From Aurantiacibacter zhengii (lineage in GTDB: Bacteria > Pseudomonadota > Alphaproteobacteria > Sphingomonadales > Sphingomonadaceae): DNA of 64,000 bases. The stretch is from positions 186,001 to 250,000 of the forward strand of contig NZ_QXFL01000005.1 in assembly GCF_003584125.1 (NCBI RefSeq). Direction: 5' to 3'. The notes below the pieces were generated by a model that worked only from the letters and a program-made list of their open reading frames with translations, ran no database searches and was not told the DNA's origin. This document shows, piece by piece, positions 1 through 64,000 of this stretch; the first letter of the stretch is position 1, and the number at the start of each line of letters is the position of its first letter. The position numbers and the translations under genes were made by a program.

Positions 1-1
1 C

Positions 2-736
2 GTGTTCACCAGCACCGTACCGCGCGAGAAGGAGCGGCGAATCGGCTTTCCCGTCACCCCGCACATCGCCAGCCGCGTGCGCCACACCAACGGCGGCACC
101 TGGCTGGCCGCGCAACTGGCGATGGAGCACGGCTATGCCGCAAACAGCGCGGCGGGCAGCCACCATGCGCTGCACGATACCGGGGCTGGTTACTGCGTGT
201 TCAACGACCTTGCCGTTGCCAGCAACCGCCTGATTGCAGAAGGGGATGCGAGCCGCGTGCTGATCGTCGACCTCGACGTGCACCAGGGCGACGGCACGGC
301 CAGCCTTACCGCACTGCGCGATGACGTGTTCACCCTGTCGATCCATGCCGAGAAGAACTTTCCCGCGCGCAAGGCCCGCTCCAACCGCGATGTCGGCCTG
401 CCCGATGGACTGGACGATGATGGTTACATGGAAGTGCTGGACCGCGAACTGCCGCCGCTGATCGAGAAGTTCGCGCCCGACATCGTGCTCTATCAGGCGG
501 GCGTGGACCCGCACGGGGACGACAAGCTGGGGCGGCTTGCGCTGACCGACGACGGCCTCGAACGGCGAGACCGGTTCGTGATCGCGCAGGCCCGCCGGCG
601 CGGCCTGCCCGTCGCCAGTGCCCTTGGCGGAGGCTACGGAGCGGACCAGCGCGCCGTCGCCCGCAGGCACGCCGCATCCATGCTGGCGATGGCGGACGAG
701 GACCGCCTTTACTCCGTGGCAAGACCTGGCGGTTAG
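2..736 (+). CDS. Histone deacetylase-family protein (5' end missing)
   Basis: Zinc-dependent deacetylase of the arginase/deacetylase fold. Bacterial members act on acetyl-lysine proteins or acetylated polyamines, so the substrate cannot be read here. The visible 244 residues hold paired active-site histidines (54-55), the DLDVH metal-ligand motif (D92, H94) and a likely third ligand, D169 in QAGVD. Family members have about 300 residues, so roughly the first 60 and the true start lie left of the window; the GTG at the edge is probably internal. It ends 12 bases before the next gene on the same strand. Confidence 0.85.
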
Positions 737-748
737 AATGGCGCGCAT

Positions 749-1282
749 ATGGACATGCGCCTGCCCCTTGCCTGCGTGATGATAGTCGGCCTCGCCGTCG
801 GTTTCGCCCTGCCGGTGATGGAAGCGGACAAGGATCTTGCAGGCGCGGAAGATCAGGCGGGCGAGAGCGCGATCACGCTTGGCGCCGCGCAACAGATCGG
901 CCAGCAGGGCTGGGCGCAGGAGGTCATGCTCGAACGCGAACCCGACGGCCACTTCTATGCCGATGTCTTCGTGGAAGGCGTGCCTTCCAGGATGCTGGTG
1001 GATACCGGCGCCAGCGTGGTGGCGCTGACAGGCGAGGATGCGCTCGCCATGGGCCTGTACTGGGACGAGAACGATGTCGCTGCCGTGGCGCAGGGGGCAA
1101 GCGGCGCGGTCTATGGCGTGAACACCGTGGTGCCGCGCATGCGCCTTGGCGATTTCGAGGCGAGCGACGTGCGCGCCGTCATCATTCCCGAAGGGCTCGG
1201 CATATCGCTGTTGGGCCAGTCGTTCCTCGAGACCATCGACAATGTGCGCATCGCCGATGATCGCATGGTGCTGGAGAACTAG
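749..1282 (+). CDS. Retropepsin-like aspartic protease, membrane-anchored
   Basis: Clan AA aspartic protease of the type found in proteobacteria as a single-domain, TIGR02281-like protein. The 177 residues start with one hydrophobic segment (about 5-22), probably a signal anchor that places the domain in the periplasm. The catalytic motif LVDTGAS has D85, and ALTGEDALAMGL follows, as is usual for the flap side. Such proteins act as homodimers, each subunit giving one Asp. The second conserved block, LGQSFLE near residue 160, is also present. The cellular substrate is unknown. Confidence 0.8.
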   Translation: MDMRLPLACVMIVGLAVGFALPVMEADKDLAGAEDQAGESAITLGAAQQIGQQGWAQEVMLEREPDGHFYADVFVEGVPSRMLVDTGASVVALTGEDALAMGLYWDENDVAAVAQGASGAVYGVNTVVPRMRLGDFEASDVRAVIIPEGLGISLLGQSFLETIDNVRIADDRMVLEN

Positions 1283-1299
1283 CCGATGGACCTGTGCCG

Positions 1300-2229
1300 A
1301 TGAACATGGGCAGCCTTCTGCCACGCCGCTGGCGCTCCAAGCTGGAAGCCACCCGCCATGCGGAGGCGATCAGCGGTGTGCTGGATACAGCGCCGATTAC
1401 CCCGAGGCAGGATGGCGTCGTCCTGTTTTCCATGATCGGCACCGCCGTGCTGCTGCCTTACCTGGTGGCGGTGAAATCGCTGTGGCACCACCTGGGCCGG
1501 GGCCGCATTGCAATCCTGGACGACGGCACGCTGACCGCGCAGGACCGCGCGATTCTGGCGCATCATTGCGGCGATCCGCAGATCATGCGCATCACCGATG
1601 TGAAGCTTGGCGAGTTTCCTGCAGGCGGCACTTGGGAACGGCTGCTGACCATCCTCGACAACCGGGCGGGAGAGTACTGGATCCAGCTCGACAGCGACAC
1701 GGTGACCATCGGCCCGGTGCCGGAAATTGCCGATGCCATCGGCCGCAATCGCAGTTTCCTGTTCCTGGGCGGCAGCGATGCCGAGGTAGGGCCACTGCCG
1801 CTGGATGAATTTCGCCAGCGCTTCTATCCTGCGGGGCCGGCAGAGGGGCATGTGCAGGCGCGCATCGAAAGCCGGCTCGACACCATCGATCCGGGGCGCG
1901 GCTGGAAATATGCGCGCGGATGCTCGGGCTTCGCGGGGTTTGCCGCCACCGGCAACGGGCGGCCCCTCGCGTCCGCCTTCCTGACGGAAATGAAGCGCAT
2001 CATCGGCGAGGAGGATGTCACCATCTGGGGCACCGAGCAGGTGACCAGCAACTTCCACCTCTCCAATGAGGCGGAACCGGTGGTGCTGCCCTACGCGCGC
2101 TACATGAATTACTGGAACGAGGCGTGGGGCGATGACACGCGTTTCATCCATTTCGTCGGTACCCACCGGCACGACAACGGCGCCTATATCGCCGCGAGCT
2201 GCGATGCGATCGAGCGACTGAAGGGCTAG
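1300..2229 (+). CDS. Glycosyltransferase-like protein of unknown substrate
   Basis: About 309 residues and no signal peptide. I do not recognise the exact family. A DSD motif in WIQLDSDTV (near residue 131) fits the DxD nucleotide-sugar/metal site of GT-A glycosyltransferases, and the flanking pattern (LFSMIG near the N-terminus, then a DDG) resembles GT8-like enzymes. Late residues are rich in W, H and Y (YMNYWNEAWGDDTRFIHFVG), as in the acceptor side of such enzymes. A GTG six bases upstream is an alternative start; I prefer the ATG. It is packed closely with its neighbours on the same strand. Confidence 0.5.
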   Translation: MNMGSLLPRRWRSKLEATRHAEAISGVLDTAPITPRQDGVVLFSMIGTAVLLPYLVAVKSLWHHLGRGRIAILDDGTLTAQDRAILAHHCGDPQIMRITDVKLGEFPAGGTWERLLTILDNRAGEYWIQLDSDTVTIGPVPEIADAIGRNRSFLFLGGSDAEVGPLPLDEFRQRFYPAGPAEGHVQARIESRLDTIDPGRGWKYARGCSGFAGFAATGNGRPLASAFLTEMKRIIGEEDVTIWGTEQVTSNFHLSNEAEPVVLPYARYMNYWNEAWGDDTRFIHFVGTHRHDNGAYIAASCDAIERLKG

Positions 2230-2282
2230 GCATCAGCCTCGCATATGGACAAGGTTCATCATTGCTGCGTTATAGCGGTCCC

Positions 2283-3026
2283 ATGAACCGCCGCGATCTC
2301 CTGACCACGACGCTTGCCGCCGGTGCCGCTCTGGCAGCCTCCCCTGCCCGCGTCTTCGCACAGGCCGCACCAGATCCGCGGACCCGCCGCCTGCTGGAGA
2401 TTGCCAGCGAGCAGGTCGCACGCGCCAGGGCGCACCTGTGGCGGCGCGACGTGGTGGGCATCGCCGATTTCGGCCTGCATTCCAGCTGGCCGCGTTTCCA
2501 CTTCGTGAACCTCGAAAACGGCACGGCAGACAGCGTGCTGGTAAGCCACGGCAGCGGCTCCGACCCCGAGCACGATGGCTGGCTCAACGGTTACTCCAAC
2601 CTGCACAACAGCTGGGCAACCAGCCGCGGCGCCTACATCACCTGGGAATGGTACGAGGGGCGCTACGGCACCTCCGTGCGTCTGGGCGGGTTGGACGAGA
2701 CGAATTCCAACGCCTTCCCCCGCGCCATCGTGATGCACGCCGCGGACTACGCCACGCCCGCCCATGTCGAACGCTGGGGGCGGCTGGGCCGCTCCAACGG
2801 TTGCTTCGCTTTCGGGCCGGAGGTGTTTCCGCGGGCCCTGACCCGGTTGATGGGCGGTCGCCTGCTATTTGCCGACAGCCTGGGCATCGGCCCCGACGGC
2901 CAGACCGTCGACGCGCCGCCGCAGGAAACGCCCGACTTCGCGGCCATTGCTGCCGAGAACGACGCGCGCGATGCGCTGCAGGCTCCGGCACAGGATGAAC
3001 CGGGCGAACTACCCGCCGACGACTGA
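2283..3026 (+). CDS. L,D-transpeptidase catalytic-domain family protein (YkuD_2-like), Tat-exported
   Basis: Murein L,D-transpeptidase-like protein of 247 residues. The N-terminus MNRRDLLTTT followed by an Ala-rich stretch and AQA is a twin-arginine signal peptide, which fixes the start at this ATG rather than 21 bases upstream. The cysteine motif is RSNGCFAF (C174), with a histidine-containing VSHGSGSD block before it. This is the organisation of the PF13645-type branch, not of the classical HGxxR-type YkuD domain. The Asp/Glu/Pro-rich C-terminus looks disordered. It is convergent with a second, unrelated-branch L,D-transpeptidase 7 bases away. Confidence 0.75.
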   Translation: MNRRDLLTTTLAAGAALAASPARVFAQAAPDPRTRRLLEIASEQVARARAHLWRRDVVGIADFGLHSSWPRFHFVNLENGTADSVLVSHGSGSDPEHDGWLNGYSNLHNSWATSRGAYITWEWYEGRYGTSVRLGGLDETNSNAFPRAIVMHAADYATPAHVERWGRLGRSNGCFAFGPEVFPRALTRLMGGRLLFADSLGIGPDGQTVDAPPQETPDFAAIAAENDARDALQAPAQDEPGELPADD

Positions 3027-3033
3027 CTGCGCG

Positions 3034-4410
3034 TCAGATGATCGAGTTGAGATCGTCGACGACCTCGATCACTTCCTCGTCCGTTTCGCGTGCGCGGTTA
3101 CCCACGCGCGGGGCATCCAGCGCCGCCAGCACCGGCGCATCGCGGTCGTAGATGTCGTTGAACTGGCGCAGGTTTCCATCCACGTCCACGCCGTAGGTGA
3201 AGTAGGTGATGTAGACCGGCATCGTCCGCTCTACCGGCACGCGGGTGTATTCGCCGCCGCGGGATATCGCCACGGCCTCGTCGCGCGTCGCACCGCCACC
3301 TAGGATTGCCACGGTCATCGCCAGTTCCAGTGCGCGTTCCACGCGGATGCAACCATGGCTACGCGCGCGGTTGTCGCTGTTGAACAGGTTGCGCGCCGGG
3401 GTATCGTGCAGAAAGATCGCGTGCGGGTTGGGCATGTCGAGCTTCATCATGCCGAGCGAATTGCCCGGACCCGGCTGCTGCACCACCGTCACGAAGCCGT
3501 TGGCCCCGCGCGTGGCGCGGTAACCGTTGTTGCGCGCCCAGGTTGGGTTGTTGAGCACCCGGTTGCCCAGACCCTCACCCACCACGATGCTCTGCGGCAC
3601 GGTCCAGGTCGGGTTGAACACCACGCCTTCCACGGTTTCCATCAACTGCGGCGTGGCCGTGCGGCCCGGTGCGCCCACGATGGTGCGATAGGTGCGGATG
3701 ATCTGTCCGTTCACCATCAGGCGAAGCTGGTATTCGGGCACGTTGGTAAGCAGGTACTGCCCGCCAAGATCACGCGGCAGCCAGCGCCAGCGATCCATGT
3801 TGGCGAGGATCAGGCGGCGCTCCTGCGTATCACCGTCGTCCGCTGCGGCTAGGGCCTCGCGCAGCGCCTCGTAGTCCTCGTGCGTGGGCGCGAGCGATGC
3901 GATCACGCCAGCCACATCGCCGCTTTCCAGCGCGTCTGCCATCAGCTTGCCCGTGGGGAGAAGATCGGCATCGGGGTCGACCACGAACCACTGCCGCCGC
4001 GCTTCCATCGGCGTGCGCCCGTCCCGCAGGTCCTCCACCAGCCAGGTGAAGACGCCGCTGGCGCGCGCATCCAGCGCGGCGCTTTCTCCCCGCTCGATCT
4101 CTGCGCGCAGCAGGTCGGGGCGATAGTCGGCCGGATCGAGGCCTTCGGCACCGATCGCTTCCACCACCGCCGCCAGGGCCATGGCATTGTCGACGCTCCA
4201 GCGCTGTACACGCGCCAGGCGCGGGTCCTGCTGCACGACCTCGCGGGTCTCCGCGCCGGGCGTGGAGGTAACCGGTGCGGCATCGTCCTGCTGCAGCGGA
4301 TCCTGCGCAAACAGGGTCTGCGCCGCTGCCGGCGAGGTCGCCAGCATCGTCGCCAGACCAAGACTGCCAAATTGCGCCAGCCGCATTCGAATCGCACCTT
4401 TGTTTACCAT
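3034..4410 (-). CDS. Murein L,D-transpeptidase (YcbB/LdtD-like)
   Basis: Periplasmic L,D-transpeptidase that makes 3-3 cross-links in peptidoglycan. The start used gives MVNKGAIRMRLAQ; the second Met (position 4386) is equally possible and sits directly before a Sec signal peptide ending AAAQ. The catalytic motif ARSHGCIRVERALELA lies near the C-terminus, preceded by the conserved NPTWTVP and HDTP blocks of YcbB-type enzymes. At about 450 residues it is shorter than E. coli LdtD (615), and no clear peptidoglycan-binding repeat is visible. It is divergent from the DMT transporter. Confidence 0.85.
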   Translation of the reverse strand: MVNKGAIRMRLAQFGSLGLATMLATSPAAAQTLFAQDPLQQDDAAPVTSTPGAETREVVQQDPRLARVQRWSVDNAMALAAVVEAIGAEGLDPADYRPDLLRAEIERGESAALDARASGVFTWLVEDLRDGRTPMEARRQWFVVDPDADLLPTGKLMADALESGDVAGVIASLAPTHEDYEALREALAAADDGDTQERRLILANMDRWRWLPRDLGGQYLLTNVPEYQLRLMVNGQIIRTYRTIVGAPGRTATPQLMETVEGVVFNPTWTVPQSIVVGEGLGNRVLNNPTWARNNGYRATRGANGFVTVVQQPGPGNSLGMMKLDMPNPHAIFLHDTPARNLFNSDNRARSHGCIRVERALELAMTVAILGGGATRDEAVAISRGGEYTRVPVERTMPVYITYFTYGVDVDGNLRQFNDIYDRDAPVLAALDAPRVGNRARETDEEVIEVVDDLNSII

Positions 4411-4532
4411 GTTATCCCTGTAATTCTGCCGTTTGGCTGCCCTTCGATCAAGCAATCGCGGTTAGCAAGGCCTGAACGAGTGCCCGGCAATCACGGGGTG
4501 ACGCGGTACGTCGCCGATTCTAGAGGCAATGC

Positions 4533-5432
4533 ATGACCCCCTCTCGCCACCACCTGCTGCCGTTCCTTGCAGCCCTAGTCGGCGTCGGGTTCCTTGCCCT
4601 GATGGACGCGCAGATGAAAAGCGCATCGCTGGTGATCGGGGTCTTTACCGCTTCGCTGCTGCGCTCTTCCCTCGCCGCCCTTTTCATCGCGCCCGTCTGG
4701 TTGGTGCGCAAGACCGCGTGGCCCACCCGCCCGGTGATGCGGTTGCATGTCGAGCGCGGGGTGATTTCCGCCTTCATGGGCCTCACCTTCTTCTACGCGC
4801 TGACCAAGCTGCCGCTGGCTGAAGCGATAGCCATCAGTTTCGTCGCGCCGCTGCTGGCTCTCTACTTCGCGCACCTGTTCCTGGGGGAGCAGATCAGTCG
4901 CGGCGCGATCGGCGCATCGGTGCTGGGGCTGGCCGGGACCCTGGTCATCGTGGGCGGAAGGCTGGGCCGCACGCAGGTGGAGGACGAGGTGCTGCTCGGC
5001 CTCGCCTCGCTGCTGGTGTCGGCCACGCTCTATGCCTACAATTTCGTCGTGATCCGCAGGCAGTCGCAGGTGGCAGGCCCGGTCGAGGTGGCGACATTTC
5101 ATTCGGGCATCAGCGCCCTGGTGCAACTGCTGGCGGCACCGTTCCTGTTCGTACTGCCGCACGGCGAAGTGATGCTGACTATAGCCGGCGCTGCGGCACT
5201 GACCGTGGGCGGTTCGATGGCGATTGCCTGGGCCTATGCCCGGGCAGAAGCGCAGGTGCTGGTGCCAGTGGAATATACAGGTTTCGGCTGGGCGGCGCTG
5301 TTCGGCTGGCTGTTCTTCCGAGAGGCCGTGACCCTGCCCACCATCGCGGGCGTCGCGCTGATCCTGCTCGCCTGCTGGATCGCCGCGCCAAAGGCCAGGC
5401 GCACGGCCAGCACAGAAGCCGCCAACCTCTAG
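4533..5432 (+). CDS. DMT-family transporter (EamA domains)
   Basis: Drug/metabolite exporter of the inner membrane, 299 residues with about ten predicted membrane helices arranged as two EamA repeats. Helices start at [19 protein letters not shown] and end with a C-terminal helix ([13 protein letters not shown]) and a short basic tail. The [20 protein letters not shown] and [19 protein letters not shown] segments are the usual repeat ends in this family. Substrate is unpredictable; relatives export amino acids, nucleosides or riboflavin. Confidence 0.85.
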
Positions 5433-5454
5433 GTCGCTACGGCGGGATCGGGAA

Positions 5455-5631
5455 TCAGTCCGACGGCGCGTCTGCCGTCACGATCTCGTGCTCGGGCTCG
5501 TCATCGAACCAGCCGGCGCTCTGCCAGATCAGGCCCGCCGCTGCACCGATGAAGGCCGCCAGCACCAGCGCCACCAGCATGATGAAGACACCCAAAGGAG
5601 TCCTTCGTTTTCCTGGACTTCCAACAGGCAT
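5455..5631 (-). CDS. Small single-pass membrane protein, 58 aa
   Basis: A short reading frame convergent with the DMT transporter and divergent from aconitase. It starts [16 protein letters not shown], then has one membrane helix (about residues 14-36: [20 protein letters not shown]), then a short acidic tail ending DAPSD. Positive-inside residues before the helix suggest N-in/C-out topology. A purine-rich GAAGG lies about 12 bases before the ATG. No function is recognisable. The clean helix and charge pattern support coding, although an internal Met (residue 18) could also be the start. Confidence 0.6.
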
Positions 5632-5660
5632 AGACCTTCACCTTCTCTTCGTATCTTCAC

Positions 5661-5686
5661 GGAACAACCCGCTGCGATGCCGCGTT
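5661..5686 (+). promoter_or_regulatory. EcfG-type (general stress sigma) promoter candidate for acnA
   Basis: GGAAC, 17 bases, then CGTT. This fits the consensus known for alphaproteobacterial EcfG/SigT sigma factors (GGAAC-N16/17-CGTT). It points towards acnA and would give a leader of about 100 bases. A second, sigma70-like TTGACC lies nearer the gene at about 5702, so stress and housekeeping promoters may coexist. Confidence 0.55.
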
Positions 5687-5796
5687 GCATCATAGCCCAC
5701 TTGACCAATTGCGTTCAAACGCGCAGGTCGCCCCCGAACAGGCCCTTCCTCGCAAGTATGGGGCCGATCCGCAACACTACAGAGGACCAATCGCCC

Positions 5797-8471
<2,675 letters not shown>

Positions 8472-8472
<1 letters not shown>

Positions 8473-8900
8473 TGTGGCACGCCGCGCTGGCAGTGGTATC
8501 GGCAACCGGGGCAGGCCTTGCGGCATGTGCCCCGGTTCCGGCCACCAGCAGCGCGGCTGCCTCCGCGTTCGCGGCGGTGGAGACCCTGCCCGCGGGCGAA
8601 CTCGCGGCCCTCATGGCCGCTGGCGACGTGGTCGTCATCGACGTCCGCACACCCGCCGAATTTGCCGAGAGCCGACTTCCCGGTGCGCTGAACGCGCCGC
8701 TCGGCACGTTCGACCCGGCCAGCATTCCCATCGAGGCCGAACGTGAGACGATCCTCTACTGCGGCAGCAGCCGCCGTTCCGGCATCGCGGCCACTGCCCT
8801 GTCCGAATATCTGGGCACGACCGTCCGCCATCTCGAGGGCGGTATCCAGGCGTGGAACGATGCCGGACTGGAAACGATTTCCGGCACCCCGGCGCAGTAA
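8472..8900 (+). CDS. Rhodanese-domain lipoprotein
   Basis: A 142-residue protein starting MWHAALAVVSATGAG with lipobox LAAC (about residue 20), so it is probably lipid-anchored on the periplasmic side. The single rhodanese domain has the VVIDVRTPAEFAESRLPGA entry motif and the active-site loop YCGSSRRSG with the catalytic cysteine, then HLEGGIQAWNDAG. Rhodaneses transfer sulfane sulfur, but a periplasmic single-domain form may serve as a sulfur or redox sensor. The start overlaps the acnA stop, so the two are probably one transcript. A link to the aconitase Fe-S cluster is only speculation, given the opposite compartments. Confidence 0.8.
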
Positions 8901-8978
8901 CGACGAACAGAGGCAGTCGCGCGGTGGCTTTCCAGCCACGGGGTGCATCACCGCCAGCGCACTGGCTATGCTTGAGCT

Positions 8979-9686
8979 ATGCAAGCATTTCGCGCCCATC
9001 CTGCCTTGGCCGGTGTCGATCCGATGGCCGATCCGGCAAAGCTTGCCGCTATTGGCCAGCATGTAAAAGCCCGGCTCGACACCAATCCGCAAGCGCAGCC
9101 GCTGGGCGGTGAGGATGCGGACATCTACCTGCTACCCGAATTCCTTTCGCGCGCGGAATGCAAGCGCCTGCTTCGCACCGTCGATACCCGTATCGGCCCC
9201 TCGGAACTGTTCGCAGGCACCCATGCCGACGGCTTCCGTACCAGTTCCACCCACTATTTCGACCGCGATGACGAGGCGACGCGCGAGCTTGAACAGCGCA
9301 TGGATTCGGTGCTTGGCATGGATCACAGCCACGCCGAAGTGCCGCAGGGCCAGCGCTATCGCACCGGGCAGCAGTTCCGCCATCACTACGACTATTTCAC
9401 CACGGACCAGCCTTACTGGCAGCAGGAGCGGAAACGCGGAGGCCAGCGAAGCTGGACGGCGATGATTTTCCTCAACGAACCCGGCGACGGCGGCGAGACC
9501 GACTTTCCCGACCTGCGCCTGTCGGTAAGGCCGCAGCGCGGGGCCATGCTGACATGGAACAACATGGGGCGCGACGGTCTGCCCAATCCTGCCACGCTGC
9601 ATGCGGGAATGCCCGTGACGCAGGGCGACAAGTACATCGTCACCCAGTGGTATCGGCAGGAGGCCTGGAGCCTGGAACTGCGCTGA
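8979..9686 (+). CDS. 2OG-Fe(II) oxygenase, prolyl 4-hydroxylase-like
   Basis: Dioxygenase of 235 residues using 2-oxoglutarate and Fe(II). The iron triad fits the HHYDYF block (HxD) and the distal His in TLHAGMPV; the following KYIVTQWYR supplies the basic residue for the 2OG carboxylate. FLNEPGDGGETDFPDLRLSVRPQRGAMLTW is the typical jelly-roll strand pattern of bacterial P4Hs. The substrate protein or peptide is unknown. No signal peptide, so cytoplasmic. Confidence 0.85.
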   Translation: MQAFRAHPALAGVDPMADPAKLAAIGQHVKARLDTNPQAQPLGGEDADIYLLPEFLSRAECKRLLRTVDTRIGPSELFAGTHADGFRTSSTHYFDRDDEATRELEQRMDSVLGMDHSHAEVPQGQRYRTGQQFRHHYDYFTTDQPYWQQERKRGGQRSWTAMIFLNEPGDGGETDFPDLRLSVRPQRGAMLTWNNMGRDGLPNPATLHAGMPVTQGDKYIVTQWYRQEAWSLELR

Positions 9687-9696
9687 GCCGCGAACG

Positions 9697-9730
9697 AGAA
9701 AAGGCGGCTTCGCCCCCGAAACCGCCTTCT
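9697..9730 (-). terminator. Terminator of the PEP-CTERM-like gene (possibly bidirectional)
   Basis: AAGGCGG and CCGCCTT pair, extended by TTCG/CGAA, in the 66-base gap between two convergent genes. Read on the minus strand the stem is followed by TTTTCT, so it works best for the repetitive gene; on the plus strand the T-run is poor. Confidence 0.6.
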
Positions 9731-9752
9731 CCCCTGTTGGCTTCGCGCGAAC

Positions 9753-11303
9753 TTACGCGGCGACAGCCTCGTTCGTGTCGCCGTTCTTGCGGCGCCGGCG
9801 CCAGAACACCGCGCCTGCGGCCGCGCCGAACAGCACCAGCATTCCGGGCGCGGGAACCTGCGTGCCGCTGGTAGTGGGCGGACCGCCCGAGGTCCCGCCG
9901 CTCGAACCGCTCGTGGAACTGCTCGTGGACGTCGAACCCGACGTGCTCGAGGAGGTCGATGTGGACGTCGAGGTGCTGCTCGAAGTCGAACTGCTGCCGG
10001 ACGTCGAGCTGGTGACATTGCCGGAGGTGGAGCTGGTGCTGGTCACGCCGCCGGTGGTGCTGGTGACACCGCCGGTGCTGGTGGTCGTGGTGGTCGAAAC
10101 GCCGCCGGTCGAACCGCCAGTGGTCGAGCCGCTGGTCGTGCTGCCCCCCGTCGTGGTCGAACCGCCGGTCGTGGTGGTGCTGCCGCCGCTGGAGGTGGTG
10201 TTGCCCCCGGTCGAGGTCGTGCTCGTCACGTTGCCGGACGTCGTGGTCGACGAGGTCGCGCCAGACGAGGTCGAGGTGGTCGAAGCCCCGCTGGTCGTGC
10301 TGCCGGTGGTGCTGCCGCCGCTGGTGCTGGACGTGGTCGAACCGCTGGAGCCCGAACCCGATCCGCCGTAGCTGCTGCTGCCGTGGCCGGGCTTGCCGCT
10401 CGAACCATTGCTGCCACCGCTGCTGGAACTGCTGCTGCCGCTGGTCGAGGAAGAGCCGCTGGTGCTGCCCCCGGTCGACGAACTGGTGCTGGAGCTGCCC
10501 GAGCTGGAGCTGGACCCGCTGGTGGAACTGGTGACGTTGCCCGACGAGGACGACGTGCTGGTCACCCCGCCGGTCGTGCTGGTCACCCCGCCGGTGGATG
10601 ACGAGGTCGTGCTGGTCACGCCGCCCGTGCTGGTGCTGGTGGACGAGCCGCCAGTCGAGCTGGTGCTGCTGACATTGCCCGAACTGGTGCTGGTGGACGA
10701 GCCGCCAGTGGTGCTGGTGACACCGCCGGTGCTGGTGGAGGTCGAACCGCCCGAAGTCGAAGTCGAACCGCCGGATGTCGAGGTGGACGAGCCGGTGGTC
10801 GAGTTGTCGATATCGATGATGATCCCGCTGGAGCCTTCGCCCCCGGTCGTGGTCGTCGTGCTCATGTCGACAACGGCGCTGCCGCCGCCGCCCGAGCCGC
10901 CGAAGAACCCGCCGAAGAAGCCTCCACCGAAACCGCCGCCAAAGCCGCCGGTGCTGCCGCCGATGATGATGGGCTGGCCACCGCCGCTGCCACCGATCGG
11001 GGCGCTGGGAAGCGGTGGAAGGGGAAGCGGCGCGCCCATGGCGACGACCTCTTCCTCGCAGCATTCGGTTTCGATCACGCGGCGCAGGCGCATCTGCTCC
11101 CGCGGACGCGGCGGAATGGTGCGGCGCGCGGTGGGCTCTCCCTTGGCGTAGGCAAGTTCGACCTCGCCCTCTTCCGCGTCCTTGTCCGACTTGTAGGCAA
11201 CCTGTGCCGACTGCGGCTCGGCGACATGCACCGCGCCCCCGCCAACGACAGCCCCGCCAGCGGCGGCGGCGGTCAGCTTTGCAATGGCCATACGTACCGA
11301 CAT
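9753..11303 (-). CDS. Large Ser/Thr/Gly-repeat protein with PEP-CTERM-like sorting tail
   Basis: A 516-residue protein. The N-terminus (MSVRMAIAKLTAAAAGGAVVGGG) looks like a signal segment. Residues about 25-95 are charged and include a CCEEE patch and a PRPREQMRLRR basic stretch. Then come a Gly-rich segment (GGFGGG, about 110-140) and roughly 330 residues of Ser/Thr/Gly low-complexity sequence (STGGVTSTTGG and variants). The C-terminus has VPAPGMLVLFGAAAGAVFW followed by RRRRKN: a short motif, a helix and an Arg cluster, as in PEP-CTERM proteins handled by exosortase. Such proteins are usually exported, heavily glycosylated and linked to the envelope or exopolysaccharide. No exosortase is in the window, so the sorting is inferred. 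Confidence 0.7.
   Translation of the reverse strand: MSVRMAIAKLTAAAAGGAVVGGGAVHVAEPQSAQVAYKSDKDAEEGEVELAYAKGEPTARRTIPPRPREQMRLRRVIETECCEEEVVAMGAPLPLPPLPSAPIGGSGGGQPIIIGGSTGGFGGGFGGGFFGGFFGGSGGGGSAVVDMSTTTTTGGEGSSGIIIDIDNSTTGSSTSTSGGSTSTSGGSTSTSTGGVTSTTGGSSTSTSSGNVSSTSSTGGSSTSTSTGGVTSTTSSSTGGVTSTTGGVTSTSSSSGNVTSSTSGSSSSSGSSSTSSSTGGSTSGSSSTSGSSSSSSGGSNGSSGKPGHGSSSYGGSGSGSSGSTTSSTSGGSTTGSTTSGASTTSTSSGATSSTTTSGNVTSTTSTGGNTTSSGGSTTTTGGSTTTGGSTTSGSTTGGSTGGVSTTTTTSTGGVTSTTGGVTSTSSTSGNVTSSTSGSSSTSSSTSTSTSTSSSTSGSTSTSSSTSGSSGGTSGGPPTTSGTQVPAPGMLVLFGAAAGAVFWRRRRKNGDTNEAVAA
9880..10870. repeat. Low-complexity Ser/Thr/Gly coding repeat tract
   Basis: About 1 kb of imperfect short repeats inside the preceding gene. 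On the plus strand it reads as runs of ctggt, gccgcc and gtcgtg. Repeat units are degenerate, vary in length, and keep one reading frame (TSTTGG, STSTSTG, SSSGSSS types). It is recombination-prone and likely to vary in length between strains. It also produces spurious Val/Pro-rich plus-strand reading frames. Confidence 0.85.
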
Positions 11304-11538
11304 GCGTAATCTCTCTCAGCTTCGCCGGAGGACGGCTTTCGGTGCCCGAACGACACCTCTTGCCTTTTCCGGTTGCTGTCAGAGAGACGCGCAAATCGCG
11401 TATCGGCAATGGGGTTAACCATGGATTCGGGCTGCGCGAGCCAGAAAAATCGCGATATTTCCGGCCTTCGCGGCGCTGTGTCCCGTTATGGAACCGAATG
11501 AGGACACCACATGGTTAGCGCGGGGTTAGGAACGGGCC

Positions 11539-12591
11539 TTAGCCTTCGTCCTCGAACAGCCCGCCCTGTGCGCCGCGGCCCGATTCGCCCACACCTCTTA
11601 CAGGGGCGGACATTCCCAGGTGCAGCCAGCCGCCATCGTTGAGGCACCGCCCGCGCGCGGTCCGCGCGATCAGGCCGAGCTGGATGAGATAGGGCTCGAT
11701 CACCTCCTCCACCGTGTCGCGCGGTTCGGAGAGGCCCGCTGCCAGCGTTTCGACGCCCACCGGCCCCCCTTTATAGGTGGTGGCGATCATGGTGAGGTAA
11801 CGCCGGTCCATCGCATCGAGGCCGAGATTGTCGATCTCCAGCCGGGTCAGCGCCTCGTCCGCGATCGTGGCGGTGACGGTAGTGGCGCCCTTCACCTGCG
11901 CAAAGTCGCGCACGCGGCGCATCAGGCGCCCGGCCACGCGCGGCGTGCCACGCGAACGCCGCGCAATCTCGCGCGCGCCGGTGGGGTCTATGTCCATACC
12001 CAGCAGGTTGGCGCCGCGCGTGACGACGCGCATCAGTTCGTCCTCGGTATAGAAAACCAGCCGCACGGGAATGCCGAACCGGTCGCGCAAGGGGGTGGTG
12101 AGCAGCCCCTGCCGCGTGGTCGCGCCCACAAGGGTAAAGGGCGGCAGGTCGATCCGCACGCTGCGCGCCGATGGCCCCTCCCCGATGATGATATCGAGCG
12201 CGCGGTCCTCCATCGCCGGGTAGAGCACTTCCTCCACGACGGGATTGAGGCGGTGGATCTCGTCGATGAAGAGCACGTCGTTGGGTTCGAGATTGGTCAG
12301 CAGCGCGGCAAGATCGCCCGCTTTGGCGATCACCGGCCCGCTGGTGGCGCGGAAACCGACGCCCAGTTCTTTGGCGACGATCTGCGCGAGCGTGGTCTTG
12401 CCAAGGCCGGGCGGACCGAAGAACAGCACATGGTCCATCGCCTCGCCCCGGCCCTTCGCCGCCTCGATAAACACGCGCAGGTTATCGCGCGCGGCTTCCT
12501 GCCCGACGAATTCGGTGAGCGATTTCGGGCGCAGCGCGGCGTCCGGGTCTTCCGGCTGGCGATCTGGGGAGTGGATGGGTTGGTCAGTCAC
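11539..12591 (-). CDS. ruvB: Holliday junction branch migration ATPase RuvB
   Basis: Hexameric AAA+ motor that, with RuvA, drives branch migration of Holliday junctions. The 350 residues have an N-terminal RuvB AAA+ domain with Walker [11 protein letters not shown], Walker [10 protein letters not shown] and sensor [18 protein letters not shown], then the winged-helix C-terminal domain ([22 protein letters not shown]). Length is normal. The ATG sits inside the last codons of the small membrane gene before it (overlap of 4 bases), so it is cotranscribed with ruvA through two intervening genes. Confidence 0.97.
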
Positions 12592-12815
12592 CAGTCTTTC
12601 TCGTCTTTCTCATCGGTTTCGCAGAAAGCCATTTGAAGAGCACCGCCAACCCAAGCGCCGCCCCTCTCCTCGCATTTAGCCACCTTTTCTTGAAGGCTAT
12701 CCGCACGTTCTTTGAACATCCAAACTATCGCAGCCACTACCAAGAACAGGATTCCCCAAAATTTTAGCGTCGGGTTTAATTTCAGATCGCCTTTTATTCC
12801 CCGGACAAAGATCAT
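12588..12815 (-). CDS. Small single-pass membrane protein, 75 aa
   Basis: Unrecognised protein: a basic start ([14 protein letters not shown]), one membrane helix ([15 protein letters not shown], about residues 20-34), then a hydrophilic, partly charged helix with two cysteines (AKCEERGG and [14 protein letters not shown]) and an acidic end. The Cys spacing could allow a disulfide if this part is periplasmic. It lies between a DsrE-like gene and ruvB and overlaps the ruvB start by 4 bases, so it is probably translated together with ruvB. Its base composition is lower in GC than its neighbours, which may mean weaker constraint or later acquisition. Confidence 0.6.
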
Positions 12816-12825
12816 CCAACACTCA

Positions 12826-13371
12826 TCAAAACGGGTTCACCGTATAACCGCGCTGCTGCAACAGCGCATGTGCAGTCATCGCGGACAGCGCCATTTCCAC
12901 GCCGGGGATTAGGTCTTCGTTCGACACGCCTATCCCTGCCGCGCTCTGGCCGCAGACGATGAAGCGTACGCCCGCATCCAGCATTGCTCTCACGTGGTCG
13001 CCGCCGAGGTTGGCATCGCCTTCCAGATCGCGCGCGGCCCATGCTGCGTCGGTCAGCAAGTCCTGCACCGCGCGGCCGTGGACCACCACCGCCACGTCAA
13101 TCCGTTCAGGGCTCACGCCATTGGCCGTGTGCATGTTGATGAAGCGCGCTGCGCTTTCGAAGCCGCGGTTGAAGCGGCCATCCTCGGCAGCGGCGGCAAC
13201 GTCGAAGCTGTGTCGCAGTGCGAGGTCGGCAGGCAGCGGCTCCGTCTGCTCTACGTTCGCATGAGGGCCGAAGTCCTCGAACACCGGGCCTGTGGTGAAG
13301 GTGGAGGCATCCTGCGCGGTGGCGGGGGCGGCCAGCAATCCGACCGCGAACAGGCAAAGCAATTTCTTCAT
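12826..13371 (-). CDS. DsrE-family periplasmic protein
   Basis: About 181 residues. The ATG used gives MKKLLCLFAVGLLAAPATAQ, a Sec signal peptide; an upstream TTG is less likely. The mature part has the DsrE/DsrF-like fold pattern: NMHTANGVSPERIDVAVVVHG, AVQDLLTDAAW, VRFIVCGQSA with a cysteine at the position often used by this family, and EMALSAMTAHALLQQRGY at the C-terminus. Such proteins take part in sulfur relay or bind ligands; the periplasmic branch has no assigned reaction. It is inserted between ruvA and ruvB in one apparent operon. Confidence 0.75.
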   Translation of the reverse strand: MKKLLCLFAVGLLAAPATAQDASTFTTGPVFEDFGPHANVEQTEPLPADLALRHSFDVAAAAEDGRFNRGFESAARFINMHTANGVSPERIDVAVVVHGRAVQDLLTDAAWAARDLEGDANLGGDHVRAMLDAGVRFIVCGQSAAGIGVSNEDLIPGVEMALSAMTAHALLQQRGYTVNPF

Positions 13372-13382
13372 GACCAAGTCTC

Positions 13383-13982
13383 CTATCCCGCCGCTTTCTT
13401 CAGCGCCACGCGGATGAGGTCGCCTTCCGCCGCGCCCTCACCCAGTTCTTCCTGAGCCCGCGCCACGGCCTGTGCCGCAACGGCAGGCTTGAAGCCGAGG
13501 TTCTGCAAGGCGCTGACCGCATCGGCGCTCGCGCCGCCTGCTGGCATCACCGTCGCGCCGGCCATGCTTCCTCCCGGCAAGGCTCCGGCCTTGTCCTTCA
13601 GTTCATTGACGATGCGTCCCGCCAGTTTCGGCCCCACGCCGTTCGCGCGCGCCACGCTGGCGGCGTCGCCAGCCGCGCAGGCATCGCGCAGTTCGCCTGT
13701 GGAAAGGGCGGAGAGGATCGCCAAGCCGACTTTGGAGCCGACGCCCTGCACGCTCGTCAGCAGGCGGAACCAGTCGCGTTCGCTGCTTTCGGCAAAGCCC
13801 AGCAGGCGCATGTCGTTCTCGCTCACCTGCAAGTCCGTGTGGACGGTGCAGGCATCGCCCACCGTGCCCAGCGCGCTCAGCGTCCGCGCCGAGCAGTGGA
13901 CGAGGTAGCCCACGCCCTGCACATCGACGATGGCCCAGTCCTCGCCGGTTTCGTCCAGACGTCCCGATAGCTTTGCAATCAT
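13383..13982 (-). CDS. ruvA: Holliday junction DNA helicase subunit RuvA
   Basis: Binds the four-way junction and recruits RuvB. The 199 residues start MIAKLSGRLDETGEDW (domain I, OB fold), followed by two helix-hairpin-helix motifs around LTSVQGVGSKVGLAILSAL and ARANGVGPKLAGRIVNEL, and a C-terminal domain III that contacts RuvB (LQNLGFKPAVAAQAVARA). First gene of an apparent ruvA-DsrE-small membrane-ruvB unit; divergent from aroC with a 146-base shared promoter region. ruvC is not visible here. Confidence 0.96.
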   Translation of the reverse strand: MIAKLSGRLDETGEDWAIVDVQGVGYLVHCSARTLSALGTVGDACTVHTDLQVSENDMRLLGFAESSERDWFRLLTSVQGVGSKVGLAILSALSTGELRDACAAGDAASVARANGVGPKLAGRIVNELKDKAGALPGGSMAGATVMPAGGASADAVSALQNLGFKPAVAAQAVARAQEELGEGAAEGDLIRVALKKAAG

Positions 13983-14128
13983 AGAATTCTTGTCACGCTA
14001 CCACTTCGTTGCTTGAGCGCGTGGTTTGGCGGACAGAACGGGAACAGTCCAGTGCCCCCGGCCCATTTCCCCCGTTCGTCTCGGCGCGTCCGTCTCGACA
14101 CCGGAGCAAGTTGCGCTAAGAGGCCGAC

Positions 14129-15199
14129 ATGAGCTGGAACACTTTCGGACGCGTCTTTCGCTTTACCACCTGGGGGGAAAGCCACGGCCCCGCGCTGGGC
14201 GTGGTGGTGGACGGGTGCCCGCCGGGCATCGCCCTGTCGGAGATCGACATCCAGCCGTACCTCGACGCGCGAAAGCCCGGCCAGTCTAAATATACCACCC
14301 AGCGGCGCGAGGCGGACGAGGTTCGCATCCTGTCCGGCGTGTTCGAAGGCAGGACCACGGGAACCCCGATCAGCCTGATGATCGAGAACACCGATCAAAG
14401 GTCGAAGGACTATTCCGAAGTCGCCAAGGCTTACCGCCCCGGCCATGCGGATTACACCTACGATGCGAAATACGGCTTCCGCGACTATCGCGGCGGCGGA
14501 CGTTCCAGCGCGCGGGAAACCGCGGCGCGCGTAGCGGCGGGCGCGATTGCACGGCTTGTCATTCCGGAAGTTTCGATCACCGCCTGGGTCGAGCAGATCG
14601 GCGACGTGGCGCTGGACTACGCGCGGTTCGACAGGGACGCGATCCGCAACAACCCGTTCTTCTGCCCCGACCCCGAAACGGTGACGCGGTGGGAAGATCT
14701 GGTCGACAGCGCCCGCAAGTCCGGATCATCGCTCGGCGCGCTAGTAACGGCGCATGCGGAGGGCGTGCCCGCCGGATGGGGCGCACCGATCTATGCCAAG
14801 CTCGACAGCGAACTCGCTGCCGCGATGATGACGATCAATGCCACCAAGGGGGTGGAAATCGGCGACGGCTTTGCCGCCGTCACCAACACCGGCGAAACCA
14901 ACGCCGATCCGATGCGCCCCGGCGCGGACGGCGGTGTAGAGTTCCAGGCCAACCATGCTGGCGGCATCGCGGGCGGCATCTCTACCGGCCAGCCGGTCAC
15001 CTGCCGCGTGGCGTTCAAGCCGACCAGTTCGATCCTGACGCCGGTGGACACGATCACCAGCGAAGGTGAGGCGACGCAGATCCAGACCAAGGGTCGGCAT
15101 GACCCCTGCGTCGGCATTCGCGGCGTGCCGGTGGTGGAGGCAATGATGGCGCTGGTGCTGGCGGACCAGAAGCTGCTGCACCGCGCCCAGTGCGGGTGA
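14129..15199 (+). CDS. aroC: Chorismate synthase
   Basis: Last step of the shikimate pathway: 5-enolpyruvylshikimate-3-phosphate to chorismate, needing reduced FMN. The 356 residues carry the three family signatures: [18 protein letters not shown] near the start, [18 protein letters not shown] in the middle and [17 protein letters not shown] at the end. AGAGG lies 6 bases before the ATG. The gene is monocistronic or leads into the antiporter 46 bases downstream. Confidence 0.97.
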
Positions 15200-15245
15200 G
15201 ATAGACTTGGCAAGGCCGTCCGCGCGCCCTACGTCGCGCTGATCC

Positions 15246-16469
15246 ATGCTGCAGGCCCTTTTCCAACCTGAATTTGCCATGCTGCTGACCGGCCTGCTGC
15301 TGGTGCTGACGGTATTTGCAGGCCTGCTGACATCGCGCATCGGGTTTCCCGCCATCGTGGGCTTCCTGGGCCTCGGCATCCTTGCAGGTGTGGAGGGGCC
15401 GGGCGGGATCGTGTTCGACGATTACCTGCTGACGCAGGGTGTAGGCATGGTGTGCCTTGCCTTCATCCTGTTTTCCGGCGGGCTGGATACCAACTGGCGT
15501 GCGGTGCGCCAGATGCTTGGCCCGGCACTGGTGCTGGCCACGGTCGGCGTCGGCATCACTGCGGGCGTGGTGGCGCTGGCGGCGATCTGGCTGCTGAATT
15601 TCGCGCCACTGCAGGCGTTCCTGCTAGGGGCGGTCGTCGCTTCGACTGACGCGGCAGCGGTGTTCTCGGTACTGCGGTCGAGCGACCTTGACCTGCGGGA
15701 CGACGTGCCCGCCCTTCTGGAACTGGAATCGGGCTCCAACGATCCGATGGCGATCTTCCTTGTCACGGCCCTGCTGGCCCTCACCGCCGCCGCCGATCCG
15801 CAGCCGCTGGCGCTGCTTCCCGATTTCGCCCAGCAGATGATCGTGGGGGCGCTTGTCGGTCTCGCAATCGGCTTCCTGCTTCCCGAGATGCTGAAGCGCA
15901 TGGGTCTGAGACAGGGCGGTCTCGCATTCGTGGTGTCCATCGCGGCGGCGTTGCTGGCCTTCGGCGCTGCAAGCCTGCTGGGCGGCAATGGCTTCCTCGC
16001 CGTCTACGTGGCGGGCGTGTTCGCGGGGACGCGGGCCTTTGCGGCAAAGCCCATCGTGCGCACGTTCCAGGATGGGCTCGCGTGGCTGGCGCAGGTGGTG
16101 ATGTTCCTGACGCTGGGGCTCCTCCTCACTCCTTCCAACCTGCTGCCCATCATGGGAGCAGGGCTGGCGGTCACGGTGGTGCTGATCCTCATCGCGCGGC
16201 CGCTGGCAGTGTTCGCCTGCCTGCTCCCCTTCCGCCGGTTCAGCGCGCGCACGATGCTGTTCGTGTCATGGGCCGGATTGCGCGGAGCGGTGCCGATCGT
16301 ACTTGCCATCTTCCCTATCGTGGCGGGCGTGGAAGGGGCCTTCGCGATCTTCAACGTCGTGTTTTTCGTAGTGCTGGTATCCAGCGTTGTGCAGGGTCCG
16401 AGTATAAACCGCGTCGCAAAGTGGCTGCACATCGGAGAGACACCGCAAGGCAGGACCGACCAGCCGTGA
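15246..16469 (+). CDS. Monovalent cation/proton antiporter (CPA1/NhaP-type, no RCK domain)
   Basis: Inner-membrane Na+/H+ or K+/H+ exchanger, 407 residues with about 12-13 helices. The core motif STDAAAVFSVLR followed by ELESGSNDPMAIFLVTALLAL is that of the NhaP2-like group, with the ND pair of the ion site, and SWAGLRGAVPIVLAIFPI is also typical. NhaP2/CvrA proteins are about 570 residues and carry a C-terminal RCK_C regulatory domain. That domain is absent: the protein ends soon after the last helix with a short tail. The ion and its role cannot be read from sequence. Confidence 0.85.
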   Translation: MLQALFQPEFAMLLTGLLLVLTVFAGLLTSRIGFPAIVGFLGLGILAGVEGPGGIVFDDYLLTQGVGMVCLAFILFSGGLDTNWRAVRQMLGPALVLATVGVGITAGVVALAAIWLLNFAPLQAFLLGAVVASTDAAAVFSVLRSSDLDLRDDVPALLELESGSNDPMAIFLVTALLALTAAADPQPLALLPDFAQQMIVGALVGLAIGFLLPEMLKRMGLRQGGLAFVVSIAAALLAFGAASLLGGNGFLAVYVAGVFAGTRAFAAKPIVRTFQDGLAWLAQVVMFLTLGLLLTPSNLLPIMGAGLAVTVVLILIARPLAVFACLLPFRRFSARTMLFVSWAGLRGAVPIVLAIFPIVAGVEGAFAIFNVVFFVVLVSSVVQGPSINRVAKWLHIGETPQGRTDQP

Positions 16470-16517
16470 TGCAAAATTAGCAACACCTGTTGCAGTTTCC
16501 GAAACTTGCGTTCTTGT

Positions 16518-16534
16518 GATCGATTATTCCGATC
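16518..16534. promoter_or_regulatory. Perfect dyad GATCG-N7-CGATC upstream of ahpC
   Basis: A 5-bp inverted repeat with a 7-base spacer, centred about 100 bases before the ahpC ATG. LysR-type peroxide regulators (OxyR) bind partly symmetric motifs spaced by 7 bases, so this is a candidate operator. It does not match the E. coli ATAG/CTAT half-sites, and no oxyR gene is in the window. Confidence 0.3.
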
Positions 16535-16628
16535 TTCGCAATCGCACAAAATCGCTTTTTTGCGCCGCACCAATGCCTATCTGGACCATTGAGTTCACAC
16601 ACGCAAACTAGCGAAAGAGGATTATTCA

Positions 16629-17195
16629 ATGGGTATCATTGGCAGCCAGATCAAACCGTTCAAGGCCACCGCATTCCAGGCCGGCAAGGACTTCTTCGAC
16701 GTTACCGACGAAGACCTGCAGGGCAAGTGGAGCGTGTTCTTCTTCTACCCCGCAGACTTCACCTTCGTCTGCCCGACGGAACTGGAAGACATGGGCGAGA
16801 AGTACGACATGCTCCAGCAGATGGGCGTGGAAGTCTATGCCGTGTCGACCGACACGCATTTCAGCCACAAGGCCTGGCACGACACGTCCGAGAAGATCGG
16901 CAAGCTGAGGTTCCCGTTCCTGGGCGACCAGCTTCACACGCTTTCCAAGAACTTCGACGTTCTGCGTGAGGAAATGGGCCTGGCCGACCGTGCCACCTTC
17001 GTGGTCGATCCCGATGGCGTGATCCAGATCATGGAAATCACCTGCGAGGGCGTTGGCCGCAATGCCAACGAACTGACCCGCAAGATCAAGGCCGCACAGT
17101 ACGTTCGCGAGAACCCCGGCCAGGTCTGCCCGGCCGCGTGGGAAGAAGGCAGCGACACGCTGGCTCCCTCTCTCGATCTCGTCGGCAAGATCTAA
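16629..17195 (+). CDS. ahpC: Alkyl hydroperoxide reductase subunit C (peroxiredoxin)
   Basis: Typical 2-Cys peroxiredoxin of 188 residues that reduces H2O2, organic peroxides and peroxynitrite, recharged by AhpF. The peroxidatic cysteine is in [18 protein letters not shown] (about residue 47) and the resolving cysteine in [11 protein letters not shown] (about 166), as in the decameric AhpC group. The start [11 protein letters not shown] is the standard AhpC N-terminus, with AGAGG upstream. ahpF follows 153 bases later on the same strand. Confidence 0.97.
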
Positions 17196-17208
17196 ACCGC
17201 AAGCCATT

Positions 17209-17238
17209 GCGGGCAGGTCGGTCCCCCCGCCTGCCCGC
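17209..17238 (+). other. Intercistronic hairpin between ahpC and ahpF
   Basis: GCGGGCAGG and CCTGCCCGC form a perfect 9-bp stem with a 12-base loop just after the ahpC stop. There is no T-run, so it is unlikely to be a full terminator. It may stabilise the ahpC 3' end or lower expression of ahpF relative to ahpC, which is often needed because AhpC is the more abundant subunit. Confidence 0.5.
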
Positions 17239-17348
17239 GTCCTTCCCGATGCCTCTGGCTCGGGTCGCGATGAGGCCCGGAGCACTCCCCCCCCTCCCCC
17301 CCGCTCCGGGCCTCCACGTTTTTCCATCCCCACCAGAAGGAGACCACC

Positions 17349-18938
17349 ATGCTCGATGCGACCATGACGCAGCAGCTCAAGGCCTATCTTGAGAACTTGC
17401 GCGAACCCATCGAACTCGTCGCCTCGCTGGGCGATGACGACAAGAGCCGCCAGACCCGCGAGCTGCTGGAAGAGATTTCCGCGCTCAGTGAAAAGGTCTC
17501 GGCGAGCTTCGACGGCGACGACGCCCGCAAGCCCAGCTTCATCATCCGCCGCGCCAGCGATGCCACCAAATGGGTCCGCTTTGCCGGCCTGCCGATGGGG
17601 CACGAATTCACCTCGCTGGTGCTGGCCCTGCTGTGGGCCGGTGGCCACCCGCCCAAGGTGGAACAGGAGGTGATCGACCAGATTGCCGCGCTGGAGGAAG
17701 ATCTCGAATTCGAGATGTATTTCTCCCTCTCCTGCCACAATTGCCCGGACGTGGTGCAGGCGCTCACCCTGATGGCGCTGGTTAACCCGCGGATCACGGC
17801 AACGCTGATCGAAGGCGGCACCTTCAAGGATGAAGTGGACGGCCGCGACGTGATGGCCGTGCCCGCCACTTTCCTGAACGGCGAGCCGTTCTACAACGGC
17901 AAGATGAGCCTGGAAGAAGTGCTGGCCAAGGTCGACACCGGCGCCAGCGACAAGGCCGCGGCCAAGCTTTCTGCCAAGGACCCGTTCGAGGTGCTGGTGG
18001 TGGGCGGCGGCCCCGGCGGCGTGGCGGCATCCATCTACACGGCGCGCAAGGGCTTTCGCACCGGCATCGCGGCCGAACGCTTCGGCGGGCAGTTGAACGA
18101 CACGCTGGGTATCGAGAACCTGCCGGGCACCGAATATACCGAAGGCCCCAAGCTCACCACCAACCTGGAACAGCAGGTAAAGGCGCAGGACGCCATCGAC
18201 CTGATGAACCTTGCCACGGCCAGCAAACTGGTGCCTGCAACCCAGCCGGGCGGCATGCACGAGGTGCACATGGAAAACGGCGCGGTGCTGAAGGCCCGCA
18301 GCCTGATCCTTTCCACGGGTGCTCGCTGGCGCGCGCTCGGCGTGCCGGGTGAACAGGACTATCGCAACAAGGGCGTGGCCTACTGCCCGCACTGCGACGG
18401 TCCGCTGTTCAAGGGCAAAAGCGTTGCGGTGATCGGCGGCGGCAACTCCGGCGTGGAAGCCGCGATCGACCTTGCCGGCATCGTCGGCCATGTCACGCTG
18501 GTGGAATTCGACAAGGAACTGCGCGCCGACAAGGTGCTGCAGGACAAGCTTCGCTCCATGAGCAATGTCGATATCCTGGTGAACGCGCAGACCACCGAAA
18601 TCACTGGCGACGGCAACCGCGTGAACGGCCTTGTCTACAAGGATCGCGCTTCGGGTGACGAACACACCGTCGAACTGGAAGGCGTGTTCGTGCAGATCGG
18701 CCTTGTCCCCAACACCGAGTGGCTCAAGGACAGCGACATCGAATTGTCGAAGCATGGCGAGATCGTGATCGACGGCAAGGGCGCGACCAACCTGCCGGGC
18801 GTATTTGCTGCAGGCGACTGCACCACCGTCCCATACAAGCAGATCGTGGTCGCCATGGGCGCAGGCTCCAAGGCCGCGCTGTCGGCCTTCGACTACCTGA
18901 TCCGCAACGAGGCGGTGGAAGAACTGGTCGCCGCCTGA
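17349..18938 (+). CDS. ahpF: Alkyl hydroperoxide reductase subunit F
   Basis: NADH-dependent flavin disulfide reductase that regenerates AhpC. The 529 residues have the expected order: an N-terminal tandem thioredoxin-like domain with redox CxxC in [11 protein letters not shown], an FAD site ([21 protein letters not shown]), the second CxxC in [13 protein letters not shown], an NADH site ([19 protein letters not shown]) and the C-terminal FAD motif GVFAAGDCT. Start [14 protein letters not shown] has AAGGAGA 9 bases upstream. A strong terminator follows. Confidence 0.96.
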
Positions 18939-18965
18939 TCGACCGATTTTCCGACACGACCCGGA

Positions 18966-19001
18966 CCCGCCGCTGCACCTCCATGCAGCGGCGGGTTCTT
19001 T
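18966..19001 (+). terminator. Rho-independent terminator of ahpCF
   Basis: CCCGCCGCTGCA and TGCAGCGGCGGG form a perfect 12-bp stem with a 6-base loop, followed by TTCTTTCG, right after the ahpF stop. It separates ahpCF from katG. Confidence 0.85.
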
Positions 19002-19048
19002 CGTATCGGCGCGCGAAAAAAACGCCTCGCCTCCTGAACGCATTAGGC

Positions 19049-19074
19049 GATCAATAACTTCCAACTTATCGATT
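19049..19074. promoter_or_regulatory. Imperfect dyad upstream of katG
   Basis: GATCAATAA and TTATCGATT are inverted with 7 of 9 matches around an 8-base spacer, about 75 bases before the katG ATG. It is AT-rich against a GC-rich background and shares ATC/GAT half-sites with the ahpC element. A possible peroxide-regulator site; weak evidence. Confidence 0.25.
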
Positions 19075-19143
19075 GGACGAATTACCGGATCCAGCGCATT
19101 CTCTCATCATTGAAGATTCGACTATCTGCGAGAGGAGAGAATA

Positions 19144-21363
<2,220 letters not shown>

Positions 21364-21390
21364 CACAAGCCCCTCGAGGCTCGCAGGAAA

Positions 21391-21422
21391 GGCCCCCGGC
21401 AGCGATGCCGGGGGCCTTTTTC
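21391..21422 (+). terminator. Rho-independent terminator of katG
   Basis: GGCCCCCGGCA, loop GCGA, TGCCGGGGGCC and then TTTTT. Perfect 11-bp stem with a tetraloop, 28 bases after the katG stop. Confidence 0.9.
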
Positions 21423-21476
21423 GTCCGCAGCGTTTTCCGTCGGTCCGAATTTCAGGGCAACTGCCGGGCTTTGCGT

Positions 21477-21502
21477 GGAACCACGCGCCCTGCCCGCCCG
21501 TA
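21477..21502 (+). promoter_or_regulatory. EcfG-like promoter candidate for katA
   Basis: GGAAC, 17 bases, then CGTA: the same -35 and spacing as the acnA element, with one mismatch to the CGTT -10. It lies about 30 bases before the katA ATG, a suitable leader length. General-stress control of a catalase is common in this group, but the mismatch keeps this tentative. Confidence 0.35.
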
Positions 21503-21532
21503 GCAGAAGGATACCCCCCAAGGAGAATCCCG

Positions 21533-23083
21533 ATGGCCGACCGCAAGAGCGCACTCCCTACGACGACCGACGCCGGCATTGCCGTGCAGAGTGACGAACA
21601 TTCCCTTACCGTCGGCTCGGACGGGCCGATCGTGCTGCACGATCACTACCTGATCGAGCAGATGGCCAACTTCAATCGGGAGCGGATTGCGGAGCGCCAG
21701 CCCCACGCGAAGGGAAGCGGCGCTTTCGGCTATTTCGAAACGACCAAGGACGTCAGCAAATATACCAAGGCCAAGGTTTTCCAGCCCGGCGCGAAGGTGG
21801 ACGTGGCGATGCGATTTTCCACCGTGGCGGGCGAGCGCGGCAGCCCCGATACCTGGCGCGATCCGCGCGGCTTTTCGGTGAAGTTCTACACCGAGGACGG
21901 CAATTTCGACATGGTCGGCAACAACACGCCGATCTTCTTCATCCGCGACCCGCTGAAATTCCAGCACTTCATCCGCAGCCAGAAGCGACGCGCCGACAAC
22001 GGCCTGCGCGATCATGACATGATGTGGGATTTCTGGACTCTCAGCCCTGAAAGCACGCACCAGGTCGCCTACCTGATGGGCGATCGCGGCGTGCCGAAGA
22101 ACTGGCGCGAGATGAACGGCTATTCCAGCCACACCTACATGCTGATCAACGAGGACGGCGAGAAATTCTGGGTGAAGTTCCACTTCCATACCGATGTCGG
22201 CGATGAAAGCGGCAACGCCCATTTCACGCAGGACGAGGCTGTCGAGATGGCCGGCAAGGACAGCGACTATCATCGCCGCGACCTGTTCAACGCCATCCAC
22301 GAAGGCAACCCGCCCAGCTGGACCTTGAAGTGGCAGATTATGCCGTACGAGGATGCGAAGACCTATCGCATCAATCCGTTCGACCTGACGAAGACCTGGC
22401 CGCACGAGGACTATCCGCTGATCGAGGTCGGGAAACTGGTGCTGGACAAGAACCCGGTCGATTGGGATACCCAGATCGAGCAGCTGGCGTTCGAGCCCAA
22501 CAACATGGTGCCCGGCATCGGCCTGTCGCCCGACAAGATGCTGCTGGCGCGCGGCTTTGCCTATGCGGATGCCCACCGCGCACGCTTGGGCGTCAATTAC
22601 AAGCAGATCCCGGTCAATAAGCCGCAGTGCCCGGTGCACAGCTATTCGCGTGCAGGGCATATGCGCACCGAGAACGCGGTCGACCCGGTCTATGCGCCCA
22701 ATTCCTATGGCGGTGCCACCGCCTATCCGGACACCGGCGGCGAGGCCGGCCTGTGGCACGCCGATGGCGACATGGTGCGCCGCGCCTACGAATTGCGCGA
22801 GGACGACGATGACGTGAGCCAGGCCCGGGCCCTGATCCTCGAGGTGTTCGACGATGACGCGCGCGACCGCTTCGTCTCGAACGTTTCCGGCCACTTGGCG
22901 GACGGCGTTTCCGAGCCCGTTCTGCAACGTGCCATCGCCTACTGGCGCGCGGTGGACGATGGCATCGCCGACCGTATCGAGAAGAAGGTACGCGACATGA
23001 TCGGCGGGAAAAGCAAGGCACCCGGCATGGCCAGCGCCGAAAGCATTAGCGGCCCCTCGCGCCTGCGCGAAGCGGCGGAGTAA
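21533..23083 (+). CDS. katA: Monofunctional haem catalase
   Basis: Small-subunit catalase of 516 residues that dismutes H2O2. The distal His lies in [13 protein letters not shown], the distal Asn in [13 protein letters not shown], and the proximal haem Tyr in [14 protein letters not shown]. Core blocks [20 protein letters not shown] and the C-terminal helical domain are complete, so it should be active. AGGAG lies 9 bases before the ATG. It is convergent with the LytTR regulator. Confidence 0.95.
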
Positions 23084-23093
23084 TCTGCCCGAG

Positions 23094-23124
23094 AGCGCGG
23101 TTGGATCAGATCCAGCCGCGCTCC
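23094..23124. terminator. Long palindrome between katA and the LytTR gene
   Basis: A 15-bp near-perfect inverted repeat (GAGCGCGG...CCGCGCTC, one mismatch) around a single base, spanning the junction of two convergent genes and covering the last codons of the LytTR gene. No T-run. It may stop or pause transcription from both sides. Confidence 0.5.
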
Positions 23125-23909
23125 TTCAGCAGCGATACGTTCGCCCGGCTCACCGGAGCCTCCAGCCCGTTATCGAGCACGAGACGCACATTGCGCCCGT
23201 CGCGCTTCACGTCGGCCACCGCGCCGCGCGCGACCCACCAGCTGCGGTGGACCTGCTCGCCTGCGATCCCATCCAGTTCCGCCACTGCGTCGCGCATGCG
23301 CATCAGCACCAGTTCGTTGCCCAGCGCGGTATGGGCGCGGACGTAGTGATCCTCCATCTCGAGCGCCAGCAGGTCCGTACCAACGGCGGCAGGCAGACGG
23401 TCCAGGAAACGAGGCTGGGGCGCTGCGGCAGGTGCAAGTTCGGGTAGAGGCGCTGGCGCCGGGGGCTCTACCGCCGCCCCGTTCTGCGACGTGGCGGGCA
23501 AGAGGTTGAACATTAGCGTAACGACCGCACCCACGACGCACACCGCCAGATAATGCGTCAGCGCAACCTCCAGCGAAGGCACCCGCACACGGCCGCCACC
23601 GGCGTTTACCACCCATACCAGGATGGACATGGGGATCGAGGCGATGAAGACGCTGGCGGTCCACATGACCCATGAGGGGAAGGCAAGTTTCGGCCCCCAC
23701 CGAACCACCAGCGCACCGATAGGCTTGTAGAAAAGGTAACCCGCGAGCGCCAGGACCACCCAGTAGGCAATGCGCATGGGCAGGGACATGTAGCCGGTGC
23801 CCAGGGGCGCGAGGAAGCCAAGCACCACCCCGATGGCGGCCAGAACCGCCAGATCGATGATGATCTGGCGCGCCACCATCGCCCTGCCTGTTTGCCCGCT
23901 ATCGCCCAT
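23106..23909 (-). CDS. Membrane-anchored LytTR-domain transcription regulator
   Basis: 267 residues: four hydrophobic segments in the first 145 (AVLAAIGVVLGFLAPLGTG; IAYWVVLALAGYLFY; WVMWTASVFIASIPMSILVWVV; YLAVCVVGAVVTLMF), a Pro/Ala-rich linker, then a LytTR DNA-binding domain (about 168-267) with the usual LLALEMEDHYVRAHTALG start and QVHRSWWVARGAV block. It therefore binds DNA from the membrane. It is divergent from a DUF2306-like membrane protein, and direct repeats lie between them. No partner histidine kinase is present. Confidence 0.8.
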   Translation of the reverse strand: MGDSGQTGRAMVARQIIIDLAVLAAIGVVLGFLAPLGTGYMSLPMRIAYWVVLALAGYLFYKPIGALVVRWGPKLAFPSWVMWTASVFIASIPMSILVWVVNAGGGRVRVPSLEVALTHYLAVCVVGAVVTLMFNLLPATSQNGAAVEPPAPAPLPELAPAAAPQPRFLDRLPAAVGTDLLALEMEDHYVRAHTALGNELVLMRMRDAVAELDGIAGEQVHRSWWVARGAVADVKRDGRNVRLVLDNGLEAPVSRANVSLLKERGWI

Positions 23910-23973
23910 GGGGATGGGAAACTAGCGCCCATTCGCGGTTCGTAAAGTGGCAAAACCCCGCAATTGCGCGCAT

Positions 23974-24019
23974 TTTGCGAAAGGGCCGCACCGTTTGCGA
24001 AGATCGCGTTGTTCGCGAA
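23974..24019. promoter_or_regulatory. Three spaced TTTGCGAA-type repeats, candidate LytTR operator
   Basis: TTTGCGAA, TTTGCGAA and TTCGCGAA occur with starts 20 and 18 bases apart, in the 157-base gap between the LytTR gene and the divergent membrane protein. LytTR proteins bind direct repeats about two helical turns apart, so placement and spacing fit. The third copy is also palindromic (GTTCGCGAAC). Confidence 0.5.
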
Positions 24020-24066
24020 CGGCGGCGCGGCACAAGGGTCTCGACGCAATCCAACGGAGACCTCGA

Positions 24067-24612
24067 ATGACCGCTGCAACCATGACCCTGACCTCCACCG
24101 CCAAGGCATCCGTTGCCAAGCCCGGCTTCGATATCGGCCCGGTGGCGCGCACGCTGGTCAGCATCGCCTGTTTCACGATGTGCTTCTTCTGCGTGATCGC
24201 CCTGGGCCGGGCAGCGCTGGGCATGGTGGACAACCTGCATCACTACGCCAAGCTGCCGGTCATCATCCACGTCGCTACGGTGCTGCCCGCAATCCCTCTG
24301 GGCGGTTACCTGCTGCTGGCCCGCAAGGGCACTGCACAGCACAAGATGCTCGGCAAGGTGTGGCTGGTCCTGATGCTGGTGACGGCGACCAGCGCCATCT
24401 TCATCCAGTCGAGCGGCGGCTTCAGCTTCATACATATTTTCGTGCCGATCACCTTCCACGCAGCGTGGAAAACCGTGGCGACCGCCCGCAAGGGGGATAT
24501 CGCCGGGCACAAGAAGCACCTCGTATTCACCTATCTGACCGCCCTCATGATCCCCGGCATTGTTGCCTTCGCCATCCCCGGGCGGCTGATGAACGCCATG
24601 CTGCTGGGCTGA
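24067..24612 (+). CDS. DUF2306-like four-helix membrane protein
   Basis: 181 residues; start chosen at MTAATMTLTS, with GGAGA 8 bases before it. Four predicted helices. Conserved-looking residues are IHVATVLPAIPLGGYLLLARKG, QHKMLGKVWLVLM and FHAAWKTVATARKGDIAGHKKHL, the His and Arg/Lys pattern of the DUF2306 family. Function of the family is unknown; the histidines could bind haem or metal. Divergent from the LytTR gene, which is probably its regulator. Confidence 0.7.
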   Translation: MTAATMTLTSTAKASVAKPGFDIGPVARTLVSIACFTMCFFCVIALGRAALGMVDNLHHYAKLPVIIHVATVLPAIPLGGYLLLARKGTAQHKMLGKVWLVLMLVTATSAIFIQSSGGFSFIHIFVPITFHAAWKTVATARKGDIAGHKKHLVFTYLTALMIPGIVAFAIPGRLMNAMLLG

Positions 24613-24624
24613 TACCTCAGGGCT

Positions 24625-25197
24625 TCAACGACGCCGCCGCAGCACCAGGTAAAGCGCACCCTCGCCCCCGTGGCGGCGGTGCGCGTTCCTGATGGCAGCG
24701 ATATCGGAGGCATGCGATCCCGCCGCCAGCCAGTCGAGGATCTTGGCGCGGATTGCGCCCCGCTTTTCCCCGCGATCGGCAGCCTGCACGGGGCGAGGCT
24801 TGCCCGTTACCACCAGCACCAGCCGCGCGCCCATGGCCTTCGCCTGCAACAGTCCGCTGTCGAGCCGGTGATAAGCCTGGTCCAGCGTGTGCCCGTGCAG
24901 GTCCAGAGTGAAATCGGGGTGCATGTCGGTGCGCGAGAGGCGCCGCTCCCAGTGCGAATCGAGGCCGGGGGAAGTGGTGGGCGAAGGGGCTGGCGAGGGA
25001 GCCGGTCTGGTCGGCTGCAAGGGCACCTTCGTTTTGCGGGCTGGCAGTTTCTTGGGCGCAGAGACTGTCGATGGCGTTGCCGGCGCGGCTTCGATGGCAG
25101 CCTTCACCGGCTGGCGGTGCAACGGCTTTACCGTCGATGCCACCTTGTTCCACAGCGCGCTTTCCTCTGGCGTCAGGCCGCGCGGTGCGCGGCTCAC
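24625..25197 (-). CDS. Smr-domain protein
   Basis: 190 residues: an N-terminal disordered Pro/Ala/Lys-rich stretch (about 20-85) and a C-terminal Smr (small MutS-related) domain starting LDLHGHTLDQAYHRL. Smr domains are nucleases or nicking enzymes linked to DNA recombination or ribosome rescue. The usual HGkG loop reads VVTGKPRP here, so the second motif is divergent. Stop and start overlap the mltA gene by 4 bases (ATGA), so they are cotranscribed. Confidence 0.85.
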   Translation of the reverse strand: MSRAPRGLTPEESALWNKVASTVKPLHRQPVKAAIEAAPATPSTVSAPKKLPARKTKVPLQPTRPAPSPAPSPTTSPGLDSHWERRLSRTDMHPDFTLDLHGHTLDQAYHRLDSGLLQAKAMGARLVLVVTGKPRPVQAADRGEKRGAIRAKILDWLAAGSHASDIAAIRNAHRRHGGEGALYLVLRRRR

Positions 25198-26396
25198 GGC
25201 CTCTCTCTCAGGCCCAGCCTGCGCGCAGAGGCCTTGGGCAAGAGGACAACCGCTTGCCCGCGCCCGCTCATGCCCCCGGCAATTTCACGCGCGCGATCGC
25301 CCGCGCCCCAGAAAGTGTCGAAGCGGTTCGCGCCCTTGATCGCTCCGCCGGTGTCCTGCGCCACCCACAGCCCGTCCGCCTCGTCCCGGTCGAGATCGAG
25401 GAACACCGGCGCGCCGTAGGGCACGAAATTGGGGTCTACCGCTACCGAGTTTTCCGCCGTTACCGGCACGCCGATGGAGCCGAGCGGCCCGATCTGCGCA
25501 TTCGGCCCGTCCAGCACGCGGAAGAACACCCAGCTTTCGTTTTCGCGCATCAAGGCGCGGCCCGCTGCGGGGTTTTCGCGGATGTATTGCATGATGCCCT
25601 GCATCGAACCCGCATACTGTCCCGGTCCGTTGCCCAGCAGACCGCGTTCACGCATCAGCCCGCCGATACCGGTGTAGGCATGGCCGTTCTGCCCGGCGTA
25701 ACCGATGCGAACCACTTCGCCATCGGGACCGATAAGCTGGCCGCTGCCCTGTATCTGCAGGAAGAACAATTCGACCGGGTCTGCCGCCCAGCCTATTTCC
25801 AGTCCGCGCCCCGCAAGAGCGCCATCCTCGATCTGGGCGCGGGTGAAATATTCCACGCAGCGTCCATCCGGCAGGCGGCGAGAAAGCGGCGCACGCCCCT
25901 CGCGCTCGGTCTCGGGCGTGCCCTCGCGCCAGCAACGCTCCAGGTCGGCAGGCACGCCGTAGACCGGCTGGTCGAAACCGGGGCGGCGGGTGCGGCTGCC
26001 TGCGATCTGCGGTTCGAAATAACCCGTGGCGTAGCCCTGACCATCGCCAACGACGACCGGAGTGAAGTTCTCGGTAAAGAAGCGGCGCGCATCGTTGCGC
26101 GGCCAGTTCGCGGCGGCATCGCAGGGCGCGGCCCAGTCCTGCGCCTGGGTAAGGCCGGAAACATCCTCGCGCCGCTGCGGCACCTGGCAGCTGGCAACGA
26201 AGGCATTGAGCGCGTTGCTGGCATCGACGCTGCGGATTGGCAGGCTGGCCAAGGAGGGACCCGCGGAAACGCCGAGGATCGCGGCGCTGGGCGCAACTGG
26301 CGTTGGCTGCTCGCCTGCCCCTTCGGGTATGATTCGCGAGCAGCTCGCAAGAAGCGCGAGCATGGCGATGCAGGAAAGGAGGCGCGCCTGTGTCAC
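25194..26396 (-). CDS. mltA: Membrane-bound lytic transglycosylase A (lipoprotein)
   Basis: Cleaves peptidoglycan glycan strands to 1,6-anhydro-muropeptides at the outer membrane. I use the GTG that gives VTQARLLSCIAMLALLASCS, since the lipobox LASC follows; the frame is open upstream but overlaps the Tim44 gene. The MltA barrel carries YATGYFEP, QIQGSGQL, the 3D-domain part VDPNFVPYGAPVFLD and the catalytic Asp in DTGGAIKGANRFD. About 400 residues, normal for the family. Middle gene of a Tim44-mltA-smr operon. Confidence 0.93.
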   Translation of the reverse strand: MTQARLLSCIAMLALLASCSRIIPEGAGEQPTPVAPSAAILGVSAGPSLASLPIRSVDASNALNAFVASCQVPQRREDVSGLTQAQDWAAPCDAAANWPRNDARRFFTENFTPVVVGDGQGYATGYFEPQIAGSRTRRPGFDQPVYGVPADLERCWREGTPETEREGRAPLSRRLPDGRCVEYFTRAQIEDGALAGRGLEIGWAADPVELFFLQIQGSGQLIGPDGEVVRIGYAGQNGHAYTGIGGLMRERGLLGNGPGQYAGSMQGIMQYIRENPAAGRALMRENESWVFFRVLDGPNAQIGPLGSIGVPVTAENSVAVDPNFVPYGAPVFLDLDRDEADGLWVAQDTGGAIKGANRFDTFWGAGDRAREIAGGMSGRGQAVVLLPKASARRLGLRERP

Positions 26397-26409
26397 GCGC
26401 CGGCCGCTA

Positions 26410-27069
26410 TCAGCCCTGGTCGGTCTCGTCGAGGAGCCACTGCGGATCGTCGCTGCGAATGTCACGGCTGAAGGTCCAGATGTCGCGGCTTTCCACGGCA
26501 TCGTCCAGCGATCCGGCCACTACGTTGTCATCCTTGTCATAGCTGACGCTGGCAATGTCGGAAACGAAGCGCACCGCGATGCGGGCGATCTTGCCATCCA
26601 GTTCGGCGGAATAGACGGTCACGTCCTCAACCCGGATCAGGCGGTTGTCCATCCTGATGCCGGCCTCTTCACGTTCGTCGATGACGGCAGCGAAGCTCTC
26701 ATACACGTCGTCGTCGCACAGTTCCTTCAGCTCTTCCTTGTCGCCGCGCCAGAAGGCCTCCAGCACTACTTCGTAGGCACCCTTCGCGCCTTCGAGGAAG
26801 CCGAGAAGTTCGAAATTGCGATCCGCGGTCGATATCTCGCGCAGACCACGCTCCACGGCGGGCGGGAACCCGGCAAGGGTGCGTTCGGTCTGCGGGCTTT
26901 CGACGTTCGGCTGCGCGACCTGGCGGGGCTGCGACTGTTCGTCGCCCCGCTCGAACCGGTTGGTAGGGATGATCTCTTCCTCATGCTCCGCCCGGCGGCC
27001 CAGCACCGAATAGAGGCGCATGCCGAGAAAGGCGGCAATCATGGCGAGGATGACGATTTCTACGATCAC
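26410..27069 (-). CDS. Tim44/TimA-domain protein, membrane-anchored
   Basis: 219 residues: one N-terminal helix (MIVEIVILAMIAAFLGMRLY), a charged linker, then a Tim44-like domain (about 75-215) with FLEGAKGAYEVVLEAFWRGDKEELKELCDDDVYESF and the C-terminal DIWTFSRDI. Alphaproteobacterial members (TimA) are the ancestors of the mitochondrial import motor subunit Tim44 and bind the inner membrane. The role here is inferred only; the divergent secB next door is a notable neighbour given the secretion theme. Confidence 0.88.
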   Translation of the reverse strand: MIVEIVILAMIAAFLGMRLYSVLGRRAEHEEEIIPTNRFERGDEQSQPRQVAQPNVESPQTERTLAGFPPAVERGLREISTADRNFELLGFLEGAKGAYEVVLEAFWRGDKEELKELCDDDVYESFAAVIDEREEAGIRMDNRLIRVEDVTVYSAELDGKIARIAVRFVSDIASVSYDKDDNVVAGSLDDAVESRDIWTFSRDIRSDDPQWLLDETDQG

Positions 27070-27301
27070 GCAATTTTCCCATTCTGCCCGCGTTATTCAA
27101 GCGTTGCGGACTGTAACGCCTATTGTGGCCGAGATAGGCATCAATATCAAATGAACAACACCGGCTTAAGTATCCCTGAAGCGCCGGTGCAACAGTTCGT
27201 CGCGCCATTGCGGGCGGCAGCAAGGGGTGATAGGCGCGCGCAGATTTCTTCTCGCGCGGATTTCCCGTCCGCGCCCAAACAGCAGCGAAAGATACCCGAT
27301 C

Positions 27302-27844
27302 ATGGCCGACGAAGGCGACGTTCTCCAGAATCTCGACCCCGCACCCGCATCCAATGGCGATGACAACGCGCCCGTGGCAGGCGTCATCACGCAGTATGTA
27401 AAAGATCTCTCGGTCGAGAATCCCAACGCGCCCGCCGCATATCGCTGGCAGGACCAGCCGAAGATGGACGTGCAGTTCAACATCAGCGCAAAAGCCGCCA
27501 GCGATGACGTGACCGAGGTGGAACTGCGCATCACGGTAACGGCGAAGATGGAGCAGGGCACCGCCTACATCATCGATCTTGCCTATTGCGGCCTGGTAGG
27601 TCTTCGCAACATGAACGACGCGCAGGGCCACGCCTTCATCTATGCCGAAGCGCCGCGGATGCTGTTCCCGTTTGCCCGCCGCGTGGTTTCCGATGCGATT
27701 CGCGATGCGGGCTTCGCCCCGCTGATGCTGGACCCGATCGATTTCAGTGGCCTGTATATCCAGCGCATGCAGCAGCAGCGGGCGGCGGAAGAACAGGGTG
27801 GCGGCGCGGCGGCTTCCGATTCGCCTGCCGGCTTCGAAGGCTGA
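27302..27844 (+). CDS. secB: Protein-export chaperone SecB
   Basis: Tetrameric cytoplasmic chaperone that keeps preproteins unfolded and hands them to SecA. The 180 residues start MADEGDVLQNLDP and include IVTQ-like VITQYVKDLSVENPNAP, QFNISAKA, the LCGLV-equivalent AYCGLVGL and PFARRVVSDAIRDAGFAPLMLDPIDFSGLY. The C-terminal tail is Gln/Ala-rich with no SecA-binding Cys/His zinc motif, as in many alphaproteobacteria. Divergent from the Tim44-mltA-smr operon and first gene of secB-murJ-trpS. Confidence 0.95.
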   Translation: MADEGDVLQNLDPAPASNGDDNAPVAGVITQYVKDLSVENPNAPAAYRWQDQPKMDVQFNISAKAASDDVTEVELRITVTAKMEQGTAYIIDLAYCGLVGLRNMNDAQGHAFIYAEAPRMLFPFARRVVSDAIRDAGFAPLMLDPIDFSGLYIQRMQQQRAAEEQGGGAAASDSPAGFEG

Positions 27845-27872
27845 GGACATCCGTGAAGGCGGGCGGTAACAC

Positions 27873-29453
27873 ATGAGCCTGCTCAGAAACGTCGGTACCA
27901 TCGGCTCGCTCACCATGGTGAGCCGGGTGGCGGGCATGGCGCGCGAGATGATCTTCTCGCGCGTGCTCGGCGCGAATGGCGTGACAGACGCCTGGTTCCA
28001 GGCTTTCATCATTCCCAACGTCTTTCGGCGCCTGTTCGCCGAAGGCGCGTTTTCTGCCGCCTTCGTGCCGATGTTTTCCAAGCGCCTGCACGGTGAAGGC
28101 GGCATCGACGATGCGCGCAGCTTCTCCAACGATGTGCTGAGCGTGTTCCTGCCGGTGCTGATCGGCCTTTGCGCGGTGATGATGCTGGCGATGCCGCTAG
28201 TCATCGGAATACTGGGCGATGGCGACGCCGATCGGGCGCAATTCGCGATGGAGGTGGCCTTCGCGCGGATCATGTTCCCCTACATCGTGCTGGTCAGCCT
28301 GGTGACGCTGTTCACCGGGATGCTGAACTCGGTCAGCCGCTTCGCGCCAGGCGCAAGCTTTCCGATCATCCTCAACGTGGTGCTGATCGCCAGTCTGCTG
28401 GGCGGCGACTACGCGCGTGAGAATTTCGGTGCGACGCTGGAACAGATCGCCTACGCGCAGGCTTGGGCGGTTACGACGGGCGGCGTGATCCAGCTCGCCT
28501 GGCTCTATTACTGGACCCGCGTCGAGGGTTTTCGCCCGAAGCTGCTGTGGCCGCGCATCACGCCCGAGGTGAAGCGCCTTTCCATCATCGCCCTGCCCGC
28601 GGCGATCGGCGGCGGAGCCTACCAGATCAACACGCTGGTGCAGCTCTACTTCCTGAACCAGCTGGAAAGTGGCTCGGTCAGTTACATGAACTATGCCGAC
28701 CGGCTGAACCAGCTACCGCTCGGCATCATCGGGATCGCCCTGTCCACCGCCATCCTGCCGACGCTGTCCAAGTTCGTCGGCGCGAAGAACCGCGAAGGGA
28801 CGGACCGCATCCAGTCCGACGCGATCGAGCTCGCCATGCTGCTGACCATCCCCGCCGCCGTGGCGCTGGCGATCTGCGCAGTGCCGTTCGTGACGATGAT
28901 CTTCCAGGGCGGCCGGTTCGATGCCGCCGATGCTGCGATGACCGGCAACGTGCTGGCCGCGCTGGTGCTGGGCCTGCCCGCCTACGTCCTGGTGAAAGTG
29001 CTGGTCCCCAATTTCTACGCCCGGTCGGACACGCGCACGCCAGTCTATGCCGCCTTTATCTCGCTGTTCGTGTTCGTGGCGCTGAACGTAGCAGTGCTGA
29101 CCGAATACGGCGTTGTCGGCGTGGCCTTTGCCAGCGTGATCGGCGCGTGGATCAACGTGGGCTTCCTTTACGTCGTGCTGGTGAGGCGCGACTATTACAC
29201 CATTCCCCTGGCGCTGGTGGGGCGGATTGCCCGCCAGCTGGTCGCCGCCGCCGCGATGGGCGCTGCCTTGTGGTTCGCGCGCGACCTGCTAACCGGCTGG
29301 TTCGATGCCGGCCTGCTGGCGCGGCTGGGCGCGCTGTTGGCGCTCGTGCTGTGTTCGGCGGTCGTCTACTTCGGCGTCGCCTTCGCGGTCGGCGCGATAG
29401 ACCGCCAGCGCATCGCTGCACTTACGAAGAAAAGAGAGCCAGAAGCACCATGA
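27873..29453 (+). CDS. murJ: Lipid II flippase MurJ
   Basis: Flips lipid II across the inner membrane for peptidoglycan synthesis; 526 residues with about 14 helices. It begins [26 protein letters not shown], with the N-terminal GSLTMVSR motif and the [15 protein letters not shown] block that carries the essential arginine/proline region of MOP-superfamily flippases. It ends [17 protein letters not shown], and its stop overlaps the start of trpS (ATGA), so translation is coupled. Confidence 0.95.
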
Positions 29454-30466
29454 TCGTCGTATCGGGAATCCAGCCCACCGGGAACCTGCACCTTGGCAAT
29501 TACCTTGGCGCAATCCGCAACTGGGTGAAGATGCAGAACGACATGGGCAATGATGACAGGTGCCTGTTCTTCCTGGCAGACCTTCACGCGATCAGCCAGC
29601 CGCACGATCCGGCCCAGTTGAAAGCGAACACGCTGGAAATGGCCGCCGCGCTGGTGGCATGCGGCCTCGACCCGGCGCGCTGCGTGCTGTTCAACCAGGC
29701 GCAGGTACCTGCTCATGCGGAACTGCAATGGCTGTTGATGGGCACAGCGCGTATGGGCTGGCTTAACCGCATGACGCAGTGGAAGGACAAGGCCGGCAAG
29801 AACCGCGAGGGTCAGTCCGTCGCGCTGTTCGGCTACCCCGTGCTGCAGGCTGCCGACGTGCTGCTGTACCAGGCCACTCACGTGCCCGTGGGCGAAGACC
29901 AGAAGCAGCACCTGGAGCTGGCACGCGACATCGCGCAGAAGTTCAACAACGATTTCGCTTCTGAAGATCAGCCGGTCTTCACCCTGCCGGAGCCATTCAT
30001 TCCGCCCGCCGCGGCCCGCATCATGAGCCTGCGCGACGGTTCGAAGAAGATGTCCAAGTCCGACTCCTCGGACATGAGCCGCATCGCCCTCACCGACGAT
30101 GCCGATACCATGGCGCAGAAGGTGAAGAAGGCGAAGACCGATCCCGAACCGCTGCCCGGCGATGTCGAAGGACTGGCCGGACGGCCCGAAGCGCTCAACC
30201 TCGTCACCATCTACGCAGCTCTTGCGCAAACCACGCCGGAGGCGGTGCTGGCGCAGCACGGTGGACAGGGCTTCGGCCAATTCAAGCCGGTGCTGGCCGA
30301 AAAGATGGTCGAGGTGCTTGGCCCGATTCGCGATCGCTTCGTGGAGCTGCGGCAAGACCGCGAGGAACTGGACGCCATTCTGGCGCGCGGTGCCTCGCGG
30401 GCGCGGGATCTCGCCTCCCACACGCTCGACCACGCATATAGTGCGCTGGGTCTGGTGCGCGGCTGA
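29450..30466 (+). CDS. trpS: Tryptophanyl-tRNA synthetase
   Basis: Class I synthetase that charges tRNA-Trp; 338 residues, normal length. The HIGH-equivalent is [13 protein letters not shown], and the KMSKS loop reads [12 protein letters not shown]. The start [12 protein letters not shown] overlaps the last codon of murJ. Other blocks such as FFLADLHAI and [17 protein letters not shown] are those of TrpRS. Confidence 0.97.
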
Positions 30467-30631
30467 AAAGCCCCATTTCGCGGCAATCTCACTGAAATTG
30501 CAGGGGTTTTGGGTGAATACGGTTAAACCGTGGTTCACTCTGCCCTTGCTATTGCACCAATCATCGCAGAAATTCCTGCGCGCTGGAGCTGAGGAGCCTC
30601 GCGCGCTTCCACGTTGATTGAGAGAGTCGCC

Positions 30632-31348
30632 ATGATGAAATCCCTGTTCTCCCTGAAAGGCGCAAAGTTGGCCGCCGTGCCCGCGATCGCGCTGGGCCTG
30701 GCCGCCTGCGCCACCCCGTTCCGCGCCGATGTATCGCGCTTCGAAAGCCAGCTGCCCGCACCGCAGGGCCAGAGCTTCTTCGTGGTCGCAGATGATCCCG
30801 CTCTGGCGGGTGGGCTGGAGTTCTCGCTCTATGCCGACCACGTCGAGGACGAGATGGCCCAGCTTGGCTATGTCCAGGCCTCGTCGCCGGAAGAGGCCAC
30901 CTTGCTGGTGCGCTTCGACTATGGCGTCGACAATGGCCGTGAACGCATCCAGTCCAGCGGCTTTGGCTATGGCTACCGCGATCCGTTCTTCAGCCCGTGG
31001 CGCAGCTATGCGCGTCCGGTAGTGTTCCGCGATCGTCGCGGTAACACCCGCGTGGCCTACGTACGAGATCGGAATTGGGGCTACGGCTGGCACGATTCGT
31101 TCTTCGGCGGGCCGGATGTCTCCAGCTACACTGTCTACACCAGCGGCATCGATCTGAAGATCGACAATGCGGCAACGGGGGAACGCCTGTTCGAAGGCAA
31201 GGCCGAAGCGGCCTCGCGTTCCGACCAGTTGCAGTACCTCGTTCCCAACCTGGTAGAGGCGATGTTCACCGACTTCCCCGGCAATTCGGGCGAGACCGTG
31301 CGTATCTCCATCGCCCCGGAAGACCAGCCGGTGCGCCGCGAGCGCTAA
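30632..31348 (+). CDS. DUF4136-type lipoprotein
   Basis: About 238 residues beginning MMKSLFSLKGAKLAAVPAIALGLAACATPF; the lipobox LAAC makes it a lipid-anchored periplasmic or outer-membrane protein. The rest is the DUF4136 pattern (LGYVQASSPEEATLLVRFDYGVDNGRERI, and an aromatic/Gly-rich mid region with SYTVYTSGIDLKIDNAATGERLFEGKAEAASRSDQL). The function of the family is unknown. Two adjacent ATG codons are possible starts. A strong terminator follows. Confidence 0.75.
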   Translation: MMKSLFSLKGAKLAAVPAIALGLAACATPFRADVSRFESQLPAPQGQSFFVVADDPALAGGLEFSLYADHVEDEMAQLGYVQASSPEEATLLVRFDYGVDNGRERIQSSGFGYGYRDPFFSPWRSYARPVVFRDRRGNTRVAYVRDRNWGYGWHDSFFGGPDVSSYTVYTSGIDLKIDNAATGERLFEGKAEAASRSDQLQYLVPNLVEAMFTDFPGNSGETVRISIAPEDQPVRRER

Positions 31349-31375
31349 GCACCGACATCCGGTGATTTCATTGAA

Positions 31376-31401
31376 GGCGGGTTGCAGCGATGCAGCCCGC
31401 C
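31376..31401 (+). terminator. Terminator of the DUF4136 lipoprotein gene
   Basis: GGCGGGTTGCA, loop GCGA, TGCAGCCCGCC, then TTTTT. 11-bp stem with one G-U pair. The same tetraloop GCGA is used in the katG terminator. It also separates this gene from the convergent wHTH gene. Confidence 0.85.
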
Positions 31402-31420
31402 TTTTTCGTGTCCGCAGCTT

Positions 31421-32458
31421 TCAGGCCCGGCGCACCGCCAGCGCCACGCAGCTGACGAACACCGCCGCCTCCAGCGCCGAACTGGCCAGCAGCGCGAGGG
31501 GGCCAAACTGCCCCTCACCCAGCATGGCACCCATGGCGTCGATCCCAAGCCGACGCTCGGCCACGGTGCTATCCAGCAGCGCCAGGCTGCCCGCCATCAA
31601 CCGCCCGCCGGACAGGGCAACCAGCATTCCGCCAGCCCCGCCCAGCACGGCAGCGGCAGCACCGCCGCGCCAGCCCTGAAAGCGCCGGGCCAGCGCACAT
31701 CCGCCACCGGCCAGCATGCCGACGAGCGCACCTTCCAGAATGCCGGTAACAGGGCCGATGCCCACGCCTGCTAGCACCTGGAAAAGGTCCAGCCCCACCA
31801 GTCGACCGATGGCACCGACCACAAGGCCGCCTATGCCCCCGCCTGCCACCAGTATTACCGGGCGAAGTACGCCGGGTCCGCTGGCAAGCCCCATGCCGAT
31901 CCCCACCCCGGCGCCGCCCAGCACGCCCACGGCTATGCAGAGTGCCAGCAGGGTCAGCACCAGCCCGCTGCCGCCGCTGGCCGATCCTGCCAGCAGTATC
32001 CCGTAAAGCAGTCCGCCGATCACGCCAGCACCGGCGCCGCCGATGGTGGCGGCCGCAGCGATCCGCCCGCCGCGCGAAAGGCCGCCTGCCGCCGGATCCG
32101 GCCGGGCCGTGTCCCGCCTCTCACGATCATCCACCAATTCGCCGACGAAGCGGTATCCGTGCTTCGGCACAGTGGCGATGTAGCGGGGCGAGGCTGCATC
32201 ATCGCCCAGCGCGCGGCGCAGGGTGCGGATGCACTGGGTCAGCGCTTCGTCCGTCACCGGGATGCCCCGCCACACCTCGTCCATGAAGCGATCCTTGGTC
32301 ACCAGGTCGCCGCGCGCCTGCACCAGCATGGCAAGGGCATCGAAATAGCGGCTGCCGATATCGATCTCCTCATCGCCGCGCAGCAGACGGCGATTCGCGC
32401 GGTCGAGCGCGAAGCAGTCGAAGTGCAGGATTGATGGATCGGTTGCCATGGCCGCCAA
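31421..32458 (-). CDS. Winged-helix (OmpR-type) regulator with long hydrophobic C-terminal region, CadC-like
   Basis: 345 residues. Residues about 9-107 are an OmpR/CadC-type DNA-binding domain (FDCFALDRANRRLLRGDEEIDI, ALAMLVQARGDLVTKDRFMDEVW, then TQCIRTLRRALGDDAASPRYIATVPKHGYRF). Residues about 130-345 are about eight Gly/Ala-rich hydrophobic segments, much more membrane than a one-helix CadC. No response-regulator receiver domain. The segments could sense lipids or membrane state, but nothing shows the signal. It is divergent from a membrane protein, and an 11-bp tandem repeat lies between them. An internal Met (residue 4) is an alternative start. Confidence 0.75.
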   Translation of the reverse strand: MAAMATDPSILHFDCFALDRANRRLLRGDEEIDIGSRYFDALAMLVQARGDLVTKDRFMDEVWRGIPVTDEALTQCIRTLRRALGDDAASPRYIATVPKHGYRFVGELVDDRERRDTARPDPAAGGLSRGGRIAAAATIGGAGAGVIGGLLYGILLAGSASGGSGLVLTLLALCIAVGVLGGAGVGIGMGLASGPGVLRPVILVAGGGIGGLVVGAIGRLVGLDLFQVLAGVGIGPVTGILEGALVGMLAGGGCALARRFQGWRGGAAAAVLGGAGGMLVALSGGRLMAGSLALLDSTVAERRLGIDAMGAMLGEGQFGPLALLASSALEAAVFVSCVALAVRRA

Positions 32459-32498
32459 TTCCTATGCCAGCAAATGGGCCAGCGGAAGCTTTTCAACC

Positions 32499-32519
32499 AT
32501 TGCTCATGAATTGCTCATG
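32499..32519. promoter_or_regulatory. Tandem 11-bp repeat ATTGCTCATG, candidate wHTH operator
   Basis: ATTGCTCATG occurs twice with a period of exactly 11 bases between the CadC-like gene and the divergent membrane gene. OmpR-type winged helices bind direct repeats about 11 bases apart, so this is a natural site for the adjacent regulator. Confidence 0.6.
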
Positions 32520-32576
32520 CCGCTCACCCCACTGGAAATGCATGGTTTGGCCATCCTTACTGACGGAGAATCGACC

Positions 32577-33125
32577 ATGCCCGACACCCTTCCCTTTTAC
32601 CGCCGCCTGGCCGGATGGCGCATCGCCGGATGGAGCGCTGCCGCCGCGTTACTGGCGCTGCCCGCCATCGCCATGCAACTCACAAACGAGGTCGACTGGA
32701 CCGGCAGCGATTTCGTATTCGCTGCTGCCTTGCTGCTGGTGACAGGCCTCGCGGCTGAGGGAGGGCTGCGGCTCGCGCGGAGTTGGCCGCACCTCATCGG
32801 CTTTGCGATCGCCACCTTCGCCGCGTTCTTCACCGTGTGGAGCAACCTTGCGGTCGGCATCATCGGCGCAGAGGGAGAACCGATCAACCTCGGCTTCTTT
32901 GCCGTGCTTGCCGTGGGCATCGTGGCCGCCGCCATCACCCGCTTCCGCCCTGCGGCCCTGTCGGCGATTACCGGGGCGATGGCAGTGAGCCAGTTCGCGC
33001 TGGGCCTGGCAGCGACGCGTGCCATGCCCGGCCATTCGGTGGAATGGGGCATACTGGCGTTCTTCGCGATCCTGTGGCTTTCCGCCTCGCTCGCCTTTCG
33101 CCGCCACGCGGCGCAGGTGGTTTAA
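32577..33125 (+). CDS. Small polytopic membrane protein
   Basis: About 182 residues with about five helices, starting [23 protein letters not shown] precedes this ATG. The frame is open further upstream (to 32448), but that would overlap the divergent regulator gene and the operator repeats. Helices such as [17 protein letters not shown] and [17 protein letters not shown] are plain, and a short basic end (RRHAAQVV) follows. No family recognised. Its stop overlaps the dut stop from the other strand (TTTAAA). It is the obvious target of the wHTH regulator. Confidence 0.6.
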
Positions 33126-33580
33126 AGCGAACCGTGCCCGCCCGTGGAACCAAAGCCGCCTTCGCCGCGTGCGGTGGCGTCCAGATCCTCAACCTCGTCC
33201 CACGCGGCCAGCGTGACCGGGGCCAGCACCAGCTGGGCGATCCGGTCCCCGCGCTGGATCGGGAAGTTGTCGTCCGACAGGTTGACCAGGATGACCTTCA
33301 GTTCGCCGCGATAATCGCTGTCGATAGTGCCCGGCGCATTGGGTACGGAAATGCCGTGCTTCAGCGCCAGGCCCGACCGCGGGCGCACCTGGATTTCGTA
33401 TCCGGGCGGGATGGCCACGGCAAAGCCGGTGCCAACGGCATGGCGCGATCCGGGACGCAGGACGATGTTCTCCGCTGCCACCACATCCATGCCTGCCGCG
33501 CCGCCCGTGGCGTAGGCCGGCAGGTCCAGCCCGTGCCCGTGCGGCAGGCGCTTCAGTTTGACAGGTATCGTATCAGGCAT
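33122..33580 (-). CDS. dut: Deoxyuridine 5'-triphosphate nucleotidohydrolase
   Basis: Hydrolyses dUTP to dUMP and keeps uracil out of DNA; trimeric. Start [12 protein letters not shown] gives 152 residues and overlaps the coaBC stop by 8 bases. All five dUTPase motifs are visible: [46 protein letters not shown] and the C-terminal [13 protein letters not shown]-loop-like motif. Partner of coaBC in a conserved operon. Confidence 0.95.
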
Positions 33581-35324
33581 CGACGCTGAGTTTCTCGGCA
33601 ATTTCCTGGATCAGCCGGGTGGCCACATCCTGCTTGGTCATGGGATCCCAATGCTCGACCTTGCCTTCCTTGACGAGGTGCACCTGGTTGTTGTCCCCAC
33701 CCATGACATCGCCGGAGACATCGTTGGCCACGATCCAGTCGCAGCCCTTGCTCTTGCGCTTTTTGCGGGCGTTATCGACCACGTCGTTGGTTTCCGCGGC
33801 AAAGCCGATCAGCAGTTCGGGCCGCTTGGGATTGGCGGCAACGCTGGCGAGAATGTCAGGGTTTTCCGCCAGCACCAGCGCAGGGGGAGCGGCCCCGCGC
33901 TTCTTGATCTTGATGTCGTTGTATTCCTTCGTACGCCAGTCGGCGACAGCGGCAGCCATGATCGCGGCATCCACCGGCAGCGACTCGCGCACGGCGCGGG
34001 CCATTTCCTCGGCGCTTTCCACGTCGATGCGGTCCACGCCCAGCGGCGTGCGCAAATGCACCGGCCCTGTGACGAGCGTGACCCTCGCACCCGCTGCAGC
34101 AGCGGCGGCGGCAATGGCAAAGCCCTGCTTTCCGCTCGAACGGTTGGCCAGATAGCGCACCGGGTCGATCGGTTCGTGCGTGGGCCCGGCGGTGACGAGC
34201 ACATGCTTGCCGTAGAGAGGGCGGTGCTCGATATCCTGTTCGAAGCCCGGCTGGCCTGCCAAGGGATCGAACGTGTCGATCGGATCGAGTTCGGGCGACT
34301 GAACCTGGCCCGGTTCCAGCGGATTGACCAATGAACCTACTGGCGCAGCCGCTTCTTCCCCTTCGAACGGCTGCGGCGCTTCCTGCCGCGCGTTCACCTC
34401 GTGGTTGATCGCCTCGCGGTCGGTTGGCGGGGCGGCTTTTGCCTTGCCTTTGGTCGCTATCAGATGTTCGACGCCGGTATAGTCTGGCTCTTCCGGCAGG
34501 TCGGATCCTGTCCAGGCGACTTCGCCCTCCAGTTCCTCGTAACCTTCCTCGTCGTCGTAGGTGACTTCGTCGTCCTCGATCCGGCGCGGGGTGGAGCGCG
34601 GGATGATGCTGGCGAGCATTCCGGCAAGACCGCCGGGCTTGTCGCTACCGAAGTCGCTGTCGTCCTCGTAATCTTCCTCTTCCGCGCCCGCTTCGACGGC
34701 GCGCAGATAATCCTCGATATCCTGCCCCGCGATGCCGGGATCGAGGCCCAGCATATCGGCGATCTCCAGCCAGACCATCTCGGGTTCGGGCAGGCGGCCG
34801 GGGCCGAATTCGCCGCAGGCCATTGCGCCTTCATCGGGTGTCATCACCCGGACACCGCTCTCGCGCAGCATTGCTATGTTGCGCTGCGTGGCGGGATGTT
34901 CCCACATCTTCACGTTCATCGCGGGAACGGTAAGGACGGGTTTGTCGGTGGCGAGGATCAGCGTGGTGGCCAGATCGTCGGCAATGCCGGCATTCATCTT
35001 GGCCATCAGGTCCGCCGTTGCCGGGCAGACGACCACAAGGTCCGCCTCGCGCGAAAGCTGGATGTGGCCGATCTCGGCCTCGTTCTTCAGGTCCCACAGC
35101 GAGGTGTGGACCTGGTTGCCCGACAGCGCAGCCAGCGCCATGGGCGTGACGAATTGCGCGCCGCCGTTGGTCAGCACGCAGTTGGTCTCTCCCCCGCCCT
35201 TCGCAATCAGACGGACAAGCTCGCACGACTTGTAGGCAGCGATACCGCCGCCCACCACCAGCAGGATTCTAGGACTGGTCGACTGTCCCTCCTGTTCCAA
35301 AACATCAATCCGCTGCTCAAGCAT
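33573..35324 (-). CDS. coaBC: CoaBC: phosphopantothenoylcysteine decarboxylase/synthetase with long acidic linker
   Basis: Bifunctional CoA-synthesis enzyme: the CoaC half (about residues 15-195) is an FMN decarboxylase with H87 ([10 protein letters not shown]) and C170 ([10 protein letters not shown]), and the CoaB half (about 370-583) is a CTP-dependent synthetase ([33 protein letters not shown]). The usual length is about 400; this one has 583. The extra 170 residues (about 200-368) are very acidic ([24 protein letters not shown]) and sit between the two halves. Both catalytic halves look intact. Confidence 0.95.
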
Positions 35325-35375
35325 CGGTTCTCAAGGCCCGCTAATAGTCCAAGCGTGGGCTTTCGCAAATCTTGG

Positions 35376-36485
35376 TTAAGGTTGCCTTTCCTTTGCGCGA
35401 TAAGCTTTTCCGGCAAGTTCTCCCAGCGCGCGCGGCGCAAAGGCAAGGCCCGCGACGTAGGCGGGCAGGGTCAATTGCACCCAGTAGAAATTCTCCGGCC
35501 GGGCGAACAGCGCCATCGCGGCAAAGAAGCCTGCAAACCACAGCGCGGCGAACAGGCCCACGCGCCCACCCAAGCCCAGCCAGCCGACGAACGGCAGGAT
35601 TGCAAGGGGTGCCGCCAGGGCGACGGGCAGGACCAGCAGGGGCGTGAGCCGCGACAGCGCCATCAGCGGGAGGGCAAGGCCCGCCATGGCGTCCCACCCC
35701 TGCGAAGCCGGATCGCCGAGCGCGCGGCGCATTTCCACGTAGTGGTAGTGCAGCCCCATCATAGCCGCTAACACCGCCAGCACAGCCGTCAGCGCGGCGA
35801 CCTCGCGCCAGCGCTTTTCCATCACGGCGAAAGCCAGCCAGAGCAGGACGAAGGCGACCGCCAGCTCGCGCACGGCAATCGCCAGGCCCGCGGCCAGCAG
35901 ACTGGGCCACCAGCGTTCTGGCGAATACATGACGAAAGCCAGGGTCAGCAGCAGGCCTGCCAGCAATTCGTGGATCAGTCCCGCCTGCGGCACAGCCAGC
36001 GCCGCTCCGCCCAGGGCCAGCAGCACCAGCGCGCCAAGGCGCTCTGCCATGGGCATTGTGCCCGGCAGCTTCTGGTGCAGCATCAGGATCGCACCAAGCA
36101 ACAGCACTGCGCCCAGCATCCGTACCCCGTCCACCCCGATCGCCCGGTGAAGCCATGCCAGTGTCGGCAGGCGCACGGTGACGAAGGGGCGCGTCGGGTA
36201 ATTTCCGGCGCGTTGTTCCTCCATGGCGACAGCGTAATAGGGCTCGCCCGCGATCACACGCTCGGAGATGCGCGAATAGAGCGCGAGATCGCCCTGCGAT
36301 CTGTCCGCCCGATGATCAGCCTTCGCCTCCACCCGCGCGGCTTCCGCCTCGCCCACCGGTGCAACGGCCACCGCGCTCCACGCCATCAACGCTGCCAGCA
36401 GCGCGAGCACGGCCAGCGCACCCCAACGCGGCAGGCGCGCCAGCGGGCGGCCCAGGCTGTTCCACCAGATAAGCGGATTGGTCAT
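35376..36485 (-). CDS. Polytopic membrane protein of unknown function
   Basis: About 370 residues from MTNPLIWWNSLGRP, with about nine to ten helices from residue 25 on and a soluble loop after the first helix (AARVEAKADHRADRSQGDLALYSRISERV). That architecture, with an early periplasmic loop carrying acidic residues, recalls GT-C-type glycosyltransferases, but no DxD motif is evident, so I leave the function open. An upstream ATG (36533) would add 16 residues. It sits between ubiB and coaBC, outside the usual operon content. Confidence 0.55.
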   Translation of the reverse strand: MTNPLIWWNSLGRPLARLPRWGALAVLALLAALMAWSAVAVAPVGEAEAARVEAKADHRADRSQGDLALYSRISERVIAGEPYYAVAMEEQRAGNYPTRPFVTVRLPTLAWLHRAIGVDGVRMLGAVLLLGAILMLHQKLPGTMPMAERLGALVLLALGGAALAVPQAGLIHELLAGLLLTLAFVMYSPERWWPSLLAAGLAIAVRELAVAFVLLWLAFAVMEKRWREVAALTAVLAVLAAMMGLHYHYVEMRRALGDPASQGWDAMAGLALPLMALSRLTPLLVLPVALAAPLAILPFVGWLGLGGRVGLFAALWFAGFFAAMALFARPENFYWVQLTLPAYVAGLAFAPRALGELAGKAYRAKERQP

Positions 36486-36554
36486 GGTCTTGATCTGGAC
36501 CGGGACGGGGACAGGCTCAATGCTTGCGGCCATCTATCCCCGATCAGTTTCGCG

Positions 36555-38123
36555 CTAGCCGATGATTCCGGCCAGCATCGCGCCCCACACGGCAGCCCCG
36601 CCCACCACGGCAGCGGCGATATAGCCCGGCCAGCCGCGCTGCCCAGCCTCTGCCCGGCGGCGGCGGCGCTCCCATAGCAGTTCCACTTCGGGAAGCGGCG
36701 GCTGTTCCGGCGCACCGCCCTTGGCGGGATAGCGGTCCTCTATGCGGCGCACGAGCTCCGGCAGGCGGATCAGCGTGTCGATGTCGGCCCGGATGCGGTC
36801 GGCAATCGCCGCCTCGGGACCCAGTTCGTCGCGAATCCAGCTGCGCACGTAGGGCGCGGATACGTCCCACATGTTGATCTGCGGATCGAGCTGGGTGGCG
36901 ATGCCTTCCACCATCACCATGGTCTTTTGCAGCAGCAACAGGTGCGGCTGCGTTTGCATGTCGAAATCGCGGGTGATGGCGAACAGGCCGTCCAGCATCT
37001 GGCCAACCGAAAGTTCGCTCACCGGCTTGCCGCGCATGGGTTCGCCCACGGCGCGCAGCGCGGTCGCGAATTCGTCGACCGAGTGATAGCTGGGCACATA
37101 CTGCGCCTCGAAATGGATCTCGGCCACGCGCTTGTAGTTGCCCGTAATCAGGCCGTAGAGAATTTCCGCCAGCCACTGCCGCGCGCGCCGGTCTATCCGG
37201 CCCATTATGCCGAAATCGATGGCGACGATGGTGCCGTCGGCTTTCACGAACAGATTGCCCTGGTGCATGTCGGCGTGGAAGAACCCGCCGCTGATCGCCT
37301 GGGTCAGGAAAGCCAGTACCAGCCGCCGGGCAAGGTCGGGCAGGTCATGACCGGCTTCCGCCAGGGCGGTCATGTTGCTGATCTTGACCCCGTCGACCCA
37401 TTCGATAGTGAGCACGCGGCCATTGGTGCGGTCCCAGTCGATGGCGGGTATCGCGTAGCCATCAAAGCCCCTCATCGCGTCGGCCAGTTCGGATGCGCTG
37501 GCCGCCTCACGCCGGAAATCCAGCTCCGAATTGCTCCACCGCTTGAAATTGGCGATGGTGAGCCGCGGTCGCAGGCGGCGCGCCTCGCCGCCCATCGCCT
37601 CGAGATGCGCGGCTGCCCATTCGTAAGTGGCGATGTCCTGTTCGAACTTCTCGCGAATTCCTGGACGCAGCACCTTGATGGCGACGGTGCGCCCCTCGGT
37701 CGTCACACCCTTGTGCACCTGCGCAATGGACGCAGCGCCCACCGGCTCGGGATCGACTTCGACGAAAAGGTCTTCCAGCGGACGTTCGAAACTGTCCTCG
37801 ATCTGCTTGCGGATTGCGGCGAAGGGCACCGGAGGCAAGCTGTCCTGCAGGCTCAGCAGGTTCTTTGCCGCTTCGTCACCCACCAGATCAGGCCGCGTCG
37901 CCAGCGTCTGCCCCAGCTTGATCGCGGCGGGGCCGATCTCGCGGAACGCGCCCGCGTAATCGGGCTCGCGCGGCTGGATTGTGCCGAAACGGGCGGTACG
38001 GCACAGCCGCTTTACAGGAGCCGGCGTGTTGGGATCGCGCTCGATCCCCCGCAACGCGCCGTGCCGCGCAAGAATTCGGCCCCATTTGAGGAGCCGCCAG
38101 ATATGCGTCGAGGGACGGGTCAC
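36555..38123 (-). CDS. ubiB: Ubiquinone biosynthesis regulatory kinase-like protein UbiB
   Basis: ABC1/ADCK-family protein needed for ubiquinone synthesis, 522 residues, membrane-attached by a C-terminal helix pair (AAVVGGAAVWGAMLAGIIG). The atypical kinase core is visible: KxGQ signature (IKLGQTLATRPDLVG), the Ala-rich loop EPVGAASIAQVHKG, VAIKVLRPG, DMHQGNLFV and IDFGIMG. It follows ubiE with a gap of 4 bases, so the two are an operon. Confidence 0.95.
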   Translation of the reverse strand: MTRPSTHIWRLLKWGRILARHGALRGIERDPNTPAPVKRLCRTARFGTIQPREPDYAGAFREIGPAAIKLGQTLATRPDLVGDEAAKNLLSLQDSLPPVPFAAIRKQIEDSFERPLEDLFVEVDPEPVGAASIAQVHKGVTTEGRTVAIKVLRPGIREKFEQDIATYEWAAAHLEAMGGEARRLRPRLTIANFKRWSNSELDFRREAASASELADAMRGFDGYAIPAIDWDRTNGRVLTIEWVDGVKISNMTALAEAGHDLPDLARRLVLAFLTQAISGGFFHADMHQGNLFVKADGTIVAIDFGIMGRIDRRARQWLAEILYGLITGNYKRVAEIHFEAQYVPSYHSVDEFATALRAVGEPMRGKPVSELSVGQMLDGLFAITRDFDMQTQPHLLLLQKTMVMVEGIATQLDPQINMWDVSAPYVRSWIRDELGPEAAIADRIRADIDTLIRLPELVRRIEDRYPAKGGAPEQPPLPEVELLWERRRRRAEAGQRGWPGYIAAAVVGGAAVWGAMLAGIIG

Positions 38124-38127
38124 GCGG

Positions 38128-38871
38128 TCAGACTTTCCATCCCGAATGGATGTTCACCGCGCCGCCCAGGATTCTTTCCACCCGTGTGCGCACGAAACCG
38201 GCGTCGCGGATCATCGCCTCGAACTCGGGCGGCCTGGGGAAGCGGCGGATCGATTCGGCAAGATACCGGTAACTGTCCTCGTCCCCGGCGATGGCCTTGC
38301 CGATCTTGGGCATCAGCTTGTGCGAATAGGCATCGTAGACTTCCTTGAAGCCCGGCCATTCGGTGGTGCTGAATTCCATGCAGTAGAACCGTCCGCCGTA
38401 TTTCAGCACGCGATGCGCTTCCGCCAGCGCCTTATTGATATGGGTCACGTTCCGGATGCCGAAGACGATGGTGTAGGCATCGAACTGCCTGTCCGGATAG
38501 GTCAGCGTCTCGGCGTTCTGGCATGACCATGACAGGCCATCGATGCCGCGTTCCATCGCGCGCTCGATACCCACGTCCAGCATGTCCTGGTTTATATCGG
38601 CCACCACCACCTCGGCGCCCTTGGCAGCCATGCGGAAGGCGATGTCGCCAGTGCCGCCTGCCATGTCGAGGATCGCCTCGCCCGGCTGCGGCTTTACGCG
38701 CCGCACGAACTGGTCCTTCCACAGACGGTGCATCCCGCCCGACATGGCATCGTTCATGATGTCGTACTTGCGTGCGACGTTGGAGAAGACCGCGCCCACG
38801 CGCTGGGTCTTTTCTTCCGGGGCGACATCTTCGTAGCCGAAGGAGACGGTGTCGGGTGTTGGCTCGCTCAT
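38128..38871 (-). CDS. ubiE: Ubiquinone/menaquinone biosynthesis C-methyltransferase
   Basis: SAM-dependent C-methyltransferase of the quinone pathway, acting on the benzoquinol ring. The start MSEPTPDTVSFGYEDV (247 residues) is preferred over the longer frame. The class I fold shows VFSNVARKYDIMNDAMSGGMHRLWK, EAILDMAGGTGDIAFRMA (SAM loop) and FGIRNVTHINKALAEAHRVLKYGGRFYCMEFS. Divergent from mutM with 56 bases between the starts, so the two share a promoter region. Confidence 0.95.
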   Translation of the reverse strand: MSEPTPDTVSFGYEDVAPEEKTQRVGAVFSNVARKYDIMNDAMSGGMHRLWKDQFVRRVKPQPGEAILDMAGGTGDIAFRMAAKGAEVVVADINQDMLDVGIERAMERGIDGLSWSCQNAETLTYPDRQFDAYTIVFGIRNVTHINKALAEAHRVLKYGGRFYCMEFSTTEWPGFKEVYDAYSHKLMPKIGKAIAGDEDSYRYLAESIRRFPRPPEFEAMIRDAGFVRTRVERILGGAVNIHSGWKV

Positions 38872-38927
38872 GCCGCTGCACTTAGGGGCAATTGCCCGCG
38901 GCGCAAAGGGTGTTAAAGGGTCAGGCC

Positions 38928-39743
38928 ATGCCGGAACTTCCCGAGGTAGAGACAACCGTGCGCGGCCTGGCGCGCTTTCTCGATGGCGCGCGGATAGAGC
39001 GCGTCACGCTGGGGCGGCCCGACATGCGCTTCCCTTTCCCCGCGGGCCTTGGCCAGGCGCTGACGGGCGCGCGGGTGACCGGGCTTGGCCGCCGCGCCAA
39101 GTACGGCCTGATCGGCACGGATCGCGGCCACACTGTGATCTTCCATCTGGGAATGAGCGGGCGCTGGCGGATCGACCCAGATCTGCCCGACAAACACGAT
39201 CACCTGCTGCTGGAAACCGCCGACCACCGCTTTGCCCTGAACGACCCGCGCCGCTTCGGCTATGTCGACCTAGTGGATACAGGCGCGCTGGATGCATGGC
39301 CCGCTTTCGCCGCGATGGGGCCGGAGCCGCTGGGAGACGCGCTTACCGTCGATCACCTGCGCGCCGCCATGAAGGGGCGCAAACAGGCGATCAAGCTGCT
39401 GCTGCTGGACCAGCACGTGGTGGCGGGCCTTGGCAATATCTACGTGTGCGAGGCGCTGCACCGGGCGCATATCCATCCGCGCAAGGCAGGCGGGCGCGTG
39501 TTCCGCCCGGCGCTGGAGCGGCTGGTGCCGGCGATCAAGGACGTGCTGGAGCAATCGATTCGCGACGGTGGTTCCACCCTGCGAGACTACGCCGCGCCTT
39601 CGGGCGAGCTGGGCTATTTCGCCACGCGGTTCCTTGTTTACGGCCGCGAAGGCGAGCCTTGTATCTCCTGCGGCGAAGGCCATATCAGGCGCATAGTACA
39701 GGGCGGTCGCAGCACCTGGTTCTGTCCTGCTTGCCAGAAGTAG
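38928..39743 (+). CDS. mutM: Formamidopyrimidine-DNA glycosylase
   Basis: Removes 8-oxoguanine and formamidopyrimidines from DNA, with AP-lyase activity. The 271 residues begin MPELPEVETTVRG, with the catalytic Pro2 and Glu3. The H2TH region and the C-terminal zinc finger (CISCGEGHIRR...FCPACQK) are complete, and the family motif VAGLGNIYVCEALHRAHIHP is present. A Lys near residue 60 (RRAKYG) matches the conserved basic residue. Confidence 0.97.
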   Translation: MPELPEVETTVRGLARFLDGARIERVTLGRPDMRFPFPAGLGQALTGARVTGLGRRAKYGLIGTDRGHTVIFHLGMSGRWRIDPDLPDKHDHLLLETADHRFALNDPRRFGYVDLVDTGALDAWPAFAAMGPEPLGDALTVDHLRAAMKGRKQAIKLLLLDQHVVAGLGNIYVCEALHRAHIHPRKAGGRVFRPALERLVPAIKDVLEQSIRDGGSTLRDYAAPSGELGYFATRFLVYGREGEPCISCGEGHIRRIVQGGRSTWFCPACQK

Positions 39744-39869
39744 GAGAATCCTTGACCTTTTGTCTCGGACACACTAGTTGCGCCGCTTTCCGGCGGGATT
39801 ACCGTCGACTCAGCTTTACCTAGCACAGGATTCAAACGGGCGGTTTCGCTGCTCGAAACAAGGACAGAC

Positions 39870-40130
39870 ATGGCCAACACGCTGCAAGCCAAGAAGCGCA
39901 TCCGTCGCAACAACACCCGGGCCGCCATCAACGGTGCCCGCAAGAGCCGCATCCGTGGCTTCATCAAGAAGGTCGAGACAGCCGTCACCGAAGGCGACAA
40001 GGCTGCCGCACAGGAAGCGCTGAAGGTTGCCCAGCCGGAAATCGCCAAGGGCGTTTCCAAGGGCGTGCTGCACAAGAACACCGCCGCTCGCAAGATGAGC
40101 CGACTGAGCAAGCGCGTCTCCGCTCTCTGA
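39870..40130 (+). CDS. rpsT: 30S ribosomal protein S20
   Basis: Small-subunit protein that binds 16S rRNA early in assembly. The 86 residues begin [20 protein letters not shown] and run as basic helices ending [15 protein letters not shown], the standard S20 fold. AAGGA lies 6 bases before the ATG. It has a sigma70-like promoter (TTGACC, 17 bases, TAGTTG) about 110 bases upstream and a terminator downstream, so it appears monocistronic before dnaA. Confidence 0.95.
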
Positions 40131-40662
40131 TTCGCTTTTCTCGTACCCGAGTCGGGTGCGATTGACGGCGATTTGCGGAACGAAATCGGAACAGATTTCA
40201 GCAGGGGCTGGTGGTTTTTCCACCGGCCCTTTTTGCATGTGCGAGAGAAGCTGAGCCCGGCTGCGCGTAAACGTAAGGAATCTCGCGATTCGCGGGATTG
40301 TCACAAAACTATCGTTGTTTTTCCGATGGATGAACGCAAGTCCGCGGACTCCCGACCTGTCAATGACCATTTTTTGAAAATATTTCAGGGGATGGTCTTG
40401 AGGTTCCCCGGCAGTCCTTCATAACAGACTTCCGGTCGCGACGATTACCGTCGCAGCCATCAACAACCGAGTTATCAACGGGGGCATCGGTGCGCGCAAC
40501 CTGCGTTCACCGGACGGGGGAGTTTTGTCACCGGTTTCGGTATCGATTTGTGACGTCGGGCAGGCCGGCATTCGGGTTTGTGGGATTTGGAAAAAAATGA
40601 TTCGGATGGGACCGCATAGCGGGCGCAACAACAGTGCGAAGAACGAGGGTTCAGAAAACAAT
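40131..40662. other. 532-base rpsT-dnaA intergenic region with GANTC cluster
   Basis: The one long gene-free stretch in the chromosomal part. It holds the rpsT terminator at its left, then a leader for dnaA. Within it are five GANTC sites (40149, 40278, 40287, 40347, 40599, with a sixth at 40129 overlapping the rpsT end), the recognition sequence of the cell-cycle methylase CcrM. One weak DnaA-like box (GTTATCAACG at 40471) is present. No AT-rich unwinding element and no cluster of DnaA boxes are seen, so this does not look like an origin. Confidence 0.6.
40204..40234 (+). terminator. Rho-independent terminator after rpsT
   Basis: GGGCTGGTGG and CCACCGGCCC form a 10-bp stem (one G-U pair) with loop TTTTT, followed by TTTTT. 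It separates rpsT from dnaA. Confidence 0.85.
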
Positions 40663-42066
40663 ATGGAAGAGCAGGAAGCGATCGATCTCGCAGCGGACTG
40701 GGCTGACATTAGCCAGGGCCTGCGAAAGGATCTCGGGCACCAGCTCTTCACGCAGTGGATCAAGCCGATCCAGCTGGGCAAGCTGGATCACGAAACCGGC
40801 ACGCTGGATCTGTTCCTGCCCACGGAATTTTCCGCCAGCTGGGTAGAAGACCGCTATCACGACCGCCTGTCGCTAGCGTGGAAGATCGCCAGCAGCGAAG
40901 TGCGCCACATCGCCATCAAGGTGCACCCCGGCCGCCGCAAGATCGCCGACCTTGACCTGCGCGGCCACGACGGCTTCGGCCACCGCGCCGCCAACGACGC
41001 CAGCTTGGCGATGGAATCGATCGGCGACGACGGCTTTACCGCCAGCGTGGGCCTCGATCCCAGCCAGACCTTCGCCTCCTTCGTGACCGGCAGCACCAAC
41101 GTGCTCGCCAAGAACGCGGCGGAACGCATGGCGAAGGCGGAGAAGCCGCAGTTCAGCCCGCTCTACCTGAAAGCCGCCACCGGCCAGGGTAAGACGCACC
41201 TGCTGCACGCCATCGGCCACTCCTACCTGCAGACGCACCCGCGGGCCCGTATCTTCTACTGCAGCGCAGAGCGGTTCATGGTGGAGTTCGTGCAGGCGCT
41301 GAAATCGAACGAGATGATCGAGTTCAAGGCGCGGCTGCGTGGTTTCGATCTGCTGCTGGTGGACGATATCCAGTTCATCATCGGCAAGGCCTCCGCGCAG
41401 GAAGAACTGCTCTACACGATTGACGCGCTGCTGGCCGAGGGCAAGCGGCTGGTCTTTGCCGCCGACCGCGCGCCGCAGGCGCTGGACGGTGTCGAACCGC
41501 GCCTCCTCTCGCGCCTTTCGATGGGCCTCGTCGCCGACATCCAGCCCGCCGATATCGAGCTGCGCCGCGCGATTCTCGAATCGAAACTGACCAAGTTCGC
41601 CCCGCTGGAAGTGCCCGGCGACGTGATCGACTTCCTCGCCCGCACCGTGTCGCGGAACGTGCGCGAACTGGTGGGCGGCCTCAACAAGCTGATCGCCTAC
41701 GCCCAGCTGACCGGCCAGGAAGTATCGCTCCAGCTCGCCGAAGAGCAGCTGACCGATATCCTGTCGGCCAATCGCCGCCGCATCACCATCGACGAGATCC
41801 AGCGCACAGTGTGCCAGTTCTACCGCATCGACCGTGCCGAGATGTCTTCCAAGCGCCGCGCCCGCGCCGTGGTTCGTCCGCGCCAGGTGGCCATGTATCT
41901 CGCCAAGGTACTCACCCCGCGCAGCTACCCCGAGATCGGTCGCAAGTTCGGTGGCCGCGATCACTCGACCGTGATCCATGCCGTGCGCCTGATCGAGGAC
42001 CTGCGCCAGCGCGATGCCGACATGGACGGCGACGTGCGCAGCCTGCTGCGCCAGCTCGAAAGCTGA
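40663..42066 (+). CDS. dnaA: Chromosomal replication initiator DnaA
   Basis: AAA+ initiator that binds DnaA boxes and loads the helicase. I use MEEQEAIDLAADW (467 residues); an upstream Met in the same frame (40597) is less like DnaA. Domain I lies at about 1-80, the AAA+ domain has Walker A AATGQGKTHLLHA and Walker B LLLVDDIQFI, and domain IV ends GRDHSTVIHAVRLIEDL, the DnaA-box-binding signature. The AT-poor leader with many GANTC sites suggests methylation-linked control. Confidence 0.95.
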   Translation: MEEQEAIDLAADWADISQGLRKDLGHQLFTQWIKPIQLGKLDHETGTLDLFLPTEFSASWVEDRYHDRLSLAWKIASSEVRHIAIKVHPGRRKIADLDLRGHDGFGHRAANDASLAMESIGDDGFTASVGLDPSQTFASFVTGSTNVLAKNAAERMAKAEKPQFSPLYLKAATGQGKTHLLHAIGHSYLQTHPRARIFYCSAERFMVEFVQALKSNEMIEFKARLRGFDLLLVDDIQFIIGKASAQEELLYTIDALLAEGKRLVFAADRAPQALDGVEPRLLSRLSMGLVADIQPADIELRRAILESKLTKFAPLEVPGDVIDFLARTVSRNVRELVGGLNKLIAYAQLTGQEVSLQLAEEQLTDILSANRRRITIDEIQRTVCQFYRIDRAEMSSKRRARAVVRPRQVAMYLAKVLTPRSYPEIGRKFGGRDHSTVIHAVRLIEDLRQRDADMDGDVRSLLRQLES

Positions 42067-42088
42067 GCCGCGCACAATAGGTGAAGCG

Positions 42089-42511
42089 ATGACGGGATAT
42101 ATCGAAGCCGACACAGACGCCGCTGCCGCGATCATGGAACGCGGCAGCGAGGGACCTGTCGTCCTGCTCAACCTGCTGCGCTTCCGCGAGATGGCGGACT
42201 ATTCGCATGCCCCGCAGCATGCGCCCGATCAGCCGATCAGCGGGGCGCAGGCTTATCAGGCATACATGCAGGCAACGCGGCCAATGATCGAACGGGCCGG
42301 AGCGAAGCTGTCATTCATCGGCCAGCCGATGGAAACGTTGATCGGTCCGCAGGATGAAAAATGGGACCTGATGCTGCTGGTCGAATATCCTTCGATCGAG
42401 GCATTCTTTACCCATACCCAGAGCGCCGATACGCGCGACACGATCCATCACCGGCAAGCCGCACTGGCTGACAGCCGGCTGATACCGGTCGTTCCCGGCA
42501 GGCCCGGCTAG
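42089..42511 (+). CDS. DUF1330-type protein
   Basis: 140 residues, starting MTGYIEADTDAAAAI, 22 bases after dnaA and so perhaps on the same transcript. The pattern VVLLNLLRFREMADY, AYQAYMQATRPMIERAGAKLSF and WDLMLLVEYPSIEAFFTH fits the DUF1330 alpha-beta barrel fold, which forms dimers. Biochemical function unknown. No membrane or export signal. Confidence 0.75.
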   Translation: MTGYIEADTDAAAAIMERGSEGPVVLLNLLRFREMADYSHAPQHAPDQPISGAQAYQAYMQATRPMIERAGAKLSFIGQPMETLIGPQDEKWDLMLLVEYPSIEAFFTHTQSADTRDTIHHRQAALADSRLIPVVPGRPG

Positions 42512-42574
42512 CCACATCCGCCCTTCGGCGACATAGCCTTTGCGGCGCCATTCGTGCTGACCTATGGCGGCGTA

Positions 42575-43354
42575 ATGAGCGATACGCCCCACCCCCTCAC
42601 CGAAGAACGGCTGGACCGGTTTGCCCGCCACATAGTGCTGCCCGAAGTCGGCGGCGCCGGGCAGGCGGCGATCTCTCGCGCGCATGTAGTGCTGGTGGGA
42701 CTTGGCGGCATTGGCGCACCCGCGCTGCAATACCTTGCCGGGGCCGGCGTGGGGCAACTGACCCTGATCGATGACGACAAGGTCTCGGCCAGCAACCTGC
42801 AACGCCAGACCATCTACACTACCCGCGATATCGGCCACGGCAAGGCGGTATCCGCGCGCCGCTGGCTTGCGAACTTCGACGATAAGCTGAGTGTCGCGAT
42901 CCATGACCGCCGGATAACGCCCGATAACGTGGGCGCGCTGATCGAGGGCGTGGACCTGGTGATCGATGGTACCGATAACTTCGCCACCCGCCTCGCCGTG
43001 TCCGACGCATGCGTTGCGGCGGGCGTGCCGTTGCTGTCTGCCGCCGTAGGGCGCTTTCAGGGACAGGTCGGTGCCTTTGCCGGACACCGGGCGGACCAGC
43101 CGTGTTACCGCTGCTTCGTTGGCGATGCCTTCGACGCTGAGGATTGCGACACCTGCGCGGAGGACGGCGTCCTTGGCGCGATGGTCGGCTGGGTCGGCAC
43201 ATTCGCCGCGATGCAGGCCATTCGCCTGCTCGTGAGCGCCACCGGCGGAATGGGCGACCCTCAGTTCGGCAAGCTGCACCTGATGGATGGCCTTAAGCCC
43301 GGCATGCGCATGCTCACGATCGCCAAGGACCCCGCCTGCAGCGCATGCGGCTAG
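42575..43354 (+). CDS. ThiF/MoeB/HesA-family adenylyltransferase
   Basis: E1-like enzyme that adenylates the C-terminus of a ubiquitin-like sulfur carrier (ThiS or MoaD type). The 259 residues begin MSDTPHPLTEERLDRFARHIVLPEVG. ATP loop LVGLGGIGAPALQYLAGAGVG, then LIDDDKVSASNLQRQTIY, DGTDNF and the zinc pairs CYRC and CSAC at the end. This is the MoeB/ThiF core with no rhodanese domain. Neither thiS nor moaD is nearby, so thiamine or molybdopterin cannot be decided. Confidence 0.85.
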   Translation: MSDTPHPLTEERLDRFARHIVLPEVGGAGQAAISRAHVVLVGLGGIGAPALQYLAGAGVGQLTLIDDDKVSASNLQRQTIYTTRDIGHGKAVSARRWLANFDDKLSVAIHDRRITPDNVGALIEGVDLVIDGTDNFATRLAVSDACVAAGVPLLSAAVGRFQGQVGAFAGHRADQPCYRCFVGDAFDAEDCDTCAEDGVLGAMVGWVGTFAAMQAIRLLVSATGGMGDPQFGKLHLMDGLKPGMRMLTIAKDPACSACG

Positions 43355-43445
43355 ACCAGATTTGACTTTGCCGTCCTGCAGGCAGACAGTTTTGCCACTG
43401 AGGGACGGCTTTGTTGTTGGTCGCAGGGTCGCCCGCCCCTTTGTC

Positions 43446-43468
43446 GCGCACGCCATGGTGGCGTGCGC
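43446..43468 (+). other. Perfect 10-bp hairpin in the 5' leader of the next gene
   Basis: GCGCACGCCA, loop TGG, TGGCGTGCGC. It ends 22 bases before the ATG and just upstream of the ribosome binding site (GGGGG). It could tune translation or protect the mRNA 5' end; it is not followed by a T-run. Confidence 0.5.
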
Positions 43469-43490
43469 CGATTACCAACGGGGGAATCTC

Positions 43491-43955
43491 ATGAAAAAAC
43501 TTATGCTTGGCAGTCTCGCTGCCGCATTGGCGCTGGCAACCGTGTCGGCTCCTGCCTCGGCACAGCTTAGCGAGTACGAAGATTACGAATATTCCGACTC
43601 GGTGGTGGAATTGACCACCGTGCGCGTCGATCCCGGCCAGCTGGATACGTACCTGGAGGGTCTGCGGCAGACCTGGGTCGCCAGCAACGAAGTTGCCAAG
43701 CAGCTCGGCCATATCGAGGACTATGGCATCTACGCCAACATGGCACCGAGCAGCGGCGACTTCCACCTGCTGCTGGTGATCGAGTTCCCAGGCGAGAACA
43801 TGCAGCCCTCTCGCGAACGTTACGACGCGTTCATGGATGCCTGGGGCGAGGCGAACATGCAGAACTCGAACGAGACCGTGGTGAACATCTACAACGAGAT
43901 CCGCGAAATCCAGGGCGTGTACCTGACCCGCGAGATCATGATGAAGATGGATTGA
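43491..43955 (+). CDS. Periplasmic protein of unknown function, 154 aa
   Basis: Starts MKKLMLGSLAAALALATVSAPASAQ, a clear Sec signal peptide, so the mature protein is periplasmic. The mature part contains VVELTTVRVDPGQLDTYLEGLRQTWVASNEVAKQLG and FHLLLVIEFPGENMQPSRERYDAFMDAWGEANMQ. Its strand-helix-strand order resembles the dimeric alpha-beta barrel fold, but I assign no family. ACGGGGG precedes the ATG, and a perfect 10-bp terminator follows. Confidence 0.65.
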   Translation: MKKLMLGSLAAALALATVSAPASAQLSEYEDYEYSDSVVELTTVRVDPGQLDTYLEGLRQTWVASNEVAKQLGHIEDYGIYANMAPSSGDFHLLLVIEFPGENMQPSRERYDAFMDAWGEANMQNSNETVVNIYNEIREIQGVYLTREIMMKMD

Positions 43956-43963
43956 TCGTTGTG

Positions 43964-43992
43964 CCGCCGGGCCAGCGGCCCGGCGGTACTTT
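43964..43992 (+). terminator. Terminator after the 154-aa periplasmic protein
   Basis: CCGCCGGGCC, loop AGC, GGCCCGGCGG, then TACTTTTC. Perfect 10-bp stem with a weak T-run. Confidence 0.75.
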
Positions 43993-44080
43993 TCAGGCCT
44001 GCGGAACGGGCGATTGCCTGTTTAGCGCTTCCGCCAGCCATGCGGGCTATCATCCGCTATCGAGCCTCGTGACCTCGAGA

Positions 44081-44548
44081 TTAAGGCTGCCGCCACTTCC
44101 TCTGGTTGTACGCGTTCTGCATGGCCTCGCGCGTTTCGGGATCGGGGCGGCAAACCGTGCTGTTACCGTCCCGCTCGCAAATCCGGCCCAATCGGTCTCT
44201 TCCTTCCTCGATCTCCGGAAACAGGATGTCGTACATCTTGTAGGAGACAAGCAGCGTCGGTACCGCCACGGCAATCGCCAGCCATACGAACCCGCCGTTT
44301 ATTGCTGCCCGGGCCGGTCTGGATTCTGAAAGGCTGTTCCGCATCGCTCGCGCGCTGGAAATAGCAGAGGCAACCGCGAAACCGGCCAGCAGGAACGGCG
44401 CTGCCACCAGCAGGACCAGTGTATACAGGAAGCTGTGGCCCGTGGTCGTGCAGTCATCGCAGACAAACCAGAAATACGCTGCATAGGCATAGGGCAGCAG
44501 CAACAGCAGACCCAGTATTGTCAGCACGCGCGTCATGGCGGCTACCAT
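44081..44548 (-). CDS. Three-helix membrane protein, 155 aa
   Basis: Unrecognised protein: MVAAMTRVLTILGLLLLLPYAYAAYFWFVCDDC forms the first helix, followed by FLYTLVLLVAAPFLLAGFAVASAISSA and GGFVWLAIAVAVPTLLVSYKMYDILFP, then a polar C-terminal tail of about 45 residues with three Cys overall (VCDDC and VCRPD). No family assigned. Alone on the minus strand next to the sirtuin gene, which is 25 bases away and reads the same way. Confidence 0.6.
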   Translation of the reverse strand: MVAAMTRVLTILGLLLLLPYAYAAYFWFVCDDCTTTGHSFLYTLVLLVAAPFLLAGFAVASAISSARAMRNSLSESRPARAAINGGFVWLAIAVAVPTLLVSYKMYDILFPEIEEGRDRLGRICERDGNSTVCRPDPETREAMQNAYNQRKWRQP

Positions 44549-44573
44549 GCTGCGTGATGGTTAAGATCAGGTT

Positions 44574-45284
44574 CTAGGCGCGCAGGACCTCGGCTACCCA
44601 TGCGGGCACGAGTTCGCTCGCCGCGCCCAGCCGGGTCTCATCGAAATTGCGACTGCCAAGACTCTCTTCGAGGTTCAGTTCCAGCGTCCGTGCGCCGTTC
44701 GCAGCGGCCTGCTGGACGAACCCGGCTGCAGGATAGACCGCTCCGGAAGTGCCGATGGAAACGAACAGGTCCGCGCGCGCCAGCGCATCGAAGATGCGGT
44801 CCATCTGGTAAGGCATTTCCCCAAACCACACGATGTCGGGCCGCATAGCTGCCTCACCGCAGGACGGGCAGGCAGGACCGTGGCTCAGGGGCTCCTCCCA
44901 CCGGTGCCGGGCATCGCAGGCGCGGCACCACGCCGACAGTCCCTCCCCGTGCATGTGCAGCACGCGCCGCGCGCCGCCGCGTTCGTGCAGGTCGTCGATA
45001 TTCTGGGTGACGAGCAGGAAGTCGCCGCTCCACTCCCGATCCAGCCGTCCCAGCGCTTCGTGCGCGGGATTGGGCTGGGCGGCGCTGATCTGCGCGCGCC
45101 GCTCATCGTAAAAGCGCTGGACCAGCGCTGGATCGCGGGCGAACCCTTCGGGCGTGGCGACCTCTTCTACGGGGTGGTTTTCCCATAGCCCGTCCTCGGC
45201 GCGAAAGGTCTTCAGCCCGCTTTCGGCGGATATTCCCGCGCCCGTCAGGATCACGATATTGCGGATGCCAGTCATGACGCGCAT
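44574..45284 (-). CDS. cobB: NAD-dependent protein deacylase (sirtuin)
   Basis: Removes acyl groups from lysine using NAD+, e.g. deacetylation of acetyl-CoA synthetase. The 236-residue frame has the Rossmann motif GAGISAESGLKTFR, catalytic His in HMHG with NID in TQNIDDLHERGG, the zinc site CRAC/CPSC, and the GTSGAVYPAAGF loop. The ATG at 45284 (MRVMTG) or 45275 is the start; an extended frame to 45317 is unlikely. Divergent from dapB. Confidence 0.9.
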   Translation of the reverse strand: MRVMTGIRNIVILTGAGISAESGLKTFRAEDGLWENHPVEEVATPEGFARDPALVQRFYDERRAQISAAQPNPAHEALGRLDREWSGDFLLVTQNIDDLHERGGARRVLHMHGEGLSAWCRACDARHRWEEPLSHGPACPSCGEAAMRPDIVWFGEMPYQMDRIFDALARADLFVSIGTSGAVYPAAGFVQQAAANGARTLELNLEESLGSRNFDETRLGAASELVPAWVAEVLRA

Positions 45285-45310
45285 GAAGCACACAAAGAAC
45301 AGGAGTATCA

Positions 45311-46042
45311 ATGGCACGTATCGGGATCATCGGCAGCGAGGGGCGCATGGGACAGGCCATCGCGCAGGTGCTGGCAGAGGGCGAGCATGAATGCGCGGGC
45401 GGCGTAGACAAGGGCCAGAACCCTGCCCAGCTGGCGCAGGAATGCGATGCGCTGGTGGACTTTTCCGCTCCCGTCGCTCTGGCCGAAAATCTCTCCGCTG
45501 CGCAGGCTGCGGGCATCCCGATGCTGATCGGCACGACGGGCCTTGGCGAAAGGGAACATGGCGCCATCGATGCCGCCGCACGCAGCATTCCCATACTGCA
45601 AACCGGCAATACTTCGCTGGGGGTTACTCTGCTAGCGCACCTTGTTCACGAGGCCGCCGCGCGGCTCGGCCCGGACTGGGATATCGAGGTGCTGGAAATG
45701 CATCACCGGATGAAAGTGGATGCGCCATCGGGCACCGCGCTGCTGCTGGGCGAAGCGGCAGCGGATGCGCGCGGGATCGCCCTGGCCGACAACAGCGAAA
45801 GCGGGCGCGACGGACATACGGGCCAGCGGGCCAAGGGTGCCATCGGCTTTGCCGCGCTGCGCGGCGGCACGGTGGCTGGCGAACACTCGGTGATCTTTGC
45901 CGGAGAGCAGGAGCGCATCACGCTCAGCCACTCGGCAGAAAATCGCATGATCTTCGCACGCGGCGCGGTAAAGGGTGCTGCCTGGCTGATTGGCATGGCT
46001 CCGGGCCGTTACGGCATGAAGGATGTGCTCGGGCTGGCCTGA
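45311..46042 (+). CDS. dapB: 4-hydroxy-tetrahydrodipicolinate reductase
   Basis: Reduces HTPA with NAD(P)H in the lysine/diaminopimelate route. The 243 residues begin MARIGIIGSEGRMGQAIAQV (nucleotide loop) and contain the catalytic block LEMHHRMKVDAPSGTALLLGEA, with His and Lys in place. The protein is a tetramer in the family. AGGAG sits 6 bases before the ATG. dapE, the later desuccinylase step, lies about 4 kb away. Confidence 0.96.
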   Translation: MARIGIIGSEGRMGQAIAQVLAEGEHECAGGVDKGQNPAQLAQECDALVDFSAPVALAENLSAAQAAGIPMLIGTTGLGEREHGAIDAAARSIPILQTGNTSLGVTLLAHLVHEAAARLGPDWDIEVLEMHHRMKVDAPSGTALLLGEAAADARGIALADNSESGRDGHTGQRAKGAIGFAALRGGTVAGEHSVIFAGEQERITLSHSAENRMIFARGAVKGAAWLIGMAPGRYGMKDVLGLA

Positions 46043-46067
46043 CAGCCCGCATCGGGGAGGGAGTGAC

Positions 46068-47234
46068 ATGACGGCAAGCAGGGTCGAGGCGGAAACCCGT
46101 GCGTGGATCGACACGCTGAGTTCGCAGGAACTGGCGCTGGCGCGCGATTACACTACCGGCAACCACTGGCTGATCCTGGCAGGGCTGTTCGTGTCCGCCA
46201 TCGTCACGTGGATCATCGTGCGCAGCGGGGTGCTGGACAAGGTGGCGGCAAAACTGGGCAGGCGAGGTTTTGCGCTGCGCACCTTCCTGGTGGCGGTCGC
46301 CTATCTCGTCGTCAGCTCGCTGCTGGCTCTGCCCTTCACTATCTACACTGACTGGTGGCGCGAAACGCAGTACCATCGCACCAGCCAGTCGCTGGCGGAC
46401 TTCCTGGCGCAGGGCGGCATTTCGCTGCTTCTCTCCGCGCTTATCGGCGGCCTGTTCCTGCTGGGTGTCTACGCCCTGATCCGCAAGGCGGGGCGCTGGT
46501 GGTGGGCCTGGGCCGGCGCGCTGGTGGCCGCAGGCATTTCCTTCATGCTGCTGCTGAGCCCGGTGCTGATCGAACCGCTGTTCAACGATTACCAGCCCAT
46601 TCCCGAAGGCGAAGTGCGCGATGCCGTGCTGGTGCTGGCCGCAGAAGCCGGCGTGCCGGAGGACCGCGTGTTCATGTACGACGGATCTCGCCAGTCTAAC
46701 AATTTCACCGCCAATGTCTCGGGCGTGGGCAGCAATGCCCGCATCGCCATATCGGACGTGGCGATGGACGAGGCATCGCTGGACGAGGTGAAGGCCGTCA
46801 CCGGACACGAGATCGGCCACTATGTGCTGGGCCACGTCTGGCGCTCCATCGCCGTGATCAGCCTGCTGGCGGTGGCGATTTTCTGGCTGACGGCGCGGCT
46901 GTATCCGTGGTTTGCGCGGCTGTTCGGCACCGATGCGGAACTGGCCGACCCGCGCGGGCTGCCCGTATTCTCATTCGTCATCGGATTGCTGTTCGTTCTC
47001 GCCCAGCCGATCACCAACACCATGACGCGCATGGGCGAAAGCGAGGCGGACGCCTATTCGCTGACTCACGTCGGCCTGCCCGATGCCCTGTCCGGCGCGC
47101 TGATAAAGACCGCCGAATATCGCTATCCACTGGCGGGACCGGTGGAGGAAGCGCTGTTCTACACCCACCCCACCGTGAAGAGCCGCGTGCGCGCCGCGAT
47201 GGCGTGGAAGGTGGCACAGGAGACGAAGCCATGA
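46068..47234 (+). CDS. M48-family metallopeptidase (Ste24/CAAX protease-like)
   Basis: Polytopic zinc protease, 388 residues, starting MTASRVEAETRAWIDTLSSQ. The HExxH motif is in TGHEIGHYVLGH, with the downstream Glu in MGESEADAYSL; about seven helices lie around it. Relatives in eukaryotes cleave prenylated CAAX proteins, but bacteria usually lack prenylation, so the substrate here is unknown and may be membrane protein turnover. Its stop overlaps the next ATG by 4 bases. Confidence 0.88.
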   Translation: MTASRVEAETRAWIDTLSSQELALARDYTTGNHWLILAGLFVSAIVTWIIVRSGVLDKVAAKLGRRGFALRTFLVAVAYLVVSSLLALPFTIYTDWWRETQYHRTSQSLADFLAQGGISLLLSALIGGLFLLGVYALIRKAGRWWWAWAGALVAAGISFMLLLSPVLIEPLFNDYQPIPEGEVRDAVLVLAAEAGVPEDRVFMYDGSRQSNNFTANVSGVGSNARIAISDVAMDEASLDEVKAVTGHEIGHYVLGHVWRSIAVISLLAVAIFWLTARLYPWFARLFGTDAELADPRGLPVFSFVIGLLFVLAQPITNTMTRMGESEADAYSLTHVGLPDALSGALIKTAEYRYPLAGPVEEALFYTHPTVKSRVRAAMAWKVAQETKP

Positions 47235-47761
47235 GCGGCACGCTGGCCAGCCAGTGCAACTGGCAGGAGGAAGGCGGCGGAGAGGCCGCGGCAGCACGGT
47301 GCCTCGATTTCCTGACAGAGGTTGGCATCCCGGTGCGGCTGCGCGCTGCGGAGGAACTGGACCAGCTGATCGACGGGCTAGCCATTCGCGACGGTGCGCT
47401 GGTCGTCGATCCCGATGTCACGATCTGGCCGGGAGACCTGCTGCACGAGGCGGGCCATATCGCCGTGATGCCCGCCGATATTCGTCCCAACCTGGGGGAG
47501 ATCGAGGCCAACCGCGACGAGGAACTGATGGCAATCGCATGGTCTTACGCCGCGGCTAAGGTGTGTGACATCGGCCTGCGCCAGCTGTTCCACCCGGCCG
47601 GCTATCGCGGACGCAGCGAATTTGCCGCTTCCACCTACGCCATCGGCGGCTTTGCCGGTTCCGACGGGCTTGCCGCCCATGGGATGACCGTGATCGACCT
47701 GCCCACCGCCCTGGCGCAGGGCGTGGGCACCTATCCCAACATGCTGCGCTGGCTGCGCTAG
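47231..47761 (+). CDS. Small protein with HEAGH motif, translationally coupled to the Ste24-like gene
   Basis: 176 residues from MSGTLASQCNWQEEGGGEAA. The HExxH motif HEAGH (72-76, in LLHEAGHIAVMP) with a Glu about 22 residues later (RDEELMAIAWSY) suggests a gluzincin-type zinc peptidase or a catalytically silent relative. Soluble, no signal peptide. The start overlaps the Ste24-like stop (ATGA), so the two are made together; it may be a partner or a cytosolic helper. I do not recognise a named family. Confidence 0.6.
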   Translation: MSGTLASQCNWQEEGGGEAAAARCLDFLTEVGIPVRLRAAEELDQLIDGLAIRDGALVVDPDVTIWPGDLLHEAGHIAVMPADIRPNLGEIEANRDEELMAIAWSYAAAKVCDIGLRQLFHPAGYRGRSEFAASTYAIGGFAGSDGLAAHGMTVIDLPTALAQGVGTYPNMLRWLR

Positions 47762-47802
47762 ACTGTTGGCCTGCACACCCCTTTGCGGCTAGCCAGCAGC
47801 GC

Positions 47803-48453
47803 ATGACGAAAGACCAGATCTTCGAATTCTTCCGCCGCCTGGCAGAGGACAATCCCGCACCCGAAACAGAGCTGGAATATGGCAATGCCTACCAGCTTGT
47901 CGTTGCCGTGGCCCTATCGGCGCAAGCCACCGATGTCGGCGTGAACAAGGCGACCCGCGCGCTGTTCGCCAAGGTCGAAACGCCCGCGCAGATGCTGGAC
48001 CTCGGCGAGGACAGCCTGATCCAGCACATCAAGACCATCGGCCTGTTCAACTCCAAGGCGAAGAACGTGATCGCGCTAAGCCAGTTGCTGGTGGACGAAT
48101 ACGGCGGAGAGGTACCAAGCACGCGCGAAGACCTTGTCCGGCTGCCGGGCGTGGGCCGCAAGACGGCGAACGTGGTGCTCAACTGCTGGTTCGGGCAAGA
48201 AACCTTCGCGGTCGACACCCATATCCTGCGGGTCGGCAATCGCACAGGCCTTGCCAAGGGCAAGACGCCCGAACAGGTGGAGGCCAAACTGGAAAAGCGC
48301 GTGCCGCAACCGTTCCGCCTCCACGCCCATCACTGGTTGATCCTGCACGGGCGCTACGTCTGCAAGGCGCGCACGCCTGAATGCTGGCGCTGCCCGGTGG
48401 TGGACCTGTGCAGTTTCCGCAAGAAGGTGCTTGAAAAGCCGAAGGGGCGTTAA
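47803..48453 (+). CDS. nth: Endonuclease III
   Basis: DNA glycosylase/AP-lyase for oxidised pyrimidines. The 216 residues have the helix-hairpin-helix VRLPGVGRKTANVVLN with the catalytic Lys (K in GRKTA) and the catalytic Asp in AVDTHILRV. The [4Fe-4S] ligands are C-X6-C-X2-C-X5-C (CKARTPECWRCPVVDLC). Start MTKDQIFEFFRRLAE. Stop overlaps the stop of the convergent GFA gene by TTAA. Confidence 0.96.
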   Translation: MTKDQIFEFFRRLAEDNPAPETELEYGNAYQLVVAVALSAQATDVGVNKATRALFAKVETPAQMLDLGEDSLIQHIKTIGLFNSKAKNVIALSQLLVDEYGGEVPSTREDLVRLPGVGRKTANVVLNCWFGQETFAVDTHILRVGNRTGLAKGKTPEQVEAKLEKRVPQPFRLHAHHWLILHGRYVCKARTPECWRCPVVDLCSFRKKVLEKPKGR

Positions 48454-48848
48454 AGCGTTTCCGCCTCGCGCACGTATCCGAATTCACCCTCGCCTGCCCA
48501 GTTGCGGCCATCGGGATAACGCAGTTCCACACCCGAAAGATCGGCGGGATCTGCCAGAAGCATGTTCACGCCCATCATGGTGTTGCCGTGGACTGCGACC
48601 GCAGCCTCGGTCAGCACGAAATGCGTAGTCGCCCCGCACTTGATGCAGGAATGCACCTCCGCTGCGGGGCTTTCCTTGTCGGAGCGCCTGAAGCCTGTCG
48701 TTGCTCCTGCAATCTCGACCTGGTCGGGATGAAAATAGCTCCACCGCGCGCCGGATTTGGCGCACAGGGTGCAGTTGCACGCGTGAACGAACTCCGGCTT
48801 TTGCGAAAGCGCGATGGACACTTCGCCGCACAGGCAATCGAAAGTCAT
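48450..48848 (-). CDS. GFA/CENP-V-fold zinc protein
   Basis: 132 residues of the glutathione-dependent formaldehyde-activating enzyme (GFA) family fold. Cys pairs for zinc: CLCGEV near the start, HACNCTLC and IKCGATT later; VAVHGNTM and VNMLL strands follow. Most such proteins have no tested activity; formaldehyde detoxification is not implied. It stands between nth and the symporter gene; its start is 9 bases downstream of the symporter stop, so it may share that operon. Confidence 0.8.
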   Translation of the reverse strand: MTFDCLCGEVSIALSQKPEFVHACNCTLCAKSGARWSYFHPDQVEIAGATTGFRRSDKESPAAEVHSCIKCGATTHFVLTEAAVAVHGNTMMGVNMLLADPADLSGVELRYPDGRNWAGEGEFGYVREAETL

Positions 48849-48857
48849 CAGCGCCTC

Positions 48858-50093
48858 CTACACATCGTCTGCCGAGATCATTTCCGCGCGATCGATGTCG
48901 CCGGTCAGGCTGGCCACGGTAGTTGCCACGGCGGCATCCCCGGAAACGTTGGTGGTGGTGCGCATCATGTCCATGATCCGGTCCACGCCAGCCACGAAGG
49001 CAATCGTTTCCAGCGGCACGCCAACCGCGCCGAATACCAGCGCCATCATGATCAGGCCCGCGCCCGGAATGCCCGCCGCGCCCACGGCACCCAGCGTGCC
49101 GAGGATCGAGATCATGAAGTAGTCGCCCCACGACAGGTCCACGCCGAAGATCTGCGCACCGAACAAGGTGGCAAGGCCCAGGTACATCGCCGTGCCGTTC
49201 ATATTGATCGTTGCGCCCAGCGAAATGACGAAACTGGCGACCGAGTTGCTGATGCCCAGGTTCCGCTCGGCGCAGCGCAGGGTGACTGGCAGCGTCGCAT
49301 TGGAACTGGCGGTGGAGTAGCTGACCGCGATGGCATCGACGATGCCACGGAAGAAATCGCGCACTGGCAGGCGGGCGATGAACTTGATCATGCCCGAATA
49401 GATTACCCCGATAATCAGCAGGCAGCCAAGGTAGTTGAGGAACACCAGCTTGCCCAATGCGGCCAGCGCTTCCAGCCCCAGCGTGCCCGCTACCCAGGCC
49501 ATCAGCGCGAAGACGCCAAAGGGGGTGAGTTCCATCACCACCATCGTAACCTTTTGCATGACGACAGAGCCGCTGTCGAAAATCTTGAGCACCGGCTCGC
49601 CGTCTTCCTTCGCCATGAGGATGCCGATACCCAGCAGCAGCGAGAAGATGATCAGCGGCAGGACATTCACATCCGCCATTACCTGCACGGGGCTTTGCGG
49701 CACCATGCCCAGCAGCATTTCGCGCCAGGTCGTCTCATTGGGTTCGGGTATCGCACCCATCTCGATAGAGGAGGTGTCGACCCCGGCGCCCGGCGCGACC
49801 ACCGTGCCAAGGAACAGCCCCAGCCACACCGCCAGCTGGCCGGTCACCACGAACAGCAGCAGCGCGCGCCATCCGATGCGGCCCAGCTTGCGAATGTCGC
49901 CGATGGAGGCAACGCCCGCGACCAGGCTGAAGAAGATCAGCGGCACCACCAGCATCTTGATGAAGGCGACGAAGATATCGCCGATGATCTTGATGCTTTC
50001 CGCCCCCGGTCCCCACAACCGGCCCAGGATGATGCCAAGGATCAGGGCAGCGATAACCCGCTGCCACAGCGGAATGGCTAACCAGCGTTTCAT
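48858..50093 (-). CDS. Dicarboxylate/amino acid:cation symporter (DAACS family)
   Basis: Na+- or H+-coupled uptake carrier, 411 residues with about eight helices and two re-entrant loops. Hallmarks are SYSTASSNATLPVTLRCAE (hairpin loop 1), NMNGTAMYLGLATLF (TM7), GIPGAGLIMMALVF (hairpin loop 2) and VAGVDRIMDMMRTTTNVSGDAAVA in TM8. These last residues bind the substrate carboxylate in GltPh-like carriers. Substrate is likely a dicarboxylate, glutamate or aspartate. Last but one in gst-dapE-symporter; its ATG overlaps dapE's stop. Confidence 0.93.
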   Translation of the reverse strand: MKRWLAIPLWQRVIAALILGIILGRLWGPGAESIKIIGDIFVAFIKMLVVPLIFFSLVAGVASIGDIRKLGRIGWRALLLFVVTGQLAVWLGLFLGTVVAPGAGVDTSSIEMGAIPEPNETTWREMLLGMVPQSPVQVMADVNVLPLIIFSLLLGIGILMAKEDGEPVLKIFDSGSVVMQKVTMVVMELTPFGVFALMAWVAGTLGLEALAALGKLVFLNYLGCLLIIGVIYSGMIKFIARLPVRDFFRGIVDAIAVSYSTASSNATLPVTLRCAERNLGISNSVASFVISLGATINMNGTAMYLGLATLFGAQIFGVDLSWGDYFMISILGTLGAVGAAGIPGAGLIMMALVFGAVGVPLETIAFVAGVDRIMDMMRTTTNVSGDAAVATTVASLTGDIDRAEMISADDV

Positions 50094-51259
50094 GAAAGCG
50101 ATTTCTCCTTGGCCGATAGGGCGGCCAGCGCGACCCGGCGGTAGATTGCAGTCAACGTGGCAAGGTCGTCAACCGCCACGGCCTCGTCGGTCTTGTGCAT
50201 GGTGGCGTTGACCAGCCCGAACTCGATGACCGGGCACAGGTCTTTCAGGAAGCGCGCGTCGGATGTGCCGCCGGTGGTGGAGCGTTCGGGATCGATACCC
50301 GTCTCCGCCTTCACCGCGTCGGCAATCATTTGCGAGAACGCGCCGGGCGGCGTCAGGAACGGTTCCCCGCTGATGACAGGGCGCGCGGTGCCGCCGTGCT
50401 TTTCGGCGATGGCGATGACTTTATCTGACAGCGATGCGCCCGAATGCAGGTCGTTGAAGCGGATGGAAATCCGCGCCGTGGCCTTGCCGGGGATGACATT
50501 GTGCGCGCGGTTGGGAACGTCGAATTCGGTGATTTCAAGGTTGCTGGGTTGGAACCAGTCGGTCCCTTCATCCAGCACCAGCGCGTCCAGCTCGGCTAGG
50601 ATGGCGACCATTGTCGGCATCGGGTTGTCGGCCAGGTGCGGATAGGCAACGTGGCCTTGCGTGCCAGTAACTTCCAGCCAGATGTTGACTGAGCCGCGCC
50701 GACCGATCTTCATCATGTCGCCCAGCCGGTTCACGCTGGTGGGCTCCCCCACCAAGCACAGATCGGGAATATCGCCGCGCGCCCTCATCCGGTCGATCAG
50801 CGCACGCGTGCCATGCAGCGCGGGGCCTTCCTCGTCCCCGGTGATGATGAAGCTGAGCGTGCCCGCTTCTGCCGGGATTTCGGCGACGGCGGCGACCATG
50901 CAAGCGATGGAGCCCTTCATGTCGACGGCACCGCGCCCATAGAGCAGGTCTCCACCCGGCTCGTTGCGCACCTCCGGGGCGAAGGGCCCGCTGGACCAGC
51001 CATCGCCGGGCGGCACCACGTCGACATGGCCGGCAAAGGCAAAGTGCGGCGAACCTGCGGGACCGCGCCGAATGGCAAAGAGGTTTTCGACAGGCTCTTC
51101 GTCGGTGCCTTCCGGGCCATCGCCACGGGTGAAACGATCCACCTCGAAACCAAGGTCGGCGAGCATTTCTTGCAGCATGTCGAACACCGGGCCGCGCGCG
51201 GGCGTCACGCTTTTGCACGCGATCAGGTGTCGGGCATTGGCAAGCGGGTCGTTGCTCAC
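50090..51259 (-). CDS. dapE: Succinyl-diaminopimelate desuccinylase
   Basis: Zn-dependent M20 peptidase-fold enzyme releasing succinate in the succinylase branch of lysine synthesis. GTG start (MSNDPLANARHLIACKS as read) overlaps the upstream gst stop by 4 bases; a longer frame would overlap that gene by 39. Metal ligands are in FAGHVDVVPPGD and YGRGAVDMKGSIACM, with catalytic Glu-Glu in TGDEEGPALHGT; TGGTSDARFL also fits DapE. 389 residues, a normal length. The stop overlaps the start of the symporter. Confidence 0.94.
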   Translation of the reverse strand: MSNDPLANARHLIACKSVTPARGPVFDMLQEMLADLGFEVDRFTRGDGPEGTDEEPVENLFAIRRGPAGSPHFAFAGHVDVVPPGDGWSSGPFAPEVRNEPGGDLLYGRGAVDMKGSIACMVAAVAEIPAEAGTLSFIITGDEEGPALHGTRALIDRMRARGDIPDLCLVGEPTSVNRLGDMMKIGRRGSVNIWLEVTGTQGHVAYPHLADNPMPTMVAILAELDALVLDEGTDWFQPSNLEITEFDVPNRAHNVIPGKATARISIRFNDLHSGASLSDKVIAIAEKHGGTARPVISGEPFLTPPGAFSQMIADAVKAETGIDPERSTTGGTSDARFLKDLCPVIEFGLVNATMHKTDEAVAVDDLATLTAIYRRVALAALSAKEKSLS

Positions 51260-51921
51260 GAGCTGGTGCCCACCTCGAACTGCGAAATGGTCCATTCCTC
51301 AGCCATCGCGGCCTCTACCCATTGCTGCATCCAGTCATGTTCCCACAGGGCCTGCATGTAGGCCTGCGCGAAACCCGGCACTCCGATGCCGTAGGTGAGG
51401 AAGCGGCTGACGATCGGTGCATAAAAGATATCCGCTGCACTGAAGGTACCGAAAAGGAAAGGTCCGCCCTTGCCGAAGCGCGCGCGCGCTTCGGCCCACA
51501 GACCGAGGATGCGCACGATGTTGCCCTTGCATTCGTCGGACAGGTCCACGTCCACGCGAGCGCGGATGTTCATCGGGCAATTGCGCCGCAGCGGCAGGTA
51601 GGAAGAATGCATTTCCGCCACCATGGCCCGCGCCATGCCGCGCGCGGCATCGTTCTTCGGCCAGAAACGGTCGCGCCCGACCTTGTCTGCCAGGTATTCG
51701 AGGATGGCCAGGCTGTCCCACACGACGACATCGCCGTCCCACAGCACCGGCACCTTTCCGGCAGATGGCTGGAAATCGCCATCCTGCGCCTTCATCGCCT
51801 GCCAGTCGTCGCCATCGATATGGACCGTCAGCTCCTCGAACGAGAGCCCGCTCTGCTTTGCGGCAAGCCAGCCGCGCAGCGACCAGCTGGAATAATTCTT
51901 GTTACCGATGATGAGCTTCAT
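51256..51921 (-). CDS. Glutathione S-transferase family protein
   Basis: 221 residues with an N-terminal thioredoxin-like domain (MKLIIGNKNYSSWSLRGWL, then GKVPVLWDGDVVVWDSLAILEYLAD) and a helical C-terminal domain. The motif NYSSWSLR carries the serine expected at the glutathione site in zeta/beta-like groups. VPVLWDGD and SLAILEYLAD contact glutathione in homologues. First gene of a gst-dapE-symporter operon with 4-base overlaps; no functional link to lysine synthesis is apparent. Confidence 0.9.
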   Translation of the reverse strand: MKLIIGNKNYSSWSLRGWLAAKQSGLSFEELTVHIDGDDWQAMKAQDGDFQPSAGKVPVLWDGDVVVWDSLAILEYLADKVGRDRFWPKNDAARGMARAMVAEMHSSYLPLRRNCPMNIRARVDVDLSDECKGNIVRILGLWAEARARFGKGGPFLFGTFSAADIFYAPIVSRFLTYGIGVPGFAQAYMQALWEHDWMQQWVEAAMAEEWTISQFEVGTSS

Positions 51922-52106
51922 GTGTGGCGCGGTTCCCTGTTTGACGCGAGGCCTAACCGTTCAGGCTGATACTGTCGAGCATGAACAACCGCGCCGTGCC
52001 GGTAAGAACTTGCTGAACGAGCGTTCACCTTATTGCCGGTTTGTTAACCATCCTCTGGCACGAGACGAGATGCCGCAGAATGCGCTGGCGAAACGAAAGG
52101 TAAAGA

Positions 52107-54425
52107 GTGGTCGGCAAGGCCCCTGCAACCAAACGCGAAGCCAACTGGCTCGAAAGGGTTCGCCATGTCGCGATGGCGGGCCTGATCGCGCTCGTGCTGC
52201 ACACGCTGACAGTATTCGTACCGCTCGACCAACTGGGCTGGGTAATCCAGTCGCGCGCAGCCTCGCAGCCTGCTTCCGGCGACATTGTCTTCGTCGGCAC
52301 CAGGACCGATCTCGCCGATCCCGATCAGCCCGCGGGGCGGCGGCAACTGGCCGACCTTGTCGACAGGCTGGATGCCGCAGGGGCAAAGGCGGTGTATATC
52401 GACCTGCCATTCGAACGCGCCTCCGACCCGGCCGCCGATCGAAGCCTCAACGAAAGTCTTCGCGCCTTCGCAGGCGAAAGTTACATGGTGCTGCCGATCC
52501 GGACGGGCCTCGACGGCGACCCCATACTTGTCAGCAACGCGCCGGAAGTCGGTGCCGGAATTCCCGAAGTCGCCGCCGACAACTGGATGAACTTCCTCGG
52601 CTTTACATGGGACCTTCCCTACCAGGTGTCTTCGGGCGAGCGCGCCCTGCCCAATGTTGCTGCTCAACTTGCTGGCGATGTCGAGATCGAGGGGGACAGG
52701 TTCCCTATCAGCTATGTCTTCTCGCGTTCCTCCATCCCCACATACCGTTTCGCCGACCTGCAGCGCGCCGGCGCGGATCTTGACCAGTTTTCCGGCAAGA
52801 CCGTCGTCATCGGGGACGCAGGGCTGGAACAGTCGGCCGGGCGCAAGATCCCGGGCCACGTTGCGGTTCCGCAGTCGATCATCTCGATCTACGGGGCAGA
52901 AACGCTGAAGGCCGGGCACACGCAATTCATCAACGGATTGCTGGTCCTCATTGCGGTCTTTGCCGCCTTGCTGTTGGCAAGCACCTGCACGAGGCAAACA
53001 ATCCGCTACGCTGCATATGCCGCAATTGCCTGTGCAATCCCCATCAGTCTCCTGGCCGCAGCCTTTGCCGCGACGCGGGTGAGCGTTGCCGATTCGCTGG
53101 TCTTGCTGGCCGTCTTCGCGTTTTACCGGATGCGAACGTCGATGCGGCGCAAGCTGCGACTGGTCGATTCGGACACAAACCTGCCGACATTTGCCGCACT
53201 GGAGGCCGACAAGAGCATAGCCGAAAACGTTCCTGCAATCATCGTAGCTAGGATCCACAGGTTCGAGGAAGTGCGTCGCAGCCTCCCGCTCGACCTGCAT
53301 GCCGAATACCTGCTGGCCATCACCGGACGACTGAATGCCGCCACGCAGGAGGCTACGATCTACATCGGACAGGGCCACCTTCTGGGCTGGACGATGGCCG
53401 AAAAGGACCCCGCTCTCCTGCGCGAGCACCTGGAAGGCCTGCGGGCACTGTTCGCATCGCCCCTGGTGGTTGGCGAGCAGCAGGTCGATGTCGGCATTAC
53501 CTTTGGCATCGACATCACCCCCAGCCCCAACGTGGCGCGGCGCTTGGCCGCAGCGGTGGCTGTCGCGGAAAAGACCAACGAGACTTTCGAACCGATTGCG
53601 ATCGCCGATTCCGCATCGCAGGAAGACCTTATCTGGAATATTTCGCTGCAAGCGCGGATCGATGCAGCGCTCAGCAATGGCGAGATCTATCTGGCGTTCC
53701 AGCCCAAGGTCATGGTGCAATCAGGGGAGATCGTCGGGGCTGAAGCGCTGGTACGCTGGAAGGACCCGGTCAAGGGCCACATCCCCCCAGACTACTTCAT
53801 TCGCCAGTGCGAAACTGCCGGACGCATGAGCCAATTGACCCGGTTCGTGCTGGAAGAAGCCTGCAAGGCCGGCAATGCCTTCGAGCGCGAGGGGCTGCAT
53901 CTGCCGATCGCGGTAAACATTTCCGCCACGCTGCTGCACGAGCGCTCCATCGTCGCCATGGTTTCGGATGTCCTTGACCGGCATTGCTACGATCCGCGTC
54001 GCCTGACGCTGGAAATCACCGAGACCTTCCGCATTTCGAACCTCGATCTCGCAGCCGAGATCCTCGGCGAGTTGAAGGCACTGGGTACGAAAATCTCGAT
54101 GGACGATTTCGGGGTGGGTGCCGCAAGCCTCGAAGCGCTTCTGAAACTGCCTTTCTCCGAGCTCAAGATCGACCGGATGTTCATCGCGCCGATGGTCGGC
54201 GACACCAAGGCGCAGGGCATTGTGAAGAACATCCTCCAGATGGGCCGCGACCTGCGAATCATCGTTGTTGCGGAGGGGGTCGAGGACGCCGGAACGTTAA
54301 CCTTGTTGCGTGATTCGGGCTGCATCGTGGCCCAGGGCTTCGCCATTTCCCGACCCGTCAGATTCGAGAAAATCCTGCAATATCATAAGGCTAAGGAAAT
54401 CGGAGCGTTAAAAAACATAGTTTAG
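52107..54425 (+). CDS. CHASE2-(degenerate GGDEF)-EAL cyclic-di-GMP phosphodiesterase
   Basis: 772 residues from a GTG start with GAAAGG 5 bases before it. One N-terminal helix, a CHASE2 extracytoplasmic sensor (about 45-290), three helices (about 285-345), then a degenerate GGDEF-like region (about 355-520, GGDEF replaced by QGHLLGW) and an EAL domain from about residue 530. Catalytic EAL residues are present: E546 in EALVRW, EITETF, DDFGVG, KIDRMF and AEGVED. It should hydrolyse c-di-GMP; the GGDEF region may bind GTP as an allosteric input. Confidence 0.93.
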   Translation: MVGKAPATKREANWLERVRHVAMAGLIALVLHTLTVFVPLDQLGWVIQSRAASQPASGDIVFVGTRTDLADPDQPAGRRQLADLVDRLDAAGAKAVYIDLPFERASDPAADRSLNESLRAFAGESYMVLPIRTGLDGDPILVSNAPEVGAGIPEVAADNWMNFLGFTWDLPYQVSSGERALPNVAAQLAGDVEIEGDRFPISYVFSRSSIPTYRFADLQRAGADLDQFSGKTVVIGDAGLEQSAGRKIPGHVAVPQSIISIYGAETLKAGHTQFINGLLVLIAVFAALLLASTCTRQTIRYAAYAAIACAIPISLLAAAFAATRVSVADSLVLLAVFAFYRMRTSMRRKLRLVDSDTNLPTFAALEADKSIAENVPAIIVARIHRFEEVRRSLPLDLHAEYLLAITGRLNAATQEATIYIGQGHLLGWTMAEKDPALLREHLEGLRALFASPLVVGEQQVDVGITFGIDITPSPNVARRLAAAVAVAEKTNETFEPIAIADSASQEDLIWNISLQARIDAALSNGEIYLAFQPKVMVQSGEIVGAEALVRWKDPVKGHIPPDYFIRQCETAGRMSQLTRFVLEEACKAGNAFEREGLHLPIAVNISATLLHERSIVAMVSDVLDRHCYDPRRLTLEITETFRISNLDLAAEILGELKALGTKISMDDFGVGAASLEALLKLPFSELKIDRMFIAPMVGDTKAQGIVKNILQMGRDLRIIVVAEGVEDAGTLTLLRDSGCIVAQGFAISRPVRFEKILQYHKAKEIGALKNIV

Positions 54426-54457
54426 ACTTTACAAAGATTGTTGGTTAATGCACGAAC

Positions 54458-54475
54458 CTCCTGACGCAACAGGAG
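54458..54475 (+). promoter_or_regulatory. Hairpin that contains the Shine-Dalgarno sequence of the 14-aa ORF
   Basis: CTCCTG and CAGGAG form a perfect 6-bp stem with loop ACGCAA. The AGGAG ribosome-binding sequence of the next tiny ORF is inside the stem, so folding would block translation. This is the layout of simple RNA thermometers or of leader-controlled peptides. Confidence 0.5.
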
Positions 54476-54482
54476 ATTTGCC

Positions 54483-54527
54483 ATGGGTCGTAGTATCTGG
54501 GACTGGCTTTTCGGCGGTCGTAACTGA
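54483..54527 (+). CDS. Possible 14-residue peptide MGRSIWDWLFGGRN
   Basis: Fifteen codons including the stop, with AGGAG 7 bases before the ATG: an ideal ribosome-binding site. The peptide has two Trp, one Phe, a Leu and two Arg, so it could be membrane-active or a signal. It lies between the CHASE2-EAL stop and a strong terminator, either as the end of that mRNA or as its own small transcript; a weak promoter-like TTAGAC, 17 bases, TTAATG lies at 54422. No database was searched, so expression is unproven. Confidence 0.45.
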   Translation: MGRSIWDWLFGGRN

Positions 54528-54547
54528 TCCGAAAGTCAGACATGAAT

Positions 54548-54580
54548 CAAAAAAGGCGCCCTCACCGGCGCCTTTTTTTA
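54548..54580. terminator. Bidirectional terminator
   Basis: AAAAAA, GGCGCC, loop CTCACC, GGCGCC, TTTTTTT. The A-run and T-run on the two sides make it work for the plus-strand peptide/EAL transcript and for the minus-strand engB transcript. Confidence 0.88.
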
Positions 54581-54624
54581 TGTCTGAAATCAGGTGCCCT
54601 GCGAGCGGTTCGCTCGCGCCCGGA

Positions 54625-55266
54625 CTACTCCCGAATGTCGCTCAGGATAGCCGCGCGCAATTCTTCCAGGCCCATGCCCTTTTCAGAACTGGTGACGTGC
54701 ATCTGCGGATAGGCTGCGGGGTGCTTGCGAACCTCTTCCTCGACCTTGCTCCGCACCGCCTCCAGTTCGCTGGCCTTCACCTTGTCGGCCTTGGTCAGCA
54801 CGATGCGATAGCCCACCGCTGCCTCGTCCAGCATGGTCATCATCTCGCGGTCGGTGTCCTTCAGTCCGTGGCGGCTGTCGACCAGCACCATGGTGCGCTT
54901 GAGCGGCACCCGGCCGCGCAGGAAAGTGCGCACCAGCTTGCGCCAATTGTCCACCACCTTCAGCGGCGCCTTGGCAAAGCCATAGCCCGGCATGTCGACG
55001 AGCCGGAACTGGGTGGGATCGCCTACCTCGAAGAAGTTCAGTTCCTGCGTGCGGCCCGGCGTTACCGAGGTACGCGCAATCGCCTTCCTCTGCACCAGCG
55101 CATTGATCAGCGAGCTCTTGCCGACGTTGGAGCGCCCGGCAAAAGCGATCTCCGGATAGTCGGGATCGGGCAGGTGCTTCAGCTGCGGAGCGGACAGCAG
55201 GAATTCCACCCGCCCGGAGAACAGCTTACTCGCCTCCTTCGCCAGATGTTGCTCTTCGGGGGTCAC
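54625..55266 (-). CDS. engB: Ribosome-biogenesis GTPase EngB (YsxC/YihA)
   Basis: Essential GTPase linked to 50S maturation, 213 residues. The start is GTG (MTPEEQHLAKEASKLFSGR) overlapping the yidC stop by 4 bases. G1 loop FAGRSNVGKSSLIN, G2 TPGRTQELNFF, G3 LVDMPGYGFAK, G4 LTKADK and G5 TSSEKG are all visible. The frame is also open further upstream through yidC, but that is not EngB. Last gene of the operon before the bidirectional terminator. Confidence 0.95.
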   Translation of the reverse strand: MTPEEQHLAKEASKLFSGRVEFLLSAPQLKHLPDPDYPEIAFAGRSNVGKSSLINALVQRKAIARTSVTPGRTQELNFFEVGDPTQFRLVDMPGYGFAKAPLKVVDNWRKLVRTFLRGRVPLKRTMVLVDSRHGLKDTDREMMTMLDEAAVGYRIVLTKADKVKASELEAVRSKVEEEVRKHPAAYPQMHVTSSEKGMGLEELRAAILSDIRE

Positions 55267-57014
55267 TCCGCTGCCTTCTTTCGCTCGGCTTCGCGCGCCT
55301 TCTCCTCGCGCTCCTTCGCCATCTGTGCCTTCAGTTCCGGGTTGCGTGCGTAGAGGTATCTCTGCTGCGCCAGCGTCAGCACGTTGTTGCTGATCCAGTA
55401 AAGCAGCAGACCCGCCGCAAACGGTGCCATCACGAACATCAGGATCCACGGCATCAGCATGAAGATCTGTTGCTGCATCGGATCCATGGCGGCCGGGTTC
55501 AGCTTGAATTGCAGCCACATGGTAATGCCCAACAGCACGGCCAGCACGCCGATAGCGAGGAAACCGGGAGGATCGAACGGCAACAGGCCGAACAGGTTCA
55601 GGACCGTGGCGGGATCGGGCGCGGAAAGGTCGCGGATCCAGCCGAAAAACGGCTCGTGCCGCATCTCGATTGCCAGCAGCAGCGTCTTGTACAAGGCAAA
55701 GAAAATGGGGATCTGGATGAAGATCGGCAGGCAGCCCGCCAGCGGATTGACCTTCTCTTCCTTGTACAGCTTGGCCATTTCCTGCTGCAGTTGCTGCTTG
55801 TCGTCCTTGTAGCGTTCCTGCAGCGCTTTCATCTTGGGCTGCACGGCGCGCATCTGCGCCATCGAATGGAACTGCTTCTGCGCCACCGGGAACAGGATCA
55901 GGCGAATGATCAGCGTCAGGCAGATGATCGCCAGTCCGAAATTGCCCACCAGCCCGAACAGGAAGATCAGCACCTGCCACATGGGCCAGGCGATGAAACG
56001 GAACCAGCCCCAGTCGATGGCGAGGCCGAACCGCTCGACGCCCTGATCCTGGTACATGTCCAGAACCGAACTTTCCTTGGCGCCCGCGAACAGGCGGGTC
56101 GTGCGGGAGACGGTCTCGCCCGCCGGGACGGTGACGGCATCGTAGATCAGGTCGGCGCGGTAGATGTCGCCATTGGTCTGACGAAAGGTGCCCTCAGCAG
56201 CGCTGGCATCATCCGCCACCAGCGCGCTCATCCAGTAGATATCGGTGAAGCCCAGCCATTGGGTCCTGCCGGCCAGTTCGACCGGGCCTTCCTCGGCCAC
56301 CTCGTCGTAGTCCCAGTCGAAGTTCACTTCGCCGTCGCCCTCGGCGATGGGGCCGGAGTGCACGTTCCATGTGGACTTGCTGGCGGTTGCGCTGGTGCGG
56401 TTCACGAAAGCATAGGGACGCAAAGCAATGGAACCATCGGCCGTGTTCGTGACGCTCTGGGTCACATCGAACATGTAATGCGCGTCCACCCGGAATGTGA
56501 GGCGGAAGGTCTGGCCCTGGCCGTTGTCCCACTGCAGCACGACCGGCGAATCCTGCGACAGCGTGCCGCCCTGGACCACCTGCCACGGCGTCTGTGCGTC
56601 GGGAACGGAAACCCCTTCGCCCACCCAGCCGAACTGGACAAACTGCTGCGCGTCGGTGCCGGCAGGGGCAAACAGGCGAATCGGACCGCTATCCTCTTCC
56701 ACCGTCTGGCGGTGGGTCTTGAGCAGGATATCGTCCACGCGGGCGCCCACCGGGTTGATCGACCCGGCGATTTCCGGCGCATCGATGACGACGCGCCCGG
56801 TCGAGGCCAATTCGGTGTCGAGATCGCGCACCACCGGCGCATCGGTCTCGATCGAACCTTCGGCGCGCACCACTGGCGCATCCTCGCGGCTGGCCATGTT
56901 GGCAGGCACGTCCTCTTCCGGATCCGGATAATAGGTCCGCATCACGAAATCGAAGCCGAACAGCAAGACCGCGCTCAGCACGACGGCGATGATAAGATTA
57001 CGCTGGTTGTCCAA
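55263..57014 (-). CDS. yidC: Membrane protein insertase YidC
   Basis: Inserts inner-membrane proteins with or without SecYEG. The 583 residues begin MDNQRNLIIAVVLSAVLLFGFDFV (signal anchor), followed by the large periplasmic beta-sandwich (about 60-345) and the five-helix core (about 355-560) with FPVAQKQFHSMAQMRAVQPKMKALQERYKDD (the coiled cytoplasmic loop) and QIPIFFALYKTLLLAIEMR. The hydrophilic groove Arg lies in LILFPVAQKQ. The tail is basic (KEREEKAREAERKKAAE). Confidence 0.96.
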   Translation of the reverse strand: MDNQRNLIIAVVLSAVLLFGFDFVMRTYYPDPEEDVPANMASREDAPVVRAEGSIETDAPVVRDLDTELASTGRVVIDAPEIAGSINPVGARVDDILLKTHRQTVEEDSGPIRLFAPAGTDAQQFVQFGWVGEGVSVPDAQTPWQVVQGGTLSQDSPVVLQWDNGQGQTFRLTFRVDAHYMFDVTQSVTNTADGSIALRPYAFVNRTSATASKSTWNVHSGPIAEGDGEVNFDWDYDEVAEEGPVELAGRTQWLGFTDIYWMSALVADDASAAEGTFRQTNGDIYRADLIYDAVTVPAGETVSRTTRLFAGAKESSVLDMYQDQGVERFGLAIDWGWFRFIAWPMWQVLIFLFGLVGNFGLAIICLTLIIRLILFPVAQKQFHSMAQMRAVQPKMKALQERYKDDKQQLQQEMAKLYKEEKVNPLAGCLPIFIQIPIFFALYKTLLLAIEMRHEPFFGWIRDLSAPDPATVLNLFGLLPFDPPGFLAIGVLAVLLGITMWLQFKLNPAAMDPMQQQIFMLMPWILMFVMAPFAAGLLLYWISNNVLTLAQQRYLYARNPELKAQMAKEREEKAREAERKKAAE

Positions 57015-57031
57015 GTGATTTTCCGTCGCGT

Positions 57032-57274
57032 CTAATCGTTAAGCGGTGCATCGGGCCCACCGCGATCAGGAACAGGGTCGTAACCGTGTCCCCCCCAAGG
57101 TTGGCAGCGCAATATACGCTTGATGGCCAACCATCCACCCCTGATTGCACCATGTTTTTCCAGCGCCTCTATCGCGTACTGGCTGCACGATGGCTGGTAG
57201 CGGCAGGTGGGTGGCAGAATGCGGCTGGGACCAAGCTGCCAACCGCGCGCGATCAGGATGAAAACGCGCTTCAC
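57032..57274 (-). CDS. yidD: Membrane protein insertion efficiency factor YidD
   Basis: Small helper of YidC, 80 residues: [49 protein letters not shown] with the family motifs CRYxPSCSxYA and [22 protein letters not shown]. Its start overlaps the rnpA stop by 4 bases (ATGA). Confidence 0.93.
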
Positions 57275-57651
57275 CGCGGGTTCTTCTTGTTGCCGCGCCG
57301 GGGGCGACGGGCCGGGTCACCCTTGCCATCCCGCGCCGCGTCAAGAGCGTAGACGAGTTCCTGGCCCATCCGCGCAAAGTCGCGCTCCACGCCGCCCTCG
57401 CGCCCGATCAGCACGTGATCGTGGTCCGCCAGCCCGTGCTCGGCCAGCGCGACGCGGAGCAATTCGCGGAAGCGCCGCTTCATCCGGTTGCGCACAACGG
57501 CATTGCCGATCTTCTTGGTGACGGTGATTCCATAACGCACGCCACGCCCATCGTTCGGACGCGTCAGCAGCACGAAGCCCGGCCGCGCATTGCGAAGCCC
57601 GCGATTCGCCGCAAGAAAATCGGCGCGCTTGGTGAGGACCGTGGGCGTCAT
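57271..57651 (-). CDS. rnpA: Ribonuclease P protein component
   Basis: Protein part of RNase P, which trims the 5' leader of tRNA precursors. The 126 residues have [14 protein letters not shown] at the start and the conserved RNR box [18 protein letters not shown], with a basic Gly-rich C-terminus. It lies between rpmH and yidD in the conserved order. Five GC-rich hairpins occupy the gap to rpmH. Confidence 0.95.
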
Positions 57652-57704
57652 GGTGTATTAGATAGGGATAACACCCGCTCTCGGGAAGATAGCAGGCACG
57701 AAAA

Positions 57705-57801
57705 CGGGCTCCAAAAGGAGCCCGCAAGGCCGAATGGCCGCCCGCAGCGGGCGCAGCTTGCCTGCGCGCCTAGCGAGGACGCTCGCCCGGAGGGGCGAGC
57801 G
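57705..57801 (-). repeat. Run of five GC-rich hairpins between rpmH and rnpA
   Basis: In about 100 bases there are five inverted repeats: CGGGCTCC with AAAA loop (8 bp), GGCC with GAAT loop, CGCCCGC/GCGGGCG (7 bp), GCGCAG with CTTGC loop (6 bp) and CGCTCGCCC with a 4-base loop (9 bp). None has a T-run. They sit in the intercistronic mRNA of the rpmH-rnpA operon and may be processing sites or differential-stability elements. Confidence 0.55.
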
Positions 57802-57810
57802 GAAAGCGAA

Positions 57811-57945
57811 TCAAGCAGACAGTTTCTTGCGACCGCGACGACGGCGGTTACGCAGGACCTTGCGGCCACCAACGGTAGCCTTGCGGGCGAAGAAGCCGTG
57901 GCGACGGGCACGCACGAGGTTGCTCGGCTGGAAAGTGCGCTTCAT
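57811..57945 (-). CDS. rpmH: 50S ribosomal protein L34
   Basis: Very small basic ribosomal protein of 44 residues: [20 protein letters not shown], then [20 protein letters not shown] and KLSA. KRTFQPS and the Arg-rich end are the usual L34 signature. First gene of the rpmH-rnpA-yidD-yidC-engB operon. Confidence 0.97.
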
Positions 57946-57969
57946 GGTACAAACCTTCAGATATCAGAA

Positions 57970-57999
57970 CAAAAACGGCCGCCAATCGAGAGGCGGCCT
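57970..57999 (-). terminator. Terminator of the ClpP-fold gene
   Basis: Read on the minus strand: GGCCGCC, loop TCTCGATT, GGCGGCC, then GTTTTTG. Perfect 7-bp stem with a T-run, between this gene's end and rpmH. Confidence 0.8.
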
Positions 58000-58015
58000 C
58001 ACATGCTGCGGGCGC

Positions 58016-58753
58016 TTACTGAAGGACTGGCTCGAAGTCAAGATAGGCGAGTCCGGAACTCGCCCCGTCTTCCGCCTGCCCTGCCACCATGTCGCCCATC
58101 CATTCACGCATCTCGCGGCCGGTCAGCCACCGTGCATCCTCGAACGGCACCGAATTGGTCATGGCATAGAAGCGGCGCGCCTGCACCTCGTCCATACCCA
58201 TTTCCATGTAATAGTCGAGGTAGCGCCGGTGTTCCGGCGCATCGGCGGGATAGTCCTCGGCCCCGCGGCCCCAGTCGTCCAGCCAGCCGTGCACGGCAAA
58301 TTCGCTGCCCGGTGCAATCTCGCGCGTGGCCCCGGCAAGAAACAGCTCGACCGCACCAGACCGCACCGAACCGCCCTCGCCCGCGCGAGTTGCAATGCCG
58401 CGCGCGCGGATCGCCCGGCCCAGTGCCAGGTTGGCGCGGTCGTCATGCGTGCCGGGTGCTTCGACAAATTCCAGCGTGTCGATCTGCGGGAAAACACGCA
58501 AGGCCGCCTCGAACCAGGCGGGCGAGGACGCATCGGTGATATCCACCAGTGCCACGGTTCGCTCGTCGACCACGCGGAACGGGCCGAAGGTTGCAATCGC
58601 CTCTGCTTCCGTGCGTTGCTGCAAGGGAGAGACGTAGCGCGAAGCGGTCGTCTCCGCGGTCACCCATTCCTCCACAACCGTCATGCGCTGCGCGGCGGCG
58701 GGTACCGAACCGAGGACAGCGAGAGAGGCAAGAAGGGATAGCGCGCGTTTCAT
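58016..58753 (-). CDS. Periplasmic ClpP/crotonase-fold protein (COG3904-like)
   Basis: 245 residues; MKRALSLLASLAVLGSVPAAAQ is a Sec signal peptide, so periplasmic. The body resembles the predicted periplasmic ClpP-like group: VALVDITDASSPAWFEAALRVFPQIDTLEFVEAPG, NLALGRAIRARGIATRAGEGG, SVRSGAVELFLAGATREIAPGSEFAVHGW. Relatives have CASAC around the catalytic Ser; here the run is VRSGAVELF, so the Ser may still be there but its context is changed. Function unknown. A longer frame (to 58822) is less likely. Confidence 0.6.
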   Translation of the reverse strand: MKRALSLLASLAVLGSVPAAAQRMTVVEEWVTAETTASRYVSPLQQRTEAEAIATFGPFRVVDERTVALVDITDASSPAWFEAALRVFPQIDTLEFVEAPGTHDDRANLALGRAIRARGIATRAGEGGSVRSGAVELFLAGATREIAPGSEFAVHGWLDDWGRGAEDYPADAPEHRRYLDYYMEMGMDEVQARRFYAMTNSVPFEDARWLTGREMREWMGDMVAGQAEDGASSGLAYLDFEPVLQ

Positions 58754-58879
58754 CCCCGCCAATCTGACGATCCCGCCCTGCTTATTTGCCAACGGAAAAG
58801 GTTGCGAACGGGTTAACGACATGTCCCCTCGACATGTCGGCGAAGAGCGCTATCACGTTGCGAAATTAAGGATTTTTGA

Positions 58880-59524
58880 GTGGTCGCATTAGTTCAGACG
58901 GTTGCCTACCTTGGCCTAGACGCGCGCAAGGTGGAGGTGCAGTGCCAACTCGCCGCCGGGATGCCGCGCTTCACCGTGGTGGGGCTGCCAGACAAGGCCG
59001 TGGCCGAAAGTCGTGAACGGGTACAGTCGGCGCTTGCGGCCATGGGCCTGTCGCTGCCGCCCAAGCGCATTACCATCAACCTGTCCCCCGCAGACCTTCC
59101 CAAGGAAGGCAGCCATTACGACCTGCCTATCGCGCTCGCCCTGCTGGGTGCGATGGGCGTGGTGGACGCCGAGGAACTGAGCGAATGGCTGGCAGTGGGG
59201 GAACTGTCGCTGGACGGGCGCGTGGTGCCTTCCCCCGGTGTCCTGCTGGCCGCGCTTCACGCCAGCGAGAGCGACCTGGGCTTGATCTGCCCCGCCGCGC
59301 AGGGGCCGGAAGCGCGCTGGGCCAGCGGCGTGCGGGTGTGTGCGGCGCCGAACCTGGTGGACCTGCTGGCCCACCTTTCAGGAAAGTCCGAACTCCCGGA
59401 GCCGCAGCCAGGCGAAGTGGAAAGCGACCGTCACGGGCCGGACCTCAAGCAGGTCAAGGGCCAGGAAACCGCCAAGCGCGCGCTGGAGATCGCGGCGGCT
59501 GGCGGTCACAACCTCCTCAGATAA
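58880..59524 (+). pseudogene. comM: 5' fragment of comM (yifB), disrupted by an integrated element
   Basis: ComM is a Mg-chelatase-type AAA+ helicase that aids branch migration during natural transformation; it is normally about 500 residues. This fragment starts at a GTG (MVALVQTVAYLGLDARKVEVQ, AAGGA upstream) and keeps the N-terminal domain (FTVVGLPDKAVAESRERVQSAL, RITINLSPADLPKEGSHYDLPIALALL) but ends as GGHNLLR plus a TAA. In intact genes HNLL is followed by MxGPPGxGKS, the Walker A, which is missing. The missing 3' part is expected at the element's right end, outside the window. Confidence 0.9.
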
Positions 59525-59560
59525 GATACCCCTACACTCTAATCGAAAGAATCGATAATC
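59500..59560. other. Left attachment junction (attL) in comM
   Basis: The comM reading is intact up to CACAACCTCCTC (HNLL) and diverges after it, so the crossover of the serine recombinase lies at about 59520-59523. The other half-site should be inside the 40 bases before the recombinase ORF. The exact core cannot be fixed without attB or attR. Confidence 0.6.
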
Positions 59561-59564
59561 CGCC

Positions 59565-61205
59565 ATGATGGATTGCGTCATCTATATGCGCTGGTCGAGC
59601 GCTGAGCAGAGCAAGGGTTCCAGTCTGGAGCGCCAGCGCGAAGATTGCCGTCGGCATGCAACAGAAGCAGGTTGGCGGGTCGTAGACGAGCTCGTTGACG
59701 ACGGTATCAGTGCTTTCAAGGGGCAGCACACGACGTCTGGAGCTCTCGGTCGCTTCGTGCAAGATGTAGAAGACGGGCGCTTTCCTGACGGGGTAGTCCT
59801 CCTTTGTGAGAAGCTCGACCGCTTGTCGCGACAGGAGCCCGGGCGGGTCTTCATGTGGATGATGAACCTCACCGAGGCCGGCGTCATGGTGGCCACGGTT
59901 GATGGTGGTCGTCGTTACTCCCAAGGCAATTTCGACATGGCCTCGATCATTGAGGTCGTGGTGAAAGCCCAGCTCAGTCATGAAGAGTCCGAGAAGAAGA
60001 GCCAGCGGCTCAGTTCGGCCTGGGCGGTGAAACGACGCCGGCTCAATAGCGGCGAGAAATTCGTGATGACGCGCCGCGCACCCGCGTGGCTGCAGGTCGT
60101 GGGCAACCCTGCGACCTTCATACCGATCCCCGAACGCGCGGCGGTCGTCCGCCGGATCTTCGAGGAAACGGTTGCTGGTTACGGGAAACACCACATCGCC
60201 CGTAACCTCAATCTCGAAAATGTGCCCACCTTCGGTCGGGCAGATGGCTGGCATGCCTCCTCCATCCAGAAGGTGCTTCGGAACCCCGCGGTGATTGGCG
60301 AACTCCACCCGGCCCGAAAGGCGCGCGGGGCAAAGCGCACGATGACGGGCGACATCGTGGAGGACTACTATCCGGCGGTGGTCGACGCCGATCTCCATCG
60401 ACGGGCTTTAACGGCGATCGCCGAGCGATCGCGCAAGTTCACCGGTCGGGGCCGAAAACTGGTCAACCTCTTTTCGGGACTTGCTACATGCGGCAGTTGC
60501 GGAAACAAGATGACCTTTCGGAGCAAGGGACGCAAGCAGCGTGCGGACGGCACCTGGGTCAGCGAAGATTACCTTATATGCGACGGCTATCAGCGCGGCA
60601 AAGGCTGTACCAACGGCGTCCACTTCAATTACGCGGTCTGGGAGGAAGGAATACTTGATCCCATCATCTTCGAGGCTCTTTCAGGAGACCGTTCAGGTTC
60701 ACATTCAGAAGTTCGTGACTTGGAAATAGAGATTGCAACGCTTGAAAGGACCTGGGAGATCGCCAAAGCGCGTTCGGACTCGGCACTACGCATCGCAGTA
60801 GACACCGGTCGACCCGAAGCTCAGGCCATCTGGACCGACCTCGTGGCAGAAAGCGATGTCGCAATGTCCGCCCTCGACGAAGCACGGGGACGACTACAAC
60901 TGCTTGCGCATGCACCTAGTCTGGAGGAACAGTGGGCCAGGATCCATCAGCTACGTTCACAACTTGACCACGAGAACGAGACGTTGAGATTCGATGCCCG
61001 ATCCAAGGTCATGTCAGCAGTCCATGCCTTGGTGAACCGCCTCGTTTTCTACGGCCCCTCACCCATGGGTGTCGATATGGTCATCGCTTATGAGAGATCG
61101 GTCTCAATTTACTACCATGATCTTCTTGGCGGAACCGAATGGTCAATGTGCCGCCTGAATGCAGAACATTATCTAAACATCGAGGACGAAGCTGCAGAAG
61201 ATTGA
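59565..61205 (+). CDS. Large serine recombinase (integrase)
   Basis: 546 residues, beginning MMDCVIYMRWSSAEQSKGSS. The resolvase-type catalytic domain (about 4-155) has the nucleophile Ser near S11 in YMRWSS, DDGISAFKG and LDRLSRQEPGR. The recombinase domain (about 185-290: AWLQVVGNPATFIPIPERAAVVRRIFEE, SSIQKVLRNPAVIGEL) and zinc ribbon (TCGSCGNKMTF...LICDGYQRGKGCTN) follow, with a coiled-coil region (about 385-475). It catalyses directional integration at attB in comM. No excision factor is recognisable near it. Confidence 0.9.
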   Translation: MMDCVIYMRWSSAEQSKGSSLERQREDCRRHATEAGWRVVDELVDDGISAFKGQHTTSGALGRFVQDVEDGRFPDGVVLLCEKLDRLSRQEPGRVFMWMMNLTEAGVMVATVDGGRRYSQGNFDMASIIEVVVKAQLSHEESEKKSQRLSSAWAVKRRRLNSGEKFVMTRRAPAWLQVVGNPATFIPIPERAAVVRRIFEETVAGYGKHHIARNLNLENVPTFGRADGWHASSIQKVLRNPAVIGELHPARKARGAKRTMTGDIVEDYYPAVVDADLHRRALTAIAERSRKFTGRGRKLVNLFSGLATCGSCGNKMTFRSKGRKQRADGTWVSEDYLICDGYQRGKGCTNGVHFNYAVWEEGILDPIIFEALSGDRSGSHSEVRDLEIEIATLERTWEIAKARSDSALRIAVDTGRPEAQAIWTDLVAESDVAMSALDEARGRLQLLAHAPSLEEQWARIHQLRSQLDHENETLRFDARSKVMSAVHALVNRLVFYGPSPMGVDMVIAYERSVSIYYHDLLGGTEWSMCRLNAEHYLNIEDEAAED

Positions 61206-61316
61206 GCGAAATCACTTCTTGCCGAGTGAGCGGAAAGTGGTGCCTCGCCCAACTCGCGATATGGCCATGCGATACATGTCACAGCGGCGAACGATCGAAA
61301 CCGAACGTGCAATCGT

Positions 61317-61649
61317 TCAGGCTACGGCGCTGGCTCCCTTAGGATGGTCCAGTAATGGGTATCGCCTGGGCCCCAGGTCGGCGATGACCTTCTCTAGGCT
61401 GAGAGTAGCGTCAGCAGTATCTTCACCGAAAATTCCCACGATCCAGCATGGAAGAGGGTAGTCGACACCAGACAGGGTCGCGCGGACCTGAACATCGGCA
61501 AACATCGCCTCGTCATCGTAATAGACGGCGTGGTTTATTTCTCCCTTGTAAGGCCCTTCGGCCCAGACGGTATCCTCGTCCATCCAAAAGTCTTCTTCGC
61601 CATCGTAGGCGGTAACCGTTCCATCCACATCAACCTTAATCGCACGCAT
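61317..61649 (-). CDS. Unknown small acidic protein in the element
   Basis: 110 residues from MRAIKVDVDGTVTAYDGEEDFWM, no signal or helix. Acidic, with strand-like segments (VQVRATLSGVDYPLPCWIVGIF) and DATLSLEKVIADLG at the end. The N-terminal MRAIKVDVDGTV pattern recalls small phage/plasmid proteins of unknown function; I assign no family. A few bases upstream add another Met (61661). Antisense to the recombinase-primase direction. Confidence 0.5.
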   Translation of the reverse strand: MRAIKVDVDGTVTAYDGEEDFWMDEDTVWAEGPYKGEINHAVYYDDEAMFADVQVRATLSGVDYPLPCWIVGIFGEDTADATLSLEKVIADLGPRRYPLLDHPKGASAVA

Positions 61650-61779
61650 TAGCCGATCCATTCAATTTCAATGAAGGAGCGGGCTTATCGAATCACAGTG
61701 GTAAATATTTCACGCACGCCATCAGCAGCTTCACCGCACTGATTTCTAACGAAATGATAATCAGATTCGGCCAAACGTT

Positions 61780-62361
61780 ATGCGCATGAAGGCTTCAGCT
61801 ACACATTCGCTCCTGCTCACATGCCAGGCTCCCGAACAAGCCTTGCGAGAGTTTGGGGACGCCATTTCCAGAGGTCGTATTTCCGGAACCGCGACGGTTA
61901 CCTACCTAGACACAGGCCAAGAGGGCGAGAACGCGAGGATAAAGCAATACTGGCGGCGCATCGAGCAGGAAGCTCAGCAAGCGTCCGTATGGACCTTTGG
62001 GGCAGCGACCTTACCAGGCCAGCACGAGAAGCGGGCTGTAAAACTGACCGATCTCGAGTTCGATGACGAAGCCGTTGAAAAGTTCGTCGAGGAACGCAGG
62101 CCAGCGAAGCCTAAACGAGGCAGGAAACGTATCCAGGATGAATGGACCCCGTTCTGGATCGCCGCGGCGCAGTTGGCGAAGGCCGGAAGGCTAAATCCCG
62201 GGCATTTCCCCACGCAGAAGTCACTCTACGAACGACTTCACGTGATGATGGGAGCGACTTTGGACGAACAGACAATCAAGCCGCTTTCAGCAATCCTTTA
62301 CAGACAGGTTGTTGAGCCCACCGCTTCTCAGCTCGAAGATCTGGTGGCCGAAACCGACTAA
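61780..62361 (+). CDS. Unknown protein in the element, 193 aa
   Basis: 193 residues from MRMKASATHSLLLTCQAPEQALREFGDAISRG. Charged and probably soluble; mid part RPAKPKRGRKRIQDEWTPFWIAAAQLAKAGRL has a basic KRGRKR stretch that may bind nucleic acid, then LYERLHVMMGATLDEQTIKPLSAILY. No family recognised. Its place before the replication gene could mean a regulatory or replication accessory role. No good ribosome-binding sequence decides between the first two Met codons. Confidence 0.55.
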   Translation: MRMKASATHSLLLTCQAPEQALREFGDAISRGRISGTATVTYLDTGQEGENARIKQYWRRIEQEAQQASVWTFGAATLPGQHEKRAVKLTDLEFDDEAVEKFVEERRPAKPKRGRKRIQDEWTPFWIAAAQLAKAGRLNPGHFPTQKSLYERLHVMMGATLDEQTIKPLSAILYRQVVEPTASQLEDLVAETD

Positions 62362-62482
62362 AACGAATTGTGCATCATTTGCGCACCTTCCTCCCCTCCA
62401 GACATTCAGCTCACCCGCCAAATGGGCGTCAATTCCCTCTCCGTTCGCGAATCATTCCGATCGCGGCAACGGAGAAAAAGGC

Positions 62483-62635
62483 ATGAAATCCAATTCCCTA
62501 TCCGGGGCAATCCGGCGCCTCTTCGACGCCCATGCCCTTCTTGATACGCGGCCAGCAAGCGACCGGCTGCCGCCAAGAGAAATCCTGCGATCCCAAGAGA
62601 GGCTCCTCACGAGCGGTGGGGAGACTGGGGAATGA
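62483..62635 (+). CDS. 50-aa protein coupled to the replication gene
   Basis: MKSNSLSGAIRRLFDAHALL, then DTRPASDRLPPREILRSQER and LLTSGGETGE. GGAG lies 8 bases before the ATG, and its stop overlaps the next start (ATGA), so it is translated in tandem with the replication protein. Likely a small helix-rich regulator or accessory; no family recognised. Confidence 0.55.
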   Translation: MKSNSLSGAIRRLFDAHALLDTRPASDRLPPREILRSQERLLTSGGETGE

Positions 62636-64000
62636 ACGCGCCGTCCCTGCAAGCGATCGCCCATATCCTCGGCGGAGAGGTACGTGGTACACGGGCCTGC
62701 TTCCCCACTCCCGGACATAGCGAGAAAGATAGAGGCAGTTGGGCCAGCATCGTGCCCGATGCCCCTGACGGGGTGTTGATCCATTCCGCAAATGGCGGTG
62801 ACCCGATAGCTATAAAGAACATACTGCGCGACGCAGGCGTTCTTCCTCCTCCGGGCGCGCGATCCGGAGGCGTGCCCTGGAATCCCCCGGCGCGGGAAAA
62901 TAGAGTGACCGCCAAGCCTGCTGTGTATCTCGGGGACGGTCAGCGGCTCGCTGCCACTTTCGAATACGTCGATGAAACTGGCGTGACGCTGTACCGAAAG
63001 CATCGCATCGAACCCGGGGAAAACGGGAAACCGAAATGCTTCAGCTATGATCATGTCGATGAAAGCGGGAAATGGACAAGCGGGGCCGGTGAAAGGCGTG
63101 TTCCGTATAGACTGCCTGATCTGCTGGCGGCTTCCGCGGACGCTCCTCTTTACATGACCGAAGGTGAGGCGAAAGCCGACAAGCTGGCGGGTTGGGGTCT
63201 GCTCGCGACTTCTTTCAAGGACTGGAAAGCTGACGAGTTCGGGCAGATTATCAGCGGGCGCCGGATTTACATCTTGCCTGACAACGATAAAGCTGGCCGC
63301 GCCCAGTGTGATAACGTCTGCCAAAAGATACAGCGAGCCGGCGGCGAGACTATCGTCGTCGAACTGCCGGGGCTTCCAGAAGGGGGAGACATTCTAGACT
63401 GGGAAGGGACCGCAGATGACCTTCAGACACTGGTCCGCAATCTCGCGAAGCAAGGGACCATACCGACGCTCGATCTCGTCACCCTTGCTGAATGCAGAGC
63501 CAAACCCAAGGAGTTCGCCATTGCTCCGCTTGCACCTGCTGGTGAGGTCACATTCTTCACCGGTAAGGGTTCGGTAGGCAAAAGTTTATTGGGTCAGCAG
63601 CTTGCGACCGCTGCAGCGCTGGGCAGCGGGACGCTTGGTTTGACTCCGCCCGTCATGAACACGCTTTACATTACCTGCGAGGACGACGCTAATGAGCTTC
63701 ACTGGCGTCAGGAACACATCTGCGAATCCTTGGGCCTGCCAATGGCAAGCCTGGCGCACAAATTGCACCTCGCGTCCTTACGCGGAGAGTTGCACAACGA
63801 ACTGGCCACTTTCTCGGTCGAAGGCGCTATAAAGCCCACTGCGGCGTATGATCGACTTCGCGCGACCTTGATCGAGACAGGCGCGGGCATAGTCTTTCTC
63901 GACAACGTCGCCCACCTCTTCCCCGGTAATGAGAACGACCGCCACCAGGTCGCCTCATTCGTCAACTTGCTCAACCGTCTGGCTGGCGAAACGAACGCGG
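62632..64000 (+). CDS. Toprim plus RecA-like AAA replication protein (3' end missing)
   Basis: Plasmid/phage primase-helicase-type protein; 456 codons are visible and the frame is open at the edge. N-terminal part (about 1-60) resembles the degenerate zinc/CHC2 region (CFPTPGHSEKDRGSWASIV). The Toprim domain has E177 in LYMTEGEAKADKL and D217 in ILPDNDKAGRAQ. A RecA-like ATPase follows: Walker A G311-S318 (FTGKGSVGKSLLGQQ) and Walker B ending at D424 (GIVFLDNVAHLF). This is the RepA/Toprim-helicase arrangement of integrated plasmids and phage satellites. Confidence 0.8.
   Translation, partial: MNAPSLQAIAHILGGEVRGTRACFPTPGHSEKDRGSWASIVPDAPDGVLIHSANGGDPIAIKNILRDAGVLPPPGARSGGVPWNPPARENRVTAKPAVYLGDGQRLAATFEYVDETGVTLYRKHRIEPGENGKPKCFSYDHVDESGKWTSGAGERRVPYRLPDLLAASADAPLYMTEGEAKADKLAGWGLLATSFKDWKADEFGQIISGRRIYILPDNDKAGRAQCDNVCQKIQRAGGETIVVELPGLPEGGDILDWEGTADDLQTLVRNLAKQGTIPTLDLVTLAECRAKPKEFAIAPLAPAGEVTFFTGKGSVGKSLLGQQLATAAALGSGTLGLTPPVMNTLYITCEDDANELHWRQEHICESLGLPMASLAHKLHLASLRGELHNELATFSVEGAIKPTAAYDRLRATLIETGAGIVFLDNVAHLFPGNENDRHQVASFVNLLNRLAGETNA

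Follow-up and report, generated by a model that had tools for sequence, protein, structure and literature searches.

Introduction

Homologues of magnesium chelatase/ATP-dependent protease were reported as the targets of 12.4% of predicted site-specific large serine recombinases (LSRs), and DNA competence genes were enriched among LSR targets (Durrant 2022, PMC10083194). In the phage WO variant sr1WO, an LSR integrates in the magnesium chelatase gene of Wolbachia, which is left as two flanking parts (PMC9203015). Judging by the name, the "magnesium chelatase" of both reports would correspond to the comM family. Tn6022 and the tyrosine-recombinase element Tsy target the Walker B of comM through TnsF (PMC10293859), in agreement with the initial annotation of the DNA studied here, which described comM as a target of AbaR-type islands.

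That annotation also proposed an LSR as a new, second enzyme class at comM. As these sources describe it, LSRs favoring this gene are already known, and an additional enzyme class acting at comM has been published; the claimed novelty of the enzyme class fails on the reports on LSRs (PMC10083194, PMC9203015) and on Tsy and Tn6022 (PMC10293859). Literature searches returned no direct report of an LSR with comM or yifB under those names, and the matches listed included no account of LSR or IS1595 elements in comM. The codon and hosts of the insertion type described here were likewise not stated in the main texts searched. The new detail presented here is that the insertion site and orientation of the LSR elements vary within comM, and that IS1595-transposase elements strike one Walker B nucleotide in three genomes, two of them with the LSR element as well.

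Results

Interrupted comM and the recombinase gene

The window (the whole stretch of 64,000 nucleotides analyzed, C25:186001-250000 of genome G000) contained one half of comM followed by an LSR gene. Positions below are those of the window unless a contig is named.

58880..59524, plus strand: comM 5' half, Lon-like ChlI domain, ending HNLLR*; host DNA to 59514, 3' half on contig C8
59510..59514, plus strand: AACCT core, common to attL and attR; putative crossover in or adjoining AACCT
59515..59540, plus strand: left end of the element, with the inverted-repeat arm CCTACACTCT at 59531-59540; partner AGAGTGTAGG on contig C8
59565..61205, plus strand: LSR (integrase), 546 aa; three Pfam domains; phrog_95 integrase, 5e-78
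61780..62361, plus strand: ORF of 193 aa without a family match; assigned to the element from its position
62632..64000, plus strand: primase/helicase-like gene, 628 aa, running past the window end; AAA_25, Toprim_3 below cut-off, phrog_239 (1e-29)
Contig C8, L005:1180-2064, minus strand: comM 3' half, from domain searches and junction reading

The initial annotation had comM stopping at HNLL before Walker A, with a serine recombinase open reading frame (ORF) 40 bases beyond the break. Both features were seen, the 40 bases counting from the comM stop, and the break was refined in that host DNA ends at AACCT. The 5' half runs from a GTG start at 58880 through HNLLR* to a TAA ending at 59524, and holds ChlI and the first 26 positions of Mg_chelatase (Pfam). 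The codons after the core (second Leu, Arg and stop of HNLLR*) are derived from the element, and 50 bases separate AACCT from the recombinase ATG.

LSRs were recognized as proteins of about 450-700 aa holding Resolvase, Recombinase and zinc-ribbon domains together. The 546-aa protein is an LSR because all three occur in it (Resolvase, 6e-20; Recombinase, 8e-15; Zn_ribbon_recom, 4e-11), each above its curated Pfam cut-off. Its S11, which we take from the LSR family motif to be the catalytic serine position, was at least 90% conserved among 16 LSRs. Two more serine recombinase genes of G000 (L001 and L003, contig C3 at 37092 and 58220) were distant from it (28% and 38% identical across the matched regions).

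The comM 3' half, for which the initial annotation had called, was recovered from Walker A (GPPGAGKS) onward on another contig, C8 (27393-28493, minus strand), beside the other end of the element. Read along comM, the C8 junction is ...AGAGTGTAGGCATATCT-AACCT-GCTGATGAACGG, and the left junction in the window is ...GGTCAC-AACCT-CCTCAGATAAGATACCCCTACACTCT. As anticipated, attR rebuilt the gene: the flanks joined at AACCT gave an in-frame ComM ORF of 498 aa, identical to the intact ComM of G033 (497 aa) at 493 of 497 positions, with four differences and no gaps. The locus thus carries the marks of LSR integration, namely a shared short core, a target rebuilt from attL and attR, and inverted arms at the element ends (AGAGTGTAGG and CCTACACTCT) as expected of attP, the arms lying at unequal distances from AACCT, unlike those of a simple symmetrical attP.

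On the reference comM, the insertion falls at codon ~210, with Walker A at codon 215 and Walker B from codon 293. The conserved loop is therefore not the one used by AbaR-type elements, as had been supposed; Tn6022 is described at Walker B (PMC10293859), whereas the LSR cut precedes Walker A.

Empty sites and comM frames in related genomes

Strains with intact comM supplied the attB that the initial annotation had expected of them. Empty sites were found in 28 of 29 opened comM loci of genus relatives, all 28 reading GGHNLLM(N/S/I)GPPGAGKS, and the remaining locus was that of G012, with the same LSR. The comM C half was present in 40 of 40 genus genomes, and in 36 of them its frame was 498 aa or longer. 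The other four were G000 and G012 (window-type LSR), G030 (an LSR-free insert) and G015, whose comM is divided into two pieces on separate contigs. Only G000 and G012 in the genus held an LSR this close to that of the window, both with comM split at this site, and the next match stood at E=6e-16.

The insert of G030, 1.1 kb at the same comM site (L195, 3660-4750), has a left end resembling that of the G176 LSR element, and its single gene is presumably creatininase-like, to go by its appearance; the insert is possibly a non-autonomous relative of the LSR element. In G291 (L094, near 4785) and G414 (L102, near 9265), comM 3' halves adjoin attR-like sequence with a GTGTAG arm, junctions of the type of the window's clade, and no LSR was seen alongside.

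Across the order, at least 21 genomes had comM frames below 400 aa among the matches listed (counted by eye), and 19 were opened, G332 and G133 excepted. Besides the LSR and IS1595 cases, these short frames included in-frame stops (L084, L088), a frameshift (L092) and contig ends (e.g., L086, L095, L096); breaks at codon ~279-391 in G043, G113, G355 and G339 had no explanation. A C-terminal piece of comM (codons ~341-497) occurs three times in G113 (L089 at 5373 and 8864, L090 at 13833), with ORFs of about 880-900 aa ahead of at least two of these copies.

Relatives of the recombinase

The order search (E<=1e-60) detected the LSR in 17 of 396 genomes including that of the window, the other 16 being divided between comM (12) and other locations (4). 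From the class search (E<=1e-90), which gave 8 of 385 including the window's, six of the other seven were at comM. The phylum search (E<=1e-60) gave 33 of 398; 29 loci were examined (27 new, 2 already seen) and six lay at comM. Two comM-adjacent LSRs from this search came from outside the class, and most of its LSRs were away from comM. All eight LSR loci from the genome collection were at comM, three in genomes new to the sample, and the opening of short-frame comM loci yielded further LSRs at comM in G176, G382, G237 and G307.

Of 59 LSRs gathered, two below 300 aa were dropped and 57 entered the tree. The comM-adjacent LSRs were 32 of these 57, which is not a rate because the sample was drawn with comM-type queries. 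The window LSR belongs to a clade of ten rows (two identical; support 100/97), and all ten follow the comM 5' half in a shared orientation; all but that of G174 (about 1.3 kb off) directly adjoin the junction. In all seven clade elements for which both junctions were read, AACCT was shared in register. Because the ten-row clade lies wholly at this comM position with AACCT in register in 7/7, the insertion there is, as judged from the junctions, not a matter of chance. The claim that recombinase relatives border comM stands for the close relatives, in the clade and largely in the order, and fails for most LSRs of the phylum search.

L038, sister of the ten-row clade, lies beside the comM 3' half in the opposite orientation, and L040, next outward in the tree, at comM codon ~32. 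The pre-Walker-A site is used again in distant LSR clades, and, given the well-supported branches, each of the two orientation labels must have changed four times or more. This site held 29 of the 32 comM LSRs, 18 beside the 5' half (including L169) and 11 beside the 3' half; two others were at codon 32-35 (G366, G587) and the last at codon ~336 (G237). For LSRs outside the order, the position was taken from protein alignment rather than junction reads. L040 and L125 (codon ~32-35) and L099 (codon ~336) represent related-lineage LSRs elsewhere in comM. The junction-shared bases of G176 and G382 lie a few bases further along, at CT. Related LSR elements at the same site also differ in the length of the shared stretch, which is about 10 bases in G204, shorter in G198 and only CT in G382.

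The viral contig search matched no pattern, and the plasmid (13) and phage (17) searches returned only records below 60% identity. The Acetoanaerobium phage ANDSL2_ph1 (PP197248.1; L187, 2929-5089) carries a comM fragment (codons ~187-347, including Walker A) directly adjoining its own LSR, as if attP were situated within a stretch borrowed from the target gene. The Evtepia phage NatCom_42594 (L188, 4217-5110) holds comM codons ~4-298 inside its genome.

Content and extent of the element

The element carries, in addition to the LSR, a primase/helicase-like gene, an exonuclease, an IS1595 transposase and Tad-like pilus genes near the contig end. The element ORFs scanned, which represent only part of it, contained no phage structural, packaging or lysis genes and no conjugation genes (relaxase, type IV secretion), and a Pfam scan of these ORFs of the unclosed element found no tniA/tniB/tniC, TnsF or other Tn7-like genes. 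Within the element, 58 bases from its right end, an IS110-transposase repeat begins. The element in G000 is not closed because contig C8 stops within this repeat, of which about 1.38 kb is common to contigs C13 and C24. On C25 the element reaches 266478 at most, about 21 kb. Linking C8, C25, C13 and C24 through the IS110 copy was considered and rejected, the last 8.5 kb of C25 sharing nothing with C8, C13 or C24 and C13 carrying ordinary chromosomal-looking genes (TonB receptor, ApbE, RmlD-type).

G012, G225, G226 and G333 hold both comM halves on a single contig. Distances from half to half on one contig were about 103 kb (G012), 84 kb (G333), 82 kb (G225), 68.5 kb (G226), 22 kb (G198), 18 kb (G140), 10 kb (G348), 7.7 kb (G382), 6 kb (G204) and 5 kb (G176).

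IS1595-type elements in comM

In G170, G406 and G423, comM was cut at codons ~302-304 by IS1595-type transposase elements with inverted ends. The 8-bp duplication at these Walker B insertions is GAATTCCA, with GAATTCCC on one side in G423, and a like element at codon ~241 in G370 has GAGGCGCT duplicated.

L100, 5117-8731: IS1595-type element inside comM
L103, 1263-17463: IS1595-type element inside comM
L104, 1221-19066: IS1595-type element inside comM
L097, 4582-8533: IS1595-type element inside comM

Three of the four lie at the same Walker B nucleotide (GAATTCC[A/C]) and one at codon ~241. Because three insertions fall at one nucleotide, site specificity of the IS1595 elements for that nucleotide of comM is suggested, as a lead. 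In G406, the IS1595 element additionally encodes a second serine recombinase along with partition genes of the RepB type. G406 and G423 contain the LSR element too, so their comM is cut twice.

Discussion

In all probability, the locus is a mobile genomic island encoding an LSR that integrated site-specifically into comM. The attL in the window and the attR on C8 both hold the AACCT of the Asn-Leu codons just before Walker A. The LSR would have joined a circular attP to attB in comM, with the exchange in or next to AACCT, and the DNA coding for the conserved ATPase motif would offer a single-copy target found in most hosts. Excision would depend on a directionality factor and would restore comM. 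Against the island count the separate contigs of the two halves in G000 and the unclosed element, the four of 16 order-search LSRs and most phylum-search LSRs that are away from comM, the displaced LSR of G174, the site or junction without an LSR in G030, G291 and G414, and the unequal arms.

While the element is integrated, ComM would be present as a Lon-like half and an AAA+ half, and the branch-migration helicase presumably lost. The initial annotation had regarded an intact comM, with the element elsewhere, as evidence against its reading; two domain searches of the G000 genome detected no second full comM. Hexamers were described as built on the Lon domain, and disruption of Walker A in ComM as abolishing DNA binding and helicase activity (PMC11612176, the latter citing Nero 2018). 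Inactivation of comM was tied to lower transformation in Acinetobacter baumannii (PMC11472951). Because the split leaves the Lon-like and AAA+ domains in different halves, and in light of this literature on Walker A and transformation, the function of ComM as a branch-migration helicase is likely lost in the split strain.

A reversible switch, in which excision restores comM and transformation when wanted so that the integrity of the gene is regulated, appears unlikely, although it finds some agreement with the data. The gene is rebuilt exactly in frame, G000 keeps comEC and dprA with long frames, and the aligned comM halves beside LSR elements were free of stops in 20/20 N loci (20 genomes) and 23/23 C loci (21 genomes). 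The stop-free halves fit a recent or reversible insertion, and a recent one explains them equally well. In G406 and G423, moreover, excision of the LSR element would not restore comM because a second transposon interrupts the AAA+ half.

Tn7-like elements generate a 5-bp target duplication, the length of the stretch shared by the junctions here, and a Tn7-like DDE transposon of the AbaR/Tn6022 type could be imagined to have inserted with AACCT as its duplication and the serine recombinase as a passenger; comM is a known target of Tn6022 (PMC10293859). We regard this as very improbable. The Walker B target of Tn6022 lies about 80 codons past the LSR site, and related LSRs at the same site share other junction lengths (G204, G198, G382). 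In most clade members the LSR is the first gene at the junction, and the Pfam-scanned element ORFs held no Tn7-like gene. Equally improbable is a comM split that reflects misassembly or an insertion long since decayed, the LSR lying only nearby, for which the two contigs of G000, one ending in a repeated IS110 copy, might speak; the same junctions in independent assemblies that join the two halves in a single contig (G012, G225, G226, G333) appear to have largely refuted it already, and the stop-free halves stand against it as well.

The LSR lineage is well delimited, with natural attB, attL and attR in several genomes, making it useful as an integration tool and for testing what draws mobile elements to the transformation helicase. 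LSR islands and IS1595 elements strike one gene within one bacterial order, each at a different catalytic motif, which raises the question whether loss of ComM is selected or comM is only a conserved landing site. We tentatively raise the possibility that in Sphingomonadales unrelated chemistries attack both nucleotide-binding motifs of comM, with LSR islands entering just before Walker A in either of two orientations and IS1595-family DDE elements entering Walker B at a single 8-bp site, at times in one and the same gene copy. IS1595-type elements would in that case join Tn6022, Tsy and LSRs as another class specific to comM. This would argue that ComM loss itself, and not only a conserved DNA site, favors such elements.

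Comparison with known systems

As in the LSR elements of Durrant 2022 (PMC10083194, as far as its text describes them), attL and attR of the window's element rebuild the target gene, the target is of the same type by name, and many distant LSR clusters converge on one target type. The present elements differ from that account in the placement of the site just before Walker A, their occurrence in Sphingomonadales, the two orientations and the two rarer sites. In PMC9203015, sr1WO is presented as a phage in Rickettsiales, whereas the scanned ORFs of the window's element included no phage structural genes. Tn6022/AbaR and Tsy, as portrayed in PMC10293859, resemble the window's element in entering comM through the DNA of a conserved ATPase motif, which may limit transformation. 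However, those elements employ a Tn7-like transposase or a tyrosine recombinase guided by TnsF to Walker B, whereas the LSR of the window acts at the codons before Walker A.
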